A DNA stretch of 64,000 nucleotides from Verrucomicrobiota bacterium (GTDB taxonomy: Bacteria > Verrucomicrobiota > Verrucomicrobiia > Chthoniobacterales > UBA10450), in NCBI GenBank assembly GCA_003219175.1, contig QHPU01000042.1, positions 1 through 64,000 of the forward strand. Reading direction: 5' to 3'. A program made the position numbers and the translations under genes. The notes beneath the pieces were generated by a model. That model worked only from the letters and a program-made list of their open reading frames with translations. It searched no databases and had not been told where the DNA came from. Position 1 is the stretch's first letter. Each line of letters begins with the position of its first letter. Below are positions 1-64,000 of this stretch, one piece after another.

Positions 1-1
1 C

Positions 2-1552
2 GAGTTGCACGCCAAGGAGGCGCCAGACCGGGTGCGCGAGCTCGAAGCTTGGGGCGCAGTCTTCGATCGCACCAAAGATGGTCGAATTTTGCAGAGGAAC
101 TTCGGTGGTCACAAATATCCGCGCCTCGCACATGTAGGCGATCGCACGGGCTTGGAAATGATTCGGACGTTGCAGGATCACGGTGTTCATCAGGGAATCG
201 ATGTGCACATGGAACGCACCATTCTCACTTTGCTGAAACAGGACGGACGAATCGTCGGTGCGTTCGGTTACGATCGGGAGCACGGCCGCTTCCTGATTTT
301 TCGCGCGAAAGCAATCGTCCTCGCGACGGGCGGCATCGGCCGCGCCTACAAGATTACCAGCAACAGCTGGGAATACACCGGCGATGGCCACGCGCTCGGT
401 TATCGCGTAGGAGCGGAGCTAATCGACATGGAGTTCGTCCAATTTCATCCGACCGGAATGGTCTGGCCACCGAGCGTCTGTGGCATTCTCGTGACCGAGG
501 GCGTTCGCGGCGAAGGCGGAATCCTTACTAATAAGGATGGTCGCCGCTTCATGTTCGACTCCGTCCCGGAAAATTATCGGACGCAGACGGCGGACAACGA
601 GGAAGAGGGCTGGCGTTATTGTCAGGGCGATAAGAATGCGCGGCGGCCTCCAGAATTACTGACGCGCGATCACATTGCGCGTTGCATCGTTCGCGAGATC
701 AAGGAGGGCAGGGGAAGTCCGCACGGTGGCGTCTTCCTCGACATCGCGTGGATTAAAAAAAACATTCCGAACTCGGTCGAGCACATCAAAAAGAAGCTGC
801 CGAGCATGTATCACCAGTTCAAGCAACTGGCCGATATCGATATCACGAAACAGCCGATGGAAGTCGGGCCGACGACGCATTACGTAATGGGCGGGATTCG
901 CGTTGATTCCGACACGCAAATGTCGCGCGTGCCGGGATTATTTGCGGCGGGAGAATGTGCCGCTGGAATTAACGGTGCCAATCGATTGGGCGGAAACTCG
1001 CTGTCCGATCTTTTGGTTTTCGGAAAACGCGCGGGCGAATTCGCGGCCAAGTTCGCGAAGGAGAATCAACACGGCGCGGTCAATACCAGCGAAATTGAAA
1101 ACGTTGTCCGTGAAACGTTGCGACCATTTGAGCAGCGAGAGGGCGAAAATCCCTATACGTTGCAACGCGATCTCCAGGAGACGATGCAAGATAATGTCGG
1201 CATTGTACGGACCGAAGCTGAGATGAAGTCGCAGCTCGACCATCTGAGAAAATTATGGGAGCGGGCGGGCGAGGTTTGCGTAAGCGGGAATCGCGAGTTC
1301 AATCCTGGTTGGCACACCGCACTCGATTTAAAAAACCTGCTGACCGTTTCCGAAGCGGTAACCCGTGCGGCGCTGGAACGAAAGGAAAGTCGTGGCGCGC
1401 AATTCCGCGAAGATTATCCGGAGAAGGACGAGCGTTTCGCGAAGGTAAACACGGTCATTTCACAAAAAGTGGATGGGACGATGCAAGTTAGGTTGGAGCC
1501 GTTGCCCGAAATGGCCGATTATTTGAAGCAGATAATTGAGGAGATGAAATGA
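2..1552 (+). CDS. sdhA: Succinate dehydrogenase/fumarate reductase flavoprotein subunit (5' truncated by window edge)
   Basis: Catalytic FAD subunit that oxidises succinate to fumarate (or the reverse) in complex II. The frame is open from base 2, so the gene starts before the window; the TTG at base 5 is not a real start. The 516 residues seen lack the N-terminal dinucleotide-binding GxGxxG region; relatives run to roughly 600-640 residues. Visible family motifs: VLATGG, HPTG near residue 149, the active-site stretch EGVRGEGG near 167-174, HYVMGGI near 293, and a C-terminal FAD-contact stretch with NRLGGNSLSDLLVFG near 325-340. The iron-sulfur subunit follows 61 bp downstream. A membrane anchor subunit is probably upstream, outside the window. 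Direction (SQR or QFR) cannot be decided here. Confidence 0.95.
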   Translation, partial: ELHAKEAPDRVRELEAWGAVFDRTKDGRILQRNFGGHKYPRLAHVGDRTGLEMIRTLQDHGVHQGIDVHMERTILTLLKQDGRIVGAFGYDREHGRFLIFRAKAIVLATGGIGRAYKITSNSWEYTGDGHALGYRVGAELIDMEFVQFHPTGMVWPPSVCGILVTEGVRGEGGILTNKDGRRFMFDSVPENYRTQTADNEEEGWRYCQGDKNARRPPELLTRDHIARCIVREIKEGRGSPHGGVFLDIAWIKKNIPNSVEHIKKKLPSMYHQFKQLADIDITKQPMEVGPTTHYVMGGIRVDSDTQMSRVPGLFAAGECAAGINGANRLGGNSLSDLLVFGKRAGEFAAKFAKENQHGAVNTSEIENVVRETLRPFEQREGENPYTLQRDLQETMQDNVGIVRTEAEMKSQLDHLRKLWERAGEVCVSGNREFNPGWHTALDLKNLLTVSEAVTRAALERKESRGAQFREDYPEKDERFAKVNTVISQKVDGTMQVRLEPLPEMADYLKQIIEEMK

Positions 1553-1577
1553 TCTTCCGGCGAGGACGCCATCGCCA

Positions 1578-1594
1578 GCACGCGAGACGCGTGC
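1578..1594. repeat. Short perfect palindrome in the sdhA-sdhB gap
   Basis: GCACGCG-AGA-CGCGTGC, a perfect 7-bp stem with a 3-base loop between the two succinate dehydrogenase genes. Nearly identical cores occur at 2993-3010 and 3080-3096, and a degenerate one near 49631, so this belongs to a dispersed GC-rich palindrome family. It has no T-run, so it is unlikely to be a simple terminator. A role in setting the ratio of the two subunits is only speculation. Confidence 0.6.
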
Positions 1595-1613
1595 GCTACC
1601 CGGACCACGCGCA

Positions 1614-2381
1614 ATGAACGCAACCTTCAAAATCTGGCGCGGTGATGCAAAGGTTGGCGAATTCCGCGAATATGCGACGGAAATATCCGAAGGCATGGTC
1701 GTGCTCGATGCCGTGCATGATATTCAGCGTACTCAGGCGACCGACCTGGCTTGCCGCTGGAATTGTAAGGCGGGGAAATGCGGCTCCTGTTCGGCGGAAG
1801 TAAACGGCATGCCCAAGCTCATGTGCATGACGCGCATGAGCGATCTGCCGCTGGATCGACCAATCACGATTGAGCCGATTAAGGCGTTTCCGGTGTTAAA
1901 AGATTTGATTACCGATGTGTCGTGGAATTTTCAGGTAAAGAAAAAAATCAAACCGTTTAAGCCGCGTCCGCCAGACGCGCCCGACGGGACCTGGCGGATG
2001 CAACAGGAGGATATCGACCGAGTTCAGGAATTCCGGAAGTGCATCGAATGTTTCCTTTGTCAGGATGTCTGTCATGTATTGCGCGACCACCAGATGCACG
2101 ATCGCTTTATCGGGCCGCGCTTTTTGATTTACGCGGCTGCGCTGGAGATGCATCCGCTCGATACCGAAGATCGAGTCGAAGAATTGCGCGAAGCCCACGG
2201 AATCGGCTACTGCAACATTACGAAATGCTGTACGAAGGTTTGTCCGGAAGAGATCCAAATCACCGACAATGGCATTATTCCGTTGAAGGAACGCGTAGTG
2301 GATGAGTACTACGATCCGTTTGGATGGATTTGGCGGAGAGGAAAAAAGAAGACGACAGCCGTTGAAGGGTTGAAGGGTTGA
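1614..2381 (+). CDS. sdhB: Succinate dehydrogenase/fumarate reductase iron-sulfur subunit
   Basis: Electron-transfer subunit of complex II, 255 residues. It carries an N-terminal plant-type ferredoxin domain with 2Fe-2S ligands Cys51, Cys56, Cys59 and Cys71. The C-terminal domain holds 4Fe-4S/3Fe-4S ligands: CIECFLCQDVC (Cys143, 146, 149, 153) and CNITKCCTKVCP (Cys200, 205 or 206, 210). It directly follows sdhA, so co-transcription is expected. The last residues (VEGLKG and the stop) are encoded by the GTTGAAGGGTTGAAGG dispersed repeat that begins at the gene's 3' end, so the natural C-terminus may have been altered by the repeat. Assignment is firm; quinone specificity is not visible. Confidence 0.95.
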   Translation: MNATFKIWRGDAKVGEFREYATEISEGMVVLDAVHDIQRTQATDLACRWNCKAGKCGSCSAEVNGMPKLMCMTRMSDLPLDRPITIEPIKAFPVLKDLITDVSWNFQVKKKIKPFKPRPPDAPDGTWRMQQEDIDRVQEFRKCIECFLCQDVCHVLRDHQMHDRFIGPRFLIYAAALEMHPLDTEDRVEELREAHGIGYCNITKCCTKVCPEEIQITDNGIIPLKERVVDEYYDPFGWIWRRGKKKTTAVEGLKG

Positions 2382-2437
2382 AGCGACATTCCAGTCAAGG
2401 CCGCTTTAACGCTTCAAGATTTAACGCTTTAACCGTG
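2361..2437. repeat. Dispersed imperfect inverted repeat, TTGAAGCGTTAA family
   Basis: The left arm GTTGAAGGGTTGAAGCG and the right arm CTTTAACGCTTCAAGATTTA form an imperfect inverted repeat. Related elements lie at 11281-11325 and 16409-16485. The left arm lies inside the 3' end of sdhB and supplies its stop codon. Confidence 0.65.
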
Positions 2438-2442
2438 GCGCC

Positions 2443-2940
2443 ATGTCAGACCTAAAAACACTTTCAACAAATGCGATTCCCGGCGCGCTCGAGAAAGCCG
2501 AGCGCTACCGTTTGTTAAACGAGCCGGCCGAAGCGGAAAGCATCTGTCTGGATGTGCTGGCGGCGGATCCAGAAAACCAGAAGGCGCTGATTATTTTGTT
2601 GCTCGCCGTGACCGATCGTTTCAGCAAGACCTATGGTGTGAGCGACACCCAAGCGAAACAAATTCTAAGGAGAATTAGAGGCGAATATGAGCATGCCTAT
2701 TATCGGGGGATTTTGGCAGAGCGTCTGGCCAAGGCTCAACTCGCACGCGGTGCGCCTGGCTGCGGCTATCATGCCTACGAGGGATTCCGTGAAGCGATGT
2801 ATTGCTTTGAAAAAGCGGAAGCGGTCCGTCCTGCGGGAAATGACGATGCCTTACTGCGCTGGAATACCTGTGCCCGGATGATCGAGAGAAATCATCTGAG
2901 TGCGCGCGAAGATGAACGAATCGAGCTACCGCTGGAATAG
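2443..2940 (+). CDS. TPR-like hypothetical protein
   Basis: A 165-residue soluble protein with no signal peptide or membrane segment. Helical pairs with TPR-like spacing are visible: a first pair around residues 13-45 (EKAERYRLLNEPAEAESICL, then a segment ending in DPENQKALIILLL) and a second near 115-135 (YHAYEGFREAMYCFEKAEAVRP). It follows sdhB on the same strand after 61 bp of repeat DNA. Function is unknown; a helper or scaffold role is only suggested by the fold. The start is the ATG at 2443, just after the repeat. Confidence 0.75.
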   Translation: MSDLKTLSTNAIPGALEKAERYRLLNEPAEAESICLDVLAADPENQKALIILLLAVTDRFSKTYGVSDTQAKQILRRIRGEYEHAYYRGILAERLAKAQLARGAPGCGYHAYEGFREAMYCFEKAEAVRPAGNDDALLRWNTCARMIERNHLSAREDERIELPLE

Positions 2941-2985
2941 CGCGTAATCCAAAAAAGTTCGCCTGCGCGGTGTTGTCTTCTTTTT

Positions 2986-3101
2986 GGGGAGCGCACGCGG
3001 CCTCGCGTGCTACGATCGGCGGCCTCGCCGACCGTTTCTCTCATTCCGAAAAGAACGTTTGCGCGAGGGCGCGCAAACGGTGCACGCGAGGCGCGTGCTC
3101 C
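2986..3101. repeat. Composite GC-rich inverted repeat
   Basis: GGGGAGCGCACGCGGCCTCG on the left pairs with a right arm ending GCGTGCTCCCC, giving outer arms over 20 bp with a few mismatches. Each arm contains its own GCACGCG/CGCGTGC palindrome (2993-3010, 3080-3096), as in the sdhA-sdhB gap. It separates convergent genes (TPR-like and ridA) and could act as a bidirectional transcript end, though there is no T-run. Confidence 0.65.
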
Positions 3102-3160
3102 CCAGCAAGAGAAATCAAACGCCACACCATTTCTTAACGTGTAAACCTTGCGCCTGTTCT

Positions 3161-3571
3161 TCACCCGGACGTGTCGCTGGCAACCCCGTCGCGATCTGCG
3201 AGTGCAATGACTTCGATTTCGATCTTCGCGCCTTTTGGCAGGGCAGAAACTTGCACAGTGGAACGGGCTGGCGGCTCGCTACTGAAATACGAACCGTAGA
3301 TTTCGTTTACGATCTGAAAATTGCCGAGATCGGTTAGGAAGATCATTGTTTTCAGTACATTCTCCAAGCTCAGGCCCTCGGATTTCAAAACACCGCTGAT
3401 ATTATCCAACACCCGGCGCGTCTGGGCAGCGATGTCGTCCGACACCATCTGGCCACTCTTTGGGTCCAGAGGAATCTGGCCGCTACAGAAAAGGAAATCG
3501 CCGGCACGGATAGCCTGCGAGTAGGGCCCAATGGCGGCAGGCGCATCGGAAGTGGAGATAATTTTCTTCAT
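3161..3571 (-). CDS. ridA: RidA family 2-iminobutanoate/2-iminopropanoate deaminase
   Basis: Hydrolyses reactive enamine/imine intermediates released by PLP enzymes such as threonine dehydratase, producing the keto acid and ammonia. The protein is 136 residues; the YjgF/Rid core covers residues 1-125. Family landmarks: GPYSQA near 15-20, the active-site arginine in PPARSTVQV (Arg103), and the C-terminal IEIEVIAL with Glu120. The tail after residue 125 (ADRDGVASDTSG) is longer than usual. It is monocistronic and convergent with the upstream gene; a repeat lies just upstream of its start. Confidence 0.92.
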   Translation of the reverse strand: MKKIISTSDAPAAIGPYSQAIRAGDFLFCSGQIPLDPKSGQMVSDDIAAQTRRVLDNISGVLKSEGLSLENVLKTMIFLTDLGNFQIVNEIYGSYFSSEPPARSTVQVSALPKGAKIEIEVIALADRDGVASDTSG

Positions 3572-3623
3572 GTTGCGATGTTAGCGGCGGTCTTGGCCAT
3601 GTCGAGCCACGGCCCGGCAAAGC

Positions 3624-3710
3624 CGTCATCCCGAGCGCAAGGCGAGGGATCCCGCTGCGAGACCTTAAGGTAACTTCCACGGGATCCCTCGCCTTGCGCT
3701 CGGGATGACG
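3624..3710. repeat. GTCATCCCGAGCG palindromic repeat (family 1, copy A)
   Basis: Nearly perfect long inverted repeat: the arm starting GTCATCCCGAGCGCAAGGCG pairs with one ending CTTGCGCTCGGGATGAC, around a short core containing TTAAGGTAACTTCCACGGG. Other copies or parts lie at 8208-8302, 20162-20267, 39869-39955, 40641-40665, 47181-47209, 48692-48775 and 53336-53420. The arms are longer than typical REP/BIME elements. Confidence 0.9.
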
Positions 3711-3837
3711 TGAGGCCGCGGTGAACAACGCAAGCCTATTTTACTGGTGCAACTCCCCGCCTTCCGCCTTCGCCCGGCTATGGCGGGACAAGTCGCTCAA
3801 ATGACAAATCACTGAATCTCGTCGATATTGAAACGAA

Positions 3838-6800
3838 ATGGTTGGTTGGATTTTAAAGAAGATTTTAGGCTCGAAAAACCAGCGCGAGATCAGGCGAATG
3901 GCGCCGATCGTCCGTCAGATCAACGAGTTGGAAAAGAAGTTTCAGAGCTTCTCTGATGATGACCTGCGCGAATTGACTGCGGGTTGGAAACAGGACCTGG
4001 CCAAACTGCCCACACCAGAGGAACAGTGGAAACGGCTCGATGAGATTTTGCCCGAAGCGTTCGCGGTCGTAAAAAATGCCGCCCGCCGGCTAACACAACG
4101 CGGCCATACCTTCACCGTCTGCGATCAGCCGATGAAATGGGAAATGGTGCATTTCGATGTCCAGCTCATCGGTGGGATTGTTCTGCATCGTGGAAGGATT
4201 TCCGAAATGGCGACGGGCGAAGGCAAGACCCTGGTTGCGACGCTGCCGCTATATTTGAACGCGCTGACGGGGCGGGGGGCCCATCTGGTGACAGTAAACG
4301 ATTACCTGGCGCGACGTGATGCCGAGTGGATGGGCCAGCTCTACACTTTTCTCGGCCTGACGGTCGGTTGTATTCAGCACGACCAGGAACCAAGCGTGCG
4401 CCGGCAGCAGTACGCCTGTGACATCACTTACGGCACGAACTCTGAATTCGGCTTCGATTATCTGCGGGATAACGGGATGGCGACTACTCGCGAGCAACAG
4501 GTCCAGCGCGGTTACAATTACGCCATCGTCGACGAAGTCGATTCCATTCTGATCGACGAAGCGCGCACGCCGTTGATCATCAGCGGTCCGGCAACGATCT
4601 CGACGCATCAATACGACAAATGGAAGCCGCTGGTCGAGCAAGTTGTGCGCAAGCAGACCATGCTCTGCAATCGCATCGCCGGTGAAGCCAAAGAGGCATT
4701 CGATGCGGGCAATCTCGAGGAAGGCGGATTGCTGATGTTTAAGGTGAAACTCGGGCAGCCCCGCAATAAACAGCTTTTGCGAATGATGGAAGATCCAGAA
4801 AAGCGCAAGGCAATCGACAAGGCCGAACTGTCATTCTATTCGGACACGCGCAAGGACGAGCTTTTTGCGTTGAAGGAAGAGTTGTTCTTTACCATCGACG
4901 AAAAATCGCAGGAGGCTGACTTGTCCGAGCAGGGCCGTTCGTTCATGAATCCGGACGATCCGAATGCATTTGTGCTGCCGGATTTGATCAGTGAGTTCAC
5001 CGAAATCGACTTGGATCAGGCACTAAGCGGTGAAGAGAAGGAGAAACAAAAGGCGCAACGGCAACAGCACTGTGATGCGCAGGCTGAGCGGATTCACAAC
5101 ATCTCACAACTGCTGCGCGCTTACTGTTTGTTTGAAAAGGACGTGCAGTATGTGGTCGAAGAAAACAAGGTCGTAATCGTTGACGAATATACCGGCCGCA
5201 AAATGCCGGGACGCCGCTGGAGCGACGGGTTGCATCAGGCGGTGGAGGCGAAGGAAGGCGTGCAGATCGATCGCGAAACCCAAACGCTCGCCACCATTAC
5301 GATTCAGAATTACTTCCGGCTTTATCAAAAGCTGGCTGGCATGACCGGGACGGCCGAGACAGAAGCGAACGAATTTCACGATATTTACAAACTGGATGTT
5401 GCGGTGATTCCGACGAATCGGCCGGTGGCGCGGAAGGATTCGAACGATCGTATCTACAAAACGCGGCGGGAGAAATACAATGCCGTGATTAACGAGATTA
5501 AGGAGTGCCACGCCAAGACACAACCTGTCCTGGTTGGCACGGTGAGCGTGGAAGCGAGCGAGTTGCTTTCCCGCATGCTCAAGCGCGAAAAAATCCCGCA
5601 CAACGTGTTGAACGCGAAATTTCACATGCAGGAGGCGGAGATCGTGGCGCGGGCGGGCCAGCCGGGCACGGTTACGATTTCAACCAACATGGCAGGCAGG
5701 GGCACTGACATTAAGCTCGGTCCCGGCGTGACCGACCGGGGCGGCCTGTATGTCATCGGAACGGAGCGGCACGAATCGCGCCGGATCGATCGACAGTTGC
5801 GTGGGCGTTGTGCGCGACAGGGCGACCCGGGCGCTTCGCGTTTCTATGTCAGTTTTGAGGATGATCTCATGCGCAACTTCGGTGCGGCTGATAGGATGAC
5901 GAAAATCATGGAGCGCTTCGGTCTCGAAGAAGGACAGGAGCTGGAACATCCATGGCTCAACAAGTCTGTGGAGACGGCGCAGAAACGAGTGGAGCAACGC
6001 AATTATCTCATTCGCAAACGCACGCTCGACATGGACGACGTGATGAATAATCAGCGCGAAGTTGTCTACGGGTATCGCAACGAAGTGATCGACAGCGAAG
6101 AACCGCGAACCTTGATTTACGAAGTGATCGATGAAGCGGTGCCGGCGAAAGTTCAGGAATATCTCGGCACCGGGAAGACGAGCGAGGACGCGAATTATTC
6201 CGGACTAATGCAGTGGGTGAATACCACGTTCCCACTTGGATTGAACAAAGAGCGTGCGCAATTCGAGACCCGTGATCCGGAAGCGAACGCGCAATTTTTG
6301 ATCGAAAAAATCAAGGACGCCTACCAGCGCAAATCGTCGCACGAAGAACCAACGGCGGTAAAAAGCCTGGAGCGCTACATTATTCTCAACGCCATTGACC
6401 GGCTCTGGCAGGAGCATTTGTATGCGATGGATGCCTTACGCGAAGGCGTCTATCTCAGGGCATATGCGCAAAAAGATCCGTTGATTGAGTATAAAGCCGA
6501 GGCTTACGACATGTTTGTCGAGCTGATGGCGAACATTAAGAATGAAGTGCTGCATAATCTTTTCCGCAGCACCTCGAACTTGCAGGCGTTCGAGAATTTC
6601 CTGGCGACGCTGCCGCAATTTCTGGTGCGCGAAACCGCCCCGGGTGCCGGTCCGGACGGCGAACCGGGCGGTGGTGGCGCGAAACGCCCGGCGGGCGTGC
6701 GGACGAACGTGCCAACAACAGCAACACGGGCCGCGGAACCCGAAAATGGCGAATACGCGATTGATTTGCCCGTCCGACGCAGCGGTCCAAAGGTCGGTCG

Positions 6801-6864
6801 TAACGAGCCGTGCCCGTGCGGCAGCGGTAAGAAATACAAAAACTGCTGCGGTCGCGTCGCGTAG
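3838..6864 (+). CDS. secA: Preprotein translocase ATPase SecA
   Basis: Motor ATPase that drives unfolded preproteins through SecYEG. It has 1008 residues, longer than the E. coli protein (about 900). Visible in order: nucleotide-binding domain 1 with Walker A MATGEGKT (about residues 123-130) and Walker [16 protein letters not shown] (about 230); nucleotide-binding domain 2 with [19 protein letters not shown] and [14 protein letters not shown]; helical scaffold/wing region; and the C-terminal zinc motif [19 protein letters not shown] that binds SecB or ribosomes. Extra length appears in an acidic, Lys-rich insertion around residues 270-420. It stands alone, with a repeat upstream and a secreted-protein gene 46 bp downstream. 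Confidence 0.98.
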
Positions 6865-6910
6865 TTTGCGCTTGCAAAGAGTGGCCGGCGCGATTGCGTT
6901 CTTCCCCACT

Positions 6911-7642
6911 ATGCGTCGCTTTCTTTTCCTGCTCGTTATTGTTTTTGCGCTGAGATGTTCGGCCGAGGATCTGCCGGCTTATCGTCCGGCGCTAATCGGC
7001 AAGTCGCCGGACGCGATTGTTAATCGGATTGATGAGAACCTGCTCCTGAAAGCGGGGCAAAAGAAAGCGCTGATCATGTTTTTCGCGCTCGTCGACAAGG
7101 ACGGCACGGTGAAATCGAGCAATACCTACCGTGGAACGCCCGAATCCAAGCTGCTGGAGCAGGAAGTGCAGCGCGCGCTGACGAATGCGAAGATGACCCC
7201 GGCAATTCGCAATCATGAACCTGTGGCTGTTTTTTATTATGCAACCGTTGTTTTCCAAGTCGTTGATGACAAGCCGCGCCTGCGCATTTACGCAAATCAG
7301 GAGGCGAGTGAATTAAGAACGGAAAACGATTTCGTCGGACCACAACCGTGCCTTGGGGCCGACTCAAAATTCGACGGCTTGCATTTTCCAGAGGGTTTGC
7401 CTGTGCAGGTCAATGGCCTGGTTGAATTGTCGCTGAAAATTGACGGTGCCGGAAATCTGCAGGAGGCAAAAGTGGAGAAGGAGGACCCCCCGCTGCTGGG
7501 ATTCGGAGATGCGGCCATGGCCGATTTCGCAAATGCCAAATTTATTCCCGCGTTTCGCAACGGTCAGCCAGTTGCCTGTCAGGTCGTGTTGCCGGTGTAC
7601 TACGTAGGGCAGGATTCAACGCTCGATGGACGCAGTCAGTGA
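6911..7642 (+). CDS. Secreted protein with TonB C-terminal-like domains
   Basis: A 243-residue protein beginning with a clear signal peptide (MRRFLFLLVIVFALRCSA). The start at 6911 was chosen because it gives this leader; upstream in-frame sequence overlaps secA. The mature part looks like two related segments (about 25-120 and 140-235), each with the pattern seen in TonB C-terminal domains: a beta strand such as VNGLVELSLKIDGAGNLQEAKVEKE, then 'FANAKFIPAFRNGQPVACQVVLPVYY'-like strands, here split into shorter motifs FIPAFRNGQPV and VVLPVYY. No N-terminal TonB anchor or proline spacer is present, so it is probably a periplasmic or outer-membrane-linked protein and not a true energy transducer. 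It is coupled by GTGA to the next gene. Confidence 0.75.
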   Translation: MRRFLFLLVIVFALRCSAEDLPAYRPALIGKSPDAIVNRIDENLLLKAGQKKALIMFFALVDKDGTVKSSNTYRGTPESKLLEQEVQRALTNAKMTPAIRNHEPVAVFYYATVVFQVVDDKPRLRIYANQEASELRTENDFVGPQPCLGADSKFDGLHFPEGLPVQVNGLVELSLKIDGAGNLQEAKVEKEDPPLLGFGDAAMADFANAKFIPAFRNGQPVACQVVLPVYYVGQDSTLDGRSQ

Positions 7643-8223
7643 GCGGCAAAATAGTTCGCGCAACTTTTTTTCAGCGTGATCCAGTGACTTGTGCACGCGA
7701 GCTTATCGGCTGCGAGCTGAGTTGGGATCGCTGCGCTGGCATCATCGTTGAGACAGAAGCTTACCACTCGGTCGGTGACGAAGCGTGTCACTGTTTCATT
7801 CGCCCCAGTGCGCGGGCGTTTGTCGAGCGGAATCGGCCAGGCGCGGGCTACATTTATTTCAACTACGGCGTGCACTGGATGTTGAATGTTTTGGTGAAAG
7901 GAAAGGAGAACGGTTTTGTCCTCATTCGAGCAGTGGAGCCGACTCGCGGAATTGCGCTAATGAGAAAGCGGCGTGGAGTTCATGATTTACACCGGCTTTG
8001 TTCCGGTCCTGGAAAACTAACCCAAGCGTTCGCAATCACCGGACGCCATCACGAAATGGATCTGTGCCGTGACGAGAAACATTGTTTTCGAAGCGCAGAC
8101 CAACCAGTTGGTGTCATTGCCGATCAGCGAATTGGGATTCAACGTTCGGCCCATTTGCCATGGCGGTTCACATTGCGCGGTAGCGCGCACGTGAGTCGGA
8201 AAGTCCGGTCATCCCGAGCGTAG
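7639..8223 (+). CDS. mpg: DNA-3-methyladenine glycosylase (AAG/MPG family)
   Basis: Monofunctional base-excision enzyme that removes alkylated purines. It has 194 residues, starting at GTG 7639 inside a GTGA overlap with the upstream gene. AAG family signatures: VETEAY (catalytic Glu40, Tyr42), DEACHCF, RPGAGYIYFNYGVHWMLNVL near 68-88, RAVEPTRG, and GPGKLTQAF near 125. The final residues and the stop (SSRA, TAG at 8221-8223) are encoded by the left arm of a GTCATCCCGAGCG repeat, so the repeat now sets the C-terminus. The core fold seems complete. Confidence 0.92.
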   Translation: MSGKIVRATFFQRDPVTCARELIGCELSWDRCAGIIVETEAYHSVGDEACHCFIRPSARAFVERNRPGAGYIYFNYGVHWMLNVLVKGKENGFVLIRAVEPTRGIALMRKRRGVHDLHRLCSGPGKLTQAFAITGRHHEMDLCRDEKHCFRSADQPVGVIADQRIGIQRSAHLPWRFTLRGSAHVSRKVRSSRA

Positions 8224-8302
8224 TCGAGCGATCCTGGTGCGAAAGCTTAAAGGTAACTTCAACGGGATCCTTCGACTCCGCTTTGCTTCGCTCAGGATGA
8301 CG
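8208..8302. repeat. GTCATCCCGAGCG palindromic repeat (copy B), overlapping the mpg 3' end
   Basis: Left arm GTCATCCCGAGCGTAGTCGA; core with TTAAAGGTAACTTCAACGGG; right arm GGATCCTTCGACTCCGC, then GCTCAGGATGAC after a small insertion. The mpg stop codon lies inside the left arm. Confidence 0.88.
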
Positions 8303-8317
8303 AGGTAATTAGATGTA

Positions 8318-9505
8318 ATGGCGTCAAAGAAACAGCCGCGTAAAAGCGTTCGCTCACACGGCCGGCGTGTTTTGCTGGGCATGAGCGGTGGAGTGGACTC
8401 CAGCGTCGCTGGTTACCTGCTGCGCGAGCAAGGCTACCAAGTCATCGGAGTGACGATGAAAGTGTGGCCCCAGGACTGTATTTCTCGGGCCGAAGACAAA
8501 TGTTGCGGACCTCAGGCGGTGGCAGACGCGCGCGGCGTTGCCCACGCGCTCGGTTTCCCGCACTACGTGGTCGACGAAGCCGACCAGTTCGAAGAACTCG
8601 TCATTAATTATTTCTCAAGTGAATACCAGGCGGGCCGGACTCCGAATCCGTGCGTGATGTGTAATGAGAAACTGAAATTCGGAAGTCTTTGGCAAAAAGC
8701 CGAGGCGCTGGGATGCGATTACATCGCGACAGGTCATTATGCAATCATCGATCATGCTAATGAAGCGGCCGGGGTCGACGCCCCCGGCTACAACAAACGT
8801 GCAGTCCTGCGTAGAGGAATCGATCCACGGAAGGATCAGTCTTATTTCTTATTTAGTTTGCGCCAGGAACAACTCCAGCGGGCGCTGACGCCCCTTGGTT
8901 GGATGGCGAAATCTGAAATTCGTACCATCGCGCGGAAACTTGGCCTGAAGGTGGCAGACAAAGCCGATAGCCAGGAAATTTGTTTCGTGCCCGGACAGGA
9001 TTACAAAGCGTTCCTGCGTTCGCATCTTGGCGAAAACCAATTTCATCGCGGCGGCATTTACGATCTGGAGGGCAACTTCATCGCCGGGCATGAAGGAATT
9101 GAGATGTTTACCATCGGGCAGCGAAAGGGCTTGCCTGGCGGCTCGGCGCAGCCGCGTTACGTCGTCGATCTCGATCCAGAAACGAACCGCGTAATTGTCG
9201 GGAGCGCAGAAGATTTGTTAGTCGAAGAATTCGAAGTCGAGCGCGTAAACTGGATTTCTAGAGCCGGGGTCAATGACCTCGGACCGCGCGATGCCACGGT
9301 GAAAATCCGCTATAACCATCCGGGGACGCGCGCGACGGTGACGCCGCTGGAACCGCAGCGTGCGCATGTGCGTCTATGGGAGCCGCAAAAGGCGGTTACG
9401 CCGGGGCAGGCTGCGGTTTTTTACGATGATGACGTTGTTCTTGGCGGCGGCTGGATTTGCCGGCAGGTCCGAGCCGGACCGGCGTTAGCAATGATCCCAG
9501 CGTGA
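8318..9505 (+). CDS. mnmA: tRNA-specific 2-thiouridylase MnmA
   Basis: Transfers sulfur to U34 of tRNA(Lys/Glu/Gln), using ATP. It has 395 residues. PP-loop motif GMSGGVDSS at residues 21-29; first catalytic Cys112 in NPCVMCNEKLKFG; TGHYA; DQSYFLFSL; second catalytic Cys222 in DSQEICFVPG; C-terminal beta-barrel with TIGQRKGLPGG. Between TGHYA and the conserved DxxKDQSYF stretch the protein carries extra residues (NEAAGVDAPGYN) encoded by a small GC palindrome, and a second similar palindrome lies near 9264-9283. These look like repeat-derived in-frame insertions. It is coupled by GTGA to cutA. Confidence 0.96.
   Translation: MASKKQPRKSVRSHGRRVLLGMSGGVDSSVAGYLLREQGYQVIGVTMKVWPQDCISRAEDKCCGPQAVADARGVAHALGFPHYVVDEADQFEELVINYFSSEYQAGRTPNPCVMCNEKLKFGSLWQKAEALGCDYIATGHYAIIDHANEAAGVDAPGYNKRAVLRRGIDPRKDQSYFLFSLRQEQLQRALTPLGWMAKSEIRTIARKLGLKVADKADSQEICFVPGQDYKAFLRSHLGENQFHRGGIYDLEGNFIAGHEGIEMFTIGQRKGLPGGSAQPRYVVDLDPETNRVIVGSAEDLLVEEFEVERVNWISRAGVNDLGPRDATVKIRYNHPGTRATVTPLEPQRAHVRLWEPQKAVTPGQAAVFYDDDVVLGGGWICRQVRAGPALAMIPA
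8768..8788. repeat. GC palindrome inside the mnmA frame
   Basis: GCCGGGG-TCGACGC-CCCCGGC: 7-bp arms around a 7-base centre, inside mnmA and in frame. A related element GCCGGGGTCAATGACCTCGG is at 9264-9283. Both share the GGTC-N3-GACC-type centre seen in the intergenic inverted repeat at 42863-42933. Confidence 0.55.
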
Positions 9506-9834
9506 AGGAGCAATTAGCCATTGCGCTCAGCACGTTTCCAGACGTGGAAACGGCCCGCAAGATCGCGCGCGAACTGGTGGACAGCGCACTGGTTGCCTGC
9601 GTCAACATCATACCAGAAGTGGAGTCGATCTATTATTGGAAAGAAAAAGTGGAAACGAGTGCTGAATCGCTTGCGATTTTCAAACTGACCGCGGCGTGTT
9701 ATGCCGAATTCGAATCGCGCTTGCGCGCGCTGCACCCGTACGATGTCCCTGAAGTTGTCCGCCTGAACATCGCGGGAGGCTCGGCCGATTATCTTCGCTG
9801 GATTGGCGAAAGTTGTTCGCGTTCGTTAACCTGA
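9502..9834 (+). CDS. cutA: Divalent-cation tolerance protein CutA
   Basis: Small trimeric PII-like protein, 110 residues from GTG 9502, which overlaps the mnmA stop (GTGA). An upstream in-frame ATG-like extension to 9457 lies wholly inside mnmA and is not conserved in type. Family features: ALSTFPDVETARKIARELV near residues 6-24, LVACVNIIPEVESIYYWK near 28-45, and the C-terminal LHPYDVPEVV near 80-90. Its cellular role is still debated in the family (copper tolerance, metal binding). Its 3' end overlaps the convergent permease gene by 9 bp. Confidence 0.92.
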   Translation: MKEQLAIALSTFPDVETARKIARELVDSALVACVNIIPEVESIYYWKEKVETSAESLAIFKLTAACYAEFESRLRALHPYDVPEVVRLNIAGGSADYLRWIGESCSRSLT

Positions 9835-11277
9835 GCGCTGACGTAGTTTTAGTGGCCCCCCGCGACTGGGCTGGATCTTGCGACGCGCGGTGACAAAAAT
9901 TGCGACGCCGAGAGCATTGGCCAGCCCGCTGGCGGCAATAATCTTGCAGGCGAAGATTAATCGGCTGGGGACATCGATGATCGGATAAATGGTAAACCCA
10001 ATTGCAAGGAGTGAAACGGCACACCCACAGAAGGCGGCGACGCGTAGCCACAGGGGTGCGCGCGCGCGAACAGCGGTCGCTCCAGCGAGAGGGATCGCAA
10101 ATAGGACGACATAAACAATTCCGTAAAAAACGTTGGCGGCGTTGTCGACAAGTTGAAATGCCTCCTGAATTCCGGCGCCGATCTGGCTAGAAATCGCGAT
10201 GACCAGTGTGACCGCGCCAACGAAGATGATGGAGTTAATCGGCGTCCTGTATCTTGGATGTAAACGCGAGAACCAAACTGGTAAGAGCCGGTCCCAACCG
10301 GCGACCATCGGCAAACGCGAACTTCCGGTGAGATGAACGCTGGTGGAGGAGATGGTGCGCACTGTCATCAACACAATGCCGGCGGATGCGATCGCGCCAG
10401 CAATCGGAAAGGCGTGTAACCCCAGCCGCAATGTTTGTGGCACTGGTCCGATTAGATCGATCGGATTATCGCCGACGAAAGCCAGGACGGAGCTGGTTCC
10501 GAGAATGAACATCAATGCAATTACCGGAGACGCGATGATGACGGAACGGCCTATGTCGCGGGCCGGGGCACGGGTTTCGCCGGCGAGGATGGCGACGTAC
10601 TCAAAGCCGCTTAGGGCGCCGACCGCGAGTTTACTGAAGATGTTGAGACAATAAAAAATTGAGACCGCGGGGGCGGCGAATTGCAACGGATGAAACTGGT
10701 TTAATTCGCCGCGCGCGATGGCGAAGAACGGTAGGAAAATAAGCGCGCCATAAACCATGAGCATAGCGAAGGCGCCGATGTTGTGGACCCATTTGCCGAG
10801 GGAGAGACCGCGCACGCCACTCCAGGCTAGACCGAGCACGAGCGCACAACTTATGAGTGAAACGCACCATTTGCTGTTTGGCATCCAGCTTTGCCCGAGC
10901 GCGTAAGAAAGGTTCGTGGTGACGAACATTCCGCCGAGGGCGATGACGGTGATGGAAAGTAGCCACAGGTTCCAAGCGACGATGAAGCCGACGAACTCGT
11001 TGAAGCCGAGTTTGGCCCATTGATAAAGGCCTCCCTCCAGCGGCATCAGGCGATTCAAATAAATGACGACAGCGGCTTGCGGAATATAGAAGAACGCGAT
11101 GGCGAGCAACCAAAATACAAGGTGAGCCTGGCCAAGTTTTGCCGCGGCTCCCACCCAGCTCGAGCCAACGACGAAGAGAATTTGGGTAAGGACGAGATCA
11201 CCGAGGGCGAGCGGTTTCTTTAGCGACGCGCTGTGGGCTTCGACCGCTTGCTCTGCGTGTTCGAATTCGGTTGTCAT
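9826..11277 (-). CDS. APC-superfamily amino acid permease
   Basis: Inner-membrane transporter of 483 residues with about 12 hydrophobic segments. The N-terminal region has the APC pattern (GDLVLTQILFVVGSSWVG, and later PLEGGLYQWAKLGFNEFVGF), and there is a conserved loop ALSGFEYVAILAGETRAPARDIG near residues 225-245 (split here: ALSGFEYVAILAGE then TRAPARDIG). It is probably a proton-coupled amino acid or polyamine symporter; the substrate cannot be read from sequence. It is transcribed towards cutA and slightly overlaps it. A TTGAAGCGTTAA repeat lies immediately upstream of its start. Confidence 0.88.
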   Translation of the reverse strand: MTTEFEHAEQAVEAHSASLKKPLALGDLVLTQILFVVGSSWVGAAAKLGQAHLVFWLLAIAFFYIPQAAVVIYLNRLMPLEGGLYQWAKLGFNEFVGFIVAWNLWLLSITVIALGGMFVTTNLSYALGQSWMPNSKWCVSLISCALVLGLAWSGVRGLSLGKWVHNIGAFAMLMVYGALIFLPFFAIARGELNQFHPLQFAAPAVSIFYCLNIFSKLAVGALSGFEYVAILAGETRAPARDIGRSVIIASPVIALMFILGTSSVLAFVGDNPIDLIGPVPQTLRLGLHAFPIAGAIASAGIVLMTVRTISSTSVHLTGSSRLPMVAGWDRLLPVWFSRLHPRYRTPINSIIFVGAVTLVIAISSQIGAGIQEAFQLVDNAANVFYGIVYVVLFAIPLAGATAVRARAPLWLRVAAFCGCAVSLLAIGFTIYPIIDVPSRLIFACKIIAASGLANALGVAIFVTARRKIQPSRGGPLKLRQRSG

Positions 11278-11280
11278 CGT

Positions 11281-11325
11281 GAAGCGTTGAACCGTTGAAT
11301 TGGCCCGGTTTAACGCTTTAACCCT
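11281..11325. repeat. Dispersed imperfect inverted repeat, TTGAAGCGTTAA family (copy 2)
   Basis: GAAGCGTTGAACCGTTGAA pairs imperfectly with TTTAACGCTTTAACCC. It sits between the permease start and the 3' end of the next minus-strand gene, whose TAA stop (11318-11320) lies in the right arm. Confidence 0.65.
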
Positions 11326-11818
11326 GCACCGCTCTTTTCGGTGGCGGCTCGGTCCGAAATTCTTTGTGCCGAACCTTGCCGCCGGCGTAGGCGATGTAGC
11401 CGCTCATTCCAAGAACAATTACGCCGAGGAGAATAGTGCCGATTACCAGTGGTGCCGATGTCTTGGGCCATTTTATTGGCACGATGATGGCAATGACGCT
11501 AAGCGCAGCCAGAGCGTAGAAAAAATAAATGAGTTGTTCGCCGCGATGTTGATGCTCGTCCAGCCAGGCTTGCCCGTCGTCATCAGTCATCGAGAGGACT
11601 CGATCGTATCCCTGTTCGCCGAACTCGTACACCGGCCAAGCCGAGGCGGCGCTGATCAGCACAAGAACGAGCATGACGATTTGTGCCGGCCGACTACGCA
11701 GAACGGCCGCGATGATCAATCCGATCCAACCCATTGCCAACCCGTAAATGGGAAGGGGATTGAGGAGAACATGAACGTATTCCGGTTGCCGCTCGAGAGC
11801 CTGAAGAAGTGAGGTCAT
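11318..11818 (-). CDS. Four-helix membrane protein of unknown function
   Basis: A 166-residue protein with four hydrophobic segments: about 20-41 (LPIYGLAMGWIGLIIAAVL), 46-63, 93-114 and 122-144. A hydrophilic loop after the second helix contains a Tyr/Asp/His-rich stretch (YDRVLSMTDDDGQAWLDEHQ HR). The topology resembles DUF2231-like heme/quinone-linked membrane proteins, but I cannot assign it. ATGA coupling with the upstream VanX-type gene (11815) suggests joint expression. The stop codon is inside a dispersed repeat. Confidence 0.75.
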   Translation of the reverse strand: MTSLLQALERQPEYVHVLLNPLPIYGLAMGWIGLIIAAVLRSRPAQIVMLVLVLISAASAWPVYEFGEQGYDRVLSMTDDDGQAWLDEHQHRGEQLIYFFYALAALSVIAIIVPIKWPKTSAPLVIGTILLGVIVLGMSGYIAYAGGKVRHKEFRTEPPPKRAVQG

Positions 11819-12474
11819 TCGTTAATGGGAAGGACGACGGCGGCGCTCAGCTTGGCAAATCTTTCCGGCACATAACGCTTCCAGTCGTTGGCGCTGAAAT
11901 GCCACCATTCCCTTCGCTGGCCATCAAAGCCGGCATTCATCATCGCTCTCTGCAGAAGATAAAGATGAGAGCGGACCGAAGAATTGGCACCCGTGTAGTG
12001 AAACATTGATGCCGGTGTGAAGTCGTCGAAATCTGACGGCATCGCCAGCGGCTGTCCCCAATCATCGACAATAGTTGCATCCACCGCTACGCCCCAGGAG
12101 TGGAGCGAACCAGACCCATTCTCCGGATCGGCGAGGTAATCGTTGTTTGGGGCCACCTTCCACAGTCGTGCCTGCGTCCCACGCGGACGATACGCATCCC
12201 AGATCTTCAAGCGGCAATTGTAGCGTCGCAAGGTCGTCTCCGCTGCAATCAAACACCGGGCCACGCCCGCCCGGACCATTGGTTGCATGCTGGATGGGTA
12301 AAGCGGGCTATGAGCGATGTTCTTTGAAGTCGCGTACCGCAAATCGATCCGAATAGTCGGGGCGAGATCGCGCAGGTTCACCCACGTAAGGTCATTCGGC
12401 GGCGGCGCTGCAGTTCCGGCAAATGCCAGCGGCGCACCGAGTAGGAGAACTGCAAAAACAATGCGCACCATCAC
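11815..12474 (-). CDS. D-alanyl-D-alanine dipeptidase, VanX type (peptidase M15D)
   Basis: Zinc dipeptidase predicted to cleave D-Ala-D-Ala. It has 219 residues with a signal peptide (MMVRIVFAVLLLGAPLAFAG), so it acts in the periplasm, probably in peptidoglycan fragment salvage; no van resistance genes lie nearby. Motifs: IDLRYATSKN near 43-52, WDAYRP near 96, zinc-site SLHSWGVAVD (His and Asp ligands) near 125-134, and EWWHF (catalytic Glu and ligand His) near 190-194. It is coupled by ATGA to a small membrane protein. Confidence 0.9.
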   Translation of the reverse strand: MMVRIVFAVLLLGAPLAFAGTAAPPPNDLTWVNLRDLAPTIRIDLRYATSKNIAHSPLYPSSMQPMVRAGVARCLIAAETTLRRYNCRLKIWDAYRPRGTQARLWKVAPNNDYLADPENGSGSLHSWGVAVDATIVDDWGQPLAMPSDFDDFTPASMFHYTGANSSVRSHLYLLQRAMMNAGFDGQRREWWHFSANDWKRYVPERFAKLSAAVVLPINE

Positions 12475-12480
12475 GGTGAA

Positions 12481-14349
12481 TCAATTCGCAGCCGTCGCCG
12501 GAGGTGGCGCATCGGTCTTGGCAATGCGTTGCAGGAGAAGTCGCGCGGTATTTTCGGGAACGTTGAAGCGGATTTCGAGATCGGCATGCTGGCGAGTGAT
12601 TTCAGGCGCGGCGGTGAAGAGGGGGAGATCAGATTGCTCGAGGCGCAGCCACTGTGTTGGATTGTCATGAATGCTTTTGGCCAGATCGCTGGCCGCACTT
12701 TCCGATGAGAGTCGTAGCAAAAGGCGCGCCTTGGCCGGTGTTTGAAGGGACACGCCTAGCCCAAGCAATTGCGCGCGATCCAACAGTTCACGCGGAAAAA
12801 TTGGATGAAAGATACGAATCAATCCTGGCGGATCACGTGAGATCAAGCGCAATGTGGTTTCACGATCGAGTGCCTGAAACCGATCAAAAAATTCCCCGGT
12901 GATCTGGAGATCAGCGTCGAGCCCGAGACGAACCCGGACCAGCTCGTCGACGCCGTCAGGCAAACCCACGGCGAGCGTTTTCGGCCCAACCCGCGCGACG
13001 CTGAAGTCTGAACGCTGCCACACCGGGAGCCCGCTAATCGTTCGTTTTTCGAATTGCCTGTCTTCCGCAATCGTTCGCACCACGGAAGAAATATTGTCGC
13101 GCGCTTCCACCAAGAGAAATTCTCGCGGAGGCGAATTTTCCGCAGTGGTCAATGCCCGGGTGACGCGACTGGTATCGCCGGGAATTCGCAACCGTGGCGT
13201 CTGGGAGGCGGCGCCAATCAGTCCGGGCCAGGTCTGCAGCCAGAAATCTTCATTCCGCCATTTCTTGGGCAAATCATCGCGATCAAAACGCTCTGCGTTA
13301 AGGGAAAGGATTGCGTCGGTTTCGCGCGGCAGCCACTCGCGTTTGGGTGGGGATTGAAAAACGAGCAGCAGGACAATTCCCAAAAGGATCAGGATGGAAA
13401 AAATGACGAAATAAAATTTTCGCAGCTCTTGTTTGTCGATCTGCGCGGAAAGAACGTTGAGTTGTTCCCTATGTTCGTGGTGACGTTGGACCGACTGTCG
13501 GTGGCGGAGGACATCATGCAACAAGTGAGGGGCGTTCGGCGGCGCGATTCCGCGAGTCGCAAGATGACGACCGATGTTGAGGTAGGCGGGATCTTTTCGT
13601 TCTTCGACGGTTTGGTGCTGGGCTTTCGCCTGTCGCAATGCTTCCTGCTGCCCACCCGCCTTATCGTTCAACCCGCGGTCGGTCGCGTCGAATCCTTCGC
13701 GGACCCGGACAATATTTTGCTCCGCCGCCGAAAGTTCGTCTTCCGCCGCCGCGAGTCTTTGCGTGGCCTGGCGGCACGCTTCAGCGCTACCTTCGCGCGC
13801 ACGGACAATTTCGGCGCGCTCGTTTGGCAATCGCGTTCGTTTGCTGGCAAGCTCCGCCGTGCGCGCATCCAAGTCCGGTGGTGGCGGCGCCTGTGCTTGC
13901 AGAGCAGAGAGTTGCCTTAGCAATTCACGGTCGGCCGAATCATTGGCCTGCAAGCGCGCTTCCACACCTGCAAGTTCGCGCTCGCAAACGGCAGCGGCAT
14001 GTTTCGCTTCGTCTCGACGTTGCAGGATCGGCTTTTTTTCTTGTTCCAACTTGGCGATCGCGTCGCTTTGCGCCCGCGCATTCCCGGCCCGTTCGGATTC
14101 GATCGTTTTGAGTGCGTCTTCGATTTGTGCAATCCGCAGTGCTACTTCCTTTTGTTCCTGCTCGAGCTTCTTGAGGGCGACGATTTCGTTCCGGACTTCC
14201 GGAAAACTGGCGGCCTGGGCGGTGCCTTCCCGTCCCAGGTAAATCTCACTGCGCTGCAACTGTCGTCTAACGTGTCGCAAGGCCAGGCGCGTGCGTTGCC
14301 GGCGCACTTTCAAGCCAAGCTCGCGCAAACCGGTGCGGATAAAACTCAC
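12481..14349 (-). CDS. Coiled-coil, single-pass membrane protein of unknown function
   Basis: A 622-residue protein. Residues about 45-300 are highly charged and heptad-like (runs such as LEQEQKEVALRIAQIEDAL and ERELAGVEARLQANDSADRE), predicting a long cytoplasmic coiled coil. One transmembrane helix follows (FYFVIFSILILLGIVLLLVF, about 318-337), then a globular C-terminal domain of about 280 residues outside the membrane. A short Pro/Ala tail ends the protein. No enzyme motif is recognised. It lies 6 bp upstream of the vanX-type gene on the same strand and just after acs. It could be a mechanical or sensor link between cytoplasm and envelope; this is inference from topology alone. Confidence 0.75.
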   Translation of the reverse strand: MSFIRTGLRELGLKVRRQRTRLALRHVRRQLQRSEIYLGREGTAQAASFPEVRNEIVALKKLEQEQKEVALRIAQIEDALKTIESERAGNARAQSDAIAKLEQEKKPILQRRDEAKHAAAVCERELAGVEARLQANDSADRELLRQLSALQAQAPPPPDLDARTAELASKRTRLPNERAEIVRAREGSAEACRQATQRLAAAEDELSAAEQNIVRVREGFDATDRGLNDKAGGQQEALRQAKAQHQTVEERKDPAYLNIGRHLATRGIAPPNAPHLLHDVLRHRQSVQRHHEHREQLNVLSAQIDKQELRKFYFVIFSILILLGIVLLLVFQSPPKREWLPRETDAILSLNAERFDRDDLPKKWRNEDFWLQTWPGLIGAASQTPRLRIPGDTSRVTRALTTAENSPPREFLLVEARDNISSVVRTIAEDRQFEKRTISGLPVWQRSDFSVARVGPKTLAVGLPDGVDELVRVRLGLDADLQITGEFFDRFQALDRETTLRLISRDPPGLIRIFHPIFPRELLDRAQLLGLGVSLQTPAKARLLLRLSSESAASDLAKSIHDNPTQWLRLEQSDLPLFTAAPEITRQHADLEIRFNVPENTARLLLQRIAKTDAPPPATAAN

Positions 14350-14367
14350 AGGGAAATGCTAACTAAA

Positions 14368-16356
14368 CTACAATCCAGACAAAGAGATTTTCCGTTCTCT
14401 TGTCCCTGAACTCACCTCTTCTTCGCTCAGCTTCGCCAGCACGCTGAAATCTTCGAGCGTCGTGGTGTCCCCGGTTACGGTTTTGCCACTGGCAATTTCC
14501 TTGAGCAACCGACGCATGATTTTCCCGCTGCGAGTCTTGGGTAACGCTTCTGCAAAACGCACTTCGTCTGGCTTGGCAATCGCGCCGATGTGCTCGCTCA
14601 CGTGATCAAGCAGCTCCGCCTTTAATCCAGTGGATGGAGCCACACTTCCCTTCAGGGTCACAAACGCGACCACGGCCTGTCCTTTCATTTCATCCGGCCG
14701 TCCTACCACTGCGGCTTCCGCCACGTGCGCGTGTGCTACCAGCGCGCTTTCGATTTCGGAGGTTCCGAGCCGATGTCCGGCGACATTAAGCACATCGTCA
14801 ATCCGGCCGACAATCCAAAAATAACCGTCCGCATCACGCCGCGCACCATCGCCGGTCAAATAACGGCCTTTGAATTCACTCCAGTACTGTTTTCGATATC
14901 GCTCTCTGTCGCCGTAAATCGTCCGCAACATCGACGGCCACGGTTTCCGTATGATCAATTTCCCTCCGACATTGGCGCCAACCTCTTCGCCGCTCTCGTC
15001 TACCACCGCGGCATCAACGCCAAAGAAAGGCAGCGTTGCGCTCCCCGGCTTGGTCGGGATCGCGCCGGGCAATGGAGTGATCAGGATCGAGCCGGTCTCA
15101 GTCTGCCACCATGTGTCGACGACAGGACAACGTCCGCCGCCAATGGTTTTGTGATACCACATCCACGCTTCCGGGTTGATCGGTTCACCCACAGATCCAA
15201 GAAGTCGCAGGGAAGAGAGATCATGTTTTTTCACCCAATTGTCGCCCCAGCGAACGAACGCCCGAATCGCGGTGGGCGCGGTATAAAGAATGGTGACGCG
15301 ATAATCTTCAATGATTCTCCAAAATCGATCGGGCTCGGGCCAGTTCGGTGCGCCCTCATACATTAAGGTGGTAGCGCCCAGGCTGAGTGGCCCATAAACA
15401 ACGTAACTGTGGCCAGTGACCCACCCGACATCCGCTGTGCACCAGAAAAGATCCTCGTCGCGAATATCGAAGACATATTTCGTCGTCGCATAAATCCCGA
15501 GCAAGTAGCCGGCGGTGGTGTGAAGAATTCCTTTCGGCTTTCCCGTCGAACCGCTGGTGTAAAGAATGAAAAGAGGATGCTCGGAGTCGACTGGCACCGG
15601 TTCGCAATTGGCGTCGACGTATTGCAACTCCCGGTGCCACCAAAGGTCCCGGCCTTCTTCCATGTGGATTTCATTACCTGCTCGCCGGAAAACGATAACG
15701 CGTTCGACCGAGGTGCCTCCGCTGAGAGCATGATCAACATTGTTTTTTAGCGGGACAATCGTGCCGCGACGATAGCTGCCGTCGGCTGTAATCAGTGCAG
15801 TCGCTCCACTATCGGCGATGCGATCGCGAATGCTATCAGCGCTAAAACCCCCGAAAACAACTGAATGCACTGCGCCGATGCGCGCGCACGCCAGCATCGC
15901 AATCGCCGCTTCGGGAGTTGTCGGCAGATAAATGATGACGCGATCGCCTTTTCGAATTTTGTTTCGCTTAAGGACATTGGCGAAGCGGCAAACTTCGCGA
16001 TGTAATTGCTGGTAAGTGAGAGTGCGTTTCTCACCGGGCTCACCCTCCCAAATAATAGCCGCTTTATTTCGTCGTGGACCGGCAAGATGACGATCCAGGC
16101 AGTTCTCCGAGAGATTCAGTTGACCGCCGACAAACCATTTCGCAAAGGGTGCTTTCCAATCGAGGACCTTCTTCCATGACCTGTGCCAAATGAGTTCCTT
16201 GGCTTCGCGTGCCCAAAATCTGTCGGGGCTGCGAATGGATTCGCGATACATTTTTCGATATTGCGCGAGGGATTTGATCCGCGCGTTTTTGCCGAACTCC
16301 CTGGAAGGCCTGAAGACGCGCTTCTCGATCAAGTGCGATTCGATGTTTTTTTCCAT
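14368..16356 (-). CDS. acs: Acetyl-CoA synthetase (AMP-forming)
   Basis: Activates acetate to acetyl-CoA through acetyl-adenylate. It has 662 residues, as usual for Acs. Motifs: phosphate-binding P-loop [16 protein letters not shown] near 265-280, adenylate motif [10 protein letters not shown] near 418, [17 protein letters not shown], hinge [20 protein letters not shown], and the acetylation-site lysine motif [13 protein letters not shown] near 610-622. That lysine is regulated by acetylation in many bacteria. It has no close partner gene; the coiled-coil protein follows 18 bp downstream on the same strand. Confidence 0.97.
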
Positions 16357-16408
16357 TCGAACTTCCTAATATCGCCGGCATACGCGCGGGGCAAGCGTCA
16401 GAAAAACG

Positions 16409-16485
16409 CGTTGAAGCGTTAAGCGTTGAAACGAGGAGCGGAACTTGTAACCGCTCTAACCCTTCAAGCTTTTAACCCTTCAACG
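16409..16485. repeat. Dispersed imperfect inverted repeat, TTGAAGCGTTAA family (copy 3)
   Basis: CGTTGAAGCGTTAAGCGTTG on the left, and AACCCTTCAAGCTTTTAACC then CTTCAACG on the right, between the divergent acs and dodecin genes. It matches the elements at 2361-2437 and 11281-11325. Confidence 0.65.
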
Positions 16486-16530
16486 TCCTTTTCTCATTGT
16501 CCTATCTATGCCCCGTGGAAAGATTCAGGC

Positions 16531-16740
16531 ATGAGCGATCACGTTTACAAAAAAATCGAGCTGGTTGGTTCGTCGCCGAAATCGATTGAGGCCGCGGTGG
16601 AAAATGCTTTGGCGCGTGCAAAGAAGACTATCCGTAACATGCGCTGGTTAGAGATTACGGAAACGCGCGGCCACATCGAAAACGGAAAGATCGACCACTG
16701 GCAGGTCGCGGTAAAGGTTGGCTTTACCCTGGAGGCTTAG
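16531..16740 (+). CDS. Dodecin family flavin-binding protein
   Basis: A 69-residue protein that should assemble into a hollow dodecamer storing or buffering flavin (FMN/riboflavin). The start at 16531 gives the canonical N-terminus [16 protein letters not shown]. Other family marks: [18 protein letters not shown] with the flavin-stacking Trp, and [15 protein letters not shown] with the conserved Gln. The reading frame is open further upstream but that part is not dodecin-like. A repeat-derived hairpin follows the stop. Confidence 0.93.
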
Positions 16741-16769
16741 ATGCGTCGGCCCGGTCACCCTGAGCGAGG

Positions 16770-16819
16770 GTAGGGGCGATTAACCCGAATCGCCCGGGGC
16801 GGTTCCGTGAACCGCCCTA
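16770..16819. repeat. GC palindrome pair between convergent genes
   Basis: Two adjacent hairpins: GGGCGATTAACCCGAATCGCCC and GGGCGGTTCCGTGAACCGCCC (shifted by one base). The distal end contains CTA, the stop codon of the minus-strand gene at 16817. It may end transcription from both sides but has no long T-run. Confidence 0.6.
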
Positions 16820-17086
16820 CCTTTCTTCTTCCTGCACGACCTCGTAAACTTTGGTCGCACCGTATAAGAGCAGCGCGGGCTTGAGCGCAAACATCAGTAA
16901 GCGGATTATGCCGCCCAACAATCGCCCGATTGGCAGCCGGTTTAGGATCATACCGGCAACGAGCGCGATGAGAAGCGACTGTCCCGGCTTTTCGCGCACA
17001 AATTCCTCCGCCTGGCTCACTACCTCGGAAAATTGGTCCTGGGCGTAACGTACGCCGCGCAATGCGATATCAGTATTTTCGTCCAT
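16817..17086 (-). CDS. Small membrane-anchored protein (DUF883/ElaB-like)
   Basis: An 89-residue protein. The N-terminal amphipathic helix (about 1-35, with VRYAQDQFSEVVSQAEEFVR) is followed by GQSLLIALVAGMILNRLPIG and a second hydrophobic stretch LLGGIIRLLMFALKPALLLY. This layout resembles the ElaB/YqjD/DUF883 inner-membrane proteins linked to stationary phase and ribosome anchoring, but similarity is weak. The TAG stop is within a dispersed palindrome. Confidence 0.65.
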   Translation of the reverse strand: MDENTDIALRGVRYAQDQFSEVVSQAEEFVREKPGQSLLIALVAGMILNRLPIGRLLGGIIRLLMFALKPALLLYGATKVYEVVQEEER

Positions 17087-17131
17087 AACTTTGTTTCGGT
17101 TGTCAGAGGCGCTTTGCGTGTTCTTATCCCG

Positions 17132-18043
17132 CTAGCGCAACGTCAGCCAGATACTGCTGGCTCCGCTGCCCCGCGGAAAATCACGCGGCCTAGGTTCGCT
17201 ATGAAACGTGCCGGCTCGCCGCGATGCTTTCAAGCAAAACCGTGCTATTGCTTCCAGGGCTCGCTCGTTCAGCGCCGCGCAGTTCGTCGAAAGTAGGATG
17301 CGCGCGTCATCATCGGCCACTTCCAGCGCCTCTCCCAGAAGGGATTCGAAATTCGACTGGACCTTGAACGTTTTTCCGCGATGTGATCGCGAGAATGTTG
17401 GTGGGTCCAGCACGATCAAATCGAACTTCTCGCCTTTTCGCGCTAGCCTCGGAAGAATCTCAAAAATATCCTCGGCGATGAACTGGTGCCCAGTCGCAGG
17501 CAAATTGTTGAGCGCGAAGTTTTGGCGTCCGCGTTCGAGCGATTTCTGTGAGAGGTCCACGCTCACCGTCTTTGCACCCGCAATTGCCGCAGCAAGGGAA
17601 AATGAACAGGTGTAGGCGAAACAATTTAGCGCCCGTTCGGCTGCCGCTTTCCGAACAAAGCTTCGATTTTCGCGCTGGTCGACGAATAATCCCACGGAAT
17701 AGCCGCCACTGAAATCGATCTCGTAGCGAAGGTCACGTTCCGTTACGATTATGCGCGAGCTGCTATGGGAGTCGCCCAGAATGAGTTTTGGCGCTTCCCG
17801 CTCTTCATTCCGCCTCGGCAGAAAACGCTCGAAAATTCGTTGAGTATTGAAGTTCATCGCTTCCGCCCACAAAAAAAACTCGGTCGTCAATTGTTTGCGT
17901 CCCGCCTGATCCTTGAAGGAAACCAGAATATCCCGGCCGAAGCGTTCCACCGAGCCGTCGGCGATTGTGCAAAGACGGTAGGCGTCAGTCCCTTCCGCTT
18001 CGAAGTCACGCATCAATTCTTTGTCGATCCAGGCGTTTTGCAC
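17132..18043 (-). CDS. Class I SAM-dependent methyltransferase, RlmI/RlmK-like
   Basis: A 303-residue protein with the core of the 23S rRNA (m5C/m7G) methyltransferase family. GLFVDQRENR near residue 120 is the family's substrate/SAM-side motif. ALNCFAYTCSFSLAAAIAGA near 138-157 is SAM motif I, VSVDLSQKSLERGRQN is motif II, and VLDPPTFSRS near 215 is the DPPxF motif. The N-terminal PUA domain of full RlmI is absent. The GTG start at 18043 was kept; an ATG at 18013 is also possible. The target is likely rRNA, by analogy only. Confidence 0.8.
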   Translation of the reverse strand: MQNAWIDKELMRDFEAEGTDAYRLCTIADGSVERFGRDILVSFKDQAGRKQLTTEFFLWAEAMNFNTQRIFERFLPRRNEEREAPKLILGDSHSSSRIIVTERDLRYEIDFSGGYSVGLFVDQRENRSFVRKAAAERALNCFAYTCSFSLAAAIAGAKTVSVDLSQKSLERGRQNFALNNLPATGHQFIAEDIFEILPRLARKGEKFDLIVLDPPTFSRSHRGKTFKVQSNFESLLGEALEVADDDARILLSTNCAALNERALEAIARFCLKASRRAGTFHSEPRPRDFPRGSGASSIWLTLR

Positions 18044-18115
18044 TTTGGAAATTGTAGTTTAATCGCATCTCGCAGCCTGTCTTGCCGCGCTCGATGTCTG
18101 CGATAAGCTCGGCGG

Positions 18116-18967
18116 ATGCAGCAAGTCACGGTGCGCGCTCCTGCCAGCACCTCTAATCTCGGGCCCGGTTTCGATTGCCTTGGCGTCGCGCTCTCACTTT
18201 ACAATAAGGTCACCCTCAAGTCAGGCACTGCTGGCGGCGGCAATCGAATGGTTCGGGACGCAGCGAGAAAGTTTTTTGGCCTTGCTAATTGCACGCCGTT
18301 CGACTTTTCCTGCGACATTCGTGGCAACGTTCCAATCGGTCGTGGACTTGGGAGCAGTGTCACCGTGCGGCTCGGCGTACTTCATGCCTTGAATGAAATC
18401 GCGCGGACAAATCTCAGCCGTGACGAATTGTTTACGCTTTGTGCAGAGCTCGAAGGTCACCCCGACAACGCTGCGCCTGCGAGCTTTGGCGGATTTACCA
18501 TCGCGCGCGGCACCGATGTGCAGCACTTCAACGTTTCCCCCCGACTTCGTTTCATTTTGCTCATTCCATCATTTGAGATTGCAACGGTCGAGGCACGGCG
18601 ATTATTGCCGGCGGATATTTTGCGCACCAACGCGGCGCGAAATGCGGCAAATGTCGCGGCCATTGCCGCCGCTTTCGCCACGCGTGACTACAAAGAGCTG
18701 CGGGGCTGTTTTGTCGACTACTTGCATCAACCGTTTCGGAAAAAACTAGTCCCGTTTTTGGATCGGGTGATTACGGCGGCAGAACGCGCCGGCGCCCTGG
18801 GAGCTTTTCTTAGTGGTTCGGGATCCGCGATCTGCGCGCTGGCTTTGGATGATTCGAAGAAGATAGCAGCCGCGATGCTGAAAGCCTCGCGGCTGTTTCA
18901 TACCCAGACAGTCATTACCCGCGCTGATAATCGCGGCGTCTGCATCTTTAAATCTGCCATCGAATGA
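18116..18967 (+). CDS. thrB: Homoserine kinase (GHMP family)
   Basis: Phosphorylates L-homoserine in threonine biosynthesis. It has 283 residues. GHMP motifs: N-terminal RAPASTSNLGPGFDCLG, ATP-binding VPIGRGLGSS at 72-81, and C-terminal AFLSGSGSAICAL near 238-250. The stretch after GLGSS (VTVRLGVLHA) departs from the usual SAAAIVAG type but keeps the helix. It is coupled by an ATGA overlap to lpxK, an unusual partner, so the pairing is probably only co-transcription. Confidence 0.9.
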   Translation: MQQVTVRAPASTSNLGPGFDCLGVALSLYNKVTLKSGTAGGGNRMVRDAARKFFGLANCTPFDFSCDIRGNVPIGRGLGSSVTVRLGVLHALNEIARTNLSRDELFTLCAELEGHPDNAAPASFGGFTIARGTDVQHFNVSPRLRFILLIPSFEIATVEARRLLPADILRTNAARNAANVAAIAAAFATRDYKELRGCFVDYLHQPFRKKLVPFLDRVITAAERAGALGAFLSGSGSAICALALDDSKKIAAAMLKASRLFHTQTVITRADNRGVCIFKSAIE

Positions 18968-20154
18968 GCCGCTCCCTGGAAAATCTCGAGCAGTTTGCGA
19001 TTGATGTCATTCTCGAGCGTCGGGGTGGAGTTCGGGCGGCTCTGTTGCGCTCTTTTCTTTATTTTCTCTCGCTCATTTACGAACGCCTCGTGCAGTTCCG
19101 TTTGTTCCTTTATCGCAAACGCATTTTTCGTGAGCGCGCTCTCGGCTGCCTCGTTATCAGCATCGGAAATCTCACTGTCGGTGGAACAGGCAAGACTCCG
19201 ATTGTGGAAAAAATTGCGCGTGCTTTGCAAAAGGGCGGACGTCACGTTGCCATCCTCAGTCGTGGTTATAAAAGTGTTCCGCGGCCGAGCAAACGCGGTT
19301 TGCTAGCAAAATTACGCGGCGACAATCCCGATCCACCACGGGTCGTCTCCGATGGAAAAGCACTGCTGCTCGATTCGCTGACCGCGGGAGACGAACCCTA
19401 CATGCTGGCGCATAACTTGAAAAATGTCGCCGTGCTGGTCGATAAGGATCGGGTTAAGAGCGGGCTCTTCGCGATTGAAAGAATGAATGCCGATACCTTG
19501 CTGCTCGACGACGGTCTACAATATCTCCACCTCAAGCATCGGCTCGATATCGTGCTGGTTGATCGGCAGGCGCCGTTCGGAAATGAATTTCTTTTGCCGC
19601 GTGGAACACTGCGCGAACCGCCGCGGAATTTGCGCCGTGCCAGTTACATTTTCATCACCAAAAGTACCGGCGAATCTAATGAAAAGCTGATCAAACGAAT
19701 CCGTCGTTACAATCGCACCGCGGAAATAATCGAGTGCGCGCACAAGCCGTTACATCTCAAAAATGTCGTGACCGGCGAGATTGCACCGCTGGAAAAATTA
19801 CGTAGCACTTACATCGGTTCCCTTTGCGCAATTGCCGCCCCGGACAGCTTCGAAGACGGATTACGTAAGCTCGGCGCCAAGATCGAAATCGCCAAACGCT
19901 ACATCGATCATCACCGTTACACCGATGCGGAACTGCAGAATTTCATCAATCGTTGTATCCGCCGCGATTTGGAAATGGTGGTCACAACCGAGAAAGACGC
20001 CGTGCGGTTCCCCTTACTAGTAAAAACCGAAGTCCCGATTTTTTTCCTGCGGGTGGAAATCGAAATTTTAAGCGGCCACGAGACCTGGGAACATTGCGTG
20101 GCGCGCATCTGTAAACCGCAACCAATGCTGACGCCGGAACGATTCTTTGCGTGA
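18964..20154 (+). CDS. lpxK: Tetraacyldisaccharide 4'-kinase LpxK
   Basis: Adds the 4'-phosphate to lipid A precursor at the inner membrane, evidence for lipopolysaccharide. It has 396 residues with an N-terminal hydrophobic helix (LLRSFLYFLSLIYERLVQF, about 27-45) and a P-loop GNLTVGGTGKTP at 68-79. The family motif DDGLQH is DDGLQY here (His to Tyr), followed by LHLKHRLDIVLVD. The C-terminal half has the usual RYIDHHRYTD and TTEKDAVRF patterns. The start ATG overlaps the thrB stop. Confidence 0.93.
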   Translation: MSRSLENLEQFAIDVILERRGGVRAALLRSFLYFLSLIYERLVQFRLFLYRKRIFRERALGCLVISIGNLTVGGTGKTPIVEKIARALQKGGRHVAILSRGYKSVPRPSKRGLLAKLRGDNPDPPRVVSDGKALLLDSLTAGDEPYMLAHNLKNVAVLVDKDRVKSGLFAIERMNADTLLLDDGLQYLHLKHRLDIVLVDRQAPFGNEFLLPRGTLREPPRNLRRASYIFITKSTGESNEKLIKRIRRYNRTAEIIECAHKPLHLKNVVTGEIAPLEKLRSTYIGSLCAIAAPDSFEDGLRKLGAKIEIAKRYIDHHRYTDAELQNFINRCIRRDLEMVVTTEKDAVRFPLLVKTEVPIFFLRVEIEILSGHETWEHCVARICKPQPMLTPERFFA

Positions 20155-20161
20155 TTAAGCC

Positions 20162-20267
20162 GGTCATTCCCGAGCGGAAACGTCATTCCCGTCGGATCGA
20201 AGGATCCCGCGGCGATAGCTTCAACGGCAACTTCCTCGGGGCCGCTCGACTTTCGCTCGGGATGACG
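20162..20267. repeat. GTCATTCCCGAGCG palindromic repeat (family 1, copy C, rearranged)
   Basis: Left arm duplicated (GTCATTCCCGAGCGG, then GTCATTCCCGTCGG), core with CAACGGCAACTTC, and right arm CTCGACTTTCGCTCGGGATG. This is a diverged or composite copy between lpxK and the LigD-like gene. Confidence 0.8.
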
Positions 20268-20281
20268 GCAATTTAAACGCA

Positions 20282-21190
20282 ATGCCGGGAAAAGCGGAGT
20301 TAGTCGTCGAAGGAAGAAAGCTTTCGGTCTCGAACCTGAATAAGGTTCTCTATCCCAAGGTCGGCTTCACCAAGGGACAGGTTGTCGATTATTATATCCG
20401 GATCGCGCCAGTGCTTATGCCGCATCTGCGCGACCGGCCGCTAACGATGAAGCGTTACCCAAACGGGGTAGATGCAGAATTCTTTTACGAAAAGAATTGT
20501 CCATCCCATCGACCGAAGTGGGTGAAGACGGCGAAAGTTTGGAGTGAAGGCAATAACCGGATGATGCATTACTGTCTGGCACAGGATTTACCAACCCTGG
20601 TTTGGGCCGCAAATCTCGCTGATCTGGAGTTACACACCTCGTTAGCGAAAAAGAAGGACGTGGCACAACCGACGATGATGGTGTTCGACCTCGATCCCGG
20701 AGCGCCGGCTGACATTGTGCAGTGCTGCCAGGTCGGACTTTGGCTGCACGATTTGTTGGCGAGGATGAAATTAAAATCGTTTGCGAAAACGAGCGGGTCG
20801 AAAGGCCTGCAAGTTTACGCGCCGCTGAACACGCCGGTCAGTTTCGATCAGACGAAAGAATTATCGCGTGCCTTTGCCCAGCACCTGGAGGGCGAACATC
20901 CAAATCTCGTTACTTCTAACATGTCCAAAGCGGTGCGGAAGGGAAAGATATTTGTTGACTGGAGTCAGAATGACGAACACAAGACCACCATTTGCGTTTA
21001 TTCGCTGCGCGCCAAAGAAGAACCCACCGTCTCGACACCGGTGACGTGGGAGGAGATCGCGAATTGCTTGAAAAAGAAGAAGGCCGATTTGTTGAAATTT
21101 CTTTCGGACAAAACATTGTCACGTGTTGAAAAAATGGGCGACTTGTTTGAGCCGGTTGAGAAATTAAAACAGAAGCTGCCAAAAAAATGA
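20282..21190 (+). CDS. Stand-alone LigD-type polymerase/primase domain protein
   Basis: A 302-residue archaeo-eukaryotic-primase-like polymerase as found in bacterial non-homologous end joining, where it fills gaps at Ku-bound ends. Motifs: FTKGQVVDYYIRIAP and RPLTMKRYPNG near 30-62, metal ligands in VFDLDPG (Asp136, Asp138), KTSGSKGLQVYAP near 168-180, and VDWSQN with the third acidic residue near 226. The ligase and 3'-phosphoesterase domains of full LigD are absent, and no ku gene is in the window. A cupin gene follows 35 bp downstream, perhaps co-transcribed. Confidence 0.9.
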   Translation: MPGKAELVVEGRKLSVSNLNKVLYPKVGFTKGQVVDYYIRIAPVLMPHLRDRPLTMKRYPNGVDAEFFYEKNCPSHRPKWVKTAKVWSEGNNRMMHYCLAQDLPTLVWAANLADLELHTSLAKKKDVAQPTMMVFDLDPGAPADIVQCCQVGLWLHDLLARMKLKSFAKTSGSKGLQVYAPLNTPVSFDQTKELSRAFAQHLEGEHPNLVTSNMSKAVRKGKIFVDWSQNDEHKTTICVYSLRAKEEPTVSTPVTWEEIANCLKKKKADLLKFLSDKTLSRVEKMGDLFEPVEKLKQKLPKK

Positions 21191-21225
21191 TCCCTTAAAT
21201 CAAGGCCTGGTTGGTCTCTGGAGAT

Positions 21226-21711
21226 ATGCAAAAAGTAAACGTTAACGAAATTCAGGAACGCGAGCGGCAATCCCCAAATGGCAAATTTGCTCGGGCGTCA
21301 AAAGATATTTCAATTGCTCTCGGCCGGGACCCGGAATCCTTTGACTTAAGAAAGCGGCATCCGTTTGATCTGGCATTGATACGGATTCCAAAAGGGAAGG
21401 CGCTTTGTCCATACCATTCTCATTCGGCTGAATCAGAACTTTACCTGGTGGTGTCAGGAAAGGGGAGTATTCGCGACAAAAAAGGAACGACAACGGTGAC
21501 CGCGGGGGACGCCTTCTTTTTTGGCCCGGGTGAAGCACATCAACTCAGCAACGCGGGCGAGGAAGATTTTGTTTACTACGTCATTGCAGACAATCCGCGT
21601 GGCGATTCCTGTTATTATCCGGACAGTGGAAAATTCGCCGTCATGAAAGAAGGAGCTAACGAGGTAATCGTAAAAGGGACGGAAACTGATTACTTCGACG
21701 GCGAAGAATAA
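21226..21711 (+). CDS. Cupin-domain protein
   Basis: A 161-residue single-domain cupin. Metal-binding motif 1 reads CPYHSHSAESELYLVVSGKG (about 65-84), motif 2 GDAFFFGPGEAHQLSN (about 97-112), so His/Glu ligands are present. The ATG at 21226, with CTGGAG eight bases upstream, is preferred over a TTG at 21211. Substrate unknown; sugar-isomerase-like or small-molecule-binding cupins are the nearest visual match. Confidence 0.8.
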   Translation: MQKVNVNEIQERERQSPNGKFARASKDISIALGRDPESFDLRKRHPFDLALIRIPKGKALCPYHSHSAESELYLVVSGKGSIRDKKGTTTVTAGDAFFFGPGEAHQLSNAGEEDFVYYVIADNPRGDSCYYPDSGKFAVMKEGANEVIVKGTETDYFDGEE

Positions 21712-21800
21712 GCTTATCCGCCACAGACAGCCAGACCTAGAGCTTTATTTTTTGGCGTCATTTCGCGAGACGTATGGGTAACTCTTTCGTGCAATAACAA

Positions 21801-22229
21801 TCAATCGCCCGGCGGTGGCGGTGGCGGCGGCGGCGGGCCGGGCGGCATGAACCCATGCCTGTGCAGTAGCCGACTATGGCGTTTTTCCATTTCTTCCAAT
21901 TTGACGCGCTGTTCCGGGGTGAGGAGCGGCTGCATCTCGCGATGCGTTTGATTAAAGATCTCGTGGACGCTTCGCATCGTTTGTTCGCGTGCCATCGTCA
22001 GTTGAGAAGCGGCGCGATCGATTATGGGTGAGATTTTCAGCATTTGGTCGGGCGTGAGTTTCAGTTCCGCTCGCATCCGTTCTTTCATATGTTGCGCCAT
22101 GGAACCTGGAGCCATGCGCGCGAAAAAGGCCTGGTGCATGTGAATGGCGCCGAAAAACCCGCAGGCAGCACCGGCGAGAAAGATCAGCACAAAGGCGACA
22201 ATCAGTTTCCAGCGCAAAGATTTGTTCAT
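21801..22229 (-). CDS. Membrane-anchored Spy/CpxP/CnrX-like periplasmic sensor
   Basis: A 142-residue protein with an N-terminal signal-anchor (LIVAFVLIFLAGAACGFFGA, about 9-28). Next comes a His/Met-rich helix (HMHQAFFARMAPGSMAQHMK), then two LTxxQ-type motifs (LKLTPDQM and LLTPEQR) typical of Spy/CpxP/CnrX helical hairpins. It ends in a poly-proline tail (PPGPPPPPPPPPGD). It is third in an ATGA-coupled operon after an ECF sigma factor and a probable anti-sigma protein, the gene set of the CnrYXH cobalt/nickel sensor. A role as periplasmic metal or envelope-stress sensor is inferred. Confidence 0.82.
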   Translation of the reverse strand: MNKSLRWKLIVAFVLIFLAGAACGFFGAIHMHQAFFARMAPGSMAQHMKERMRAELKLTPDQMLKISPIIDRAASQLTMAREQTMRSVHEIFNQTHREMQPLLTPEQRVKLEEMEKRHSRLLHRHGFMPPGPPPPPPPPPGD

Positions 22230-22516
22230 TCGCCGAGGTCGTTTTGGATAGCCGTGTCCGCCATTGCGTACTCTGTTGGAAGGTCGTTGTTGGAAATCGA
22301 CGTGCGGTAAAGGCCCGCTGTCGCCAGCGCTATAATTGCCAGCGCGATCATGGCAGCACGTTGCGCGAACCGCGCAATGATTGCCGATCCGTTCGGAGAC
22401 GATTCACGGGCCAATGCGAGAACCCGGGTGTCGAAACCAAACGGCATTTCGGAGGTTGGAGTCGGACCGGCAGCGGCACGAAACAAGCGATCCAGGATAC
22501 GGTCGGATCTTTTCAC
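22226..22516 (-). CDS. Probable small anti-sigma factor (CnrY-like)
   Basis: A 96-residue protein with a short cytoplasmic N-terminus (about 1-45), one transmembrane helix (AAMIALAIIALATAGLY, about 53-69) and a short periplasmic tail. It starts in an ATGA overlap with the sigma gene and ends in an ATGA overlap with the Spy-like gene. Size, topology and position match CnrY-type anti-sigma proteins. No zinc-binding HxxxCxxC anti-sigma motif is present. The function is inferred from context. Confidence 0.7.
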   Translation of the reverse strand: MKRSDRILDRLFRAAAGPTPTSEMPFGFDTRVLALARESSPNGSAIIARFAQRAAMIALAIIALATAGLYRTSISNNDLPTEYAMADTAIQNDLGE

Positions 22517-23082
22517 AACAATCCTCCGATCTGTTTGCGCAGTTTTTGGCGCGCGCGAAAAGCTCGTATTTTAACGGTGGCCGCGCTCCAGCCGGTTAGC
22601 TTTTGCACTTCCGCGACACTGCGTGCTTGCAGATAGAGCATATCGATCACGAGCCGTTCCACTGGTTTCAACATCCCGAGTAATTTGTCCACCAAATCCC
22701 GTGCGGCCAGTGAGCGATCCGGCGCCAGCGTTTCGTCCGACGCAGCCAGATTTTCCAGCATGGCAGTTTGTTCTTCGCTCAGATCGGCATGGCGTAATTC
22801 CGGACGTGCTTTTTCTGATGCCAGCTGATTGCGGCAGGTGTTTACCGCGATGCGCGAAACCCAATGCGAGATCGGCGCCTTGCCTGAGTATTGGCCAAGA
22901 TTTTGAAAAACCTTTACGAAAATCATTTGTGATAAGTCCTCTTCGGCAACGCGGCGCGCTCTATAGCCACGCACAATTTTCGCCACCACCGGATATAACT
23001 GGCGGATGAGCTCGCGGGCAGCGTCGTCGTCACCTTGGCGTGCGCGATCGACCAGTGTGCGAACGTGCTCATCGTCGTCCAT
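22513..23082 (-). CDS. ECF-family RNA polymerase sigma factor
   Basis: A 189-residue sigma-70 group 4 protein. Region 2 (about 28-90) includes VAEEDLSQMIFVKVFQNL and the promoter-melting ISHWVSRIAVNTCRNQL. Region 4 (about 135-185) includes ERLVIDMLYLQARSVAEV and the helix-turn-helix WSAATVKIRAFRARQKLR. It is the first gene of a three-gene operon with a small membrane protein and a Spy-like sensor. A promoter candidate of matching type lies 33 bases upstream and another in front of the divergent Spy-like gene, suggesting autoregulation and at least one target. Confidence 0.9.
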   Translation of the reverse strand: MDDDEHVRTLVDRARQGDDDAARELIRQLYPVVAKIVRGYRARRVAEEDLSQMIFVKVFQNLGQYSGKAPISHWVSRIAVNTCRNQLASEKARPELRHADLSEEQTAMLENLAASDETLAPDRSLAARDLVDKLLGMLKPVERLVIDMLYLQARSVAEVQKLTGWSAATVKIRAFRARQKLRKQIGGLL

Positions 23083-23113
23083 GCGTAGAGAAAGGTATCC
23101 ACACCAGAGGAAA

Positions 23114-23141
23114 AGACCGGATGCAAGCCCTTCCGGTTACA
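23114..23141 (-). promoter_or_regulatory. Candidate ECF-type promoter of the sigma operon
   Basis: On the minus strand TGTAACC (23141-23135), 17 bases, then GTCT (from 23117). The GTC lies about 33 bases before the sigma-factor ATG. The same layout, TGTACCC-N17-GTC, faces the other way at 23168-23194. Spacing and the GTC -10 element fit ECF promoters in general. Confidence 0.5.
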
Positions 23142-23167
23142 ATTTTTCCTGAGGATAACGAGTTTTT

Positions 23168-23194
23168 TGTACCCAAAGCAGGAACCTGCCGGTC
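23168..23194 (+). promoter_or_regulatory. Candidate ECF-type promoter of the Spy-like gene
   Basis: TGTACCC (23168-23174), 17 bases, GTC (23192-23194), 42 bases before the ATG at 23237. It shares the spacing and the flanking CCG-GTC with the divergent candidate at 23114-23141. Confidence 0.5.
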
Positions 23195-23236
23195 ATCCAT
23201 TAGCGAAGGCGGAATCACACGCCGCAAATACAAAAT

Positions 23237-23602
23237 ATGAAACAAACATTGACAATAATTGCAGCAATCGCGCTGGGAGCATTTAGCTTCCTGCAGGCGC
23301 AACCTCCGGGCGGGCCGCACGGCGGCTGGCATTCGAATCCTCTGGAGGAGATGACCTCGACGCTCAACCTGACAGACGCGCAAAAGGCAAAAGTACAGCC
23401 AATCTTGGATCAGGCGAAACCACAGCTTAAGGCGATCCATGAAGAGGCAATGACTAAGGCCAAGGCGGTAATGGACGCATCGCTGACGCAAATCCGGCCA
23501 CTGCTGACGCAGGAACAGCAGACCAAACTGGATGGCATCGTAAAGGCGCATGAAGACATGCACAATGCGATGAAAGAGTTGCACGACGCCAAGGCAAAAT
23601 AA
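23237..23602 (+). CDS. Secreted Spy/CpxP-like (LTxxQ) protein
   Basis: A 121-residue protein with a signal peptide (MKQTLTIIAAIALGAFSFLQAQ). The mature part starts with a Gly/His/Pro-rich stretch (PPGGPHGGWHSNP), which could bind metal, then a helical hairpin with two LTxxQ-type repeats (LNLTDAQK near 51, LLTQEQQ near 94). Spy-type proteins are periplasmic chaperones or stress buffers. It is transcribed away from the sigma operon and carries a matching promoter candidate, so it is the probable target of that sigma factor. A clear terminator follows. Confidence 0.85.
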   Translation: MKQTLTIIAAIALGAFSFLQAQPPGGPHGGWHSNPLEEMTSTLNLTDAQKAKVQPILDQAKPQLKAIHEEAMTKAKAVMDASLTQIRPLLTQEQQTKLDGIVKAHEDMHNAMKELHDAKAK

Positions 23603-23626
23603 CGGCCTTCGTCGCAGCGGGGAGAA

Positions 23627-23663
23627 GGGCGGCGTTCGGAGAGGGGCGCCGTCCTTTTTTTTT
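23627..23663 (+). terminator. Intrinsic terminator after the Spy-like gene
   Basis: GGGCGGCG (23627-23634) pairs with CGCCGTCC (23647-23654), one G-T wobble, 12-base loop, followed by nine T residues (23655-23663). It lies 25 bases after the stop codon. Confidence 0.8.
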
Positions 23664-23734
23664 ATGGCCGCTGTCCCAGTGACAGATCTTTCGCATTTGG
23701 CGGCGAAGACAACGGCCGCTACCGGAAGACACAA

Positions 23735-25027
23735 TCACTCGAAACGCAAGGCCTTCACCGGGTCCAAACGCGCGGCGAAATAGGCCGGGATGAGAGCGGC
23801 GATGGAACAGATCAAAAATGCGCTCACACAAATGAGTGTAACGTCACGCGGGATTACTTCCGCCGGAATTGACGAGAATTGGTAGACTTCGCGCGGGAAG
23901 ATTTCGATGTGCAAGGTGTTGGCGAGCCATTGACTAAACTCGTTGCGATAACGAATCAGTGTCATTCCGAGTCCAAGTCCCGTTAAAGTTCCAAAAAATC
24001 CAACCACCATTCCCTGTCCCAAGAAAACCCAGACAATTTGTCCGATATTTGCACCGAGAGCTTTCATGATCCCGATTTCGCGACGTTTCTGCACGGTGAC
24101 AGTGATGAGAGTGCTCATGATTCCGAAGGCGGCGACGACAACGATGAAGAAGAGCAGAAAGAACATTACGTTTCGCTCCAGGCGGATTGCCTCGAAGATC
24201 TGACGATTCATATCGATCCAGGTCCGCGCGACTTGCGACACATCGAGGAATTTTTCAATTTCCGCTTTGACCTGGTCGACATCGTACGGATCCTGCGTTT
24301 TCACCGTGATCCCGTGAAGCGCATCGCCCAATCCGTAAAGCTCCTGCCCGATGAAAAGGGGAACTAAAAGGTACTGGGAGTCGTGTACGTAATGTCCAGT
24401 CTCGAAAATTCCGGTTACTGTCAGATCTTTGGGTAAAACGACTTCACGCAATTCTGCGATCGCCTTCTTTTCTTCCTCGGCCGTTGCGTGCTCGAGTTTT
24501 TTGATCCGATCAAGAACGATTGAGAGATTGCCCGGCGAGTAGACGGTTACCGTGTCTCCAACATTCACGTTCAACTGCCGCGCCAATTCGATCCCGAGCA
24601 CGGTGGTATCGCCGCTGAGATCGAGTTTTCCCGCTTTCACAAATTTTTGCAGCGTGACGACCTTCTCTTCCTGTTCTGGATCAATGCCGCGAATAAGCGG
24701 GGCCAGGCGTTGCTCGTTGTGCTCGACAATGACCGGCCCCTGGACGTAAGGCGCGGTTGCGACAACGTGAGGCGTCGCGCGGAGTTTTTCTGTCAAATCA
24801 CGCCAATTCGTCAGTACCTCTTCGCCCGTAACCAAAATGTGAGCGTCAAAATCGATCACCTTTTGTCGCAATTCGCGGTCGAATCCCGTCATTACCGAAA
24901 TCACGAGAATCAGGACAGTGACACCGAGCATGACGCCCAGCACGGAAATCAGGGTGATAATGGAAAGAAACGTGCGCTTCGGCTTCAGGTAACGAAGCGC
25001 GAGAAAAAGGCTGAACGGTAGTTTCAA
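23735..25027 (-). CDS. Lipoprotein-releasing ABC transporter permease (LolC/LolE family)
   Basis: Inner-membrane subunit of the LolCDE-type machine that extracts lipoproteins for the outer membrane. It has 430 residues. The N-terminal SLFLALRYLKPKRTFLSIIT is the Lol/FtsX signature; one helix (about 22-48) is followed by a large periplasmic MacB-PCD-like domain (about 50-270) and three C-terminal helices (about 280-425), ending in FAARLDPVKALRFE as in LolC/E. No LolD ATPase gene is adjacent, and the protein might serve as a LolF-like subunit. DUF2237 lies 28 bp upstream on the same strand. Confidence 0.9.
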   Translation of the reverse strand: MKLPFSLFLALRYLKPKRTFLSIITLISVLGVMLGVTVLILVISVMTGFDRELRQKVIDFDAHILVTGEEVLTNWRDLTEKLRATPHVVATAPYVQGPVIVEHNEQRLAPLIRGIDPEQEEKVVTLQKFVKAGKLDLSGDTTVLGIELARQLNVNVGDTVTVYSPGNLSIVLDRIKKLEHATAEEEKKAIAELREVVLPKDLTVTGIFETGHYVHDSQYLLVPLFIGQELYGLGDALHGITVKTQDPYDVDQVKAEIEKFLDVSQVARTWIDMNRQIFEAIRLERNVMFFLLFFIVVVAAFGIMSTLITVTVQKRREIGIMKALGANIGQIVWVFLGQGMVVGFFGTLTGLGLGMTLIRYRNEFSQWLANTLHIEIFPREVYQFSSIPAEVIPRDVTLICVSAFLICSIAALIPAYFAARLDPVKALRFE

Positions 25028-25055
25028 ATCGCGCTAACGGTGGCGATGAACGGGA

Positions 25056-25415
25056 TTATTTCAATGCGTGTGCCTGCAATTCTTCCAGGGTAACGAATTC
25101 GATGGCGGAGCTGTGGGTTGCCTCGAGATCAACGGGCGCGGCACGTGCGTGGTCGAGCGCGGCTTTCCAGCGCGTGACGCACACGCACCACTTGTCACCC
25201 GGTTTCAAACCGGGAAATCCCCATTCCGGGCGTGGCGTGACCAAGTCATTTCCATCCAGGATAGAGAAGTCGAGAAATTCCTCCGTCACCTGCACGCAGA
25301 CGGTGTGTTGCCCAACGTCCTCCGGGCCGGTACGACAATAGCCGTCGCGATAAAACCCGGTCACCGGGTTGCGACAACAACATTGCAGTTCTGTGCCGAG
25401 GACGTTTGTGGGCAT
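25056..25415 (-). CDS. DUF2237 family protein
   Basis: A 119-residue Cys-rich soluble protein. It shows the family pattern NVLGTELQCCCRNPVTGFYR (split: NVLGTELQ, NPVTGFYRDGYC), TGPEDVGQHTVCVQVTEEFL, GNDLVTP, FPGLKPGDKWCVCVTRWKAA and a C-terminal LEELQ. Biochemical function is unknown. It may be co-transcribed with the Lol permease 28 bp downstream. Confidence 0.88.
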   Translation of the reverse strand: MPTNVLGTELQCCCRNPVTGFYRDGYCRTGPEDVGQHTVCVQVTEEFLDFSILDGNDLVTPRPEWGFPGLKPGDKWCVCVTRWKAALDHARAAPVDLEATHSSAIEFVTLEELQAHALK

Positions 25416-25517
25416 GGCGAAAGAAAATAATAGAACGGTGATGATTTGTCATTTCGATCGAAATCGAGGAATTTCTAGTTATTCCGACGATCAGAATTGC
25501 GTCGACTTTCGCGCGAC

Positions 25518-26030
25518 ATGACGACAAAGCCCCAGGCGATTGCTTATTGGTTGCTGCCGGAAACGGCTGCGCGCGAAGTGTTCGCGGAAAAAATCAGTGA
25601 GCTGGCCAGGCGGTTCGAGACGCCGGTGTTTGCACCGCACGTCAGCGTTTTTATCGCGCCGGCAAATTCGCGCCCTCCAGCCGAAATTTTGCGTGAGCTT
25701 GGGGCGGTCACGATCGAGCTAACGATTCATAGTATTCGATTCAGCGCACAATTTACGAAAACGCTATTTGTGCAATTTGAACGAAGCGTTTCGCTACAGG
25801 AGTTGGGAGACAGAATTTGGAAAGCAAGCCTGGCGCCGGAACGAGATGTCATCGATCCGCATATGAGTTTGCTCTATGCCAGCCTGGCTGCGGAGAAGAA
25901 GAAAGCCTTAGTCGATCAAATAACATTTCCATTTCGGGAAGTTAGTTTTAGCTCAATTTGTGCGATGCGCTGCGCGCGGCCGACGGCGACCATAGCTGAA
26001 GTCGAGCAATGGCGATTACTTGCACCATAG
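25518..26030 (+). CDS. 2H phosphoesterase / cyclic phosphodiesterase-like protein
   Basis: A 170-residue protein starting at ATG 25518. Two HxSx motifs, HVSVFIA (about residue 41) and HMSLLYA (about 114), mark the 2H phosphoesterase fold. The layout resembles plant/yeast cyclic nucleotide phosphodiesterases (ADP-ribose 1'',2''-cyclic phosphate) more than LigT/ThpR, which is present separately at 36275. Substrate uncertain. It is a single gene divergent from DUF2237. Confidence 0.8.
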   Translation: MTTKPQAIAYWLLPETAAREVFAEKISELARRFETPVFAPHVSVFIAPANSRPPAEILRELGAVTIELTIHSIRFSAQFTKTLFVQFERSVSLQELGDRIWKASLAPERDVIDPHMSLLYASLAAEKKKALVDQITFPFREVSFSSICAMRCARPTATIAEVEQWRLLAP

Positions 26031-26178
26031 GCGGCAGCCCCTGGCTCAGGCATCGGGCGCGGCGAAGATAGATCGCACTCAGGATTCTGTCGCGTCCTTC
26101 AAGCTATCGTAACGGGACCGGTACTTTCGGCCCGGACGACGCGCTTCTTACGCGCGCGGATGTACTTCTGCAGAAAAG

Positions 26179-28008
26179 CTAAGACAGCAACGGCCTGGAC
26201 AGCGACGCGTTGGGTGACGGCTGCGGCGTCGTAGAAGGCGAGGGAACCGGCGGATGTTTCTGTACCGCTTCTTCCAAAAGTTTTTTCTCTTCCGGGAAGA
26301 CAAAACCGGAGTTCGCCTCATCAATGAATTCCCGAGCTGCCTCGGGTTTTCCATCGTTGAGAAGAAGCACGGAGAGATAAAGCGCGACGCGAGGATCGTG
26401 CAATTTTTCGGGTGGGAGTTTTTGCAGAATGGCTATTCCTTCGGCGACGCGGCCTTCTAAATTTAGGAACAGTGCCTGAGCGACGGCGCAAGGCGGTTCG
26501 GTTGGCGCTTGATCAAAAGCTTCTTTTGCGACGCGACGGCCCTCATCCCGGTTTCGATCCAGCAAAAGGGAAAGCCGCGCGTATTCCGCGGCGATCAATG
26601 GTTCATCGGGCGACGTCTCATGCAGACGCATGGCCGTGAGATAGAGATTGGGGAGATCGTTGTTAGCGCGATAAATCGCAAACAAGCTATCCAGCGCCTC
26701 GCGGCGGCTGAGCGGATCATGTGCGACTCGCAACCAAAGCTGTTCAGCTTGAGCTGGCAGTTTCCATTTCGAGGCGAGACGTGCCAAGCGGATCTCGCGC
26801 TCCGAATTCTCCTCGCAGGCGCGCTCGGCATCGTGCCAGAGAGATTCAGCCTCAGTCCACTCCTGTCGAGATTGTTGTCTGGCATAAGCCTGGTAGGCGA
26901 GGCGTAAATATTCAGACTCGCCCCAATCGCCGCCTTTTGTCCAGCGGCGCAGGCGCGCCCAATTTTTTTGCGCACTGAAAGCATCTGCCACTTCAATCGC
27001 CGCTGGAGGACTAGAGGTTTTTTCCGGCGGCAATTTCTCCATCCACCGCAATACGTCGGCGCTCATTCCATTGGCATTCATCCATCCCATAAGAGCAGCA
27101 AGATCATCGGGTTCGCGTGCCGCCAGCGGCTTCACTTTTTCGAGTAATGTCGCCAGCTTTTTTTGATCGAGTTTTTTGTAGAAATCCAAACAAAGCAGGT
27201 CGTCGGAAAACGTGACCTGCGGGCTCAGTTGCAATTCTTGGGCAAAACGATCAGCGGCCTCGAGGTTGCTCCGCTGGATCGCATCATTCAAAAGCGCGCG
27301 AAGGGAACCCGCGCGGAAGGGTGCGCTTTTGGCGAGACGTTCAAGGGTTGACCGAGCCTGGGCTTGCTTTTGAGGATCGGGCAATTTGATCCGAACGGCG
27401 GCAAGGTTGTACTGACAGGTTTCGTTGTTCGGTTCCTTTTCCAGGGCAGCGGCGAAATGGCGTTCCTGGCTGGCTTCATCGCCCTGCGCGCGGGCCAACC
27501 ATCCCGCAACTACATGATAGGAAGCGCCTTCGCGATTTTCCTTTGGCACGCTCTCGAGCGCTTTGCGAGCAGCGTCGAGCTGACCAAAACGCAGCGCAGC
27601 CGAGGCGAGATTCAGCTGGCTCGCGGTATCGCGGGGACGCAAGCGCGCAATCTGCGCGCGCCAGACTACGGTTTCGGCGCGGTTTTGCTTTTCGGTAGCT
27701 TCCGCCAGAATTTCGCAGGCGGATAAAGAATCATGATTAATCTGGAGGGCCTGTTTTGCAGCGTCGTCTGCGGCATTAAAATTGCCCTGCTTCAGGGCCG
27801 TCTCGGCCTGCCTCAGCCAGCGTGACTCCTTCCATTTGCTAACGAGTTTTGGACCAATGGTCAGGACGAGCAACCCGAGAGCGAATCCTGCGATCACCGC
27901 CAAAAGAATCAGGCTGAGCCGAAAAGAGGGAGATCGGGTGTGACCGCCCCAAGCGACCCTGTTTTGCTGTCGTCGTCGGCGGGGCTGATGTGTTACTGGA
28001 TACGTCAT
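26179..28008 (-). CDS. Membrane-anchored TPR protein
   Basis: A 609-residue protein. A basic N-terminus (about 1-30) is followed by a transmembrane helix (LSLILLAVIAGFALGLLVLT, about 32-51) and about 15 TPR-like helical pairs to residue 580, for example AETALKQGNFNAADDAAKQA near 68. It ends in a Pro/Ser-rich tail. It lies 48 bp downstream of the AI-2E-family gene and probably belongs to the same minus-strand operon with another TPR protein. An envelope assembly or scaffolding role is likely for the type but not shown. Confidence 0.8.
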   Translation of the reverse strand: MTYPVTHQPRRRRQQNRVAWGGHTRSPSFRLSLILLAVIAGFALGLLVLTIGPKLVSKWKESRWLRQAETALKQGNFNAADDAAKQALQINHDSLSACEILAEATEKQNRAETVVWRAQIARLRPRDTASQLNLASAALRFGQLDAARKALESVPKENREGASYHVVAGWLARAQGDEASQERHFAAALEKEPNNETCQYNLAAVRIKLPDPQKQAQARSTLERLAKSAPFRAGSLRALLNDAIQRSNLEAADRFAQELQLSPQVTFSDDLLCLDFYKKLDQKKLATLLEKVKPLAAREPDDLAALMGWMNANGMSADVLRWMEKLPPEKTSSPPAAIEVADAFSAQKNWARLRRWTKGGDWGESEYLRLAYQAYARQQSRQEWTEAESLWHDAERACEENSEREIRLARLASKWKLPAQAEQLWLRVAHDPLSRREALDSLFAIYRANNDLPNLYLTAMRLHETSPDEPLIAAEYARLSLLLDRNRDEGRRVAKEAFDQAPTEPPCAVAQALFLNLEGRVAEGIAILQKLPPEKLHDPRVALYLSVLLLNDGKPEAAREFIDEANSGFVFPEEKKLLEEAVQKHPPVPSPSTTPQPSPNASLSRPLLS

Positions 28009-28056
28009 CGCGCTTTATCGATGGGCACGCCACCCACGTAAGCGAAAAGAGCAGAA

Positions 28057-29454
28057 TCAGGCGCTAACGCCTTCAGCCTCGGCCTCTTCCACGACCGGAA
28101 CCTCCTCGATTGCCTCTTTCGTTTCTTTGCGCAGACGCTCGCCCCAAACATATCTTGCCAATAACACTTTGATCGTGGCTGTCAGTGGCACTGCTAAAAT
28201 GGGACCGAGCAACCCACCGATGAGTAGCCCCCAGACAAAAATCGAAACAATCACCGTCATCGGATGTAGTCCTACCGAATTACCGACGATACGCGGCGCG
28301 TAAAACAAGCCTTCGAGATTTTGGATAATGATGAAAATAAGTGTCACAAGAAGTGGGTGCGTCCAGTCACCCCATTGGAACGCCGCGATCAGCACGGCCG
28401 GAATCCAGCAGATGATGATTCCGATGTAAGGGATCATCGTCAGCACTACAACCATGCAACCGATAAGCGCGGCGAAATTTAGCCCGATCAGCGTCAGAGC
28501 GGTCCCGATCAGAATGCCATCGACGAGGCAGACGAGTAGTTGTCCGCGAAAATATGCGATGATGTAGCTGTTAATTTGCAGAAGAACCTCGGCTACTTCG
28601 TCTTTGAGGCGCGATTGACGTAGCGGCAAGTAATCCTTCCAACGACGCTGAATGGCCGGTCGCTGTTTGAGAAGAAAGAACAAATAGATCGGGACCATGA
28701 TCAAACTCAGTAGAAAACCCGTGACGCCAAGAAATCCGCCGATGCTCTTTTTAGTGATGCCCCACACTTTTTCGGTGAGGCTGGGTAGCTGTCGCTCGAG
28801 GTTGGGCAATTGTTTTTCCACCACATCCTGAAGCCGATAACGCTCAGGTTCGCCTAATTTGGAAGGAGCAGGTGCAATTTCTTCCAAAGGCGGCGTGGCA
28901 GATGGGGAAGGAACGGGAGCGCCTCCTCCCGGTGCCGTGGTCTGTTTCGGGCTAGATTTTGGTGTCGGCGCGGGGGACGACCCGAGCAACCAATTGACGA
29001 TTCCGCTGGTGGCCTTCGCCCGCTCCTTACTGCTGGTGCCGAAAGTTTGTTCGTAACGATACATCCACTCGACAATCTGGTCGCGCGCTTTGACGGTGTA
29101 TTGCGGCAACTCTTTAACGAGACTATTGCTCTGCATCCCAATCGCCGGCACCAGCCAGGTGCCGATGGCCGCCAGTGCCAGCCCGGCAATGGCAAAAAGC
29201 AGAATGATGGATTTGGTGCGACCGAGACCACCGGCAGCCATTCGGGTGACGACGGGGTCGAGCAGGTAGGCGAGGATGGCCGCGATCGCAACCGGGATCA
29301 GGATTGGTTGCAGAAAACTGATGACATTCGCCATGATCCAAACGACGGCGATGAACACGAAAATAAGGAAGCTGACGGCCAGCGCGCTAATCGCGGCCCA
29401 GATCGCTTTCTGCTGCCATTCTGCCGGATAACGCGTGCCACCCGACTCACTCAT
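28057..29454 (-). CDS. AI-2E / PerM family transporter
   Basis: A 465-residue inner-membrane protein with two N-terminal helix pairs, a variable loop and five to six C-terminal helices. Family marks: FLQPILIPVAIAAILAYLLD near 48-67, GGFLGVTGFLLSLIMVPIYLF, and the C-terminal GNSVGLHPMTVIVSIFVWG. An unusual Pro/Ala/Ser-rich insertion (about 160-205) interrupts the soluble loop. The family includes autoinducer-2 exporters and Na+/H+-type antiporters, so the substrate is open. Its start overlaps the stop of the TPR gene upstream (ATGA). Confidence 0.85.
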   Translation of the reverse strand: MSESGGTRYPAEWQQKAIWAAISALAVSFLIFVFIAVVWIMANVISFLQPILIPVAIAAILAYLLDPVVTRMAAGGLGRTKSIILLFAIAGLALAAIGTWLVPAIGMQSNSLVKELPQYTVKARDQIVEWMYRYEQTFGTSSKERAKATSGIVNWLLGSSPAPTPKSSPKQTTAPGGGAPVPSPSATPPLEEIAPAPSKLGEPERYRLQDVVEKQLPNLERQLPSLTEKVWGITKKSIGGFLGVTGFLLSLIMVPIYLFFLLKQRPAIQRRWKDYLPLRQSRLKDEVAEVLLQINSYIIAYFRGQLLVCLVDGILIGTALTLIGLNFAALIGCMVVVLTMIPYIGIIICWIPAVLIAAFQWGDWTHPLLVTLIFIIIQNLEGLFYAPRIVGNSVGLHPMTVIVSIFVWGLLIGGLLGPILAVPLTATIKVLLARYVWGERLRKETKEAIEEVPVVEEAEAEGVSA

Positions 29455-31265
29455 GGTTTTGGCGTGTTGGTTTTGCTGATACGCGTTTTCTGAGCGTCGA
29501 TTTTGGCAGCCAAATCCTTGTTTGAAGGATCAAGCGTTTTCGCCTTCTGCCAGGCTTCGAGTGCCTGCGGCAGGCGGTTCAATTTCAAGTACACGTCGCC
29601 GAGGTGCTCGAAAAGGACAGGATCTTCACGCGGTAAATTCTCAAGTGCGCGCTTTAAATGTCCCAGCGCCTGATCGTATTTTCCCTGACGATACTCAACC
29701 CAGGCCATGCTATCGAGATAGGCACCGTTATCGGGGTCGAGCTGAAGCGCCCGTTTGACTGCGTCCTCCGCTTCGTCCAGGTGAATATTTTGTTCGGCCC
29801 ACATGTAGCCGAGATAGTTGTAGGGCTCGGCGGCGTTGGCCGGGTCCATCGCAATGGCCTTGCGAAAAAGATCGGCAGCTTTGTCATATAGACCTGCTTC
29901 CTGGGCCGCTGCGCCGTATTCCAGATAAAAACGAGCCTTCAAGAATTCAGCCTGCGCGTTCTGCGCTTCGTTGAGTGCCTCCTCGAACATCACCACCGCG
30001 TCCTTCGCCTGCTTCGATTCCCGCAATGCGATCGCGAGATAGTAAGCAAATTCCGGAGCATCCGGGTAGCGCCGGCGTGCTTCCGTCAAAACGGATACGG
30101 CGCGCTCGCCTTCTTTCAGCGGGACAAGCAGCAACTCCGCCAAGCGCAGATAGGTCGTGGCATGATTCGGATTAATTAGAAGGCTTTGTTCGTAGTTTTG
30201 CGCTGCCCTCTTGAATTCAGCAGTTGCTTGCTCAGTCTGATTAGCGCGAACGAGGTCCCGCGCCTCGTCATCGTGCAATTGGCCTAACAATTCGTAGGGT
30301 TGGTATTTTTCGGGATGCTCTTTGATAATTTCCTTAAGCGTTTCCATCGCACGCGCCCGTTGATTGGTTAATACAAATCCGGTGGCTAACTTTTCGCGGA
30401 TATTGGCGTCGTCCGGCTGCAGCTCGAGGACCCGCAGATAAAACGGAAGCGCCTCCTTAATTTGTTGAGTGGAAGCAAAGTAATCTCCCACTTCCTTCAA
30501 AACAGCTGCGTTATTTGGACCATTTGCTGCTGCCTTCTGAAATACATCGTTCAGTCGGGCAGTTTCCTCGGGAGTTGGTTTGGCATCCGGTTTCAAAATG
30601 AGCGAGCCGTAAAGCCGCCCGAGTCTCGCCCAATACAGAGGATCGTCGCTGCGGACTTTGGCCGCGCGCTCGAGCGTTTCTGTTGCCTTCTTTTCGTCAC
30701 CAGCGTTCAAAAAGATCTCAAATAATCGTTGGTACCCATCAATCCCTTGCGGATCAAGAGCGATGGCCTTGTTGGCGCACTCGATCGCCTGTTCAAGCTT
30801 CTCAACATACTTGGCATAGATGAATGCAAGTTCCAGGTAAGGCTCCGGCGCCTTGGGATGGACCTTGACCGCATCTTTCAAGACATCGATTGCACCCGGA
30901 TAATCATCATCGCGGGTCAGCAATGCCGCGACGCGAACGGCCAATTCAATTTGACCAGGATCGACATTCAAAACCTGACGGTAAGCTTCGAGGGCTTTTT
31001 CCATTTCGCCGTTTTCCTCCAACTCAATTCCCTCGGCGAAACGGGCAAGAGCTTCGGCCTTGTGCGCGCCTTCCAGGGTGAGATTCAAATCGCGCGCGGG
31101 CGGTAACGCTAACGAGTCATCGATTGCGTTGCGCTTCGGCGCCGAATGCGCGGCGGTTGCTTTCTGCGGTCGACTAGCGGACGCCGGCGCAGCCCGGGCA
31201 TAGTTGAAAAGACAAATAAGCAGAAAGAGCGCAAGGTAAGCTGTCGGCTTGCGCGCGATCGTCAT
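29451..31265 (-). CDS. Secreted TPR-repeat protein
   Basis: A 604-residue protein starting at ATG 31265, which places a signal peptide at the N-terminus (MTIARKPTAYLALFLLICLF, then NYARA). An upstream in-frame start at 31301 would spoil the leader. At least 12 TPR units follow, such as ALEAYRQVLNVDPGQIELAV and AADLFRKAIAMDPANAAEPY. Similar proteins sit in the periplasm or on the outer membrane as assembly scaffolds. It is coupled by ATGA to the AI-2E-family gene. Confidence 0.85.
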   Translation of the reverse strand: MTIARKPTAYLALFLLICLFNYARAAPASASRPQKATAAHSAPKRNAIDDSLALPPARDLNLTLEGAHKAEALARFAEGIELEENGEMEKALEAYRQVLNVDPGQIELAVRVAALLTRDDDYPGAIDVLKDAVKVHPKAPEPYLELAFIYAKYVEKLEQAIECANKAIALDPQGIDGYQRLFEIFLNAGDEKKATETLERAAKVRSDDPLYWARLGRLYGSLILKPDAKPTPEETARLNDVFQKAAANGPNNAAVLKEVGDYFASTQQIKEALPFYLRVLELQPDDANIREKLATGFVLTNQRARAMETLKEIIKEHPEKYQPYELLGQLHDDEARDLVRANQTEQATAEFKRAAQNYEQSLLINPNHATTYLRLAELLLVPLKEGERAVSVLTEARRRYPDAPEFAYYLAIALRESKQAKDAVVMFEEALNEAQNAQAEFLKARFYLEYGAAAQEAGLYDKAADLFRKAIAMDPANAAEPYNYLGYMWAEQNIHLDEAEDAVKRALQLDPDNGAYLDSMAWVEYRQGKYDQALGHLKRALENLPREDPVLFEHLGDVYLKLNRLPQALEAWQKAKTLDPSNKDLAAKIDAQKTRISKTNTPKP

Positions 31266-31320
31266 GCTTCTGAAATGTATCGTGCGAGCGATTCCAGGCA
31301 ACCCGCCCGACGGTGCCGCC

Positions 31321-31425
31321 CTACGACTTGTAACGTAAACGTTTCTTGTGGCGGTTCTCTTTCATTCGCTTGCGGCGTTTGTGTTTGGAGATTTTCGCTT
31401 TGCGTCTTTTTTTTAGAGAACCCAT
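31321..31425 (-). CDS. Tiny basic AURKAIP1/COX24 (mS38)-like ribosome-associated protein
   Basis: A 34-codon gene: start MGSLKKRRKAKISKHKRRKR, end MKENRHKKRLRYKS. Such very short Lys/Arg-rich proteins with KKRRKKMxKHKxRKxxKxxRH-type sequences are annotated in Bacteroidota and Verrucomicrobiota as AURKAIP1/COX24-domain proteins, related to the mitoribosomal small-subunit protein mS38. It is expected to be a small-subunit ribosomal component. It lies 55 bp upstream of the secreted TPR gene on the same strand. Confidence 0.82.
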   Translation of the reverse strand: MGSLKKRRKAKISKHKRRKRMKENRHKKRLRYKS

Positions 31426-31627
31426 ATCGGGGAAAATTATCTTGCCGTAGGAGTGAGCCGGAACGCAAGCATTGCTTCAGTAGAATGGCAAATGGTTTCG
31501 CTTTGGAAGCGCGCCATGTTTCTCAAGAATGTGCATCGCGATTCTGCAGGCCGGGATATGACCGTGAAACCAATAGACGCGTTGTGTAAAAGCCGGTGCC
31601 GTTCATGCCCTGACCTATGACATGTAA

Positions 31628-31701
31628 TCGGGCTGGTGGGATTTGAACCCACGGCCTCCTCGTCCCGAACGAGGCGCTCTACCAAGCTGAGCCACAGCCC
31701 G
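31628..31701 (-). tRNA. tRNA-Pro (anticodon CGG)
   Basis: Read on the minus strand: acceptor CGGGCTG (31701-31695) pairs with CAGCCCG (31635-31629), discriminator A. The anticodon arm is CCTCG-TTCGGGA-CGAGG, so the anticodon is CGG. The T-arm has GTGGGTTCAAATCCCAC. The 3' CCA is not encoded. Anticodon arm resembles E. coli tRNA-Pro(CGG). Confidence 0.96.
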
Positions 31702-31927
31702 CCTTGGCCGCAAAAGAGCGGCATGCCGGACTACTTCGCTTATTAACTTGGCAATAGCAAGAACATCGATTTTCATTTCACGCGTCCAGATTAGGGGTAT
31801 CGATTGTGTAATCGGGTTTCGAGATAAGCCTTTCGCCTGCGCGAAGAGTTGGCCTTTGTCGACGGTCGAAACACGCCCGTCCAACGGCAGTGACGGACGC
31901 TGTGCGGGTAAAGGTTTGAAACTGCGA

Positions 31928-33562
31928 CTAACGGGTATCTTCTACGTAACTGGCAATGCGAAAATCAAGGAGCTCTCCCTCGGAATTGAGTGCTCTATCA
32001 TAATGCCAGCTAATGTTTCCGTTCGCGTAGAAAGTCTTGCAGACCACTGTCCCGATGAAGTCAGGATTTCCATTCTCGTTGACGTCGGCGCTGGGCGCGT
32101 AAAACGTGGCTGCAAGAGTCCCGGGATTACCCGAGTTCAGATTGATTGTTTGCGTTCTGACAGGATTTCCATTTGCATCGCGCGGGGGACTAACCCCGTA
32201 GAACTGCAAATTGCTAGCAAACGGGTTCGTCGAGGTCGGGTTGTTATTCGCGAGATCGCTATTTTTCGTGTTAATATTGTAATCAAAATAGATTCTAAGA
32301 TGTACCCCCGGATTGACCGTGATTCCCCCCGTAATACCGTTACCGTTGGCGTCGCTACCGTTGACGCGAATAGCAACATACGTGTCCTCACCGGCCACCT
32401 GGTTCACTGTTAACTTACCGCTGAGTGTCGAAATAACATAGTAATTAGGAGAACTGGAGGTTCCGGCTGCCGGGGGCGTGAGAGTTTGACTGTTACTGGT
32501 GACAGAACTCGGAAGCTTGCCGGCGCCCGTACCCGGAGCTTGATACGACCATCCTGATGTATCCGGCATGTGATAGTCCTCCAGGGTAAACGGGACATTG
32601 TTATCCACGGTCCCCGTAACATACTGTGAATTAATGACGGTTCCTCCATTGGTCGCCACATCTCCATAAATCGTTCCCTTGATTGTTGCCGTCCCACTGT
32701 TAATCTCGACGGAGCCGTGGCGGGAATCCTTGTAATAGGGACTTGAGGGGTTGTCCTTCACCGTTGAATTATAAGGGCCGTTGCGCGAATCGTAGCTATC
32801 GATATAAGCGGCGGAGCCAAGGCCGTAGAAGATGCCATTGGCTTTAATCGCTGCGTCGAAAAATGGGGTGACTGGGGTGACAACCTGCTCGATCCGCCGC
32901 GAAAGCGAGGGTGCAGCAAGGGGAGCAACAAGCGCTTTGTTAAGGCCGTCACCATTCGGCCCGTAGGTTGAGACGAAGTGATCGTATTTAAAATCGATTT
33001 TGCGCAAGAGACTGTCGCCTTTGCCACGGGCGATGATGTCCTTCATTTGAGTAGAACCGAACGCGGCGAAATGTTTTTGTCCGTCTTCCATTAACGCGTC
33101 GTCCATTCCCGTTCGTTTAAGGTTTGGCAGTGGCGCCGTCCCTTTGCTCCTTAGCCGGTACCAGTTGTTTTGGTTTGGATCTGGACTTGCTCCTGAGTGG
33201 AAAACTCCGGCTGCGTCGAAATAGAATGCCTCCACCGTGGTTTGTGTGATCAGATTACTAGCGCCGAAGGTGGCTTGGGGGCTAGTGTGCGTGGTTCCGG
33301 AAGTGGTCCACCCCGACCATTGACTCGCGCGAACTGCTGCATCCGTGGATATCTGCTTCCTTAACTCGGCAAATGCCGTTTCACCACCCGCTTCCGCGGC
33401 TTCCAGCGCTTCTCTCCACGCCCGGACCTGATTGGACGACACGTTCAAGCGCGTCGTAGAGTTACTTAAGACGTTTGCCCCAATAAGCGACACGATTAAA
33501 ATCGCGATTAGTGCACAAATTAACGCGTTGCCCGACTCTCGGAAGACTTTCCTAGTTTGCAT
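31928..33562 (-). CDS. PilX-like pilus-assembly/pseudopilin protein with large C-terminal domain
   Basis: A 544-residue protein. The N-terminal helix (ESGNALICALIAILIVSLIG, residues 9-28) has the PilX form of a type IV pilin-like leader, without a consensus G-FTLxE cleavage site. A large Gly/Ser/Asn/Thr-rich beta-type domain follows (about 60-540). Repeated short patterns such as TIKGTIYGDVATNGG and ITGGITVNPGVHL suggest a beta-helix. It is last in a three-gene minus-strand set after PilW- and PilV-like genes. A decayed copy of its C-terminal part lies upstream of the set on the other strand. Confidence 0.8.
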   Translation of the reverse strand: MQTRKVFRESGNALICALIAILIVSLIGANVLSNSTTRLNVSSNQVRAWREALEAAEAGGETAFAELRKQISTDAAVRASQWSGWTTSGTTHTSPQATFGASNLITQTTVEAFYFDAAGVFHSGASPDPNQNNWYRLRSKGTAPLPNLKRTGMDDALMEDGQKHFAAFGSTQMKDIIARGKGDSLLRKIDFKYDHFVSTYGPNGDGLNKALVAPLAAPSLSRRIEQVVTPVTPFFDAAIKANGIFYGLGSAAYIDSYDSRNGPYNSTVKDNPSSPYYKDSRHGSVEINSGTATIKGTIYGDVATNGGTVINSQYVTGTVDNNVPFTLEDYHMPDTSGWSYQAPGTGAGKLPSSVTSNSQTLTPPAAGTSSSPNYYVISTLSGKLTVNQVAGEDTYVAIRVNGSDANGNGITGGITVNPGVHLRIYFDYNINTKNSDLANNNPTSTNPFASNLQFYGVSPPRDANGNPVRTQTINLNSGNPGTLAATFYAPSADVNENGNPDFIGTVVCKTFYANGNISWHYDRALNSEGELLDFRIASYVEDTR

Positions 33563-33574
33563 ATTCTTTTAGTT

Positions 33575-34216
33575 CTATGGCGTGGGGCTGGGGGTTGGGG
33601 TCGCGCGCCGCCGATTTCTCAGGTAAGCAGTGGAATAAACAACCGTACCATTGCGATCCGCCACGGATAGCGGCTGAAAAGTAATCGCCGTGCTGGTATA
33701 CTCAGTATTTGCTAATTCAACGTCGACCGTCTCTGGAAGCAGGTTGTCAGTGCTCGAGGCAATTGTCGTAACAACGTTATCTTCTGTGCGCAGGATTGAA
33801 GAGCCGTTAATTGAATACACGACAACGCTTGGGGATGACGCGGATGTCGGAAGGTAGTTTATGTTATAATCTCTATTAACGACTGCGAGTGAGGGTGCGC
33901 GCGGAGTGCCAACGTTTGATCCGGTTGCATCAGCATCTCCGGCCTGAATGATATATCTGGGAAGGGTCACGGTGACGGTGTGCTTGTCGGCAGACGCATA
34001 AACGCTCAAGCCTCGTCTGATATCTCTAGCTAGGTAATCCACGATGCGGATCTGCTGCATGTGCGTTCCAAAATAGTTATCAACTGAATAAAGACTTTTT
34101 TGTAACGCGACTGACGTGGTGAGCGTAACGGCAATGATGGCCACAGCAATCCCCATCGCGATTAGCATTTCTACAAGCGTAAACGCTTGAGTCTTCAGTG
34201 ACGTTCCAAGTCTCAT
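33575..34216 (-). CDS. Prepilin-type N-terminal cleavage/methylation protein (PilW-like)
   Basis: A 213-residue pseudopilin starting at ATG 34216, inside an ATGA overlap with the PilV-like gene. The N-terminal MRLGTSLKTQAFTLVEMLIA holds the class III leader, but the residue before FTLVEM is Ala where Gly is usual. The hydrophobic helix runs to about residue 40, then a soluble domain follows. It ends with a Thr/Pro-rich tail. No peptidase (PilD) or motor gene is in the window. Confidence 0.82.
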   Translation of the reverse strand: MRLGTSLKTQAFTLVEMLIAMGIAVAIIAVTLTTSVALQKSLYSVDNYFGTHMQQIRIVDYLARDIRRGLSVYASADKHTVTVTLPRYIIQAGDADATGSNVGTPRAPSLAVVNRDYNINYLPTSASSPSVVVYSINGSSILRTEDNVVTTIASSTDNLLPETVDVELANTEYTSTAITFQPLSVADRNGTVVYSTAYLRNRRRATPTPSPTP

Positions 34217-34725
34217 TTCTTGGTCCCGTTTGAAACAATGCTGCTTGTCTGTTCGGTTCGGGCACGACCGCCCAGCGTCATCGTCCACGAAACAGCAACA
34301 TCGACTTTCACTAATTGTGTGCCTAGGTCGGTTGCAACGGAGTCGTTGACGACAGTGCCGTTAGAAGACCGAGTAAACTGTGTCACTCCGTTGGGGGTCG
34401 GATATTTGCTGATTTTGACTACCTCGGTCACCTTTTGCGAAAACAGTGCAGGATTGGCCGCAGTCGCCATCAGGTTTTGAACAACTGCAGTATTGGTCAG
34501 ATCAGAGAAGGAAAGATTGCGCAAGGTCTCACTTCGATCTTGGACGCTTTGCAGAGCCGCGAGGGATTCTTTGCTGGCGTCGATGAAGCGAAGGCACATG
34601 GCATTGAGTTCGAAGATGGATGCAAAAAATACGGCGATAAGCACGGCGGTCACCATGACCTCAACCAAGCTGGTGCCACGCTCCGCGAAACCTGCGCGTG
34701 AGGGTCCATTGAATTGTGTAGCCAT
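34213..34725 (-). CDS. Prepilin-type protein (PilV-like)
   Basis: A 170-residue pseudopilin. The ATG at 34725 was chosen so that the leader MATQFNGPSRAGFAERGTSL ends at Gly before TSLVEVMVTAVLIAVFF, the processing site and hydrophobic helix. A longer in-frame start at 34788 would bury the leader. The remainder (about 45-170) is a variable soluble domain. It is first of three pilin-like genes coupled by ATGA or short gaps. Confidence 0.82.
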   Translation of the reverse strand: MATQFNGPSRAGFAERGTSLVEVMVTAVLIAVFFASIFELNAMCLRFIDASKESLAALQSVQDRSETLRNLSFSDLTNTAVVQNLMATAANPALFSQKVTEVVKISKYPTPNGVTQFTRSSNGTVVNDSVATDLGTQLVKVDVAVSWTMTLGGRARTEQTSSIVSNGTKK

Positions 34726-34904
34726 TAGAGTTTCTATGGAAATTATAGCACCAACGATGCCATTACTGGCCCCGCCCACTTGCCACATTAATTACATCTT
34801 ATCAGGTACTTAGAACTCCTCGGAGGCGCATCAAGCTCACCTTCAAACGCTCCCCCCTAAAACCTTATCCACCGACACAATGTAGTGTCAGATGTCTCCC
34901 GTCT

Positions 34905-35290
34905 TTTGGCACCCACGCTACCGGCGATATCACCGGCAAGATTACAGTTGGCCCGCATGTCCATCTTCAGCTTTATGTCGACGGGATATCGACATGAACG
35001 CAAGGGACGAGAATCAAACAGGCCTGGCGGGCAATCTGCAGATCTGGCATTAGTCCAACGGATCGAACAGTTACCCAGACGATTGCCATTTCTCTGCCAG
35101 GAGATTTGCCGCTACCATCTACGCCCCGAGCGCGGATGTCACGATCAATGGCAACCCGACATTACCGGCGTGGTTATTGCCAAGCGCTTTTATGCCAATA
35201 GCAACGTCAGCTGGCATTATGACCGTGCCTTGAATTTACTAAGTAATCTCATCGATTTTCCACATCTCCAGTTACGTCGAAAATATCCAC
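34905..35290 (+). pseudogene. Decayed inverted copy of the PilX-like C-terminal domain
   Basis: On the plus strand, in at least two frames, translation gives DITGKITVGPHVHLQLYVDG, then AATIYAPSADVTINGNP, and after a frame shift DITGVVIAKRFYANSNVSWH then YDRALN. These match, in order, GITGGITVNPGVHLRIYFDY, LAATFYAPSADVNENGNP, and IGTVVCKTFYANGNISWHYD of the intact gene at 31928-33562. Stops and frame shifts show decay. The rest of the 34726-35480 gap (about 750 bp) contains no convincing gene apart from this relic. Confidence 0.85.
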
Positions 35291-35328
35291 TAGAGCTTGT
35301 CACGGCTCGCGGGCCTTGCAGAAACCGT

Positions 35329-35357
35329 TTGACAAGGGCCGATCTGCTTCCCACATT
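35329..35357 (+). promoter_or_regulatory. Weak sigma-70-like promoter candidate for rpoZ
   Basis: TTGACA (35329-35334), 17-base spacer, CACATT (35352-35357) as a poor -10 box, about 120 bases before the rpoZ start. Only the -35 box matches the consensus well. Confidence 0.25.
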
Positions 35358-35480
35358 TTTTGTTTCGTTACCGTCGCGATGCTCGGCTCTCGTCTTTTTC
35401 CCAATCCTATCTCGTCCAGCTTGCCGACGATTCTACAATTCCCGGCGAACCCGAGCGGTGCCGTCCACACCTTGCGTATT

Positions 35481-35696
35481 ATGACGACTCAACTCTTGCA
35501 AGAAGCCAGCCAGATCATTCCCAATCCGCAACTGCTCATCAACGTGGTCTCCAAGCGCGTCCGCCAGCTTGGACTCGGCCACCGGCCAATGGTCGAGGTC
35601 GGCCCGCGCGCTTCTCTCACCGATATCGCTCTTAAGGAAATCATCGCCGGCAAACTCAGTTTCGAAGAGCAGAGCGCCTCTACCGACGGCGCCTGA
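35481..35696 (+). CDS. rpoZ: RNA polymerase omega subunit
   Basis: A 71-residue protein that helps assemble RNA polymerase. The ATG at 35481 gives MTTQLLQEASQIIPNPQLLI; the frame is open further upstream but that sequence is not omega-like. Conserved features: NVVSKRVRQLGLGHRPMVE near 22-40 and the helix LTDIALKEIIAGKL near 48-61. It precedes smpB by 23 bp on the same strand. Confidence 0.88.
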   Translation: MTTQLLQEASQIIPNPQLLINVVSKRVRQLGLGHRPMVEVGPRASLTDIALKEIIAGKLSFEEQSASTDGA

Positions 35697-35719
35697 TTTC
35701 ACGCTGACATCGCTCGGTC

Positions 35720-36181
35720 ATGACTGCCGAGACGATTCTGAACCGTAAAGCGCTGCGCGATTTTCACATTCTCGAGCGTTACGAAGCCGGCATCGAGCTC
35801 AAAGGCAGCGAGGTCAAATCGATCCGTGCCGGCAAGGCCAACATCAGCGATGCCTTCGCCCGGATTGAGAATGGTGAAGCTTTCCTCTACAACGCTGACA
35901 TCCAGCCGTACGAACGCGCTAGCCATGAAATTCCCGCCGCCAAGCGAGTTCGCAAACTTCTGCTCCATCGCGCTGAGATCGATAAACTTTACGGCGAAAC
36001 CCAGGTCGCCGGACGAGCTCTTGTCCTTCTCAATTTGCATTGGAAAAACGGCAAGCTGAAAGCCGAGCTGGGTGTCGCGCAGGGAAAAGTCGCGCGCGAT
36101 AAACGCGCCGACTTGAAAAAGCGCGCCGTCGATCGCGAAACCGCGCGCGAAGTCGCGCGCTTCAATCGCAAGCACGCGTAA
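35720..36181 (+). CDS. smpB: SsrA-binding protein SmpB
   Basis: Binds tmRNA and delivers it to stalled ribosomes. It has 153 residues. The OB-fold core covers about 1-125 with the family patterns NRKALRDFHILERYEAGIEL and GSEVKSIRAGKANISDAF, and a positively charged C-terminal tail (AVDRETAREVARFNRKHA). tmRNA itself is not in the window. Likely in an operon with rpoZ upstream. Confidence 0.96.
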   Translation: MTAETILNRKALRDFHILERYEAGIELKGSEVKSIRAGKANISDAFARIENGEAFLYNADIQPYERASHEIPAAKRVRKLLLHRAEIDKLYGETQVAGRALVLLNLHWKNGKLKAELGVAQGKVARDKRADLKKRAVDRETAREVARFNRKHA

Positions 36182-36274
36182 GCACGATTCTTTGTTATTC
36201 CGGCATCTGCTTATCCGTGTTCCATTCGTGTCAATCCGTGGCTAGATAAATCAGTTCGATGACGTTTTAGCATA

Positions 36275-36823
36275 ATGAGCGCTCAACGACTCTTCATCGC
36301 GATCGATTTGCCCGATCAAATCGCAGAGTCTCTCGCCGCACTCGATCCCCATTATCGCGGACTGATTTTCTCTGCGCCGCAGCAAATCCACCTCACTTTC
36401 GCCTTTTTCCCGGCGGTCGAACCGCCAACCGCTGATTTGCTGAAGGAAAAACTCGCAGCAATATCCTTCAGGGCTTTTTTTCTTCCCGTGGCTGGGCTTG
36501 GGAGATTTTCGAAAAAAGGGGTGCCTCATATCCTTTGGATCGGAGTCGGCCACGCCCATCCGCACCTTTTTCAATTGCACAAGCGTGTGAACGAAGCCGC
36601 TCTTGCGTGCAATTTGCCGATCGAGGAACGTGCCTGGACACCCCATTTCACCATTGCGCGCGCCCGCGGAATCTCGCCGGCGCTGCTGAAATCTTTCCTC
36701 AAGAAATATCGCGACTACGACGCGGGCATGATCCACGTCGAGGAATTCCGACTCTATTCGAGCGAACTCACGGGCGCCGGTCCGATCCACGAGGTTGAGC
36801 TCCGCGTGCCTTGTTGCGAATAA
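36275..36823 (+). CDS. thpR: RNA 2',3'-cyclic phosphodiesterase ThpR (LigT)
   Basis: A 182-residue 2H phosphoesterase that opens 2',3'-cyclic phosphates on RNA. Both catalytic motifs are seen: HLTF (His39) and HFTI (about His125 within AWTPHFTIARARG). The N-terminus RLFIAIDLPD is typical. It follows smpB after 93 bp and converges with the MFS gene at 36831 (7-bp gap). Confidence 0.92.
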   Translation: MSAQRLFIAIDLPDQIAESLAALDPHYRGLIFSAPQQIHLTFAFFPAVEPPTADLLKEKLAAISFRAFFLPVAGLGRFSKKGVPHILWIGVGHAHPHLFQLHKRVNEAALACNLPIEERAWTPHFTIARARGISPALLKSFLKKYRDYDAGMIHVEEFRLYSSELTGAGPIHEVELRVPCCE

Positions 36824-36830
36824 GTCGCCA

Positions 36831-38264
36831 TTAGAGTCGGCTCGATAGCGGTGCCGCAACATGCTCGAGCGACTTTCGCTCGGCCGGCACCCCGATCAGT
36901 ACCTCGGTTAGCGCGCCAACTATCATCAGCCCGGCGCCTACCAGATAACCGGCAAACAACGCCGCGCTCGATCCAGTCCCGATCAACCATCCAAACAAAA
37001 TCGGCGCGCCTACTCCGCCGGCAAGGGTCCCGATTGCATAGAAAATAGCGATAGCTAGAGCGCGGATTTCCAATGGGAATATTTCGCTCACGGTGAGATA
37101 GGCGGAGCTGGCTGCGGCGGAGGCGATGAAGAAAATGATCGACCATGCCAGCGTCTGCGTCCGCGCGGTGAGAAAGCCCGCGTAAAAGAGCCATCCCGTT
37201 AGCGCCAACAAAAGTCCGGCCAGCGCATAAGTGATGGCAATCATCTTCTTGCGCCCAACGGTGTCGAAGAGGTGCCCGAGCGCGATCGGACCGAGCACGT
37301 TGCCAATCGCGAACGGCAGCAGGTACCCGCCAACACTCTGCTCCGGCACGTTGTAAAACTTCATCAGCACGAGCGCATAGGTGAAAAAGATCGCGTTGTA
37401 AAAGAATGCCTGAGTAAGCATGAGAACAAAGCCGAGCACTGAACGCTGCCGATGTTCGTGAGCGATCGCATTCCAAATCTCGTGCCATGGTGTGTGCGTT
37501 CGCGTCCGAATCCGCGTTGGTAACATTTCGCTTCGCTCGCCGGGCGACGCGCCTCCCACCAATCGTTCGACATCCGTCACGATCTGTTCCGCTTCGTGAT
37601 TGCGGCCGTGGATCATCAACCAGCGTGGGCTCTCCGGGATCCATTGCCGGAAGAAGATCACTACCAGTCCCAGGATAGCGCCAATCCCGAAGGCGCACCG
37701 CCAGCCTAACCAGACTGGTAACCGTTGCGGGTCGAGCACTATCAGCGTTCCGATTGCGCCCAGCGCGGCACCAACCCAGTACGAACCGTTGATCATGAGA
37801 TCGACGCGCCCACGGACCCGTGCCGGGATGAGTTCATCAATGGCCGAGTTAATGGCCGCGTACTCGCCGCCAATGCCCGCGCCGGTCAGAGCACGAAAGA
37901 TGGCGTAACTTGCAAGACTCCAGGAGAAGGCGCTTAACGCTGTTCCGAAAAGGTAAACCGCCACCGTGATGAAGAATAACTTCTTTCGACCGAACCGATC
38001 CGCCCCATATCCAAAAAGGAGCGCTCCGATCACCGCGCCGGTCAGGTAATACGTGGCGCTGGCGCCGACCTCGACCGGAGTCAGGCCCAAAGTATCCGGC
38101 CGGGTAAGGATGCCGCCGAGTGCGCCGGCCAACGTCACTTCGAGACCGTCGAGAATCCAGGTTGCGCCGAGAGCAACAACAATCAGCCAATGCCATCGGC
38201 TCCACGGCAACCCATCCAACCGTGAAGGAACGTACGATTCAATTGTTTCGCCCGCCGACATCAC
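36831..38264 (-). CDS. MFS transporter (sugar / aromatic-acid symporter type)
   Basis: A 477-residue permease with 12 predicted helices. MFS A-like motifs appear twice, GYGADRFGRKKLF (about residue 88) and GHLFDTVGRKKM (about 335), and the PESPRWL motif follows helix 6 as in sugar and aromatic-acid transporters. The substrate is not readable. It stands alone between thpR and an unknown gene; a short palindrome-rich gap lies upstream. Confidence 0.88.
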   Translation of the reverse strand: MMSAGETIESYVPSRLDGLPWSRWHWLIVVALGATWILDGLEVTLAGALGGILTRPDTLGLTPVEVGASATYYLTGAVIGALLFGYGADRFGRKKLFFITVAVYLFGTALSAFSWSLASYAIFRALTGAGIGGEYAAINSAIDELIPARVRGRVDLMINGSYWVGAALGAIGTLIVLDPQRLPVWLGWRCAFGIGAILGLVVIFFRQWIPESPRWLMIHGRNHEAEQIVTDVERLVGGASPGERSEMLPTRIRTRTHTPWHEIWNAIAHEHRQRSVLGFVLMLTQAFFYNAIFFTYALVLMKFYNVPEQSVGGYLLPFAIGNVLGPIALGHLFDTVGRKKMIAITYALAGLLLALTGWLFYAGFLTARTQTLAWSIIFFIASAAASSAYLTVSEIFPLEIRALAIAIFYAIGTLAGGVGAPILFGWLIGTGSSAALFAGYLVGAGLMIVGALTEVLIGVPAERKSLEHVAAPLSSRL

Positions 38265-38420
38265 TCGCCACCGGGGAACATAGACTTCTAGTCTGTGTGC
38301 CCAGCGGGTTTGCGACCCGCTGAGACCCGAACAGCAGACAACATGTGCACCAGGCGCACAGGGCGCAGTTCACTGTTCCGCCCTGTTGCATGCCCGTCAG
38401 TTATGTTTTTGAACAATCTG

Positions 38421-39812
38421 TTAAGACTCCGATATTCGTGTCGGCACCATGATGCCGTCACGCATTCCGTGAATCAGTTTTTTGTCGGCCGGTACAATTG
38501 TCGTTAGCGCGCCCCGCATTTTTACGCGTTCCTCTTCGACAAAATAGTAAGGACACAAGCGAACGCGGCCTTTCAGCGTCTTCAAGGTGGATCGAGCAGT
38601 CTCTTGCTCGATGTTAAAATCAGGCGGCGGAGCCACACTTTGCTTAGCATCGCCCGACGGAGCGGCCGATCCACCACTATCCCAATAGGCGTGCTCGAAG
38701 AGGCTGCCCTTGTGGAACTGTTGCAAAATCGTTGGCTGCGCCGCGAAATTCGTTAGCGCATGTTCGATGCGCTTCTCCCATTCATGGTGTGGCAAATCCG
38801 CGCCAAGCGCGACGCCGCGGCTACCCCATCCGAGCGGTGAGAACCCGCTCACTTTCAAAAGTAAATCGCGCTCTTTCTGGCTAAACCTGGCGGCCTCACG
38901 CCAGTCATGAAGCTCCAGCCGCGGAATGACGGCGTGTTGTGGCAACGGTGTCGGGTCCAGCAGCCAGGTGTAGGGGATGACCTCCCGCAATTTCAGAAAA
39001 TACTTTTCGCCCAGCTCGCGTCGCCAAAATTCGCGCAGCGGTTTGAGCCAGAAAAGCGCGAACCACATCTTTTCCTCTAGATAAGGTTTGATCGGCGGCG
39101 TAATCCGGAGGCGACCTTCGGCATTGGCGCGCAGGAGATTGTCGATATTAGGAATGTTCGGAAGGTCGAACAGTTCGAAGAAGCGATAAACGTCGCGCCC
39201 CTCTTGCGGCTCGTAATTTTCCGCCGGCACCACGCGCCATTCGCAATCGCAATGTCGATCCCGCAACTGTACTGTCATCCATTCCATTTCGGGCTGGTAG
39301 GTTGCGGCCTCCTGCGAAATCACGATGTCGCCGCAACGTGGTAATACGCTGTGGAATCCATCGATCATTCCATCGGCGCCTCCAATGATCTCCGGGCTGA
39401 AACCCGAATACGTCTGGTTCAACCAACCCGTTAGGCCAATTCCGCCCGGCACCGAGTCGATTTCCGCGATGGTGTAACCTTCGTCGGTCAGAATCAAATC
39501 CGGACGAATGATGCGCGGTAAATCGTCGCGAATTTCTTTGCGTCGCGAAAATTCAACCAGCTCTTTTGGTTTACCGGCATCGAGATATTTCGCGATCCAC
39601 TCTGGCTGCTTCCCGCGTGCGCTCAGTTGATAAAGCTGATTACATGCGCGCTGAAAAACGAACAGACGATGCCCGAGATGCTCGAGTTCGTCGCCAAATT
39701 TCTCCGAGATCGGAAAAGCGTCTGGCGAGATCAGCCAGTCCTTATCGGCGAAGAGGCCTTCTTTGGGTAAGGCGTTCCGAATTGTAGCGAGCCTATCGTT
39801 TTGGACCAGCAT
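38421..39812 (-). CDS. Unknown protein, possibly ATP-grasp-like
   Basis: A 463-residue soluble protein starting at ATG 39812; the frame is open upstream but runs through repeats and ruvA. Possible nucleotide/metal features: RPDLILTDEGYTIAEIDSVP then GGIGLTGW near 135-160, and basic/acidic pairs in SGFSPLGWGSRGVALGADLP near 330-350. The C-terminal VRLCPYYFVEEERVKMRGAL resembles the end of circularly permuted ATP-grasp (glutathionylspermidine-synthase-like) proteins. This match is visual and weak. It might be a peptide ligase. Confidence 0.6.
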   Translation of the reverse strand: MLVQNDRLATIRNALPKEGLFADKDWLISPDAFPISEKFGDELEHLGHRLFVFQRACNQLYQLSARGKQPEWIAKYLDAGKPKELVEFSRRKEIRDDLPRIIRPDLILTDEGYTIAEIDSVPGGIGLTGWLNQTYSGFSPEIIGGADGMIDGFHSVLPRCGDIVISQEAATYQPEMEWMTVQLRDRHCDCEWRVVPAENYEPQEGRDVYRFFELFDLPNIPNIDNLLRANAEGRLRITPPIKPYLEEKMWFALFWLKPLREFWRRELGEKYFLKLREVIPYTWLLDPTPLPQHAVIPRLELHDWREAARFSQKERDLLLKVSGFSPLGWGSRGVALGADLPHHEWEKRIEHALTNFAAQPTILQQFHKGSLFEHAYWDSGGSAAPSGDAKQSVAPPPDFNIEQETARSTLKTLKGRVRLCPYYFVEEERVKMRGALTTIVPADKKLIHGMRDGIMVPTRISES

Positions 39813-39820
39813 TTCGGAAG

Positions 39821-39859
39821 CAAACGTCGAACGCCGAACGCTGAACGTCCAACGCTCAA
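39821..39859. repeat. CGAACGCCGAACG tandem-like repeat upstream of the unknown gene
   Basis: Units of GAACGCCGAACGCTGAACG and CCAACGCTCAA form short tandem repeats of the kind GTYSRACG. A similar tract, TTGGACGTTGGGCG repeated, occurs in-frame in the glycosyltransferase gene at 41610-41648. Confidence 0.5.
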
Positions 39860-39868
39860 TTAAAAAGC

Positions 39869-39955
39869 CGTCATCCCGAGCGCAGTCGAGGGATCCGGTA
39901 GAAGTTACCTTAAAGCTTGCGCCACGGGATCCCTCGGCTTTCGCTCGGGATGACG
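39869..39955. repeat. GTCATCCCGAGCG palindromic repeat (family 1, copy D)
   Basis: Arm GTCATCCCGAGCGCAGTCGA, core with AAGTTACCTTAAAGC, and right arm ending GCTTTCGCTCGGGATGAC, directly downstream of ruvA. Confidence 0.88.
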
Positions 39956-39961
39956 ACGGAA

Positions 39962-40576
39962 TTACCTTCCAGCGGCCATTCGCTTCAGCGCCATCTTCAC
40001 CAATTCTTCCGCCGACTTCCCTCGGCCTTCGCGTTCCTGTAAATCGCGCACTAATTTGTGGGCATCGACCTGCTTGTAGCCGAGCGCGATCAACGCCAGC
40101 ACTGCTTCGTTCGCCTGTTCCTGTTCCGGCGTCGGCGCATGCGCAGCACTGGCTGCTTCCCACGCCGCCGCCACGCCGACCCTGTCCTTCAATTCGAGGA
40201 CCATTCGCTCCGCCGTTTTTTTCCCAACGCCGCTGATCTTCGAAAGCGACGTGACATCGTTGTTGACCACGGCAGCTTTGAAATTGTTAACGCTCATTCC
40301 GCTCAACACCGCCAATGCCAGTTTCGGCCCGATGCCGCTGACGTGATTGACGAGCAACCGAAAGAGATCGCGCTCCGGTGCCGTCATGAATCCATAGAGA
40401 ATCTGAGCATCCTCGCGCACGTGCAGATGGGTGAGAATTTCAATCGGCTGACCAACTGCCGGAAGTTTGTCATAGCTCGAGAGCGGAATGAAAACCTCGT
40501 AGCCGACCCCGCCGACGTCGATCGTCGCTTGCGTCGGCAGCGCATGCGCGAGTCGGCCATGAAGAAAAGTGATCAC
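39962..40576 (-). CDS. ruvA: Holliday junction branch-migration protein RuvA
   Basis: Tetrameric DNA-binding subunit that targets the RuvB motor to Holliday junctions. It has 204 residues from GTG 40576, giving an N-terminus VITFLHGRLAHALPTQATID as expected; the TTG at 40612 would add an unrelated stretch. Helix-hairpin-helix motifs: VSGIGPKLALAVLSGMS near 78-95 and ISGVGKKTAERMVLELKD near 113-130. The C-terminal domain III (about 155-204) includes ALIALGYKQVDAHKLVRDL. ruvB and ruvC are not adjacent. Confidence 0.94.
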   Translation of the reverse strand: MITFLHGRLAHALPTQATIDVGGVGYEVFIPLSSYDKLPAVGQPIEILTHLHVREDAQILYGFMTAPERDLFRLLVNHVSGIGPKLALAVLSGMSVNNFKAAVVNNDVTSLSKISGVGKKTAERMVLELKDRVGVAAAWEAASAAHAPTPEQEQANEAVLALIALGYKQVDAHKLVRDLQEREGRGKSAEELVKMALKRMAAGR

Positions 40577-40640
40577 TTTCGCAATCCCTAATCGCCGCGC
40601 GGCAATCTGCAAAGCACCTTTTCGCAGTCGTCACCGGGCA

Positions 40641-40665
40641 TCCTTCGGTTCCGCTCGGGATGACT
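40641..40665. repeat. Partial GTCATCCCGAGCG repeat (right arm only)
   Basis: TCCTTCGGTTCCGCTCGGGA then TGAC: one arm of the family 1 repeat. The stop codon of the minus-strand glycosyltransferase (40664-40666) overlaps its edge. Confidence 0.7.
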
Positions 40666-42100
40666 ATTGCATTTTCAAAACCATCATCAGATCAACCCGC
40701 TGTCCCTTTGCTACGTTAAATCCCTTCACGTGGTAAGTCCGCCACGAGCCGTCGCTATGAGGAAGAATTTCTGTGGCTGATCTTGTCGTCAACACCAAAA
40801 ATCGCGCGCCATCGCGACTCATGAATTCCTCAGCCTCTTTGCGTTTCAACGGCATCATGAATCCGTGGATGCGGTTGCGAAAGTACCAGACCAGGCTCGG
40901 CTCGGTGAATTCCACCGCACCAAATTCCATTTCGGGCTTGAGGTTGGGCCAGCTGTCTCGGACGAGCGCATAGCTTGGAAACAGTTTGGCCAGCGCCGGT
41001 GTGACAAAAAGAGCGACTGCCAAATAGATCGCGCCCACCGCGATCGAGATTGATTTCGAAAAGCGCAGAGAATCAAACTGTCGCGCGGCCAGCAGCGCCA
41101 GGAGTGGAAACGCCGGCAGAGTGTAATGCGGCAGCTTGGTTTGCACGAAGGTGAAAATTCCAAAAACAATGACCGCACCGGTTAACAAAAATCGGTCTGT
41201 GCCATCGCGATTGACTCGGAGAGTCTTCCACAGCGCCGGCAGTTTGATCGACCAAGGAAAGAAACTCACAAAGACCGTCACGAAATAAAACGGCAGCAGC
41301 GCAAGGTACATCCAAATGGATGAGGCGCCGTGCCCTTCCATGGTCACAATCGAACGCCCGACCACGTGTTTCCCGATGCCGACCAAAAAAAATTCTCCAT
41401 GGGTCTGAACGAGCGCCGGAATTCCCCAAAGGCAGATCAGGGCCAGCATCAACAAGACGCCGCGGACAAATTTGAAACGCGTCGCAAAGCCTTCCTGACG
41501 AACAAACCTTTGCGCAATCGCAACGGTTAAAAGAGGCGTCCACCCAATCGGCCCCTTGGCCAAAAAGGCCAAAGCTAACGAAATATAGAATAGCGCCCAC
41601 CAGAACGCCGTTGGACGTTGGGCGTTGGACGTTGGACGTTGGGCGTTGAAATCCAGCAGTTCCCATCCCGCCCGGTGCGCTAGCGTGACAAACAGCACCA
41701 GCCACATATCCGCCACCGCCGCTTTCCCGTGAATGAACGTTTGCAGCGAAAGGGTGAAAATAATTGCCGCCCACCAACCGACGCGCTCTCCGCCGATCCG
41801 CTTTCCCCATCCCAATAGCGCCAGCGCGGCCAGGGCTGCCGCGACCGCGGTCGGAAACCGCGCGGCAAAATCGTTTTCACCAAAGACACGATAGCTGGCG
41901 ACTTGAAACCAGTAGGTCAGCGGCGGTTTGTCGAATCGGAATTGGTTGTTGAAATATGGAACGATGAAGTCTCCGCGTTCCCGCATTTCGCGAGACGCTT
42001 CGGCAAAACGCGGCTCGTCTCGGTCGATCAGCGGCAGACTCCAGGTGCCCGCGACATGAAACAGCAGGCACCCGAGGAAGAGAACCATGTAATTGCGCAT
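40664..42100 (-). CDS. ArnT/PMT-like membrane glycosyltransferase (GT-C)
   Basis: A 478-residue protein from ATG 42100 (a GTG at 42112 is also possible). It has about 12 hydrophobic helices and a soluble C-terminal domain. The N-terminal loop has the catalytic acidic motif LIDRDEPRFAEASREM, as in ArnT and relatives that move a sugar from an undecaprenyl carrier to lipid or protein. A PPLTYWFQ motif follows near 60. Residues near 153-166 (NAQRPTSNAQRPT) are encoded by a tandem DNA repeat and look like a late insertion. Divergent to a PAP2 phosphatase. Confidence 0.85.
   Translation of the reverse strand: MRNYMVLFLGCLLFHVAGTWSLPLIDRDEPRFAEASREMRERGDFIVPYFNNQFRFDKPPLTYWFQVASYRVFGENDFAARFPTAVAAALAALALLGWGKRIGGERVGWWAAIIFTLSLQTFIHGKAAVADMWLVLFVTLAHRAGWELLDFNAQRPTSNAQRPTAFWWALFYISLALAFLAKGPIGWTPLLTVAIAQRFVRQEGFATRFKFVRGVLLMLALICLWGIPALVQTHGEFFLVGIGKHVVGRSIVTMEGHGASSIWMYLALLPFYFVTVFVSFFPWSIKLPALWKTLRVNRDGTDRFLLTGAVIVFGIFTFVQTKLPHYTLPAFPLLALLAARQFDSLRFSKSISIAVGAIYLAVALFVTPALAKLFPSYALVRDSWPNLKPEMEFGAVEFTEPSLVWYFRNRIHGFMMPLKRKEAEEFMSRDGARFLVLTTRSATEILPHSDGSWRTYHVKGFNVAKGQRVDLMMVLKMQ
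41610..41648. repeat. Tandem repeat within the glycosyltransferase reading frame
   Basis: TTGGACGTTGGGCGTTGGAC repeated with small changes; in frame on the minus strand it codes for NAQRPTS units. Related to the intergenic tract at 39821-39859. Confidence 0.7.
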
Positions 42101-42141
42101 TGCCGGTGGCACGATTGAACCGGAGACTAGCAGCCGTTCCA

Positions 42142-42744
42142 GTGAAAACCGAAACTGAAATCAGGCGAATAATTTGGGTCGCGCTAATCGTAATAGCACT
42201 CCTGGCACTGATCGCCGCTTTCTTCCTCGATCAGACGATCGCAACTTGGATCAGCGCGCATTCTTCTCCCAAATTAAAACGCGCGATGGAAATCGTGAGC
42301 AGAATGGGGGATTGGCCGGCGCATTTCATCGCCGGTCTGATTGGCATTGCAGTCGCCTTTGCCGCGAAGAGCAAAAAATGGATCCGAATTTTTCTCGCAA
42401 TGCTCATTGCCCTTGCGCTTGCCGGTGTCACCGGGCGAGCGATCAAATTCGCGACTGGCCGGGCGCGTCCGTCAGTTAGAACCGAAGAGCACTGGAATGG
42501 CCCCCGATTCAGTTCCAAATATCACGCTTTCCCATCCGGCCACGTGGCCGCCTCTACCGCGTTTTTTGCCACCTTCTTCCTCGCCCGGAAAAAAATCGGC
42601 GGCCCATTATTGCTGATCCCGATCCTGATCGGCGTGTCGCGTATGGTCGTCGGCGCCCATTATCTCTCTGACGTAACCTTCGCCGCGACCCTGGGCGTGA
42701 TCTGCGCCTTTCTCGCCGCGCATTGGCTTTCAATCCGCAATTAG
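42142..42744 (+). CDS. PAP2-superfamily phosphatase
   Basis: A 200-residue inner-membrane phosphatase, probably acting on undecaprenyl or other lipid pyrophosphates. The start is uncertain: GTG 42142 avoids the divergent gene, while the frame is open back to 42100. Six hydrophobic helices. The three catalytic motifs are complete: KFATGRARPSVR, PSGHVAAST and SRMVVGAHYLSDV. Divergent from an ArnT-like transferase that would use the same carrier, which suggests a link in envelope glycolipid metabolism. Confidence 0.88.
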   Translation: MKTETEIRRIIWVALIVIALLALIAAFFLDQTIATWISAHSSPKLKRAMEIVSRMGDWPAHFIAGLIGIAVAFAAKSKKWIRIFLAMLIALALAGVTGRAIKFATGRARPSVRTEEHWNGPRFSSKYHAFPSGHVAASTAFFATFFLARKKIGGPLLLIPILIGVSRMVVGAHYLSDVTFAATLGVICAFLAAHWLSIRN

Positions 42745-42749
42745 AAGAG

Positions 42750-42834
42750 CGGAGGGGGTGGGATTCGAACCCACGAGGGCTTGCGCCCTGCCGGTTTTCA
42801 AGACCGGAGCCATCAACCACTCGACCACCCCTCC
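42750..42834 (-). tRNA. tRNA-Ser (anticodon TGA)
   Basis: On the minus strand the acceptor GGAGGGG (42834-42828) pairs with CCCCTCC (42757-42751), discriminator G. The anticodon arm CCGGT-CTTGAAA-ACCGG gives anticodon TGA. A long variable arm (AGGGCGCAAGCCCT) is typical of class II tRNA-Ser, followed by the T-arm GTGGGTTCGAATCCCAC. CCA is not encoded. Confidence 0.96.
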
Positions 42835-42862
42835 GGAGATTCCGTTCGGCAAGGACACAACT

Positions 42863-42933
42863 GTAGTCGCGGTCGCTGACCGCGGCAAAATAGACCGCCC
42901 TCTGAGCCGGCCGCGGTCAACGACCGCAGCTCC
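42863..42933. repeat. Inverted repeat between tRNA-Ser and the radical SAM gene
   Basis: Left arm GTAGTCGCGGTCGCTGACCG plus CGG, right arm CCGCGGTCAACGACCGCAGC plus TCC. Each arm itself contains a GGTC-N3-GACC palindrome, the same core type as in mnmA. Confidence 0.75.
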
Positions 42934-42974
42934 AATGAGCTGGACAAATGTAAATGTTCAGGTGAACATAACGG

Positions 42975-44096
42975 ATGAAGCGTTTGCCAGATGCAAAAAA
43001 ACTCTGGCAAAACGTGCGCGAAATTCCTACCGCCGCACGTACCGTTCACCCGCGGGAATTCCACGCCAGGGGGGCTTCGATCAATCCTGCGAATCGCTTT
43101 GAGGCGCTCCATTTTGAAGAAGATCCGCACGATGAAATCGAGGAAGATTCGCGGCCGCGGAAGACGATCTATTATCGCGACGGGACAAAGTCAATCATTG
43201 CCCGCAACAACAGTCCCGATGTCGGGTTCGAGACGAGCGTGAACCCGTATCGCGGCTGCGAGCACGGTTGCGTTTATTGTTACGCCCGGCCGACCCATGA
43301 ATATCTCGGCTTCTCGGCAGGCACCGATTTCGAGTCGCGCATCATGGTTAAAATGGACGCGCCGAAATTGCTGGAAGCGGAATTGTCTTCGCGAAAATGG
43401 CGACCGCAGGTGATCGCAATCAGTGGGGTGACGGACCCGTATCAACCGATCGAGCGGAAACTGGAGATCACACGCGGCTGCTTGCGCGTGCTGGCGAAGT
43501 TTCGAAACCCGGTTGGCATCATCACCAAAAATCGATTGGTAACGCGCGACGCCGATTTATTGGGCGAGTTGGCGGAATTTTCTTGTACCGCCGTCAACAT
43601 CTCGGTTACTTCATTGGACGAAAAGTTACAGCGGGTATTGGAGCCGCGAACGTCGCCGCCCCAGGCACGATTGGAGGTGGTCCGGCACCTGCGCGCCGCC
43701 GGCATTCCGGTTGGAGTGATGGTCGCACCAATAATTCCGGGTTTGACTGATCATGACATGCCTAAAATTCTTGCGGCCTGTGCCGATGCCGGCGCGCAAT
43801 GGGCAGGTTATACGATCATGCGACTACCCTTTGCAGTGGCACCGTTGTTCGAGCGCTGGCTCGACGAACACTTCCCTGAGCGAAAAGAGAAAATTCTCTC
43901 GCGTATCCGTGCGATTCGTGGAGGCGACCGGTTGAGCGACCCTCGTTGGGGGACACGGATCAAGGGAGAAGGCATTTTCGCTGAGCAAATCGCGATATTA
44001 TTTCAGATGAGTTGTCGCAAAGTAGGAATTGGTCCAAGGCCGGAGTTATCGACAGAGCATTTTCGCAGACCGCGAGAACAATTGACGCTGCTCTGA
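42975..44096 (+). CDS. PA0069-family radical SAM protein
   Basis: A 373-residue protein with a CxxxCxxC 4Fe-4S/SAM motif in RGCEHGCVYCYARPTHEY (Cys95, Cys99, Cys102). Further family marks are SVNPYRGC, KSIIARNNSPDVGFETSVNP and ISGVTDPYQPIERKLEITRG. The group (PA0069, Rv2578c) has unknown substrates and some similarity to spore photoproduct lyase. The C-terminus (SCRKVGIGPRPELSTEHFRR) is also typical. Single gene. Confidence 0.9.
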   Translation: MKRLPDAKKLWQNVREIPTAARTVHPREFHARGASINPANRFEALHFEEDPHDEIEEDSRPRKTIYYRDGTKSIIARNNSPDVGFETSVNPYRGCEHGCVYCYARPTHEYLGFSAGTDFESRIMVKMDAPKLLEAELSSRKWRPQVIAISGVTDPYQPIERKLEITRGCLRVLAKFRNPVGIITKNRLVTRDADLLGELAEFSCTAVNISVTSLDEKLQRVLEPRTSPPQARLEVVRHLRAAGIPVGVMVAPIIPGLTDHDMPKILAACADAGAQWAGYTIMRLPFAVAPLFERWLDEHFPERKEKILSRIRAIRGGDRLSDPRWGTRIKGEGIFAEQIAILFQMSCRKVGIGPRPELSTEHFRRPREQLTLL

Positions 44097-44099
44097 ATG

Positions 44100-45566
44100 T
44101 TATGCTTTGGCGGGGCTTCGTTGTTCTGCGATGAACTTTCGCGTCGCGGCCGGCAGCTCATGCCAGATTTTCGCGGAGATCACCCCGCCGGCAAGGGCAA
44201 AGGGCATAAGAAAAATCGGCCACCATTGCCAGCTAAGTCCAACCAGATAGCCGACGCTGACGGATTGAACGGTGCTGCCAAGATAAACGCAGCCGTCAAC
44301 GACGCCGGAACAGGTGGCCGTTGCTTTACGGCCGCCGAAATCCGCCGCTGCGGTGCCGGACATTAGAGAGTGCACACCAGTGACCGAAGCGACGATAAGC
44401 AACGCTGCGACGCCGACAATGAACGGTCGGGAAAACAATGTCATCGCCATCACAGCTGCGAGCATGAGCATAGATGCGCAGAAAATTGCGGTTGGCGGAC
44501 CACGTCGCGATTGAAAAAATTTGTCCGAGATGAGACCACCGGCGAAGCCACCGGTGATGCCGAACAAACAGAGCAGAAGGCCCCATTGTTGAATGATGCC
44601 TTCGGCGCCGGGCTGGGGCACTTGGTGCGCGAAGATGGTGTACCATTGCATGATGCCGTTTCGCAACACTCCAGCTGTCAATTCCACGCCGCCGAGCATG
44701 AGCATCAGCGGATTCAGAAAAACTTTCTTCAGCAAATCGAGCGTGGTGTAGGTCTCGTGCATAAGGCCATGTGATGCGTCGTGCGTTTCGAGATAAGGAA
44801 AACCGGCATGCTCCGGCGTTTCACGAATCAACCAAAGATCGACAATCGCCCACGCGATCAGGATCGCCGCCGGCATCAAGAAAACCGCCCAGGTCGCGTC
44901 GATGGTCTGCCCCGGTCGAACGAACACATTGTGCAACGTGTGTGCGAGCCAGCCGGCGTTCGCCGACGGGTGAACCTTTGTCATGTCAACCACCGCCGGT
45001 CCCCATTCGAAAGCAAAGTAAACGCCAAAGGAAATGAGTGTGCCGAAAATTGCGCCGAAGACGCCGCGTTCGCGCACATGAAACCAGTTCGCTTTCACCT
45101 TAATGATCGAGACCGCGCCGTAGCTTTGGAAATACATGTTGAGCGCGTAACCGAGGACAAACGGCCAGAACAGCGCCACGCTCGTACGTTTTGTTAGCAC
45201 GAGCCAGGTGATGACGCCGAGGATGATGTTGGCCGCGGCCGCGCCAAGGGCAGCGATCAGAATGCCGGCTTTCCCGCCGATGCGATCAACGAGCGGGCCG
45301 TTGATTAAAAACGAAAATGCGTAGAGACCGGTGCCGGCGGCAAAAATTAGCCCGAAAGCGTCGTTCGACATCAAATCGCCGAACGCATTTTTTGCGACGG
45401 TGAGGTTGTAGCGTCCCATATAAAGAAACGCATAGGTCATCCCGAGCGGGAACCAATTGATGAATCGCCGGCTCAAAAACCACGGCCCGTGGCGCATCGG
45501 ATTGTTGTAGAAATAAATCCAGGTGACGATCGCGAGACAGATCGCGACTATACTGAGCGACGACAT
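44100..45566 (-). CDS. MFS transporter, OPA (organophosphate/antiporter) family
   Basis: A 488-residue, 12-helix permease. The early pattern FLYMGRYNLTVAKNAFGDLM (residue about 47-66) and the following NGPLVDRIGGKAGILIAALG are characteristic of the GlpT/UhpT/UhpC type. The centre has a large cytoplasmic loop (about 245-290). The substrate is probably a sugar or glycerol phosphate, unproven. Converges on the radical SAM gene with a 3-bp gap. Confidence 0.85.
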   Translation of the reverse strand: MSSLSIVAICLAIVTWIYFYNNPMRHGPWFLSRRFINWFPLGMTYAFLYMGRYNLTVAKNAFGDLMSNDAFGLIFAAGTGLYAFSFLINGPLVDRIGGKAGILIAALGAAAANIILGVITWLVLTKRTSVALFWPFVLGYALNMYFQSYGAVSIIKVKANWFHVRERGVFGAIFGTLISFGVYFAFEWGPAVVDMTKVHPSANAGWLAHTLHNVFVRPGQTIDATWAVFLMPAAILIAWAIVDLWLIRETPEHAGFPYLETHDASHGLMHETYTTLDLLKKVFLNPLMLMLGGVELTAGVLRNGIMQWYTIFAHQVPQPGAEGIIQQWGLLLCLFGITGGFAGGLISDKFFQSRRGPPTAIFCASMLMLAAVMAMTLFSRPFIVGVAALLIVASVTGVHSLMSGTAAADFGGRKATATCSGVVDGCVYLGSTVQSVSVGYLVGLSWQWWPIFLMPFALAGGVISAKIWHELPAATRKFIAEQRSPAKA

Positions 45567-45785
45567 TCCGGCTCAACATGCCCGGAGAGCGTTAAGATCG
45601 ACAACTAAAAACGAGCGGAGTTTTACCGATGGTCGATCGATCGTGGCCTGATTCGATGTGACCCGAGAGAGCACTAACTGGAAGCAGCGATTTCCAAGCC
45701 GGCGAGGTTTGCGTGCGACGTGATGGGGCGGACTTGATAGTCGCCCCTGCCAATCAAGGCATGCCTTTGCTGCGCGTCTTTGCAC

Positions 45786-47150
45786 TCACGAAATCCAAAT
45801 CGTTTTGATATTCGTGAACTCACGAATGCCTTCCGCGCCCAACTCGCGTCCGTAGCCGGACCGTTTCACACCGCCGAAGGGCACGCGCGGATCTGATGCA
45901 ACCATGGCATTGACGAAGACCATTCCGCTTTCCAGTTCACGCGAGAAAAATTCCTGCTCGGCGGCGCTATTCGTCCAGACGCTCGCTCCGAGTCCGAAAC
46001 TGGAGTCATTGGCAATGGCAACAGCTTCGTCGCGATCTTGCACGCGAAAAAACAGCGCCACCGGTCCGAAAACTTCCTCCCGATATGCGGGCGCATTCTT
46101 CGGAATTTCTGTCAGCACCGTTGGCTCGTAAAAATAGCCGGTGCGCGCTGCCCGTTTCCCGCCACATAAGATCTTTGCGCCAGCAGCGACCGATTTTTGC
46201 ACCTGCTCGTCGACCCCGCGCAAAATATTTTCTGATGAAAGCGGCGCCACGTCGGTCGTTTCCGCCATCGGATCGCCTGATTTCAGCGATTTCATCTTCT
46301 CGACGAATTGTGCGACGTACTTGTCGTAAATTGCATCGGCAATAATGAAGCGCTTTGCTGCGATGCAGGACTGACCGGAATTCACCATCCGCGATTTCAC
46401 CCCAGTCGAGAGCGCGTCCTCGAGTTTTGCGCTCGGCATCACGATAAACGGATCGCTGCCGCCGAGCTCGAGCACGCTCTTTTTCAGTTCGCGTCCAGCG
46501 GCGCTCGCTACCGCACTACCGGCGCGCTCGCTTCCAGTAAGCGTGACCGCTTTCACTCGCGGATCCCGGATGACTTTTTCGACGGCCTCATTCTCGATCA
46601 GCAAGGCTTGAAAAACTCCGTCTTCAAATCCGGCATCACGAAAAATATTTTCAATAGCGAGGGCGCACTGCGGGACGTTGGACGCGTGCTTGAGCAGGCC
46701 GACATTGCCGGCCATCAAAGCCGGAGCGGCAAATCGGAAGACCTGCCAGAAGGGAAAATTCCATGGCATAATCGCGAGAATGATCCCGAGCGGCTCGTAG
46801 CGGATGAGGCTTCGCGCAGCATCAGAGGAGACGCTTTGTTCGGTCAAAAATTTCTCGCCGTGCTCTGCATAATAGCGGCAACCACGCGCGCATTTCTCAA
46901 TTTCCTCGATTGATCCGCGAAAAAGTTTTCCCATTTCACTGGTGATAATGCGTGCGAACTGTTCGCGATCTTTTTCCAGAATCTCCGCGACGCGCTGCAA
47001 GTTCGCGGCACGCGAGGCGAAGCGAACGCGCCGGTTTTTTTCGAATGCCGAAGCCGCGCGATTCAATGCGCTCTCGATTTCGGCGTCACTGTGCGCCTCA
47101 AAACGTTTGCTCACTTCGCCGGTTGCGGGGTTGATCGATGCAATGGCCAT
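45786..47150 (-). CDS. NAD(P)-dependent aldehyde (succinate-semialdehyde-type) dehydrogenase
   Basis: A 454-residue ALDH. Catalytic residues are visible: general base Glu228 in LELGGSDPF and nucleophile Cys262 in NSGQSCIAAKR; the cofactor-binding MPWNFPFWQ is near 128. The short length and this motif set match the GabD1/Sad group. The substrate may be succinate semialdehyde, but other aldehydes fit. It lies 71 bp downstream of the fused substrate-binding/permease gene on the same strand, separated by a partial repeat. Confidence 0.88.
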   Translation of the reverse strand: MAIASINPATGEVSKRFEAHSDAEIESALNRAASAFEKNRRVRFASRAANLQRVAEILEKDREQFARIITSEMGKLFRGSIEEIEKCARGCRYYAEHGEKFLTEQSVSSDAARSLIRYEPLGIILAIMPWNFPFWQVFRFAAPALMAGNVGLLKHASNVPQCALAIENIFRDAGFEDGVFQALLIENEAVEKVIRDPRVKAVTLTGSERAGSAVASAAGRELKKSVLELGGSDPFIVMPSAKLEDALSTGVKSRMVNSGQSCIAAKRFIIADAIYDKYVAQFVEKMKSLKSGDPMAETTDVAPLSSENILRGVDEQVQKSVAAGAKILCGGKRAARTGYFYEPTVLTEIPKNAPAYREEVFGPVALFFRVQDRDEAVAIANDSSFGLGASVWTNSAAEQEFFSRELESGMVFVNAMVASDPRVPFGGVKRSGYGRELGAEGIREFTNIKTIWIS

Positions 47151-47180
47151 GAAATTAGATATACGCGCGCATGTAGCTCT

Positions 47181-47209
47181 GTCATCCCGACGGCAGTCGA
47201 GGGATGACG
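47181..47209. repeat. Short GTCATCCCGA repeat remnant
   Basis: GTCATCCCGACGGCAGTCGA followed by GGGATGAC: a shortened family 1 copy in which the core has been lost. Confidence 0.7.
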
Positions 47210-47221
47210 TGATTTGCTGTG

Positions 47222-48697
47222 CTATAGCCGCAGACCCCGTGGAATCAGAATGCGATCGAGCAAATCGAAAAGGAATTGCACCAGCAACGCCAGTAGCGCC
47301 GCCGGAATTGCGCCTTCCAGAATCGTGACGTGATCATTCAAGTTCAGTCCGCTGATGATCGGTTCGCCCAAACCACCAGCGCCGATCAACGCGGCCAGCG
47401 TCGCCGTGCCAATGTTAATCACGGCGCTGGTTTTGATTCCGCCGAGAATTGAGCGGGACGCCAGCGGCAAAAAGATTTTTCGCAATCGCTGCCCCGCAGT
47501 CAACCCAAGCGCAATGGCAGACTCACGCAGTGGTTTAGGGATATCCTGCAATCCGCTTGCCGTGTTGCGGACGATTGGAAGCAGGCCGTACAGAAACAGC
47601 GCGACGATAGCCGTGCGTGCGCTGATTCCAAAAAACGGCAACGGCACCAGCAGCGCCAAAAGGGCGAGTGACGGAATCGTCTGAATTACTCCGGCAATCC
47701 CGAGAATCGTGTGCCCGATCGGGCCGCCGCGACTGGCGATGATCCCAAACGGTAGTCCAATTACGACCGCGAGAAGAAGCGAGATGCCGGCGAGTTCGAG
47801 GTGTCGGGTGATCCAGCGCAAGAGTTTGCTGCGCAAAGTTTCAGAAACGAAGGGACTCGCGCGCTCCGTTGTCCCAAAGAATTGTTGCGCTGCTGCGGCG
47901 TAATTTTTGGTCCGTTCGGCTTCGGAATTGAGACGAATCATCCGTGCTTCATCGATCGAATTGGAAAGATCGTTCAACGCGTGTGCCGCCTGAGATGACA
48001 ACGTTTTGCGATACAGAAAGACCGCCTTGTATTGTGGAAAAAACTTCAGGTCATCGATCAATGTAACGAGTCCGTAATCGCCGATTTTCGCGTCGGTCGA
48101 ATAAGCGTCTTTGACGTCAATCTGACCTTTAGCCAGCGCACTGTAACCGAGCGCGTGATCGATGCCGATAATCTGAGCCGGCGCCAGTTGATACCGCGCA
48201 CTTAGTGGCCGCCATCCGTCGTGACGCTCCAGGAATTCATGGGTTAACCCAAATTTCAATTCCGGATGTGCGTGCAAATCGCTAATGGTTTTAAGGGCGA
48301 GCTGATCGGCACGATCGCGCCGCATGACCAGGGTATAAGTGTTGTTAAACCCAAGATCGTCGGTTATGCCAATACCCTGGGCCGACAATGCGCTCCGAAT
48401 CTGCGTCGTCGATGCTCCCGGTTGCTTCAAAATCTCTTCTGCGATCGTGCCGGTGTACTCGGGGTAAACATCGATGCCGCCGCCGCGCAAGGCCTCCCAG
48501 AGAATGATGGTGCCGCCCATTCCTTGGCGGTGATCCGCCTTGATGCCGGCGTTTTCGAGCGAACGTTTTGCGATCTCCGCCAGGACGTACGATTCGGTGA
48601 ATTTTTTGGAGCCGATGATGATGGGATCAGCAGCTGATGAGAAGGCCGAAGCAAGCAGGATCAAAATTACGAGGGCGCCACGTCCTGCCATGAGCAT
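47222..48697 (-). CDS. ABC transporter substrate-binding/permease fusion (OpuC/EgtU-like)
   Basis: A 491-residue protein starting at ATG 48697 (or 48691), which gives the signal sequence MLMAGRGALVILILLASAFS. The frame is open further upstream through a repeat. Residues about 25-290 form an OpuAC-type substrate-binding domain (IIIGSKKFTESYVLAEIAKR, and GGGIDVYPEYTGTI near 75). Residues about 300-485 form a BPD permease domain with six helices and the EAA-like GLTAGQRLRKIFLPLASRSI. Quaternary-amine and ergothioneine importers have this build. Neighbouring egtB and egtD make ergothioneine or its precursor the best substrate guess. The order (binding domain first) is noteworthy. Confidence 0.88.
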   Translation of the reverse strand: MLMAGRGALVILILLASAFSSAADPIIIGSKKFTESYVLAEIAKRSLENAGIKADHRQGMGGTIILWEALRGGGIDVYPEYTGTIAEEILKQPGASTTQIRSALSAQGIGITDDLGFNNTYTLVMRRDRADQLALKTISDLHAHPELKFGLTHEFLERHDGWRPLSARYQLAPAQIIGIDHALGYSALAKGQIDVKDAYSTDAKIGDYGLVTLIDDLKFFPQYKAVFLYRKTLSSQAAHALNDLSNSIDEARMIRLNSEAERTKNYAAAAQQFFGTTERASPFVSETLRSKLLRWITRHLELAGISLLLAVVIGLPFGIIASRGGPIGHTILGIAGVIQTIPSLALLALLVPLPFFGISARTAIVALFLYGLLPIVRNTASGLQDIPKPLRESAIALGLTAGQRLRKIFLPLASRSILGGIKTSAVINIGTATLAALIGAGGLGEPIISGLNLNDHVTILEGAIPAALLALLVQFLFDLLDRILIPRGLRL

Positions 48698-48775
48698 CCC
48701 GAGCGAAGTCGAGGGGTCCCGTGACGGAACCTTTAAGCTGACATAGTGGCATCCCTCGACTCTGCTCGGGATCAC
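48692..48775. repeat. GTCATCCCGAGCG palindromic repeat (family 1, copy F)
   Basis: Left arm GAGCATCCCGAGCGAAGTCG, core with AACCTTTAAGC, right arm CATCCCTCGACTCTGCTCGG then GATCAC. Lies between the ATPase stop and the fused permease start, and touches the start region of the latter. Confidence 0.85.
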
Positions 48776-48777
48776 GT

Positions 48778-49521
48778 TCATACAAGCACAGCGCTCCGTT
48801 GCGCATTGATGAATTCGCGAGCGAATTCGTTCGCCGGTCTCGCACGCAAGTCTGCAATTGATCCGCGCTGAACAATGCGGCCTTCGTTTATGAGGACAAT
48901 GTCGTCGGCAAGAAAGGCGGCTTCCGGCAGGTCGTGAGTAACGACCAACACCGTTTGCCGAAGTTGCGCGCAAATTTCCTTCAGATCGCGTTGCAGATTC
49001 AGCCGCACAAGCGGGTCCAGCGCCGCGAACGGTTCATCGAGCAAAAGCAATTCCGGCGACAACATCAATGCCCGCATCAAACTGACGCGCTGGCGTTGCC
49101 CGCCGGAAAGTTCTAGCGGATAACGATCGATTCCGTTGCTCGGAAATTTGGTGAGCTCGCAAAGCTCGGCGATGCGTTTTTCGATTTCGTCGCGGTTTTT
49201 GCCGAACAAAGTCGATTGCAGCGCGAGATTGCGCCGCGCGGTGAGATGAGGGAACAAGCCACCGTCCTGAATGACATAGCCGAGCCGGCGCCGGATTTTC
49301 ATGATTGTGTCGGGCTCGATCCGCTCGCCATCAAATTGAATTTCGCCCGTGTCAGGGCTAACGAGGCCAACAATCAAGCGCAGGAGGGTGGACTTGCCAC
49401 AACCGCTTGGACCGATTAGCGCGGTGATGCCAACGCGTGCGATTTCGAGATTCATATCCCGAACCGCGAAGTCGTTTCCAAAAGATTTACCGACCGCGCG
49501 AAAGTGGACGAGAGCGTTCAC
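48778..49521 (-). CDS. ABC transporter ATP-binding protein (OpuCA/EgtV-like)
   Basis: A 247-residue ATPase paired with the fused permease. Walker A GPSGCGKST at 37-45, Q-loop GYVIQDGGLFPH, signature LSGGQRQRVSL near 138-148, Walker B LLLLDEPFAALD and H-loop VVTHD. The C-terminal CBS domains of osmoregulatory OpuCA/ProV-type proteins are absent, which fits EgtV/YehX-like ATPases that do not respond to ionic strength. It follows egtD by 147 bp on the same strand. Confidence 0.92.
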   Translation of the reverse strand: MNALVHFRAVGKSFGNDFAVRDMNLEIARVGITALIGPSGCGKSTLLRLIVGLVSPDTGEIQFDGERIEPDTIMKIRRRLGYVIQDGGLFPHLTARRNLALQSTLFGKNRDEIEKRIAELCELTKFPSNGIDRYPLELSGGQRQRVSLMRALMLSPELLLLDEPFAALDPLVRLNLQRDLKEICAQLRQTVLVVTHDLPEAAFLADDIVLINEGRIVQRGSIADLRARPANEFAREFINAQRSAVLV

Positions 49522-49668
49522 AAGAAAGCTGACGCGTCTCGTATGCTGGAGTCAGGCAAGCTGCCTAACTTCCACTGACTTCCGCGGCGCCGCGCCGAAA
49601 GGCTGAACCGGACGGGCGCCAGCACGCGAGGACGCCTGCACTTCCGGAAAAAAACCGCTCCATGCCTG

Positions 49669-50637
49669 CTATACCGTGAACAAAAAGAGCCCAAACAACT
49701 TTTGTTCATCGGTCCAAATTTTCTCAAAGCCAAGTCCAGCCGTAGCCGCCATTGCAATCATTTCCGCGGGCGAATATTTGTAGGAAAACTCGGTGACGAT
49801 GTGTTCGCCGGCCGCGAACTTAAAGGCGGCATCAGCAATGGTCACGGTTTGCGGCACCTTACTGATCAGGTGCATCTCAATGCGCCCGATCTTCTCATTG
49901 TAAATGGCTCGGTGACACCATTGTCGCAGGTAGAAATCGGCGCCGAGCTCGCGATTGATCCGCGCGAGCAAGTTTAAATTGAAGTCGGAAGTCACGCCCG
50001 CGCTATCGTTGTAAGCGCGTTCCAGGATAATCTTCGATTTTTTCAGATCGACACCAATGAGGGCACGACCGTTTGGGCCGGCAATGCCCGCGATCTTGAA
50101 CAAAAAATCAGCTGCGTCATCGGGTTCGAGATTGCCAATGGTTGAGCCGGGAAAATAAACGACGGTTCGAGTCGGTTTGCGGTTGCGCCGGGGCAGATCG
50201 AACGGCTGGAGGTAATCGGCACAAACGGGCAGCACTTCCAGTCCCGGAAATCTCTTACGAAACACAATGCTCGATTGCGTCAATTGTTCGCGCGAAATAT
50301 CAACCGGGACGTAAACTACCGGCGCGTCCAGGTGCTGCAGGAGAATTTGCGTTTTTGTTCCCGCACCGGTGCCGAGGCCAATCAATTCGATACCACGGCC
50401 CAGCGCATCGCCAATTTCGCGACCGCATTCGCGCAAAATCCGCATCTCCGTGCGAGTGATGTAATACTCTGGCAGCTCGCAGATTTTTGAAAAAAGAGCG
50501 GAGCCGGTTTCATCGTAGAAGAATTTGCACGGCAGTGTCCGCGGCTGCTGCGACAGCCCGTGAATGACTTGTTCGCAAAACTCTTCATCGGCCGGCGCGA
50601 AATCGAGCACGGCGATTTGCCCGGCATGCTGGTTCAT
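49669..50637 (-). CDS. egtD: L-histidine N-alpha-methyltransferase EgtD
   Basis: Trimethylates histidine to hercynine in ergothioneine synthesis. It has 322 residues from ATG 50637, coupled by ATGA to egtB. Family marks: FYDETGSALFSKICELPEYY at 40-59, TRTEMRIL, SAM-binding IGLGTGAGTKTQILL at 86-100 (longer than the usual GSGxxxKT), VYFPGSTIGNLEP near 168-180, and LIGVDLKKSKIILERAYND. The frame is open upstream inside egtB but lacks EgtD character. EgtC and EgtE genes of the actinobacterial route are absent, so a short EgtB-EgtD pathway is implied. Confidence 0.94.
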   Translation of the reverse strand: MNQHAGQIAVLDFAPADEEFCEQVIHGLSQQPRTLPCKFFYDETGSALFSKICELPEYYITRTEMRILRECGREIGDALGRGIELIGLGTGAGTKTQILLQHLDAPVVYVPVDISREQLTQSSIVFRKRFPGLEVLPVCADYLQPFDLPRRNRKPTRTVVYFPGSTIGNLEPDDAADFLFKIAGIAGPNGRALIGVDLKKSKIILERAYNDSAGVTSDFNLNLLARINRELGADFYLRQWCHRAIYNEKIGRIEMHLISKVPQTVTIADAAFKFAAGEHIVTEFSYKYSPAEMIAMAATAGLGFEKIWTDEQKLFGLFLFTV

Positions 50638-51926
50638 GTGGCGTCGCGAGCGAGCCGAATCCCTGTGAACTGCCAGCGTTTCTCCGGTTGAAAAAAGTTT
50701 CGGTAGGTGACGCGAACGTGTGATTGCGACGTTGCGCAGGACCCGCCGCGCAAGACGTATTGATTGCACATGAATTTCCCGTTGTATTCGCCGAGTGCCC
50801 CGGGCACGGCCCGGTAACCGGGGTAGGGGGAATAAGCGCTGCGCGTCCATTCCCAGACGTCGCCAAACATCTGCGTCAAGCCGTTTGCCTCGGTCGCTGG
50901 TGCCGGATGAAATCGTTCCGATTCCACGAAATTACCCTCGATCGTTTCATTTTGCGCCACTCGTTCCCATTCGAATTCCGTCGGCAGCCGTGCGCCGGAG
51001 AAATTCGCGAAGGCATCGGCTTCGAAATAACTCACGTGCGTGACCGGTTCATTTTCATTGATGGGGCGAAAGCCGGAGAGGGTGAAATGCCACCAGATTC
51101 CGTCTCGTTTTTCCCAATAGAGCGGCGCTTCCCAATGCTGTTCGTTTACGGTCATCCAACCGAGCGACAACCAGAATTCCGGTCGCTGATATCCACCGGC
51201 TTCGATGAAACACTGATATTCGCCGCAGGTGATCAAACGTGATCCCAGAGAGAACTTTGGAACAAAAACTCGATGCTGTGGCCCCTCGTTGTCATAAGAG
51301 AAACCGTTGCCATGAAACCCAATATTCGCCATGGTCTCATCGAAATCGATAAAACTCATCTGCGGTGGCGATTGCGTGTTTTCTTCCGTGCGTTTTCGGA
51401 AAACTGGATGGAGCGGATTCTGCGCGAACACGTGCTTGATGTCGGTCACGAGCAATTCCTGGTGCTGCTGTTCGTGATGAATTCCCAACGTGATGATGGA
51501 TTCAATTTCATCCAGCAAGTCGTCCGACGCCGAGCCAATAAGATCTTCGATCTGCCGATCGATGTTTTCGCGATAGCGGGATGATTCCGCTACCGTTGGC
51601 CGCGAGATTAAACCGCGCAGATCGCGCCGATGCATCGTGCCGGCGGCATTGTAATACGAATTGAAAAGAAAGGCGTATTCCGGAATCGCCGGCACGTAGC
51701 CGGCAACGAATTTCTTGAGTACGAATGTTTCGAAAAACCACGTCGTATGCGCGAGATGCCATTTCGTCGGACTGACGTCCGGCATCGATTGCACCACGCA
51801 ATCTTCCGCTTCCAGGTCGCGCGTGAGCAGTTTCGAAAAATCGCGCACGTCACGATAACGCGCGCCTAACGATTCTGCGCGTGATATTGCCCGCGTTGGA
51901 ACGGGCTTCTCCCCGATCGCCGGCAT
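50634..51926 (-). CDS. egtB: Ergothioneine biosynthesis protein EgtB (sulfoxide synthase)
   Basis: Non-heme iron enzyme that joins hercynine to a thiol donor (cysteine or gamma-glutamylcysteine) with O2. It has 430 residues. The N-terminal DinB-like domain carries the iron ligands: KWHLAHTTWF (His60 of His57/His60) and LGIHHEQQHQELL (His151, His155). A C-terminal formylglycine-generating-enzyme-like domain (about 190-430) holds FEWERVAQNE, GDVWEWTRSAYSPYPGYR and RGGSCATSQSHVRVTYRNFF. It is 3 bp downstream of a small acidic gene and coupled to egtD. Confidence 0.95.
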   Translation of the reverse strand: MPAIGEKPVPTRAISRAESLGARYRDVRDFSKLLTRDLEAEDCVVQSMPDVSPTKWHLAHTTWFFETFVLKKFVAGYVPAIPEYAFLFNSYYNAAGTMHRRDLRGLISRPTVAESSRYRENIDRQIEDLIGSASDDLLDEIESIITLGIHHEQQHQELLVTDIKHVFAQNPLHPVFRKRTEENTQSPPQMSFIDFDETMANIGFHGNGFSYDNEGPQHRVFVPKFSLGSRLITCGEYQCFIEAGGYQRPEFWLSLGWMTVNEQHWEAPLYWEKRDGIWWHFTLSGFRPINENEPVTHVSYFEADAFANFSGARLPTEFEWERVAQNETIEGNFVESERFHPAPATEANGLTQMFGDVWEWTRSAYSPYPGYRAVPGALGEYNGKFMCNQYVLRGGSCATSQSHVRVTYRNFFQPEKRWQFTGIRLARDAT

Positions 51927-51929
51927 CGC

Positions 51930-52337
51930 TCAGGTCTCGTCGGTCTCGTGCTCTTCCCGACGCGCCTCCAGCATTTGATCGTGCGCGGCTTCTTCCAAGC
52001 CCCCGCTGACCAATGATTGCCCAAGCGTTTCGTCATCCTCATCAAACCCCGGACGCGGGGCGCGGTGGGCCAGCGATTCGGGAACAATCTCGTGCTCGTC
52101 CTCGGAAACCTCGAGCCCGCCGCCGATTTCTTCGGGCGCGCTGGTGTGCGAAACGCCCATTAACTCCTGACGAGCCTGTTCCCAATCGGCATCAGTGAAA
52201 TCGTCAGGGCCGCGTTCGTCGATCAAAGCGATCTCACGGGCGCGTCGTTCGATCATCTCCGGCGTTGGAGCGCCGACACCATCGCCATGCACGGAAATTT
52301 TTCCCAAGCTCGGTTGTGAGTTTTCATTCATGTACAT
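51930..52337 (-). CDS. Acidic hypothetical protein heading the egt operon
   Basis: A 135-residue very acidic, hydrophilic protein. Residues about 25-60 have a short helical motif (EMIERRAREIALIDERGPDD and FTDADWEQARQEL) that looks like DUF2934-type sequence. The rest is low-complexity, Glu/Asp-rich. No signal or membrane helix. Start at ATG 52337, with a second ATG at 52331. Only 3 bp separate it from egtB, so it is probably co-transcribed; its role is unknown. Confidence 0.72.
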   Translation of the reverse strand: MYMNENSQPSLGKISVHGDGVGAPTPEMIERRAREIALIDERGPDDFTDADWEQARQELMGVSHTSAPEEIGGGLEVSEDEHEIVPESLAHRAPRPGFDEDDETLGQSLVSGGLEEAAHDQMLEARREEHETDET

Positions 52338-52435
52338 AAATGAATCGGATTTCAGTAAACGATTGTGCGCACCACGGGAATTGTCGAGCGATCAATTCGC
52401 ATACATTAAAATAGGCACGTTAGAATGATTAGCCA

Positions 52436-53317
52436 ATGATTCCGTTACGGGATGAAATTTTTATTCGCGGGAATGGCGACCGGGTTGCCTTCAGCGAATA
52501 CGGTGACGTTAATGGCGAGCCGGTGATGTTTTGTCATGGCTGGCCTAGTTCGCGCATCATGGCGCAATTTATCGACGACGCCGCCCGCGAATTGGGGGTG
52601 CGCATTATTTCGCCCGACCGGCCCGGCATTGCCGATTCGAGTTTTGCAGTGAACCGCAAGCTACTCGATTGGCCGTCTCTCGTTGCCGAACTGGCAGATT
52701 TTTTGCATCTGGAAAGATTTCGCGTGCTGGGGATTTCCGGCGGCGGACCATATGCTTACGCTCTGGCGTGGGCGCTGCCGGAGCGGGTGCGCGCGGTCGC
52801 CGTGGTGAGCGGCGCGCCCGACATTGCTGAATTGAGTGATCACAGCGGTCTTCTCCCGCTTTACCGCTGGCTGATGTGGGCCGAAAAAAGGCTGCCGGCG
52901 CCGCTCTGCCGCTTCGGGTTTCGTTTGGCGCGGCCTTTTCTCTCGTTACGACCGCCGCGGCGCAGTCGGCCATGGCTCCTGAAATTTCTGCAGCCTTTCG
53001 ATGCCGATTCGCTGCGCGACGAGAAAGCGTTCGAAGCGTGTTTCGAAAGTCAGCGCCAGGCTTGGAAAAATTCTGCTGAAGGGGTGATGGCAGATGCGCA
53101 GTTATTTGCTCAACCCTGGGGATTTTCTCTGACTGAATTGCGGATGCCGGTTCGTTTGTGGCACGGCGATTCCGATCGCAGTTTTTCGCTTGGAACTGCG
53201 CGCGAAATGGCGAAGAAAATTTCGAATTGTGAATTTCGTGTCATCGAACGCGCGGGGCATTATTCAGTGCCCATCCGCCACATTCGCGAAATCCTGGAAG
53301 ACTTGATCGCGGTCTAA
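52436..53317 (+). CDS. Alpha/beta-hydrolase fold protein
   Basis: A 293-residue protein. Oxyanion region CHGWPSSR near 34, nucleophile elbow LGISGGGPYA (Ser101), and terminal histidine in RAGHYSV near 280, with an acid residue plausibly in HGDSDRSF near 246. A helical cap lies between about 130 and 210. The substrate is unknown. Divergent from the egt operon across a 98-bp gap with candidate but unproven promoters. Confidence 0.85.
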   Translation: MIPLRDEIFIRGNGDRVAFSEYGDVNGEPVMFCHGWPSSRIMAQFIDDAARELGVRIISPDRPGIADSSFAVNRKLLDWPSLVAELADFLHLERFRVLGISGGGPYAYALAWALPERVRAVAVVSGAPDIAELSDHSGLLPLYRWLMWAEKRLPAPLCRFGFRLARPFLSLRPPRRSRPWLLKFLQPFDADSLRDEKAFEACFESQRQAWKNSAEGVMADAQLFAQPWGFSLTELRMPVRLWHGDSDRSFSLGTAREMAKKISNCEFRVIERAGHYSVPIRHIREILEDLIAV

Positions 53318-53335
53318 GATCATTCCACTCCCACC

Positions 53336-53420
53336 TCATCCCGAGCGAAGTCGAGGGATCTGGTTGCGAAAGCTTTAAGGTAACGCCACGGCGGTATCCC
53401 TCGGCTAGGCTTAGGATGAC
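53336..53420. repeat. CTCATCCCGAGCG palindromic repeat (family 1, copy G)
   Basis: CTCATCCCGAGCGAAGTCGA, core AAAGCTTTAAGGTAACGCC, then ATCCCTCGGCTAGGCTTAGG with ATGAC. Lies between the hydrolase stop and the LOG pseudogene, whose only possible ATG start (53416) falls inside this repeat. Confidence 0.85.
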
Positions 53421-54472
53421 CGAGAAGCAGCGCCCGTTTTTGTGCGATCGCGCGATAAATTTTCCATGCGCAAGGCACAACTCACGCTACGAATTTCGTG
53501 TGGAAGATTTCACTGCCGGCACCATCAGCGGTCAGCCCGCCCGTAGACAACTTACTCTCGGCGGCGAATGGGATGCGCGTGTGCATAAACTCGTGCGCGA
53601 ATTCGGCGCCGAGCACTCGCCCGAGCTGATTGAGGAGATGATTGTGACCGCGTTAAGGATAGCGCGGGAAAAAATGAGCGTGGCCGATCTCAAACTGATT
53701 TCGCGCTCGATGAAGGAAGTGCGTTACGCGGCGACACCAGATAGTGGCGAAAAAATTCATGATCATCACCGGTGGAGGCGATGGAATCATGGGTGCAGCC
53801 CAACGCGGCGCGGGACGGGACATGAGCTTCGGACTAAATATCCGGCTGCCTTTCGAGCAACGTGCCAATTTGACGATCGAAGGGGATAAAAAGCTCATCA
53901 ATTTCAATTACTTTTTCACCCGCAAACTGAATTTCGTTAAGGAAACACACGCGCTCGCGTTGTTCCCCGGCGGTCTTGGCACGCTCGACGAATCGTTCGA
54001 GGTCCTTACTCTCATGCAAACCGGAAAAGCTCGGATCATTCCCGTGGTGATGCTCGATAAGACGGACGGCGATTACTGGGAAACGTGGCTCACATTTGTG
54101 ACCGAACACCTTTACAAAATCGGTTTTGTTTCACAGGAGGACTTTCATCTTTTCAAGATTTTTCACGATGTGAACGCCGCGGTGAACGAGATCACGGGAT
54201 TTTATCGCGTCTACCATTCTGTTCGCTGGGTGGGATCAAAACTTGTTATTCGCCTGGTGCGCCCCCTTACTTCCACAGCTGTTGCTCAGTTGAACGATGA
54301 ATTCAGCGATCTGCTACTTCGTGGAGCGATCGTACAGGGCAAAGCACTGCCACAGGAACGAAACGAGCCGGAGGTCCTGGCCTTGCCGCGACTTATTTCT
54401 TCTCCACATCGCCGTAGCTTTGGACGCTTCCGCCAATTGATCGACGCCATCAATCGCGCCGAGTGCGCGTAA
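53416..54472 (+). pseudogene. LOG-family (lysine-decarboxylase-like) gene broken by internal deletion and frame shift
   Basis: The first frame (53416-53889) codes for REKMSVADLKLISRSMKEVR then YAA and is lost afterwards; the second frame (from about 53744) continues with VAKKFMIITGGGDGIMGAAQ and runs to 54472. The PGGxGTxxE motif (FPGGLGTLDESFE) is intact. Relatives have a linker of roughly 30 residues between these parts, including the 'FGSAR'-type nucleotide-binding strand, which is missing here. Either a true deletion or an assembly error. LOG proteins release cytokinin-type nucleobases from monophosphates in some taxa; role here unknown. Confidence 0.75.
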
Positions 54473-54506
54473 TTTTCGCGTCAAATCATAAAGTCCTGCT
54501 CCGGTC

Positions 54507-54586
54507 GGAAGTTAGGCTTCTAGCCTAACTTGGCCGGTCGGCACCCTGTTGATTGCTGTCTGCGTAAGGCTGGAAGCCTATCTTCC
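54507..54586. repeat. Inverted repeat GGAAGTTAGGCTTC
   Basis: GGAAGTTAGGCTTC (54507-54520) pairs with GAAGCCTATCTTCC (54573-54586), 13 of 14 positions. The left arm is followed by a shorter nested palindrome (TTAGGCTTCTAGCCTAA). A similar GCAAGCTGCCTAACTTCC tract lies near 49556. Between convergent genes. Confidence 0.7.
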
Positions 54587-54625
54587 ATCTGAAACCGCCG
54601 CTCCGGTCAAACGCCTAATCGCGCG

Positions 54626-54913
54626 TTAGGTAGTGGTTTGAGACTGCGCTGATTCGCCGCGTTTTTCGAGGATATAATCGTGAATGGTGTTCACACTGCG
54701 GAGAACTTTCGTGGCGATTTCAGAGTTAGGCACGCTGACGCCGAAGTTTTTTTCCAACCCGACTGCGAGCTCGAGCGCATCGATCGAATCAAGGCCGATC
54801 CCATTCGGGCCGAACAGCGGGGCATCATCTGCAATCTGATCGGCCGTGATTTGCAGCATCAAATTCTTCACCATCATTTCTTTGATGCGGGTGCGTAGGT
54901 CGGCATCAGTCAT
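54626..54913 (-). CDS. Acyl carrier protein
   Basis: A 95-residue ACP from ATG 54913 (the frame is open to 54961 but with a non-ACP lead). The phosphopantetheine serine is Ser43 in GIGLDSIDALELAVGLE. Helix 1 begins with MTDADLRTRIKEMMVKNLML; the C-terminal helix contains SVNTIHDYILEKRG. It is not next to fatty-acid genes, so it may belong to a secondary or accessory acyl pathway. Confidence 0.9.
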   Translation of the reverse strand: MTDADLRTRIKEMMVKNLMLQITADQIADDAPLFGPNGIGLDSIDALELAVGLEKNFGVSVPNSEIATKVLRSVNTIHDYILEKRGESAQSQTTT

Positions 54914-55098
54914 AGCAAAAAGCGCCGCGACATTCTCGCAAATGACGGCGAAGTCAACCACTCTGATTTTACAAAGAAAGACACATCACAGAGGACACTC
55001 AGGACAAAGACGAGATTGCTGTAACCGCCGGTTCGCTCAGAACCTAGGACAGTTGCTTTTCGGTCGAATGCTTGAAGCAAGCCTCGAATCTGTCAGGG

Positions 55099-55908
55099 CT
55101 AGGCAAACATTCGTTGCAATTCGTCGTAGGACGCGCCGTGCTTCAGTTCGTCAAATGTGCCGGTCTCGATTAACTCCCTGGCCGAACGAATAAATCCTCC
55201 CCAGGCCGCGCGAGCGAACGCGCCGCCGACACTCACGCGCCGCGCGCCCAACTCAGTTGCGTCGCGCATGGTGAGGCCGCCGGGACCACCGATCAAGACG
55301 TTGACCGGTTTCGGCGCCACCGCCGCAACAATCGCTTTGATGTGATCGCGTTCCTTGAATCCCGGTGCATACAAACAATCTGCTCCGGCCTCGGAATAGG
55401 CGACAAGTCGCTTGATCACCTGATCGAGATTTTCGCGTTGCACTAAAAATCCTTCTGCGCGTCCGACGAGGACGACACCGCTGTCATGTAGCGCTTCGCG
55501 AACCGCATGCATGCGCTCGACGGCAAAATCGAATTCGTAGATCGGGCTTTCTTTTCGATCCGCTGCGTCTTCAATCGACAGACCGGCCACTCCGGTTTCA
55601 GCACAAAGACGCGCGTTTTCCGCGACCCAGTTTGGATCATCGGCGTAACCGTTCTCGAAATCGGCGTTGACCGGGATGTCGGTCGCCTCAACCAGCTCTC
55701 TGATGTGCGCCAGCATGTCGTCGCGTTTAACGCCGCCATCGGCAAGTCCCCGCGAAAATGCGAACCCCGCCGATGTGGTCGCGAGCGCTTTGAATCCGAG
55801 ATGTTCCAGATATTTTGCGGTACCGATGTCCCACGGATTGGGGATCGCAAAGCATCCGCTATCGTGCAGTTGCCGAAATTTTCTCCGCTTCTCTTCGATG
55901 GTTGGCAT
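55099..55908 (-). CDS. Isocitrate lyase / PEP mutase family protein
   Basis: A 269-residue TIM-barrel enzyme from ATG 55908. Landmarks of the family: CFAIPNPWDIGTAKYLEHLG near 19-38, TTSAGFAFSRGL, metal-site VNADFENGYADD near 80-91, GLSIEDAADRKES and LVGRAEGFLVQ. Members cleave or rearrange 2-hydroxy- or phosphono-acids (methylisocitrate lyase, phosphonopyruvate hydrolase, oxaloacetate decarboxylase). The reaction cannot be fixed. The ACP gene follows 185 bp downstream; the Asp-box gene is divergent. Confidence 0.87.
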   Translation of the reverse strand: MPTIEEKRRKFRQLHDSGCFAIPNPWDIGTAKYLEHLGFKALATTSAGFAFSRGLADGGVKRDDMLAHIRELVEATDIPVNADFENGYADDPNWVAENARLCAETGVAGLSIEDAADRKESPIYEFDFAVERMHAVREALHDSGVVLVGRAEGFLVQRENLDQVIKRLVAYSEAGADCLYAPGFKERDHIKAIVAAVAPKPVNVLIGGPGGLTMRDATELGARRVSVGGAFARAAWGGFIRSARELIETGTFDELKHGASYDELQRMFA

Positions 55909-56058
55909 ATCGTTATCATTCAATTGTCGCGCCCTGGATGCAAAATTGATGATCACGGAGTGGCGCGTAAACGACTTTTGAAGTTCGAAGGTAGATTGCG
56001 GGCGCGCCTTTGGTTTCTTGCGCATTACCACAAGGCGGCAGAGCATTGCCCCTTTGTC

Positions 56059-59000
56059 ATGCGAACTAATCGACATATTGCAAATGGGCTGACGACTCTC
56101 CAGGTCGTAGCCCTGCTTTGCCCGTTGTCTGTCGATGCGGGTTTTGATGGCGCGCTGCGATGGCGCAACGTCGGACCATTTCGCGCTGGTCGCACCCACG
56201 CCATCGCCGGCGTTCCTTCCCAACCAAATGTCTTTTACATGGCGCAGGTCAACGGTGGCGTTTTCAAAACCACCGATTACGGACGAACATGGCATCCGAT
56301 TTTCGACGATCAACCAACCGGCTCGATCGGCGCCATCGCGGTGTCGATTTCGAATCCGGACATTGTTTACGTCGGCAGTGGCGAAGGTTTGCATCGGCCC
56401 GATCTCTCGATCGGTGATGGAATCTACAAATCGACGGACGCGGGAAAAACCTGGGCGCATCTGGGTTTGCGCGACGGACAACAAATTCCACGTATCGCGA
56501 TCGATCCCCGCAATGCCGATCGAGTTTTCGTTGCGGTTGGCGGGCATCCTTACGGCCCTAACGAGGAGCGAGGGATTTTCCGGTCGCTCGATGGCGGTAA
56601 GACCTTCGAAAAAGTTCTCTATCGCGACGAGAACACGGGAGGCGGCGATGTCCAGGTCGATCCAAAGAATTCCAATTTCGTTTATGCGAGTCTCTGGGAA
56701 TCGCGAGAGGGCCCCTGGGAAAACAGCACCTGGAACGGAACCAATGGCGGCATCTTCAAATCCACCGACGGTGGCAAAAGCTGGAAACAGCTTCGCAAAG
56801 GGCTTCCGGAGAAAATCGTGCAAGCAAACCTCGCGATTGCGCCCAATTCACCGGGGACCTTGCTCGCGACGGTCAAGACATTGGTCAGGTCTAATATTTT
56901 TCGATCCGAAGACGGCGGCGAATCGTGGGTCATCACGACGGATGATGCGCGGCCTGCCGCAGGTATCGGGGGCGGTGAACTGCCGATCGTCAAGTTTGAT
57001 CCGAAAAATCCGGCGATTGTTTATTCAACCAGCATCGTTTGTTGGAAATCGATGGACGGGGGCAAAACATGGGAAGGCTGGCGTGGCGCTCCCGGCGGCG
57101 ATGATTATCAAAACATTTGGATCAACCCCGACAATCCAAACATCATTTTGCTCGGCAGTGATCAGGGTGCGGTCATCACAGTCAATGGCGGACAAAGTTG
57201 GAGCTCCTGGTACAATCAGCCGACGGCGCAGCTTTATCATGTCAGCGCCGACAACGCGTTTCCTTATCGGTTGTACAGCGGTCAACAGGAGAGCGGCTCG
57301 GTCGGCATCGCCAGTCGCGGCAATGATGGCGCGATCACTTTTCGCGACTGGCATCCAGTCGCCGCCGAGGAATACGGCTACGTTGTCGCCGATCCGTTGG
57401 ATCCGGACATCATCTACGGCGGTAAGTTGACGCGTTTTGATCGACGCACCGGGCAGGCCCAGGGAATTTTACCGGTGCCATTGCGCTCTCCCGATTTTCG
57501 AATGCTGCGGACGCAGCCCGTCGTTTTTTCTCCGGTCGATCCGCACCTCCTTTTCTTTTCCGGGAACACGCTTTGGCAAACACGCGACGGTGGACAGAAT
57601 TGGAACCAGATCAGTCCGGATCTCACGCGCAAGACTTACAACGTGCCGGCCAGCATCGGAAGATATCGCGACGACCCAACGGCACAGGCGAAGCAGCGGG
57701 GAGTGATTTATACCGTTGCGCCGTCGCCTATGGATGTGAATCGAATTTGGTGCGGAACCGATGACGGTTTGATACAGCTAACGACAAATGGGGGAAAAAG
57801 CTGGAATGATGTTACGCCATCTGCCATTTCGGCCTGGCAAAAGATCTCGATCATTGACGCTGGTCACTTTGATGACAACACCGCTTATGTCGCGGTTAAC
57901 ACCCTCCGGTTAGATGACGTACGTCCACACATTTATCGAACTCACGATTCCGGGAAAACTTGGACGGAGATCATTCAGGGAATCCCCGAGGGCCAGACGG
58001 TGAACGTCGTCCGGGAAGACACCCAGAGAAAGGGATTGTTGTTCGCCGGAACTGAGCGCGCCGTCTACGTCTCGTTTGATGACGGCGATAATTGGGAGTC
58101 GCTGCGATTCAATATGCCGGCAACCTCGGTTCGCGACCTTATTATTAAGGACGACGATCTGGCGGTCGCAACGCACGGTCGCGGCTTTTGGATTCTTGAT
58201 AATATTACAGCGCTGCGGCAGTGGAATAGGAACCAGCGTGAGACGGTTCTGTTCAAACCTCAAATCGCCCTTCGAATTCGGTGGAGCCTCAACACCGATA
58301 CGCCGCTTCCACCGGATGAGCCCGCCGGCGAAAATCCGCCTGACGGCGCGATGGTCGATTATTTTCTGGCGGAAGATTCACCGGTAACGCTGGAGATCAA
58401 AACGAAGAACGGTGAACTGGTGAGGCGTTACTCCAGCAACGACAGCCCCGTGCTCCCGGATCCGAAAAAACTGAAAATTCCAAGCTATTGGATCCGGCCG
58501 TTTGCCGCGCTTTCCTCGCACCACGGGCTGCATCGGTTCCTCTGGGACATGCATTACACGCCGCTCGCTGCTATCGAGCCGGAGTATCCGATGTCTGCCA
58601 TTTACCGCGACACGCCCCCATCGCCAACCTCGCCTTGGGTGGTGCCGGGCGAGTACAGCGCGGTTCTAACGGCCGGCGGCAGGAGTTATACGCAACAATT
58701 GACTGTTAAAATGGATCCGCGCGTGAAAATGTCACAGGCGGAATTGCAGGAACAGCTGACATTGTCGCAGCAATTGTCCGAGCTGCGTGCCCGTCTCGAA
58801 CCGATCGGAAAAGTCTTCGACTCGTTAGTCGAGCAATTGACGAAGTTACGGGAACAGTCGTTGCCCAAAAATGTCGAGGACAAATTGAATGGGCTGAACG
58901 CCAGATTAAAGGAGTTGGGACCGCCAAACGCGCGGCCAGGGGCGCCTCCTTCGCTTCATGCTTTGGATTCCGTAAGGGAGTTGTTCGGGCAGATTCAAGG

Positions 59001-59166
59001 AGTCGACGCCGCGCCCACCGGTTGCGTCAAAACGGCGATGAATGACGTGCGGGTTCAGGCAAGCGCACTCACGAAACGTTGGCAGGAAATCGTAGCGAAA
59101 GACGTGCCCGCGTTGGACCGGGAACTGCAAGATGCCGGCCTGCCTCGGCTTAGCCTTACGAAGTGA
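56059..59166 (+). CDS. Large secreted Asp-box (BNR/sortilin-like) beta-propeller protein
   Basis: A 1035-residue protein from ATG 56059, chosen because it gives a leader (TTLQVVALLCPLSVDA); the frame is open to 55507 but runs antisense to another gene. At least eleven Asp-box motifs occur, such as GVFKTTDYGRTW, GIYKSTDAGKTW, GIFKSTDGGKSW, NIFRSEDGGESW, LWQTRDGGQNW and IYRTHDSGKTW, consistent with two propellers (about 40-700). A beta domain and a charged helical C-terminal domain (about 850-1035) follow. The group is common in soil bacteria and resembles VPS10/sortilin or glycosidase-like repeats, but no catalytic site is seen. Confidence 0.88.
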   Translation: MRTNRHIANGLTTLQVVALLCPLSVDAGFDGALRWRNVGPFRAGRTHAIAGVPSQPNVFYMAQVNGGVFKTTDYGRTWHPIFDDQPTGSIGAIAVSISNPDIVYVGSGEGLHRPDLSIGDGIYKSTDAGKTWAHLGLRDGQQIPRIAIDPRNADRVFVAVGGHPYGPNEERGIFRSLDGGKTFEKVLYRDENTGGGDVQVDPKNSNFVYASLWESREGPWENSTWNGTNGGIFKSTDGGKSWKQLRKGLPEKIVQANLAIAPNSPGTLLATVKTLVRSNIFRSEDGGESWVITTDDARPAAGIGGGELPIVKFDPKNPAIVYSTSIVCWKSMDGGKTWEGWRGAPGGDDYQNIWINPDNPNIILLGSDQGAVITVNGGQSWSSWYNQPTAQLYHVSADNAFPYRLYSGQQESGSVGIASRGNDGAITFRDWHPVAAEEYGYVVADPLDPDIIYGGKLTRFDRRTGQAQGILPVPLRSPDFRMLRTQPVVFSPVDPHLLFFSGNTLWQTRDGGQNWNQISPDLTRKTYNVPASIGRYRDDPTAQAKQRGVIYTVAPSPMDVNRIWCGTDDGLIQLTTNGGKSWNDVTPSAISAWQKISIIDAGHFDDNTAYVAVNTLRLDDVRPHIYRTHDSGKTWTEIIQGIPEGQTVNVVREDTQRKGLLFAGTERAVYVSFDDGDNWESLRFNMPATSVRDLIIKDDDLAVATHGRGFWILDNITALRQWNRNQRETVLFKPQIALRIRWSLNTDTPLPPDEPAGENPPDGAMVDYFLAEDSPVTLEIKTKNGELVRRYSSNDSPVLPDPKKLKIPSYWIRPFAALSSHHGLHRFLWDMHYTPLAAIEPEYPMSAIYRDTPPSPTSPWVVPGEYSAVLTAGGRSYTQQLTVKMDPRVKMSQAELQEQLTLSQQLSELRARLEPIGKVFDSLVEQLTKLREQSLPKNVEDKLNGLNARLKELGPPNARPGAPPSLHALDSVRELFGQIQGVDAAPTGCVKTAMNDVRVQASALTKRWQEIVAKDVPALDRELQDAGLPRLSLTK

Positions 59167-59270
59167 TCACTGCACTGTATTCGATGATGCCGATCGGCGA
59201 TGCCGTGATTCGCCACCTAACACTTCTTTGCAATCAATAATTAGATTGCGCGACGGACTCAACCTCCGGA

Positions 59271-61034
59271 TCACATGTGGCGAGGCTTCTTCTTTGCAAC
59301 CTCCTCCGGCTTCAGGGAACTTGCAGGTGGGCGCGGAGGCGTGAGAGTTGTGCCCTCGATATGACGTGCGGGGACTGTGTCCGCGAACGTAGGCAAGTTG
59401 TGCGCGCGGACGCGGGTCGCCGCCTCGAAACCCGAGGCGAGCTTAATCAAGGTCGGCTCGCTGAATGCCGTTCCAAAAAAGCTGATGCCGAGCGGCGCGC
59501 CGAAAACGATACCCGCCGGCACCTGCACAATTGGATATCCGGGTGCCGCCGCCAGGCCCGACGTCCCAAAGATGAAGTGATCGCCGTAGAGTAGGTCCGT
59601 AGACCAGGCGGGGTTATCTGTCGCTGATACTACCGCATCGAGGTTGAACCTCCTAATGGCTTTGTCAATGCCGTTCACACCGGCGTCGTGATCGATGGCC
59701 AGCGCCTGATTGTAGGTCATACCTCCAAAGGCGGGCTGCGGATCGTTAACGCCGGGAGCGAGCGAAGCGCAAAGGTCGAAGATGTCCTGATTGAAAAAGG
59801 GCATCTCGACGTCAGCATTGTTATTGTTGAAATCAATGGCGGTCTGCAGCGTCCCGCCTGCCACCGGGACGCCAACACGGGTCGCGAAGTATGCCCTTAC
59901 GTCTCTGCGAAAGTCAAAGCACAGGACCAGCAATTCGCCATCAGCTGACGGGAAGGTGAAACCTGCGGCATCGAGATCGATCACCGTGGCACCAGCGGCT
60001 GTGAGCGCGTTCACTGCTTCCTCGAACGCATCGAGCACCTGCTGCGGTGTCGTTACGTTAGTGAAACCTGTTAGCCCAGCACGAGTCAAACCGAGTCTCG
60101 CTCCCTTGAGGCCATGCGGGTCTATGAACACCGTGTAATCGGTGGGGATGTTGTTGGGACGCGTCTTGCCTGTTCCCTGCCAGCCCAACGGAACTCCGCG
60201 CGTGGCGGGATCACGTCCATCGAAAGTACGGCTTTGAATGACGCCCAAAGCTGTGGCTGCATCTGCGACTGTGCGTGCATGGGGACCGACTGTGTCCTGG
60301 ACATGCGAGATCGGCACGACACCAGCACGGCTTGTTAGACCCACGGTCGGTTTGATGGCGACGACACCGTTCGCATTACCGGGACACACTATGCTACCGT
60401 CGGTTTCAGTACCAAATGAGACCGCAGCAAAGTTGGCTGAAGCTGCCGCCCCCGAGCCTGAACTCGAGCCGCAAGGGTTACGATCAAGGCCGTAGGGGTT
60501 ATTCGTTTGCCCGCCCCGACCTGACCAGCCGCTGGTCGATTCGAAGGATCGGAAGTTTGCCCACTCTGAAAGATTGGTTTTGCCGAGAATAACCGCGCCG
60601 CCTGCGCGCAAGTTCGCAGCGACGGTCGAGTCCTGCAGGGCGGGTCTGCCGAATAACGCGAACGACCCAGCGGTCGTTTGCATCTTGTCCCCGGTGTCAG
60701 TGTTGTCCTTCAGCAGTACTGGGATGCCATGCAGCGGTCCGAGCAGTTTACCCTGCTTGCGCAGGTTGTCCGCGCTTTGCGCCATTGCGAGCGCATCAGG
60801 GTTGAGCTCGATGATCGAATTGACACCGTGGTCGGAACCTCGCTGGTCGAGCGCATTGATGCGCGCGATATAGTAATTGGTCAGCTGTACTGACGTGAGT
60901 TTGCCCAAAGCCATTGCCGCCTGAAGTTGAGCGATAGTAGCTTCGTTGTGCTGTGTCGGAACGTTCCCGTTGTTCTGTGCTTGTAGTTGTAGCGTTAAGC
61001 TGATGCTGAATAATGTGAGTAGAATTTTTTTCAT
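59271..61034 (-). CDS. Secreted amidase (amidase signature family)
   Basis: A 587-residue Ser-cisSer-Lys amidase with a signal peptide (MKKILLTLFSISLTLQLQAQ). The catalytic triad is visible: Lys109 in PVLLKDNTD, cis-Ser in CGSSSGSGAA (189-195), nucleophile Ser214 in ETDGSIVCPG. The C-terminal region carries FSEPTLIKLASGFEAATRVR. Family members hydrolyse amides, peptides or aryl amides; periplasmic export points to an external substrate. A decayed copy of its 3' end lies about 120 bp upstream in inverse orientation. Confidence 0.9.
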   Translation of the reverse strand: MKKILLTLFSISLTLQLQAQNNGNVPTQHNEATIAQLQAAMALGKLTSVQLTNYYIARINALDQRGSDHGVNSIIELNPDALAMAQSADNLRKQGKLLGPLHGIPVLLKDNTDTGDKMQTTAGSFALFGRPALQDSTVAANLRAGGAVILGKTNLSEWANFRSFESTSGWSGRGGQTNNPYGLDRNPCGSSSGSGAAASANFAAVSFGTETDGSIVCPGNANGVVAIKPTVGLTSRAGVVPISHVQDTVGPHARTVADAATALGVIQSRTFDGRDPATRGVPLGWQGTGKTRPNNIPTDYTVFIDPHGLKGARLGLTRAGLTGFTNVTTPQQVLDAFEEAVNALTAAGATVIDLDAAGFTFPSADGELLVLCFDFRRDVRAYFATRVGVPVAGGTLQTAIDFNNNNADVEMPFFNQDIFDLCASLAPGVNDPQPAFGGMTYNQALAIDHDAGVNGIDKAIRRFNLDAVVSATDNPAWSTDLLYGDHFIFGTSGLAAAPGYPIVQVPAGIVFGAPLGISFFGTAFSEPTLIKLASGFEAATRVRAHNLPTFADTVPARHIEGTTLTPPRPPASSLKPEEVAKKKPRHM

Positions 61035-61143
61035 AGTAGGCCCCCTTGCTGTCGAAAATGCCGTGTATCAAATCGGGAAAGCGAAGGCAAGGCAAAAATG
61101 TGCTGACAGCAATGTCCAGAGAATTATCAGGTAATATCCTACA

Positions 61144-61285
61144 TGCGTTTTATTTTTGGCAGGACGGCTTTCAGCGAATCTACTTTGATAAACCTCGCTT
61201 CTGGCTGGAGGCTGCTACGCGCGCGCGCGCGCATCATCTGCCTACCTTTCCCGGGGACAGGGACAACCCCGACGCTCATTTCTAA
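61144..61285 (+). pseudogene. Decayed inverted copy of the amidase C-terminus
   Basis: On the plus strand one frame gives TAFSESTLINLASGW, then after a shift EAATRARAHHLPTFPGD. This matches TAFSEPTLIKLASGF and EAATRVRAHNLPTFADT of the intact amidase. A CG run (near 61216-61231) lies after the shift. The remainder of the 61035-61423 gap shows nothing else I can assign. Confidence 0.85.
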
Positions 61286-61396
61286 GGCACAACGCTGACT
61301 CGACCGCATCATCCTTTCTCAAAGAAAACGGCGAAGAAGAAGCTGCATAATATGTATAGCGCTTGCACTAACTACGTAGACTTCCTCGACGCTTAT

Positions 61397-61427
61397 ATGA
61401 GGCCCATGGCGAAACCATGGGCCTCAT
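61397..61427. terminator. Perfect 13-bp hairpin at the 3' end of the membrane protein gene
   Basis: ATGAGGCCCATGG (61397-61409), loop CGAAA, CCATGGGCCTCAT (61415-61427). The minus-strand TGA stop (61426-61424) lies inside the stem. Either end lacks a long T-run, but a strong stem at a gene end suggests a transcript terminus or stabiliser. Confidence 0.55.
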
Positions 61428-62836
61428 TTGGTCTTTGTTACGGTAACGGACTTGGCGTCCAGGACATAGCTAAAATAAATCGCGGATGCCCGATCAGGTA
61501 TCGGCACCATCTCCGCATCCTGGACAAGGAAGCCCTTCAACGTTGGAGTTTGATACAGTAGTTGCATTGCACTTGGGAAAGTCCACGTGCCGAAGGTATC
61601 GGGAAAGCGATGCACTTTATCCACTTTCGAATACCGCAAAACAATTGCCGCAGGTAAACGGACGGTCGGTACCTGCGCTTTGATCTGGCTTAGGATTGCC
61701 GTGCTGGTGTCGGCCATCTTCATCCATCGATAGCTATGACTCCAGACCCTGGCGGCAAGCATAACGACGATGAAGACAACCGGAATTGCCGCCGCGAATG
61801 ACTGTCTCGTTTGTTTGATCGTTCGCCTTGAAGCATTCAGCGCCCTCATGAATGCGCCCAGGAGGAGGGCCGCGCAGGCTCCGGCGAGATACATATAGAT
61901 TCCCAACTTCACCCGCAGGAGCAGGAAGGGAGCGATGGCAACGAGGAAAAGTGCAATCGATAACAACGCGTCACGCAGGGAAAAAAAGGAAAGGTCTAAG
62001 CTGCGTGTCTGCAGGTAACAGGAGAAAGCAATCGCTGTCCCAATCAAACCGAGGCAGCCATACGTTCGCATTATATTGAATCCCAAGTTCTCGAATAAAA
62101 CGTCGAACGACAGATCATAAGCGTAGTTTCTCTTCGCGTTAAAATCGATCGCTTCCGCGCCCGATCCCGCGCGCAGCCAGAAATACACACCAAGAAGGAA
62201 CAGAAATGAAGTAAGCAAAAGAAGACAGCCAGGCCTCGTTAACTGTTTCTCAAAGAAAATAACGATAGCGACCGCAGCGACGACGGTTATGCCATCCTCC
62301 TTCGAAAAAATTGCGGCAGTCGTCAAAAGAAAGAGGCAGACGGCTGCTAGAAATCGGTAGCGATTCGTTCGCGTAAACCACAGGGTGGTATTAAGCGCGG
62401 CCAGATAGAAAAAAGCGACCAAAACATGGGCACGGGTGGCAATCCACATCGCCGCCCAGGTGTTTGCAGAAAAAAGCAGGGTAAATCCCAGTGCCGTCCA
62501 TCCGGCCGCTGACTCGTCTTGGTACAAGGTCAGGGCCAGGCGATAAAGTAACAAGGTATTAGCAACGTACACGACGAAGTCGCCAAGCGCGAAAGGGAAC
62601 GCGTTCATCCCCCAAAGCGACCAGTCCGTCTTATACCAAATCCAGGTTAACGGGGTGTAGAATGCGCCGTGAGCATGAGTTAATCCGAAAGAAAAGGGAT
62701 GAAAAGCTAGCGTTGCCAGCAGCACAAAATCATCAAGAACGAATCCGTGCCCGATCATCGGCACAAAAAGCGCAACGTTGAAGCCGATGAGGAGGAGAAG
62801 ATGAAGCTTGACGCGGTTACTCACAGCCATGGGCAA
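61424..62836 (-). CDS. Polytopic GT-C-like glycosyltransferase family membrane protein
   Basis: A 470-residue protein with about 10-11 hydrophobic helices and a soluble C-terminus (about 395-470). The first loop contains HGFVLDDFVLL, an acidic motif at the position where GT-C enzymes (PMT/ArnT-like, GT39/GT83 type) carry their catalytic Asp pair. A WIATRAH motif follows in a later loop. The donor would be a polyprenyl-phosphate sugar and the acceptor is unknown. Stand-alone gene. Confidence 0.7.
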   Translation of the reverse strand: MPMAVSNRVKLHLLLLIGFNVALFVPMIGHGFVLDDFVLLATLAFHPFSFGLTHAHGAFYTPLTWIWYKTDWSLWGMNAFPFALGDFVVYVANTLLLYRLALTLYQDESAAGWTALGFTLLFSANTWAAMWIATRAHVLVAFFYLAALNTTLWFTRTNRYRFLAAVCLFLLTTAAIFSKEDGITVVAAVAIVIFFEKQLTRPGCLLLLTSFLFLLGVYFWLRAGSGAEAIDFNAKRNYAYDLSFDVLFENLGFNIMRTYGCLGLIGTAIAFSCYLQTRSLDLSFFSLRDALLSIALFLVAIAPFLLLRVKLGIYMYLAGACAALLLGAFMRALNASRRTIKQTRQSFAAAIPVVFIVVMLAARVWSHSYRWMKMADTSTAILSQIKAQVPTVRLPAAIVLRYSKVDKVHRFPDTFGTWTFPSAMQLLYQTPTLKGFLVQDAEMVPIPDRASAIYFSYVLDAKSVTVTKTK

Positions 62837-62994
62837 GAATCTAGGCCACCCGCCATCGGCTTGGCCAGCCCGGATGCTGGGATGCTAGAATGCTCGTTGT
62901 TGGTTGTTGGACGGTGGCTTCCTTTCCGAATTTGAGCGTTGGATACCAGCGTTCGCTGTTCGGCCTCCGACACTTGGTTTCTCCCGTTCTCCAA

Positions 62995-63952
62995 TCAGGG
63001 CGCGAGCAGCGAGCGCCCAATCTCACTCAGCTTCGCGCAACCACACAACAACATCGCTTCATCCAACTCACGTCGGAGAATTTCCAAAACGTTGATCGCG
63101 CCTTCTTCGCCGCCAACGGACAGTCCCCATAAGATCGGTCGGCCGACCAACACCGCGCGCGCGCCAAGTGCAATCGCCTTGAGCACATCACTGCCGCGCC
63201 GAAGTCCACCGTCGACATAGACTTCGCAAAGATCGCCTACTGCGTCGACCACATACGGCAAGGCGTCGCAGGTGGCGGGCGCGGTATCAAGTTGTCGCCC
63301 CCCGTGATTCGAAACCACAAGTGCTTTGGCACCATGCTCGGCCGCGCGTCGCGCATCGTCAGCACGACACACACCTTTCACTACCACCGGCAAACGCGTC
63401 CATCCGCATAACCAATCCAAGTCCTCAAATCCCAGATCGCTCTTGAAGTTGTCGTGCACATAGGCGGCGAGGCCGCTACCACGAACTTCAGGTAAGTGCC
63501 CTTTTCCTAACGGCACTACGTTTGCCACGGTAAGACCTTGCGGCAAGGTAAAACGATTTCGCATATCGCGTTCGCGTGTGCCCAGGCCCGGCGCATCAAC
63601 CGTCAGAACGATCGCTTCCGCTAAGAACGAACAGCGTCTCCGCCTTTCTGGCTGCTCTTGCCGTCGCGATCTCGCCCGCCTCGTTTGCGAGTTTATGGAA
63701 TGCGGTTGGCGCAACCCCGATCGGCATGGAAATGGATTGGCCTAAAATTGTCGTGCGCAGATCGCGCTCACCGATTCCTGCGAGGACGTGGTAGTAAAGC
63801 TTCAACCGTCCCCAGCCCGCGATATTCTCACGCAGCGTAATCTCATTCAACGCCCCGCCCTCGAAGTAATCCAAAACCTCCTTCGGGAGTTCCCCGCGCG
63901 CCGCGCGATGATAATCGTGAACACTGAGCAACAACGGATCCATAATGGACAC
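62995..63952 (-). pseudogene. FMN-dependent alpha-hydroxy-acid oxidase/dehydrogenase gene, frame-shifted by a deletion
   Basis: The first frame (63952-63596) covers SVHDYHRAARGELPKEVLDY, FEGGALNEITLREN, PIGVAPTAFHKLA and ends after ETLFVLS. The second frame (from about 63620 to 62995) resumes with EAIVLTVDAPGLGTRERDMR, then VVKGVCRADDARRA, VSNHGGRQLD, YVDGGLRRGSDVLKAIALGA. About 40 residues, including the strand and helix with the substrate-binding 'WFQLY' stretch, are lacking. The active-site His/Arg (NHGGR) and FMN loop (VDGGLRRGSD) are intact. Real gene loss or assembly error. Confidence 0.78.
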
Positions 63953-64000
63953 TAGCAGAAGGAAGAAAGGAGAAAGCAGAAAGTCGAGCGCGACGCCTGT

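Follow-up and report, generated by a model that had tools for sequence, protein, structure and literature searches.

A putative autoregulated ECF sigma factor module with a tethered and a secreted Spy-like protein in Verrucomicrobiota

Introduction

The closest described relative of the locus considered here is CirY/CirZ-Spy of Phocaeicola vulgatus, in which a sigma/anti-sigma pair of the ECF class, itself induced in colitis, controls a spy gene cotranscribed with it (PMC13114119); the likeness is drawn from the published description. Its sigma, anti-sigma and Spy-like genes follow one another in that order in a single operon, the sigma factor drives both itself and spy, and the regulon is small. 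Spy-family periplasmic proteins also accompany two-component systems. In E. coli, cpxP and zraP are transcribed divergently from their own envelope-stress regulators, CpxRA and ZraSR, and CpxP is an induced feedback component that misfolded protein is believed to titrate away from CpxA (PMC6737893). A further point of comparison is CnrYXH of Cupriavidus metallidurans, in which an ECF sigma factor, a small one-helix anti-sigma factor and an anchored helical periplasmic sensor are encoded together with overlaps, in the order Y-X-H on pMOL28 beside a nickel pump, and which drives the RND pump CnrCBA.

To our knowledge, little stress signalling has been described in the Chthoniobacterales, a soil group. 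Here we consider a four-gene locus found in a window of 64,000 nucleotides, by which we mean the whole stretch of DNA that was analysed, from a 3.2-Mb draft genome that lies closest, among named records, to MAGs of soil Verrucomicrobia. Included in the family sampled for comparison are Candidatus Udaeobacter and other Chthoniobacterales.

Results

All four reading frames proposed by the initial annotation were recovered at the positions it had given (Table 1). The sigma and anti-sigma genes overlap by four nucleotides, GTGA, which include the GTG start of the latter, and the anti-sigma and sensor genes overlap by four nucleotides, ATGA; the ATGA coupling claimed earlier thus holds at the second junction and gives way to GTGA at the first. 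The secreted Spy-like gene starts 154 nt from the operon on the plus strand. Overlaps and gene lengths are kept across the family, and because the four genes are conserved together with their 4-nt overlaps, we do not regard the set as a chance arrangement. The proposed sigma / anti-sigma / Spy-like sensor module is supported by this family-wide conservation. The genes around the module, on the other hand, vary from genus to genus, for which reason we consider the module self-contained; LpxK, LigD primase, a cupin and a MacB/FtsX-type permease were rejected as partners on the same ground. The permease gene (LolC/E-like, 23735-25027, minus strand) lies tail to tail with spy and is apparently common to close relatives only.

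Table 1. Positions of the four genes and of the two promoter elements in the window
Feature	Position	Strand	Size	Remarks
ECF sigma factor gene, first gene of the operon	22513..23082	-	189 aa	Pfam Sigma70_r2 and Sigma70_r4_2
Putative anti-sigma factor gene	22226..22516	-	96 aa	GTG start; role assigned from position and topology
Membrane-anchored Spy-like protein gene, putative sensor	21801..22229	-	142 aa	ORF; homology to the secreted protein
Secreted Spy-like protein gene, putative output	23237..23602	+	121 aa	Pfam Metal_resist and LTXXQ
ECF-type promoter facing the sigma operon	23113..23141	-		TGTAACC-N16-GGTC; TGTAACCGGAAGGGCTTGCATCCGGTC (23141-23115); 31 nt before the sigma ATG
Mirror-image promoter facing spy	23168..23196	+		TGTACCC-N16-GGTCAT; TGTACCCAAAGCAGGAACCTGCCGGTCAT; 40 nt before the spy ATG

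Co-occurrence of the genes in relatives, which the initial annotation had named as its test, was confirmed. A sigma orthologue was present in 51/60 other sampled genomes of the family, some loci being cut by contig ends; the genomes are MAGs of uncultured bacteria, many of them on short contigs. In most genomes a search with the sensor returned a second, weaker match on the opposite strand of that contig, roughly 1-2.5 kb off, which is the divergent spy. Among loci from named records, a retrieval that largely overlaps the lineages of the first 60-genome sample, a Spy-like third gene followed the anti-sigma position in all 49 with enough sequence, and the divergent spy was detected in 56/60. 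In at least one of the four loci scored as lacking it (L201, on a contig shared with L062) a spy-like start does lie downstream of the promoter and had been missed by the ORF filter.

Beyond the family, the profile of the anchored protein found homologues in 62/289 genomes across the phylum, and in each of the 26 distant loci examined a sigma gene preceded the sensor homologue in the same orientation. The gap between the two is about 300 nt in most of these loci, which leaves room for an anti-sigma gene, and many of the small proteins encoded in the gap keep a P-x-GF-A-T-R-V-like motif. Divergent secreted spy genes with the TGTAACC/GGTCA element occur chiefly in the family of the window: only one of the 26 distant loci has a divergent secreted copy, and loci from two other families (L079, L293) combine a divergent spy with one or more good promoter matches. 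In some genera, loci (L075, L076, L077, L078 and L098) carry paralogous sigma/anti-sigma/sensor modules with other divergent genes and different promoter details; in L075 and L078 the divergent reading frame resembles a HAD-type hydrolase. Loci of distant families (L297, L298, L309) have a Spy-like ORF that precedes the sigma gene and is codirectional with it, which points to a gene order of spy, sigma, anti-sigma and sensor.

The sigma factor contains sigma-70 regions 2 and 4, both above the Pfam cut-off, without region 3, as expected of an ECF sigma factor. Its nearest solved relatives are ECF sigmas of the SigH/RpoE type (E about 2e-13), and the weaker match to CnrH (E 3.4e-6) marks the latter as a general ECF relative only. 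The small protein encoded next has a single hydrophobic stretch, around residues 46-64 by hydropathy, and its predicted topology is an N-terminal cytoplasmic segment with the motif PFGFDTRV, one transmembrane helix and a periplasmic tail, which is short and conserved (consensus NEYAIADSAIQ in an alignment of 19 homologues). A Pfam search of this protein gave no family above the cut-off, and it is by its position and topology that we infer a one-helix anti-sigma factor.

The third gene encodes a protein with a hydrophobic stretch at residues 9-27, two LTxxQ motifs 45 residues apart and a Pro-rich tail. In the window its LTXXQ score, 18.9 bits, is below the Pfam cut-off of 24.3; among the 32 aligned anchored members of the family, LTXXQ is found at E<=0.1 in 29 and Metal_resist in 26. 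The N-terminal membrane helix carries the pattern W-(x9)-F-x-A-G-x-x-x-G, whose residues are invariant in the sensor family and are kept in most of the distant relatives, whose sensors mostly read W...F-x-A/S-G-x-x-x-G. Such conservation suggests a helix that makes contacts within the membrane rather than a plain anchor, and the protein encoded here is presumably the sensor of the module.

The divergent gene encodes a protein with a signal peptide (a hydrophobic N-terminus), a His/Gly-rich N-terminal part and two LTxxQ motifs, one at residue 45 and one at residue 90. It exceeds the Pfam cut-off for Metal_resist, with 33.9 bits, and for LTXXQ, with 27.6 bits, and a profile of its relatives matches E. 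coli Spy (E 3.9e-7), so that by Pfam family, paired motifs and signal peptide alike it belongs to the Spy/CpxP family. Described earlier as a His/Gly/Pro-rich secreted protein, it fits the description in its N-terminus, and the wording also suits the Pro-rich tail of the anchored protein. The genome of the window has a third Spy-like gene, at G000:C15:2893-3195 (33 bits), which shows no match to the promoter pattern of the module.

Aligned with hhalign, the anchored and secreted families are homologous to each other along 79 columns without a gap (probability 99.3, E 1.1e-20), and the anchored-family profile itself matches E. coli Spy weakly (E 0.021). Both share a compact form. The LTxxQ motifs are 45 residues apart in 40/42 scored sensors and in most outputs; the spacing is 73 residues in both Spy and CpxP of E. 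coli, and the equivalent positions of CnrX are about 76 apart. AlphaFold models of both proteins consist of a short helix, one 43-residue helix running from motif to motif and a last helix, that is, a continuous helix is predicted instead of the four-helix cradle of Spy and CpxP with its ~73-residue spacing; the sensor model has a pLDDT of 83 and a pTM of 0.49. Foldseek searches with the two monomer models gave no significant match, Spy and CnrX included, long-helix monomers of an expected dimer being a poor query; a CnrX fold thus gains no support from them. We regard this compact Spy form as a putative chaperone.

The link between the divergent gene and the sigma factor lies in the intergenic region. 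In 38/38 loci sampled from the family, TGTAACC-N16-GGTCA occurs there twice, in mirror orientation, once towards each gene, scored as at least 10 of 12 bases in both directions, a level reached by 0.5% of shuffled regions per locus, and twin elements are counted in 59/60 and 57/60 of the named records (the count at L235 is inflated by masked N); the 38 and the 60 loci are related genomes and not independent, and the shuffle addresses chance, not shared descent. Across the 38 loci the sigma-side element usually lies 31 nt from the sigma ATG, and outside the twin elements the intergenic region has diverged. In the window the spy-side copy departs from the family consensus TGTAACC at one base of the -35 element.

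Over 83 family genomes TGTAAC-N17-GGTCAT is strongly enriched relative to the reversed pattern used as control, and most matches are at the module. In the genome of the window, two of the four one-mismatch matches are the module promoters and one of the other two falls inside the gene for ribosomal protein L5. A large regulon in this genome was rejected, the strict pattern giving the module promoters and those two others, neither of which is convincing; a looser pattern (spacer 15-17) gave 8 matches against 4 in the control, barely above it, and the extra matches were left unused. Copies of the element also precede additional spy genes in relatives, namely a tandem second spy in G054 (L101) and an unlinked one in G059 (L176).

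In six loci (L180, L184, L185, L186, L267 and L269) TGTAACC-N16-GGTCA stands before a gene for a small His/Gly-rich lipoprotein (for example MAISNRLKSMKAWLGLLGLGCALFSSSCANDQD...QRHRHHGGGGGRYGHG). This combination occurs in several genera and was not found in the genome of the window, and the lipoprotein is, judging by its promoter element, likely a second regulon member in relatives. Another recurrent match, TGTAACGTCCTGTTTTGGAATCAGGTCAT, was set aside, there being no Spy-like gene behind it in L188, the sole locus examined (G037:C123); it is a conserved sequence, identical in several genus g4 genomes, L188 among them.

Because of the mirrored promoters, we regard the divergent spy as a probable sigma target and not a mere neighbour, which upholds the proposal that a second Spy-like protein is the output of the module. 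From the promoter sequences, the sigma factor very probably drives both its own operon and spy. The twin elements and the few other sites fit a predicted autoregulated ECF sigma factor with a tiny regulon.

Discussion

We propose, as a reasonably probable reading of these data, that the module is a self-regulating ECF sigma circuit responding to protein-folding stress in the envelope (the periplasm), with a tethered Spy-like protein as its gauge and a free one as its output. The 96-aa anti-sigma factor would use its cytoplasmic segment to keep the sigma factor bound to the inner membrane, and its periplasmic tail and transmembrane helix would contact the tethered Spy-like protein; the short conserved tail and the membrane-helix motif of the sensor would fit an inner-membrane complex of this kind. 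Unfolded or aggregating clients would then occupy the tethered Spy-like domain, the complex would loosen, and the freed sigma factor would transcribe its own operon and the secreted spy from the mirror-image promoters. The free copy made in this way would bind the clients, perhaps emptying the tethered copy and turning the circuit off. Such a scenario presumes that the 96-aa protein binds the sigma factor, that the sensor is the product of the third gene and that unfolded protein is the signal. We consider client occupancy the simplest signal because the sensor is a tethered relative of the very chaperone being made, and an occupancy gauge would have a precedent, by analogy, in the titration of CpxP off CpxA. 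The more specific version, in which a tethered duplicate of the chaperone directly holds the anti-sigma/sigma complex and its client occupancy sets the output of the free copy, is one that we put forward tentatively and, on balance, slightly doubt.

Several aspects of the locus count against such a gauge. The spy promoter of the window carries its -35 substitution, and the putative anti-sigma factor is without a recognised anti-sigma domain. Metal stress would also be compatible with the His-rich N-terminal part of the secreted protein and with the His/Gly-rich lipoprotein, and the product of the third gene may itself be an output. The last of these would make both Spy-like proteins outputs, with the anti-sigma factor or its proteolysis doing the sensing and the third gene providing a co-expressed inner-membrane chaperone. 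The homology of the tethered and free proteins would be natural under such an arrangement, and the operon order matches that of CirYZ-Spy, where Spy is treated as a regulon member (PMC13114119) and where the anti-sigma factor may likewise be the sensor. We nevertheless consider it unlikely, considering that the third gene keeps a specific transmembrane motif with invariant residues and stays with the sigma gene at every distant locus, where a divergent secreted copy was seen only once, and that the short periplasmic tail of the anti-sigma factor offers little to sense with.

The initial annotation had left the choice between an envelope-stress and a metal-buffering circuit, and had likened the module to CnrYXH. 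Were it a metal circuit like CnrYXH, binding of a metal ion by the tethered protein would release the anti-sigma factor, and the secreted His-rich Spy-like protein would buffer the metal. The three component types are the same as in CnrYXH, the output scores above the cut-off of the Pfam family named 'Heavy-metal resistance' and is His/Gly-rich at its N-terminus, some relatives have the His-rich lipoprotein behind the same promoter element, and CnrX-like sensors on sphingomonad plasmids adjoin copper-resistance genes. CnrX itself has the metal ligands H42, H46, E63 and H119. M123 is a ligand as well (PMC7689651). Tested as a spacing pattern on the pMOL28 CnrX sequence, these ligands give HxxxH in helix one and HxxxM ahead of the final helix; the combination is found in 0/42 sensors (HxxxH in 4, HxxxM in 0), and the sensor family alignment has no invariant His, Met, Cys or Glu except the start Met. 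At a database size of 177635, the sensor profile does not match CnrX (E 160) and the anti-sigma profile does not match CnrY (E 74). Unlike the pump-linked CnrYXH, the module has no family of metal pumps, metallochaperones or metal oxidases around it in the 29 flanking proteins examined, which come from the window and from five relatives, and the gene order here is H-Y-X rather than Y-X-H. Membership of CnrYXH was rejected on gene order, ligands and sequence, and a metal circuit appears improbable; the module may resemble CnrYXH in outline, yet it is not a member. Of the earlier pair of proposals, envelope stress is the better one.

Irrespective of the details of the mechanism, the module amounts to a concrete predicted regulon in the Chthoniobacterales, Candidatus Udaeobacter and its relatives, consisting of two promoters and four genes. 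If the tethered protein is indeed a gauge of protein folding, the workload of a chaperone would directly control its own supply and be sensed through a tethered copy. Chaperone titration would then exist in a sigma-factor form at the inner membrane, spread through the Verrucomicrobiota and built on a compact Spy. It would also follow that not every 'periplasmic heavy metal sensor' encoded beside a sigma gene should be read as a metal sensor.

Lastly, we need to place the module among the systems described in the 'Introduction.' The divergent position of spy recalls cpxP and zraP; CpxRA and ZraSR, however, are two-component systems without a tethered Spy-like sensor, unlike the sigma circuit proposed here. 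The secreted output shares its two LTxxQ motifs with E. coli Spy and differs from it in their compact spacing. The CirYZ-type gene order is present in the module and autoregulation is predicted from the promoters, but the published account of CirYZ-Spy gives one Spy per module, treated as an output, whereas here a tethered Spy-like protein is accompanied by a divergent secreted one behind a mirrored promoter. Sigma-controlled spy is therefore already known, from CirYZ-Spy in another phylum; new, as far as we found in the literature searched, are the pairing of a tethered with a free Spy-like protein, the promoters in mirror image, the compact form of Spy and its distribution across the Verrucomicrobiota.
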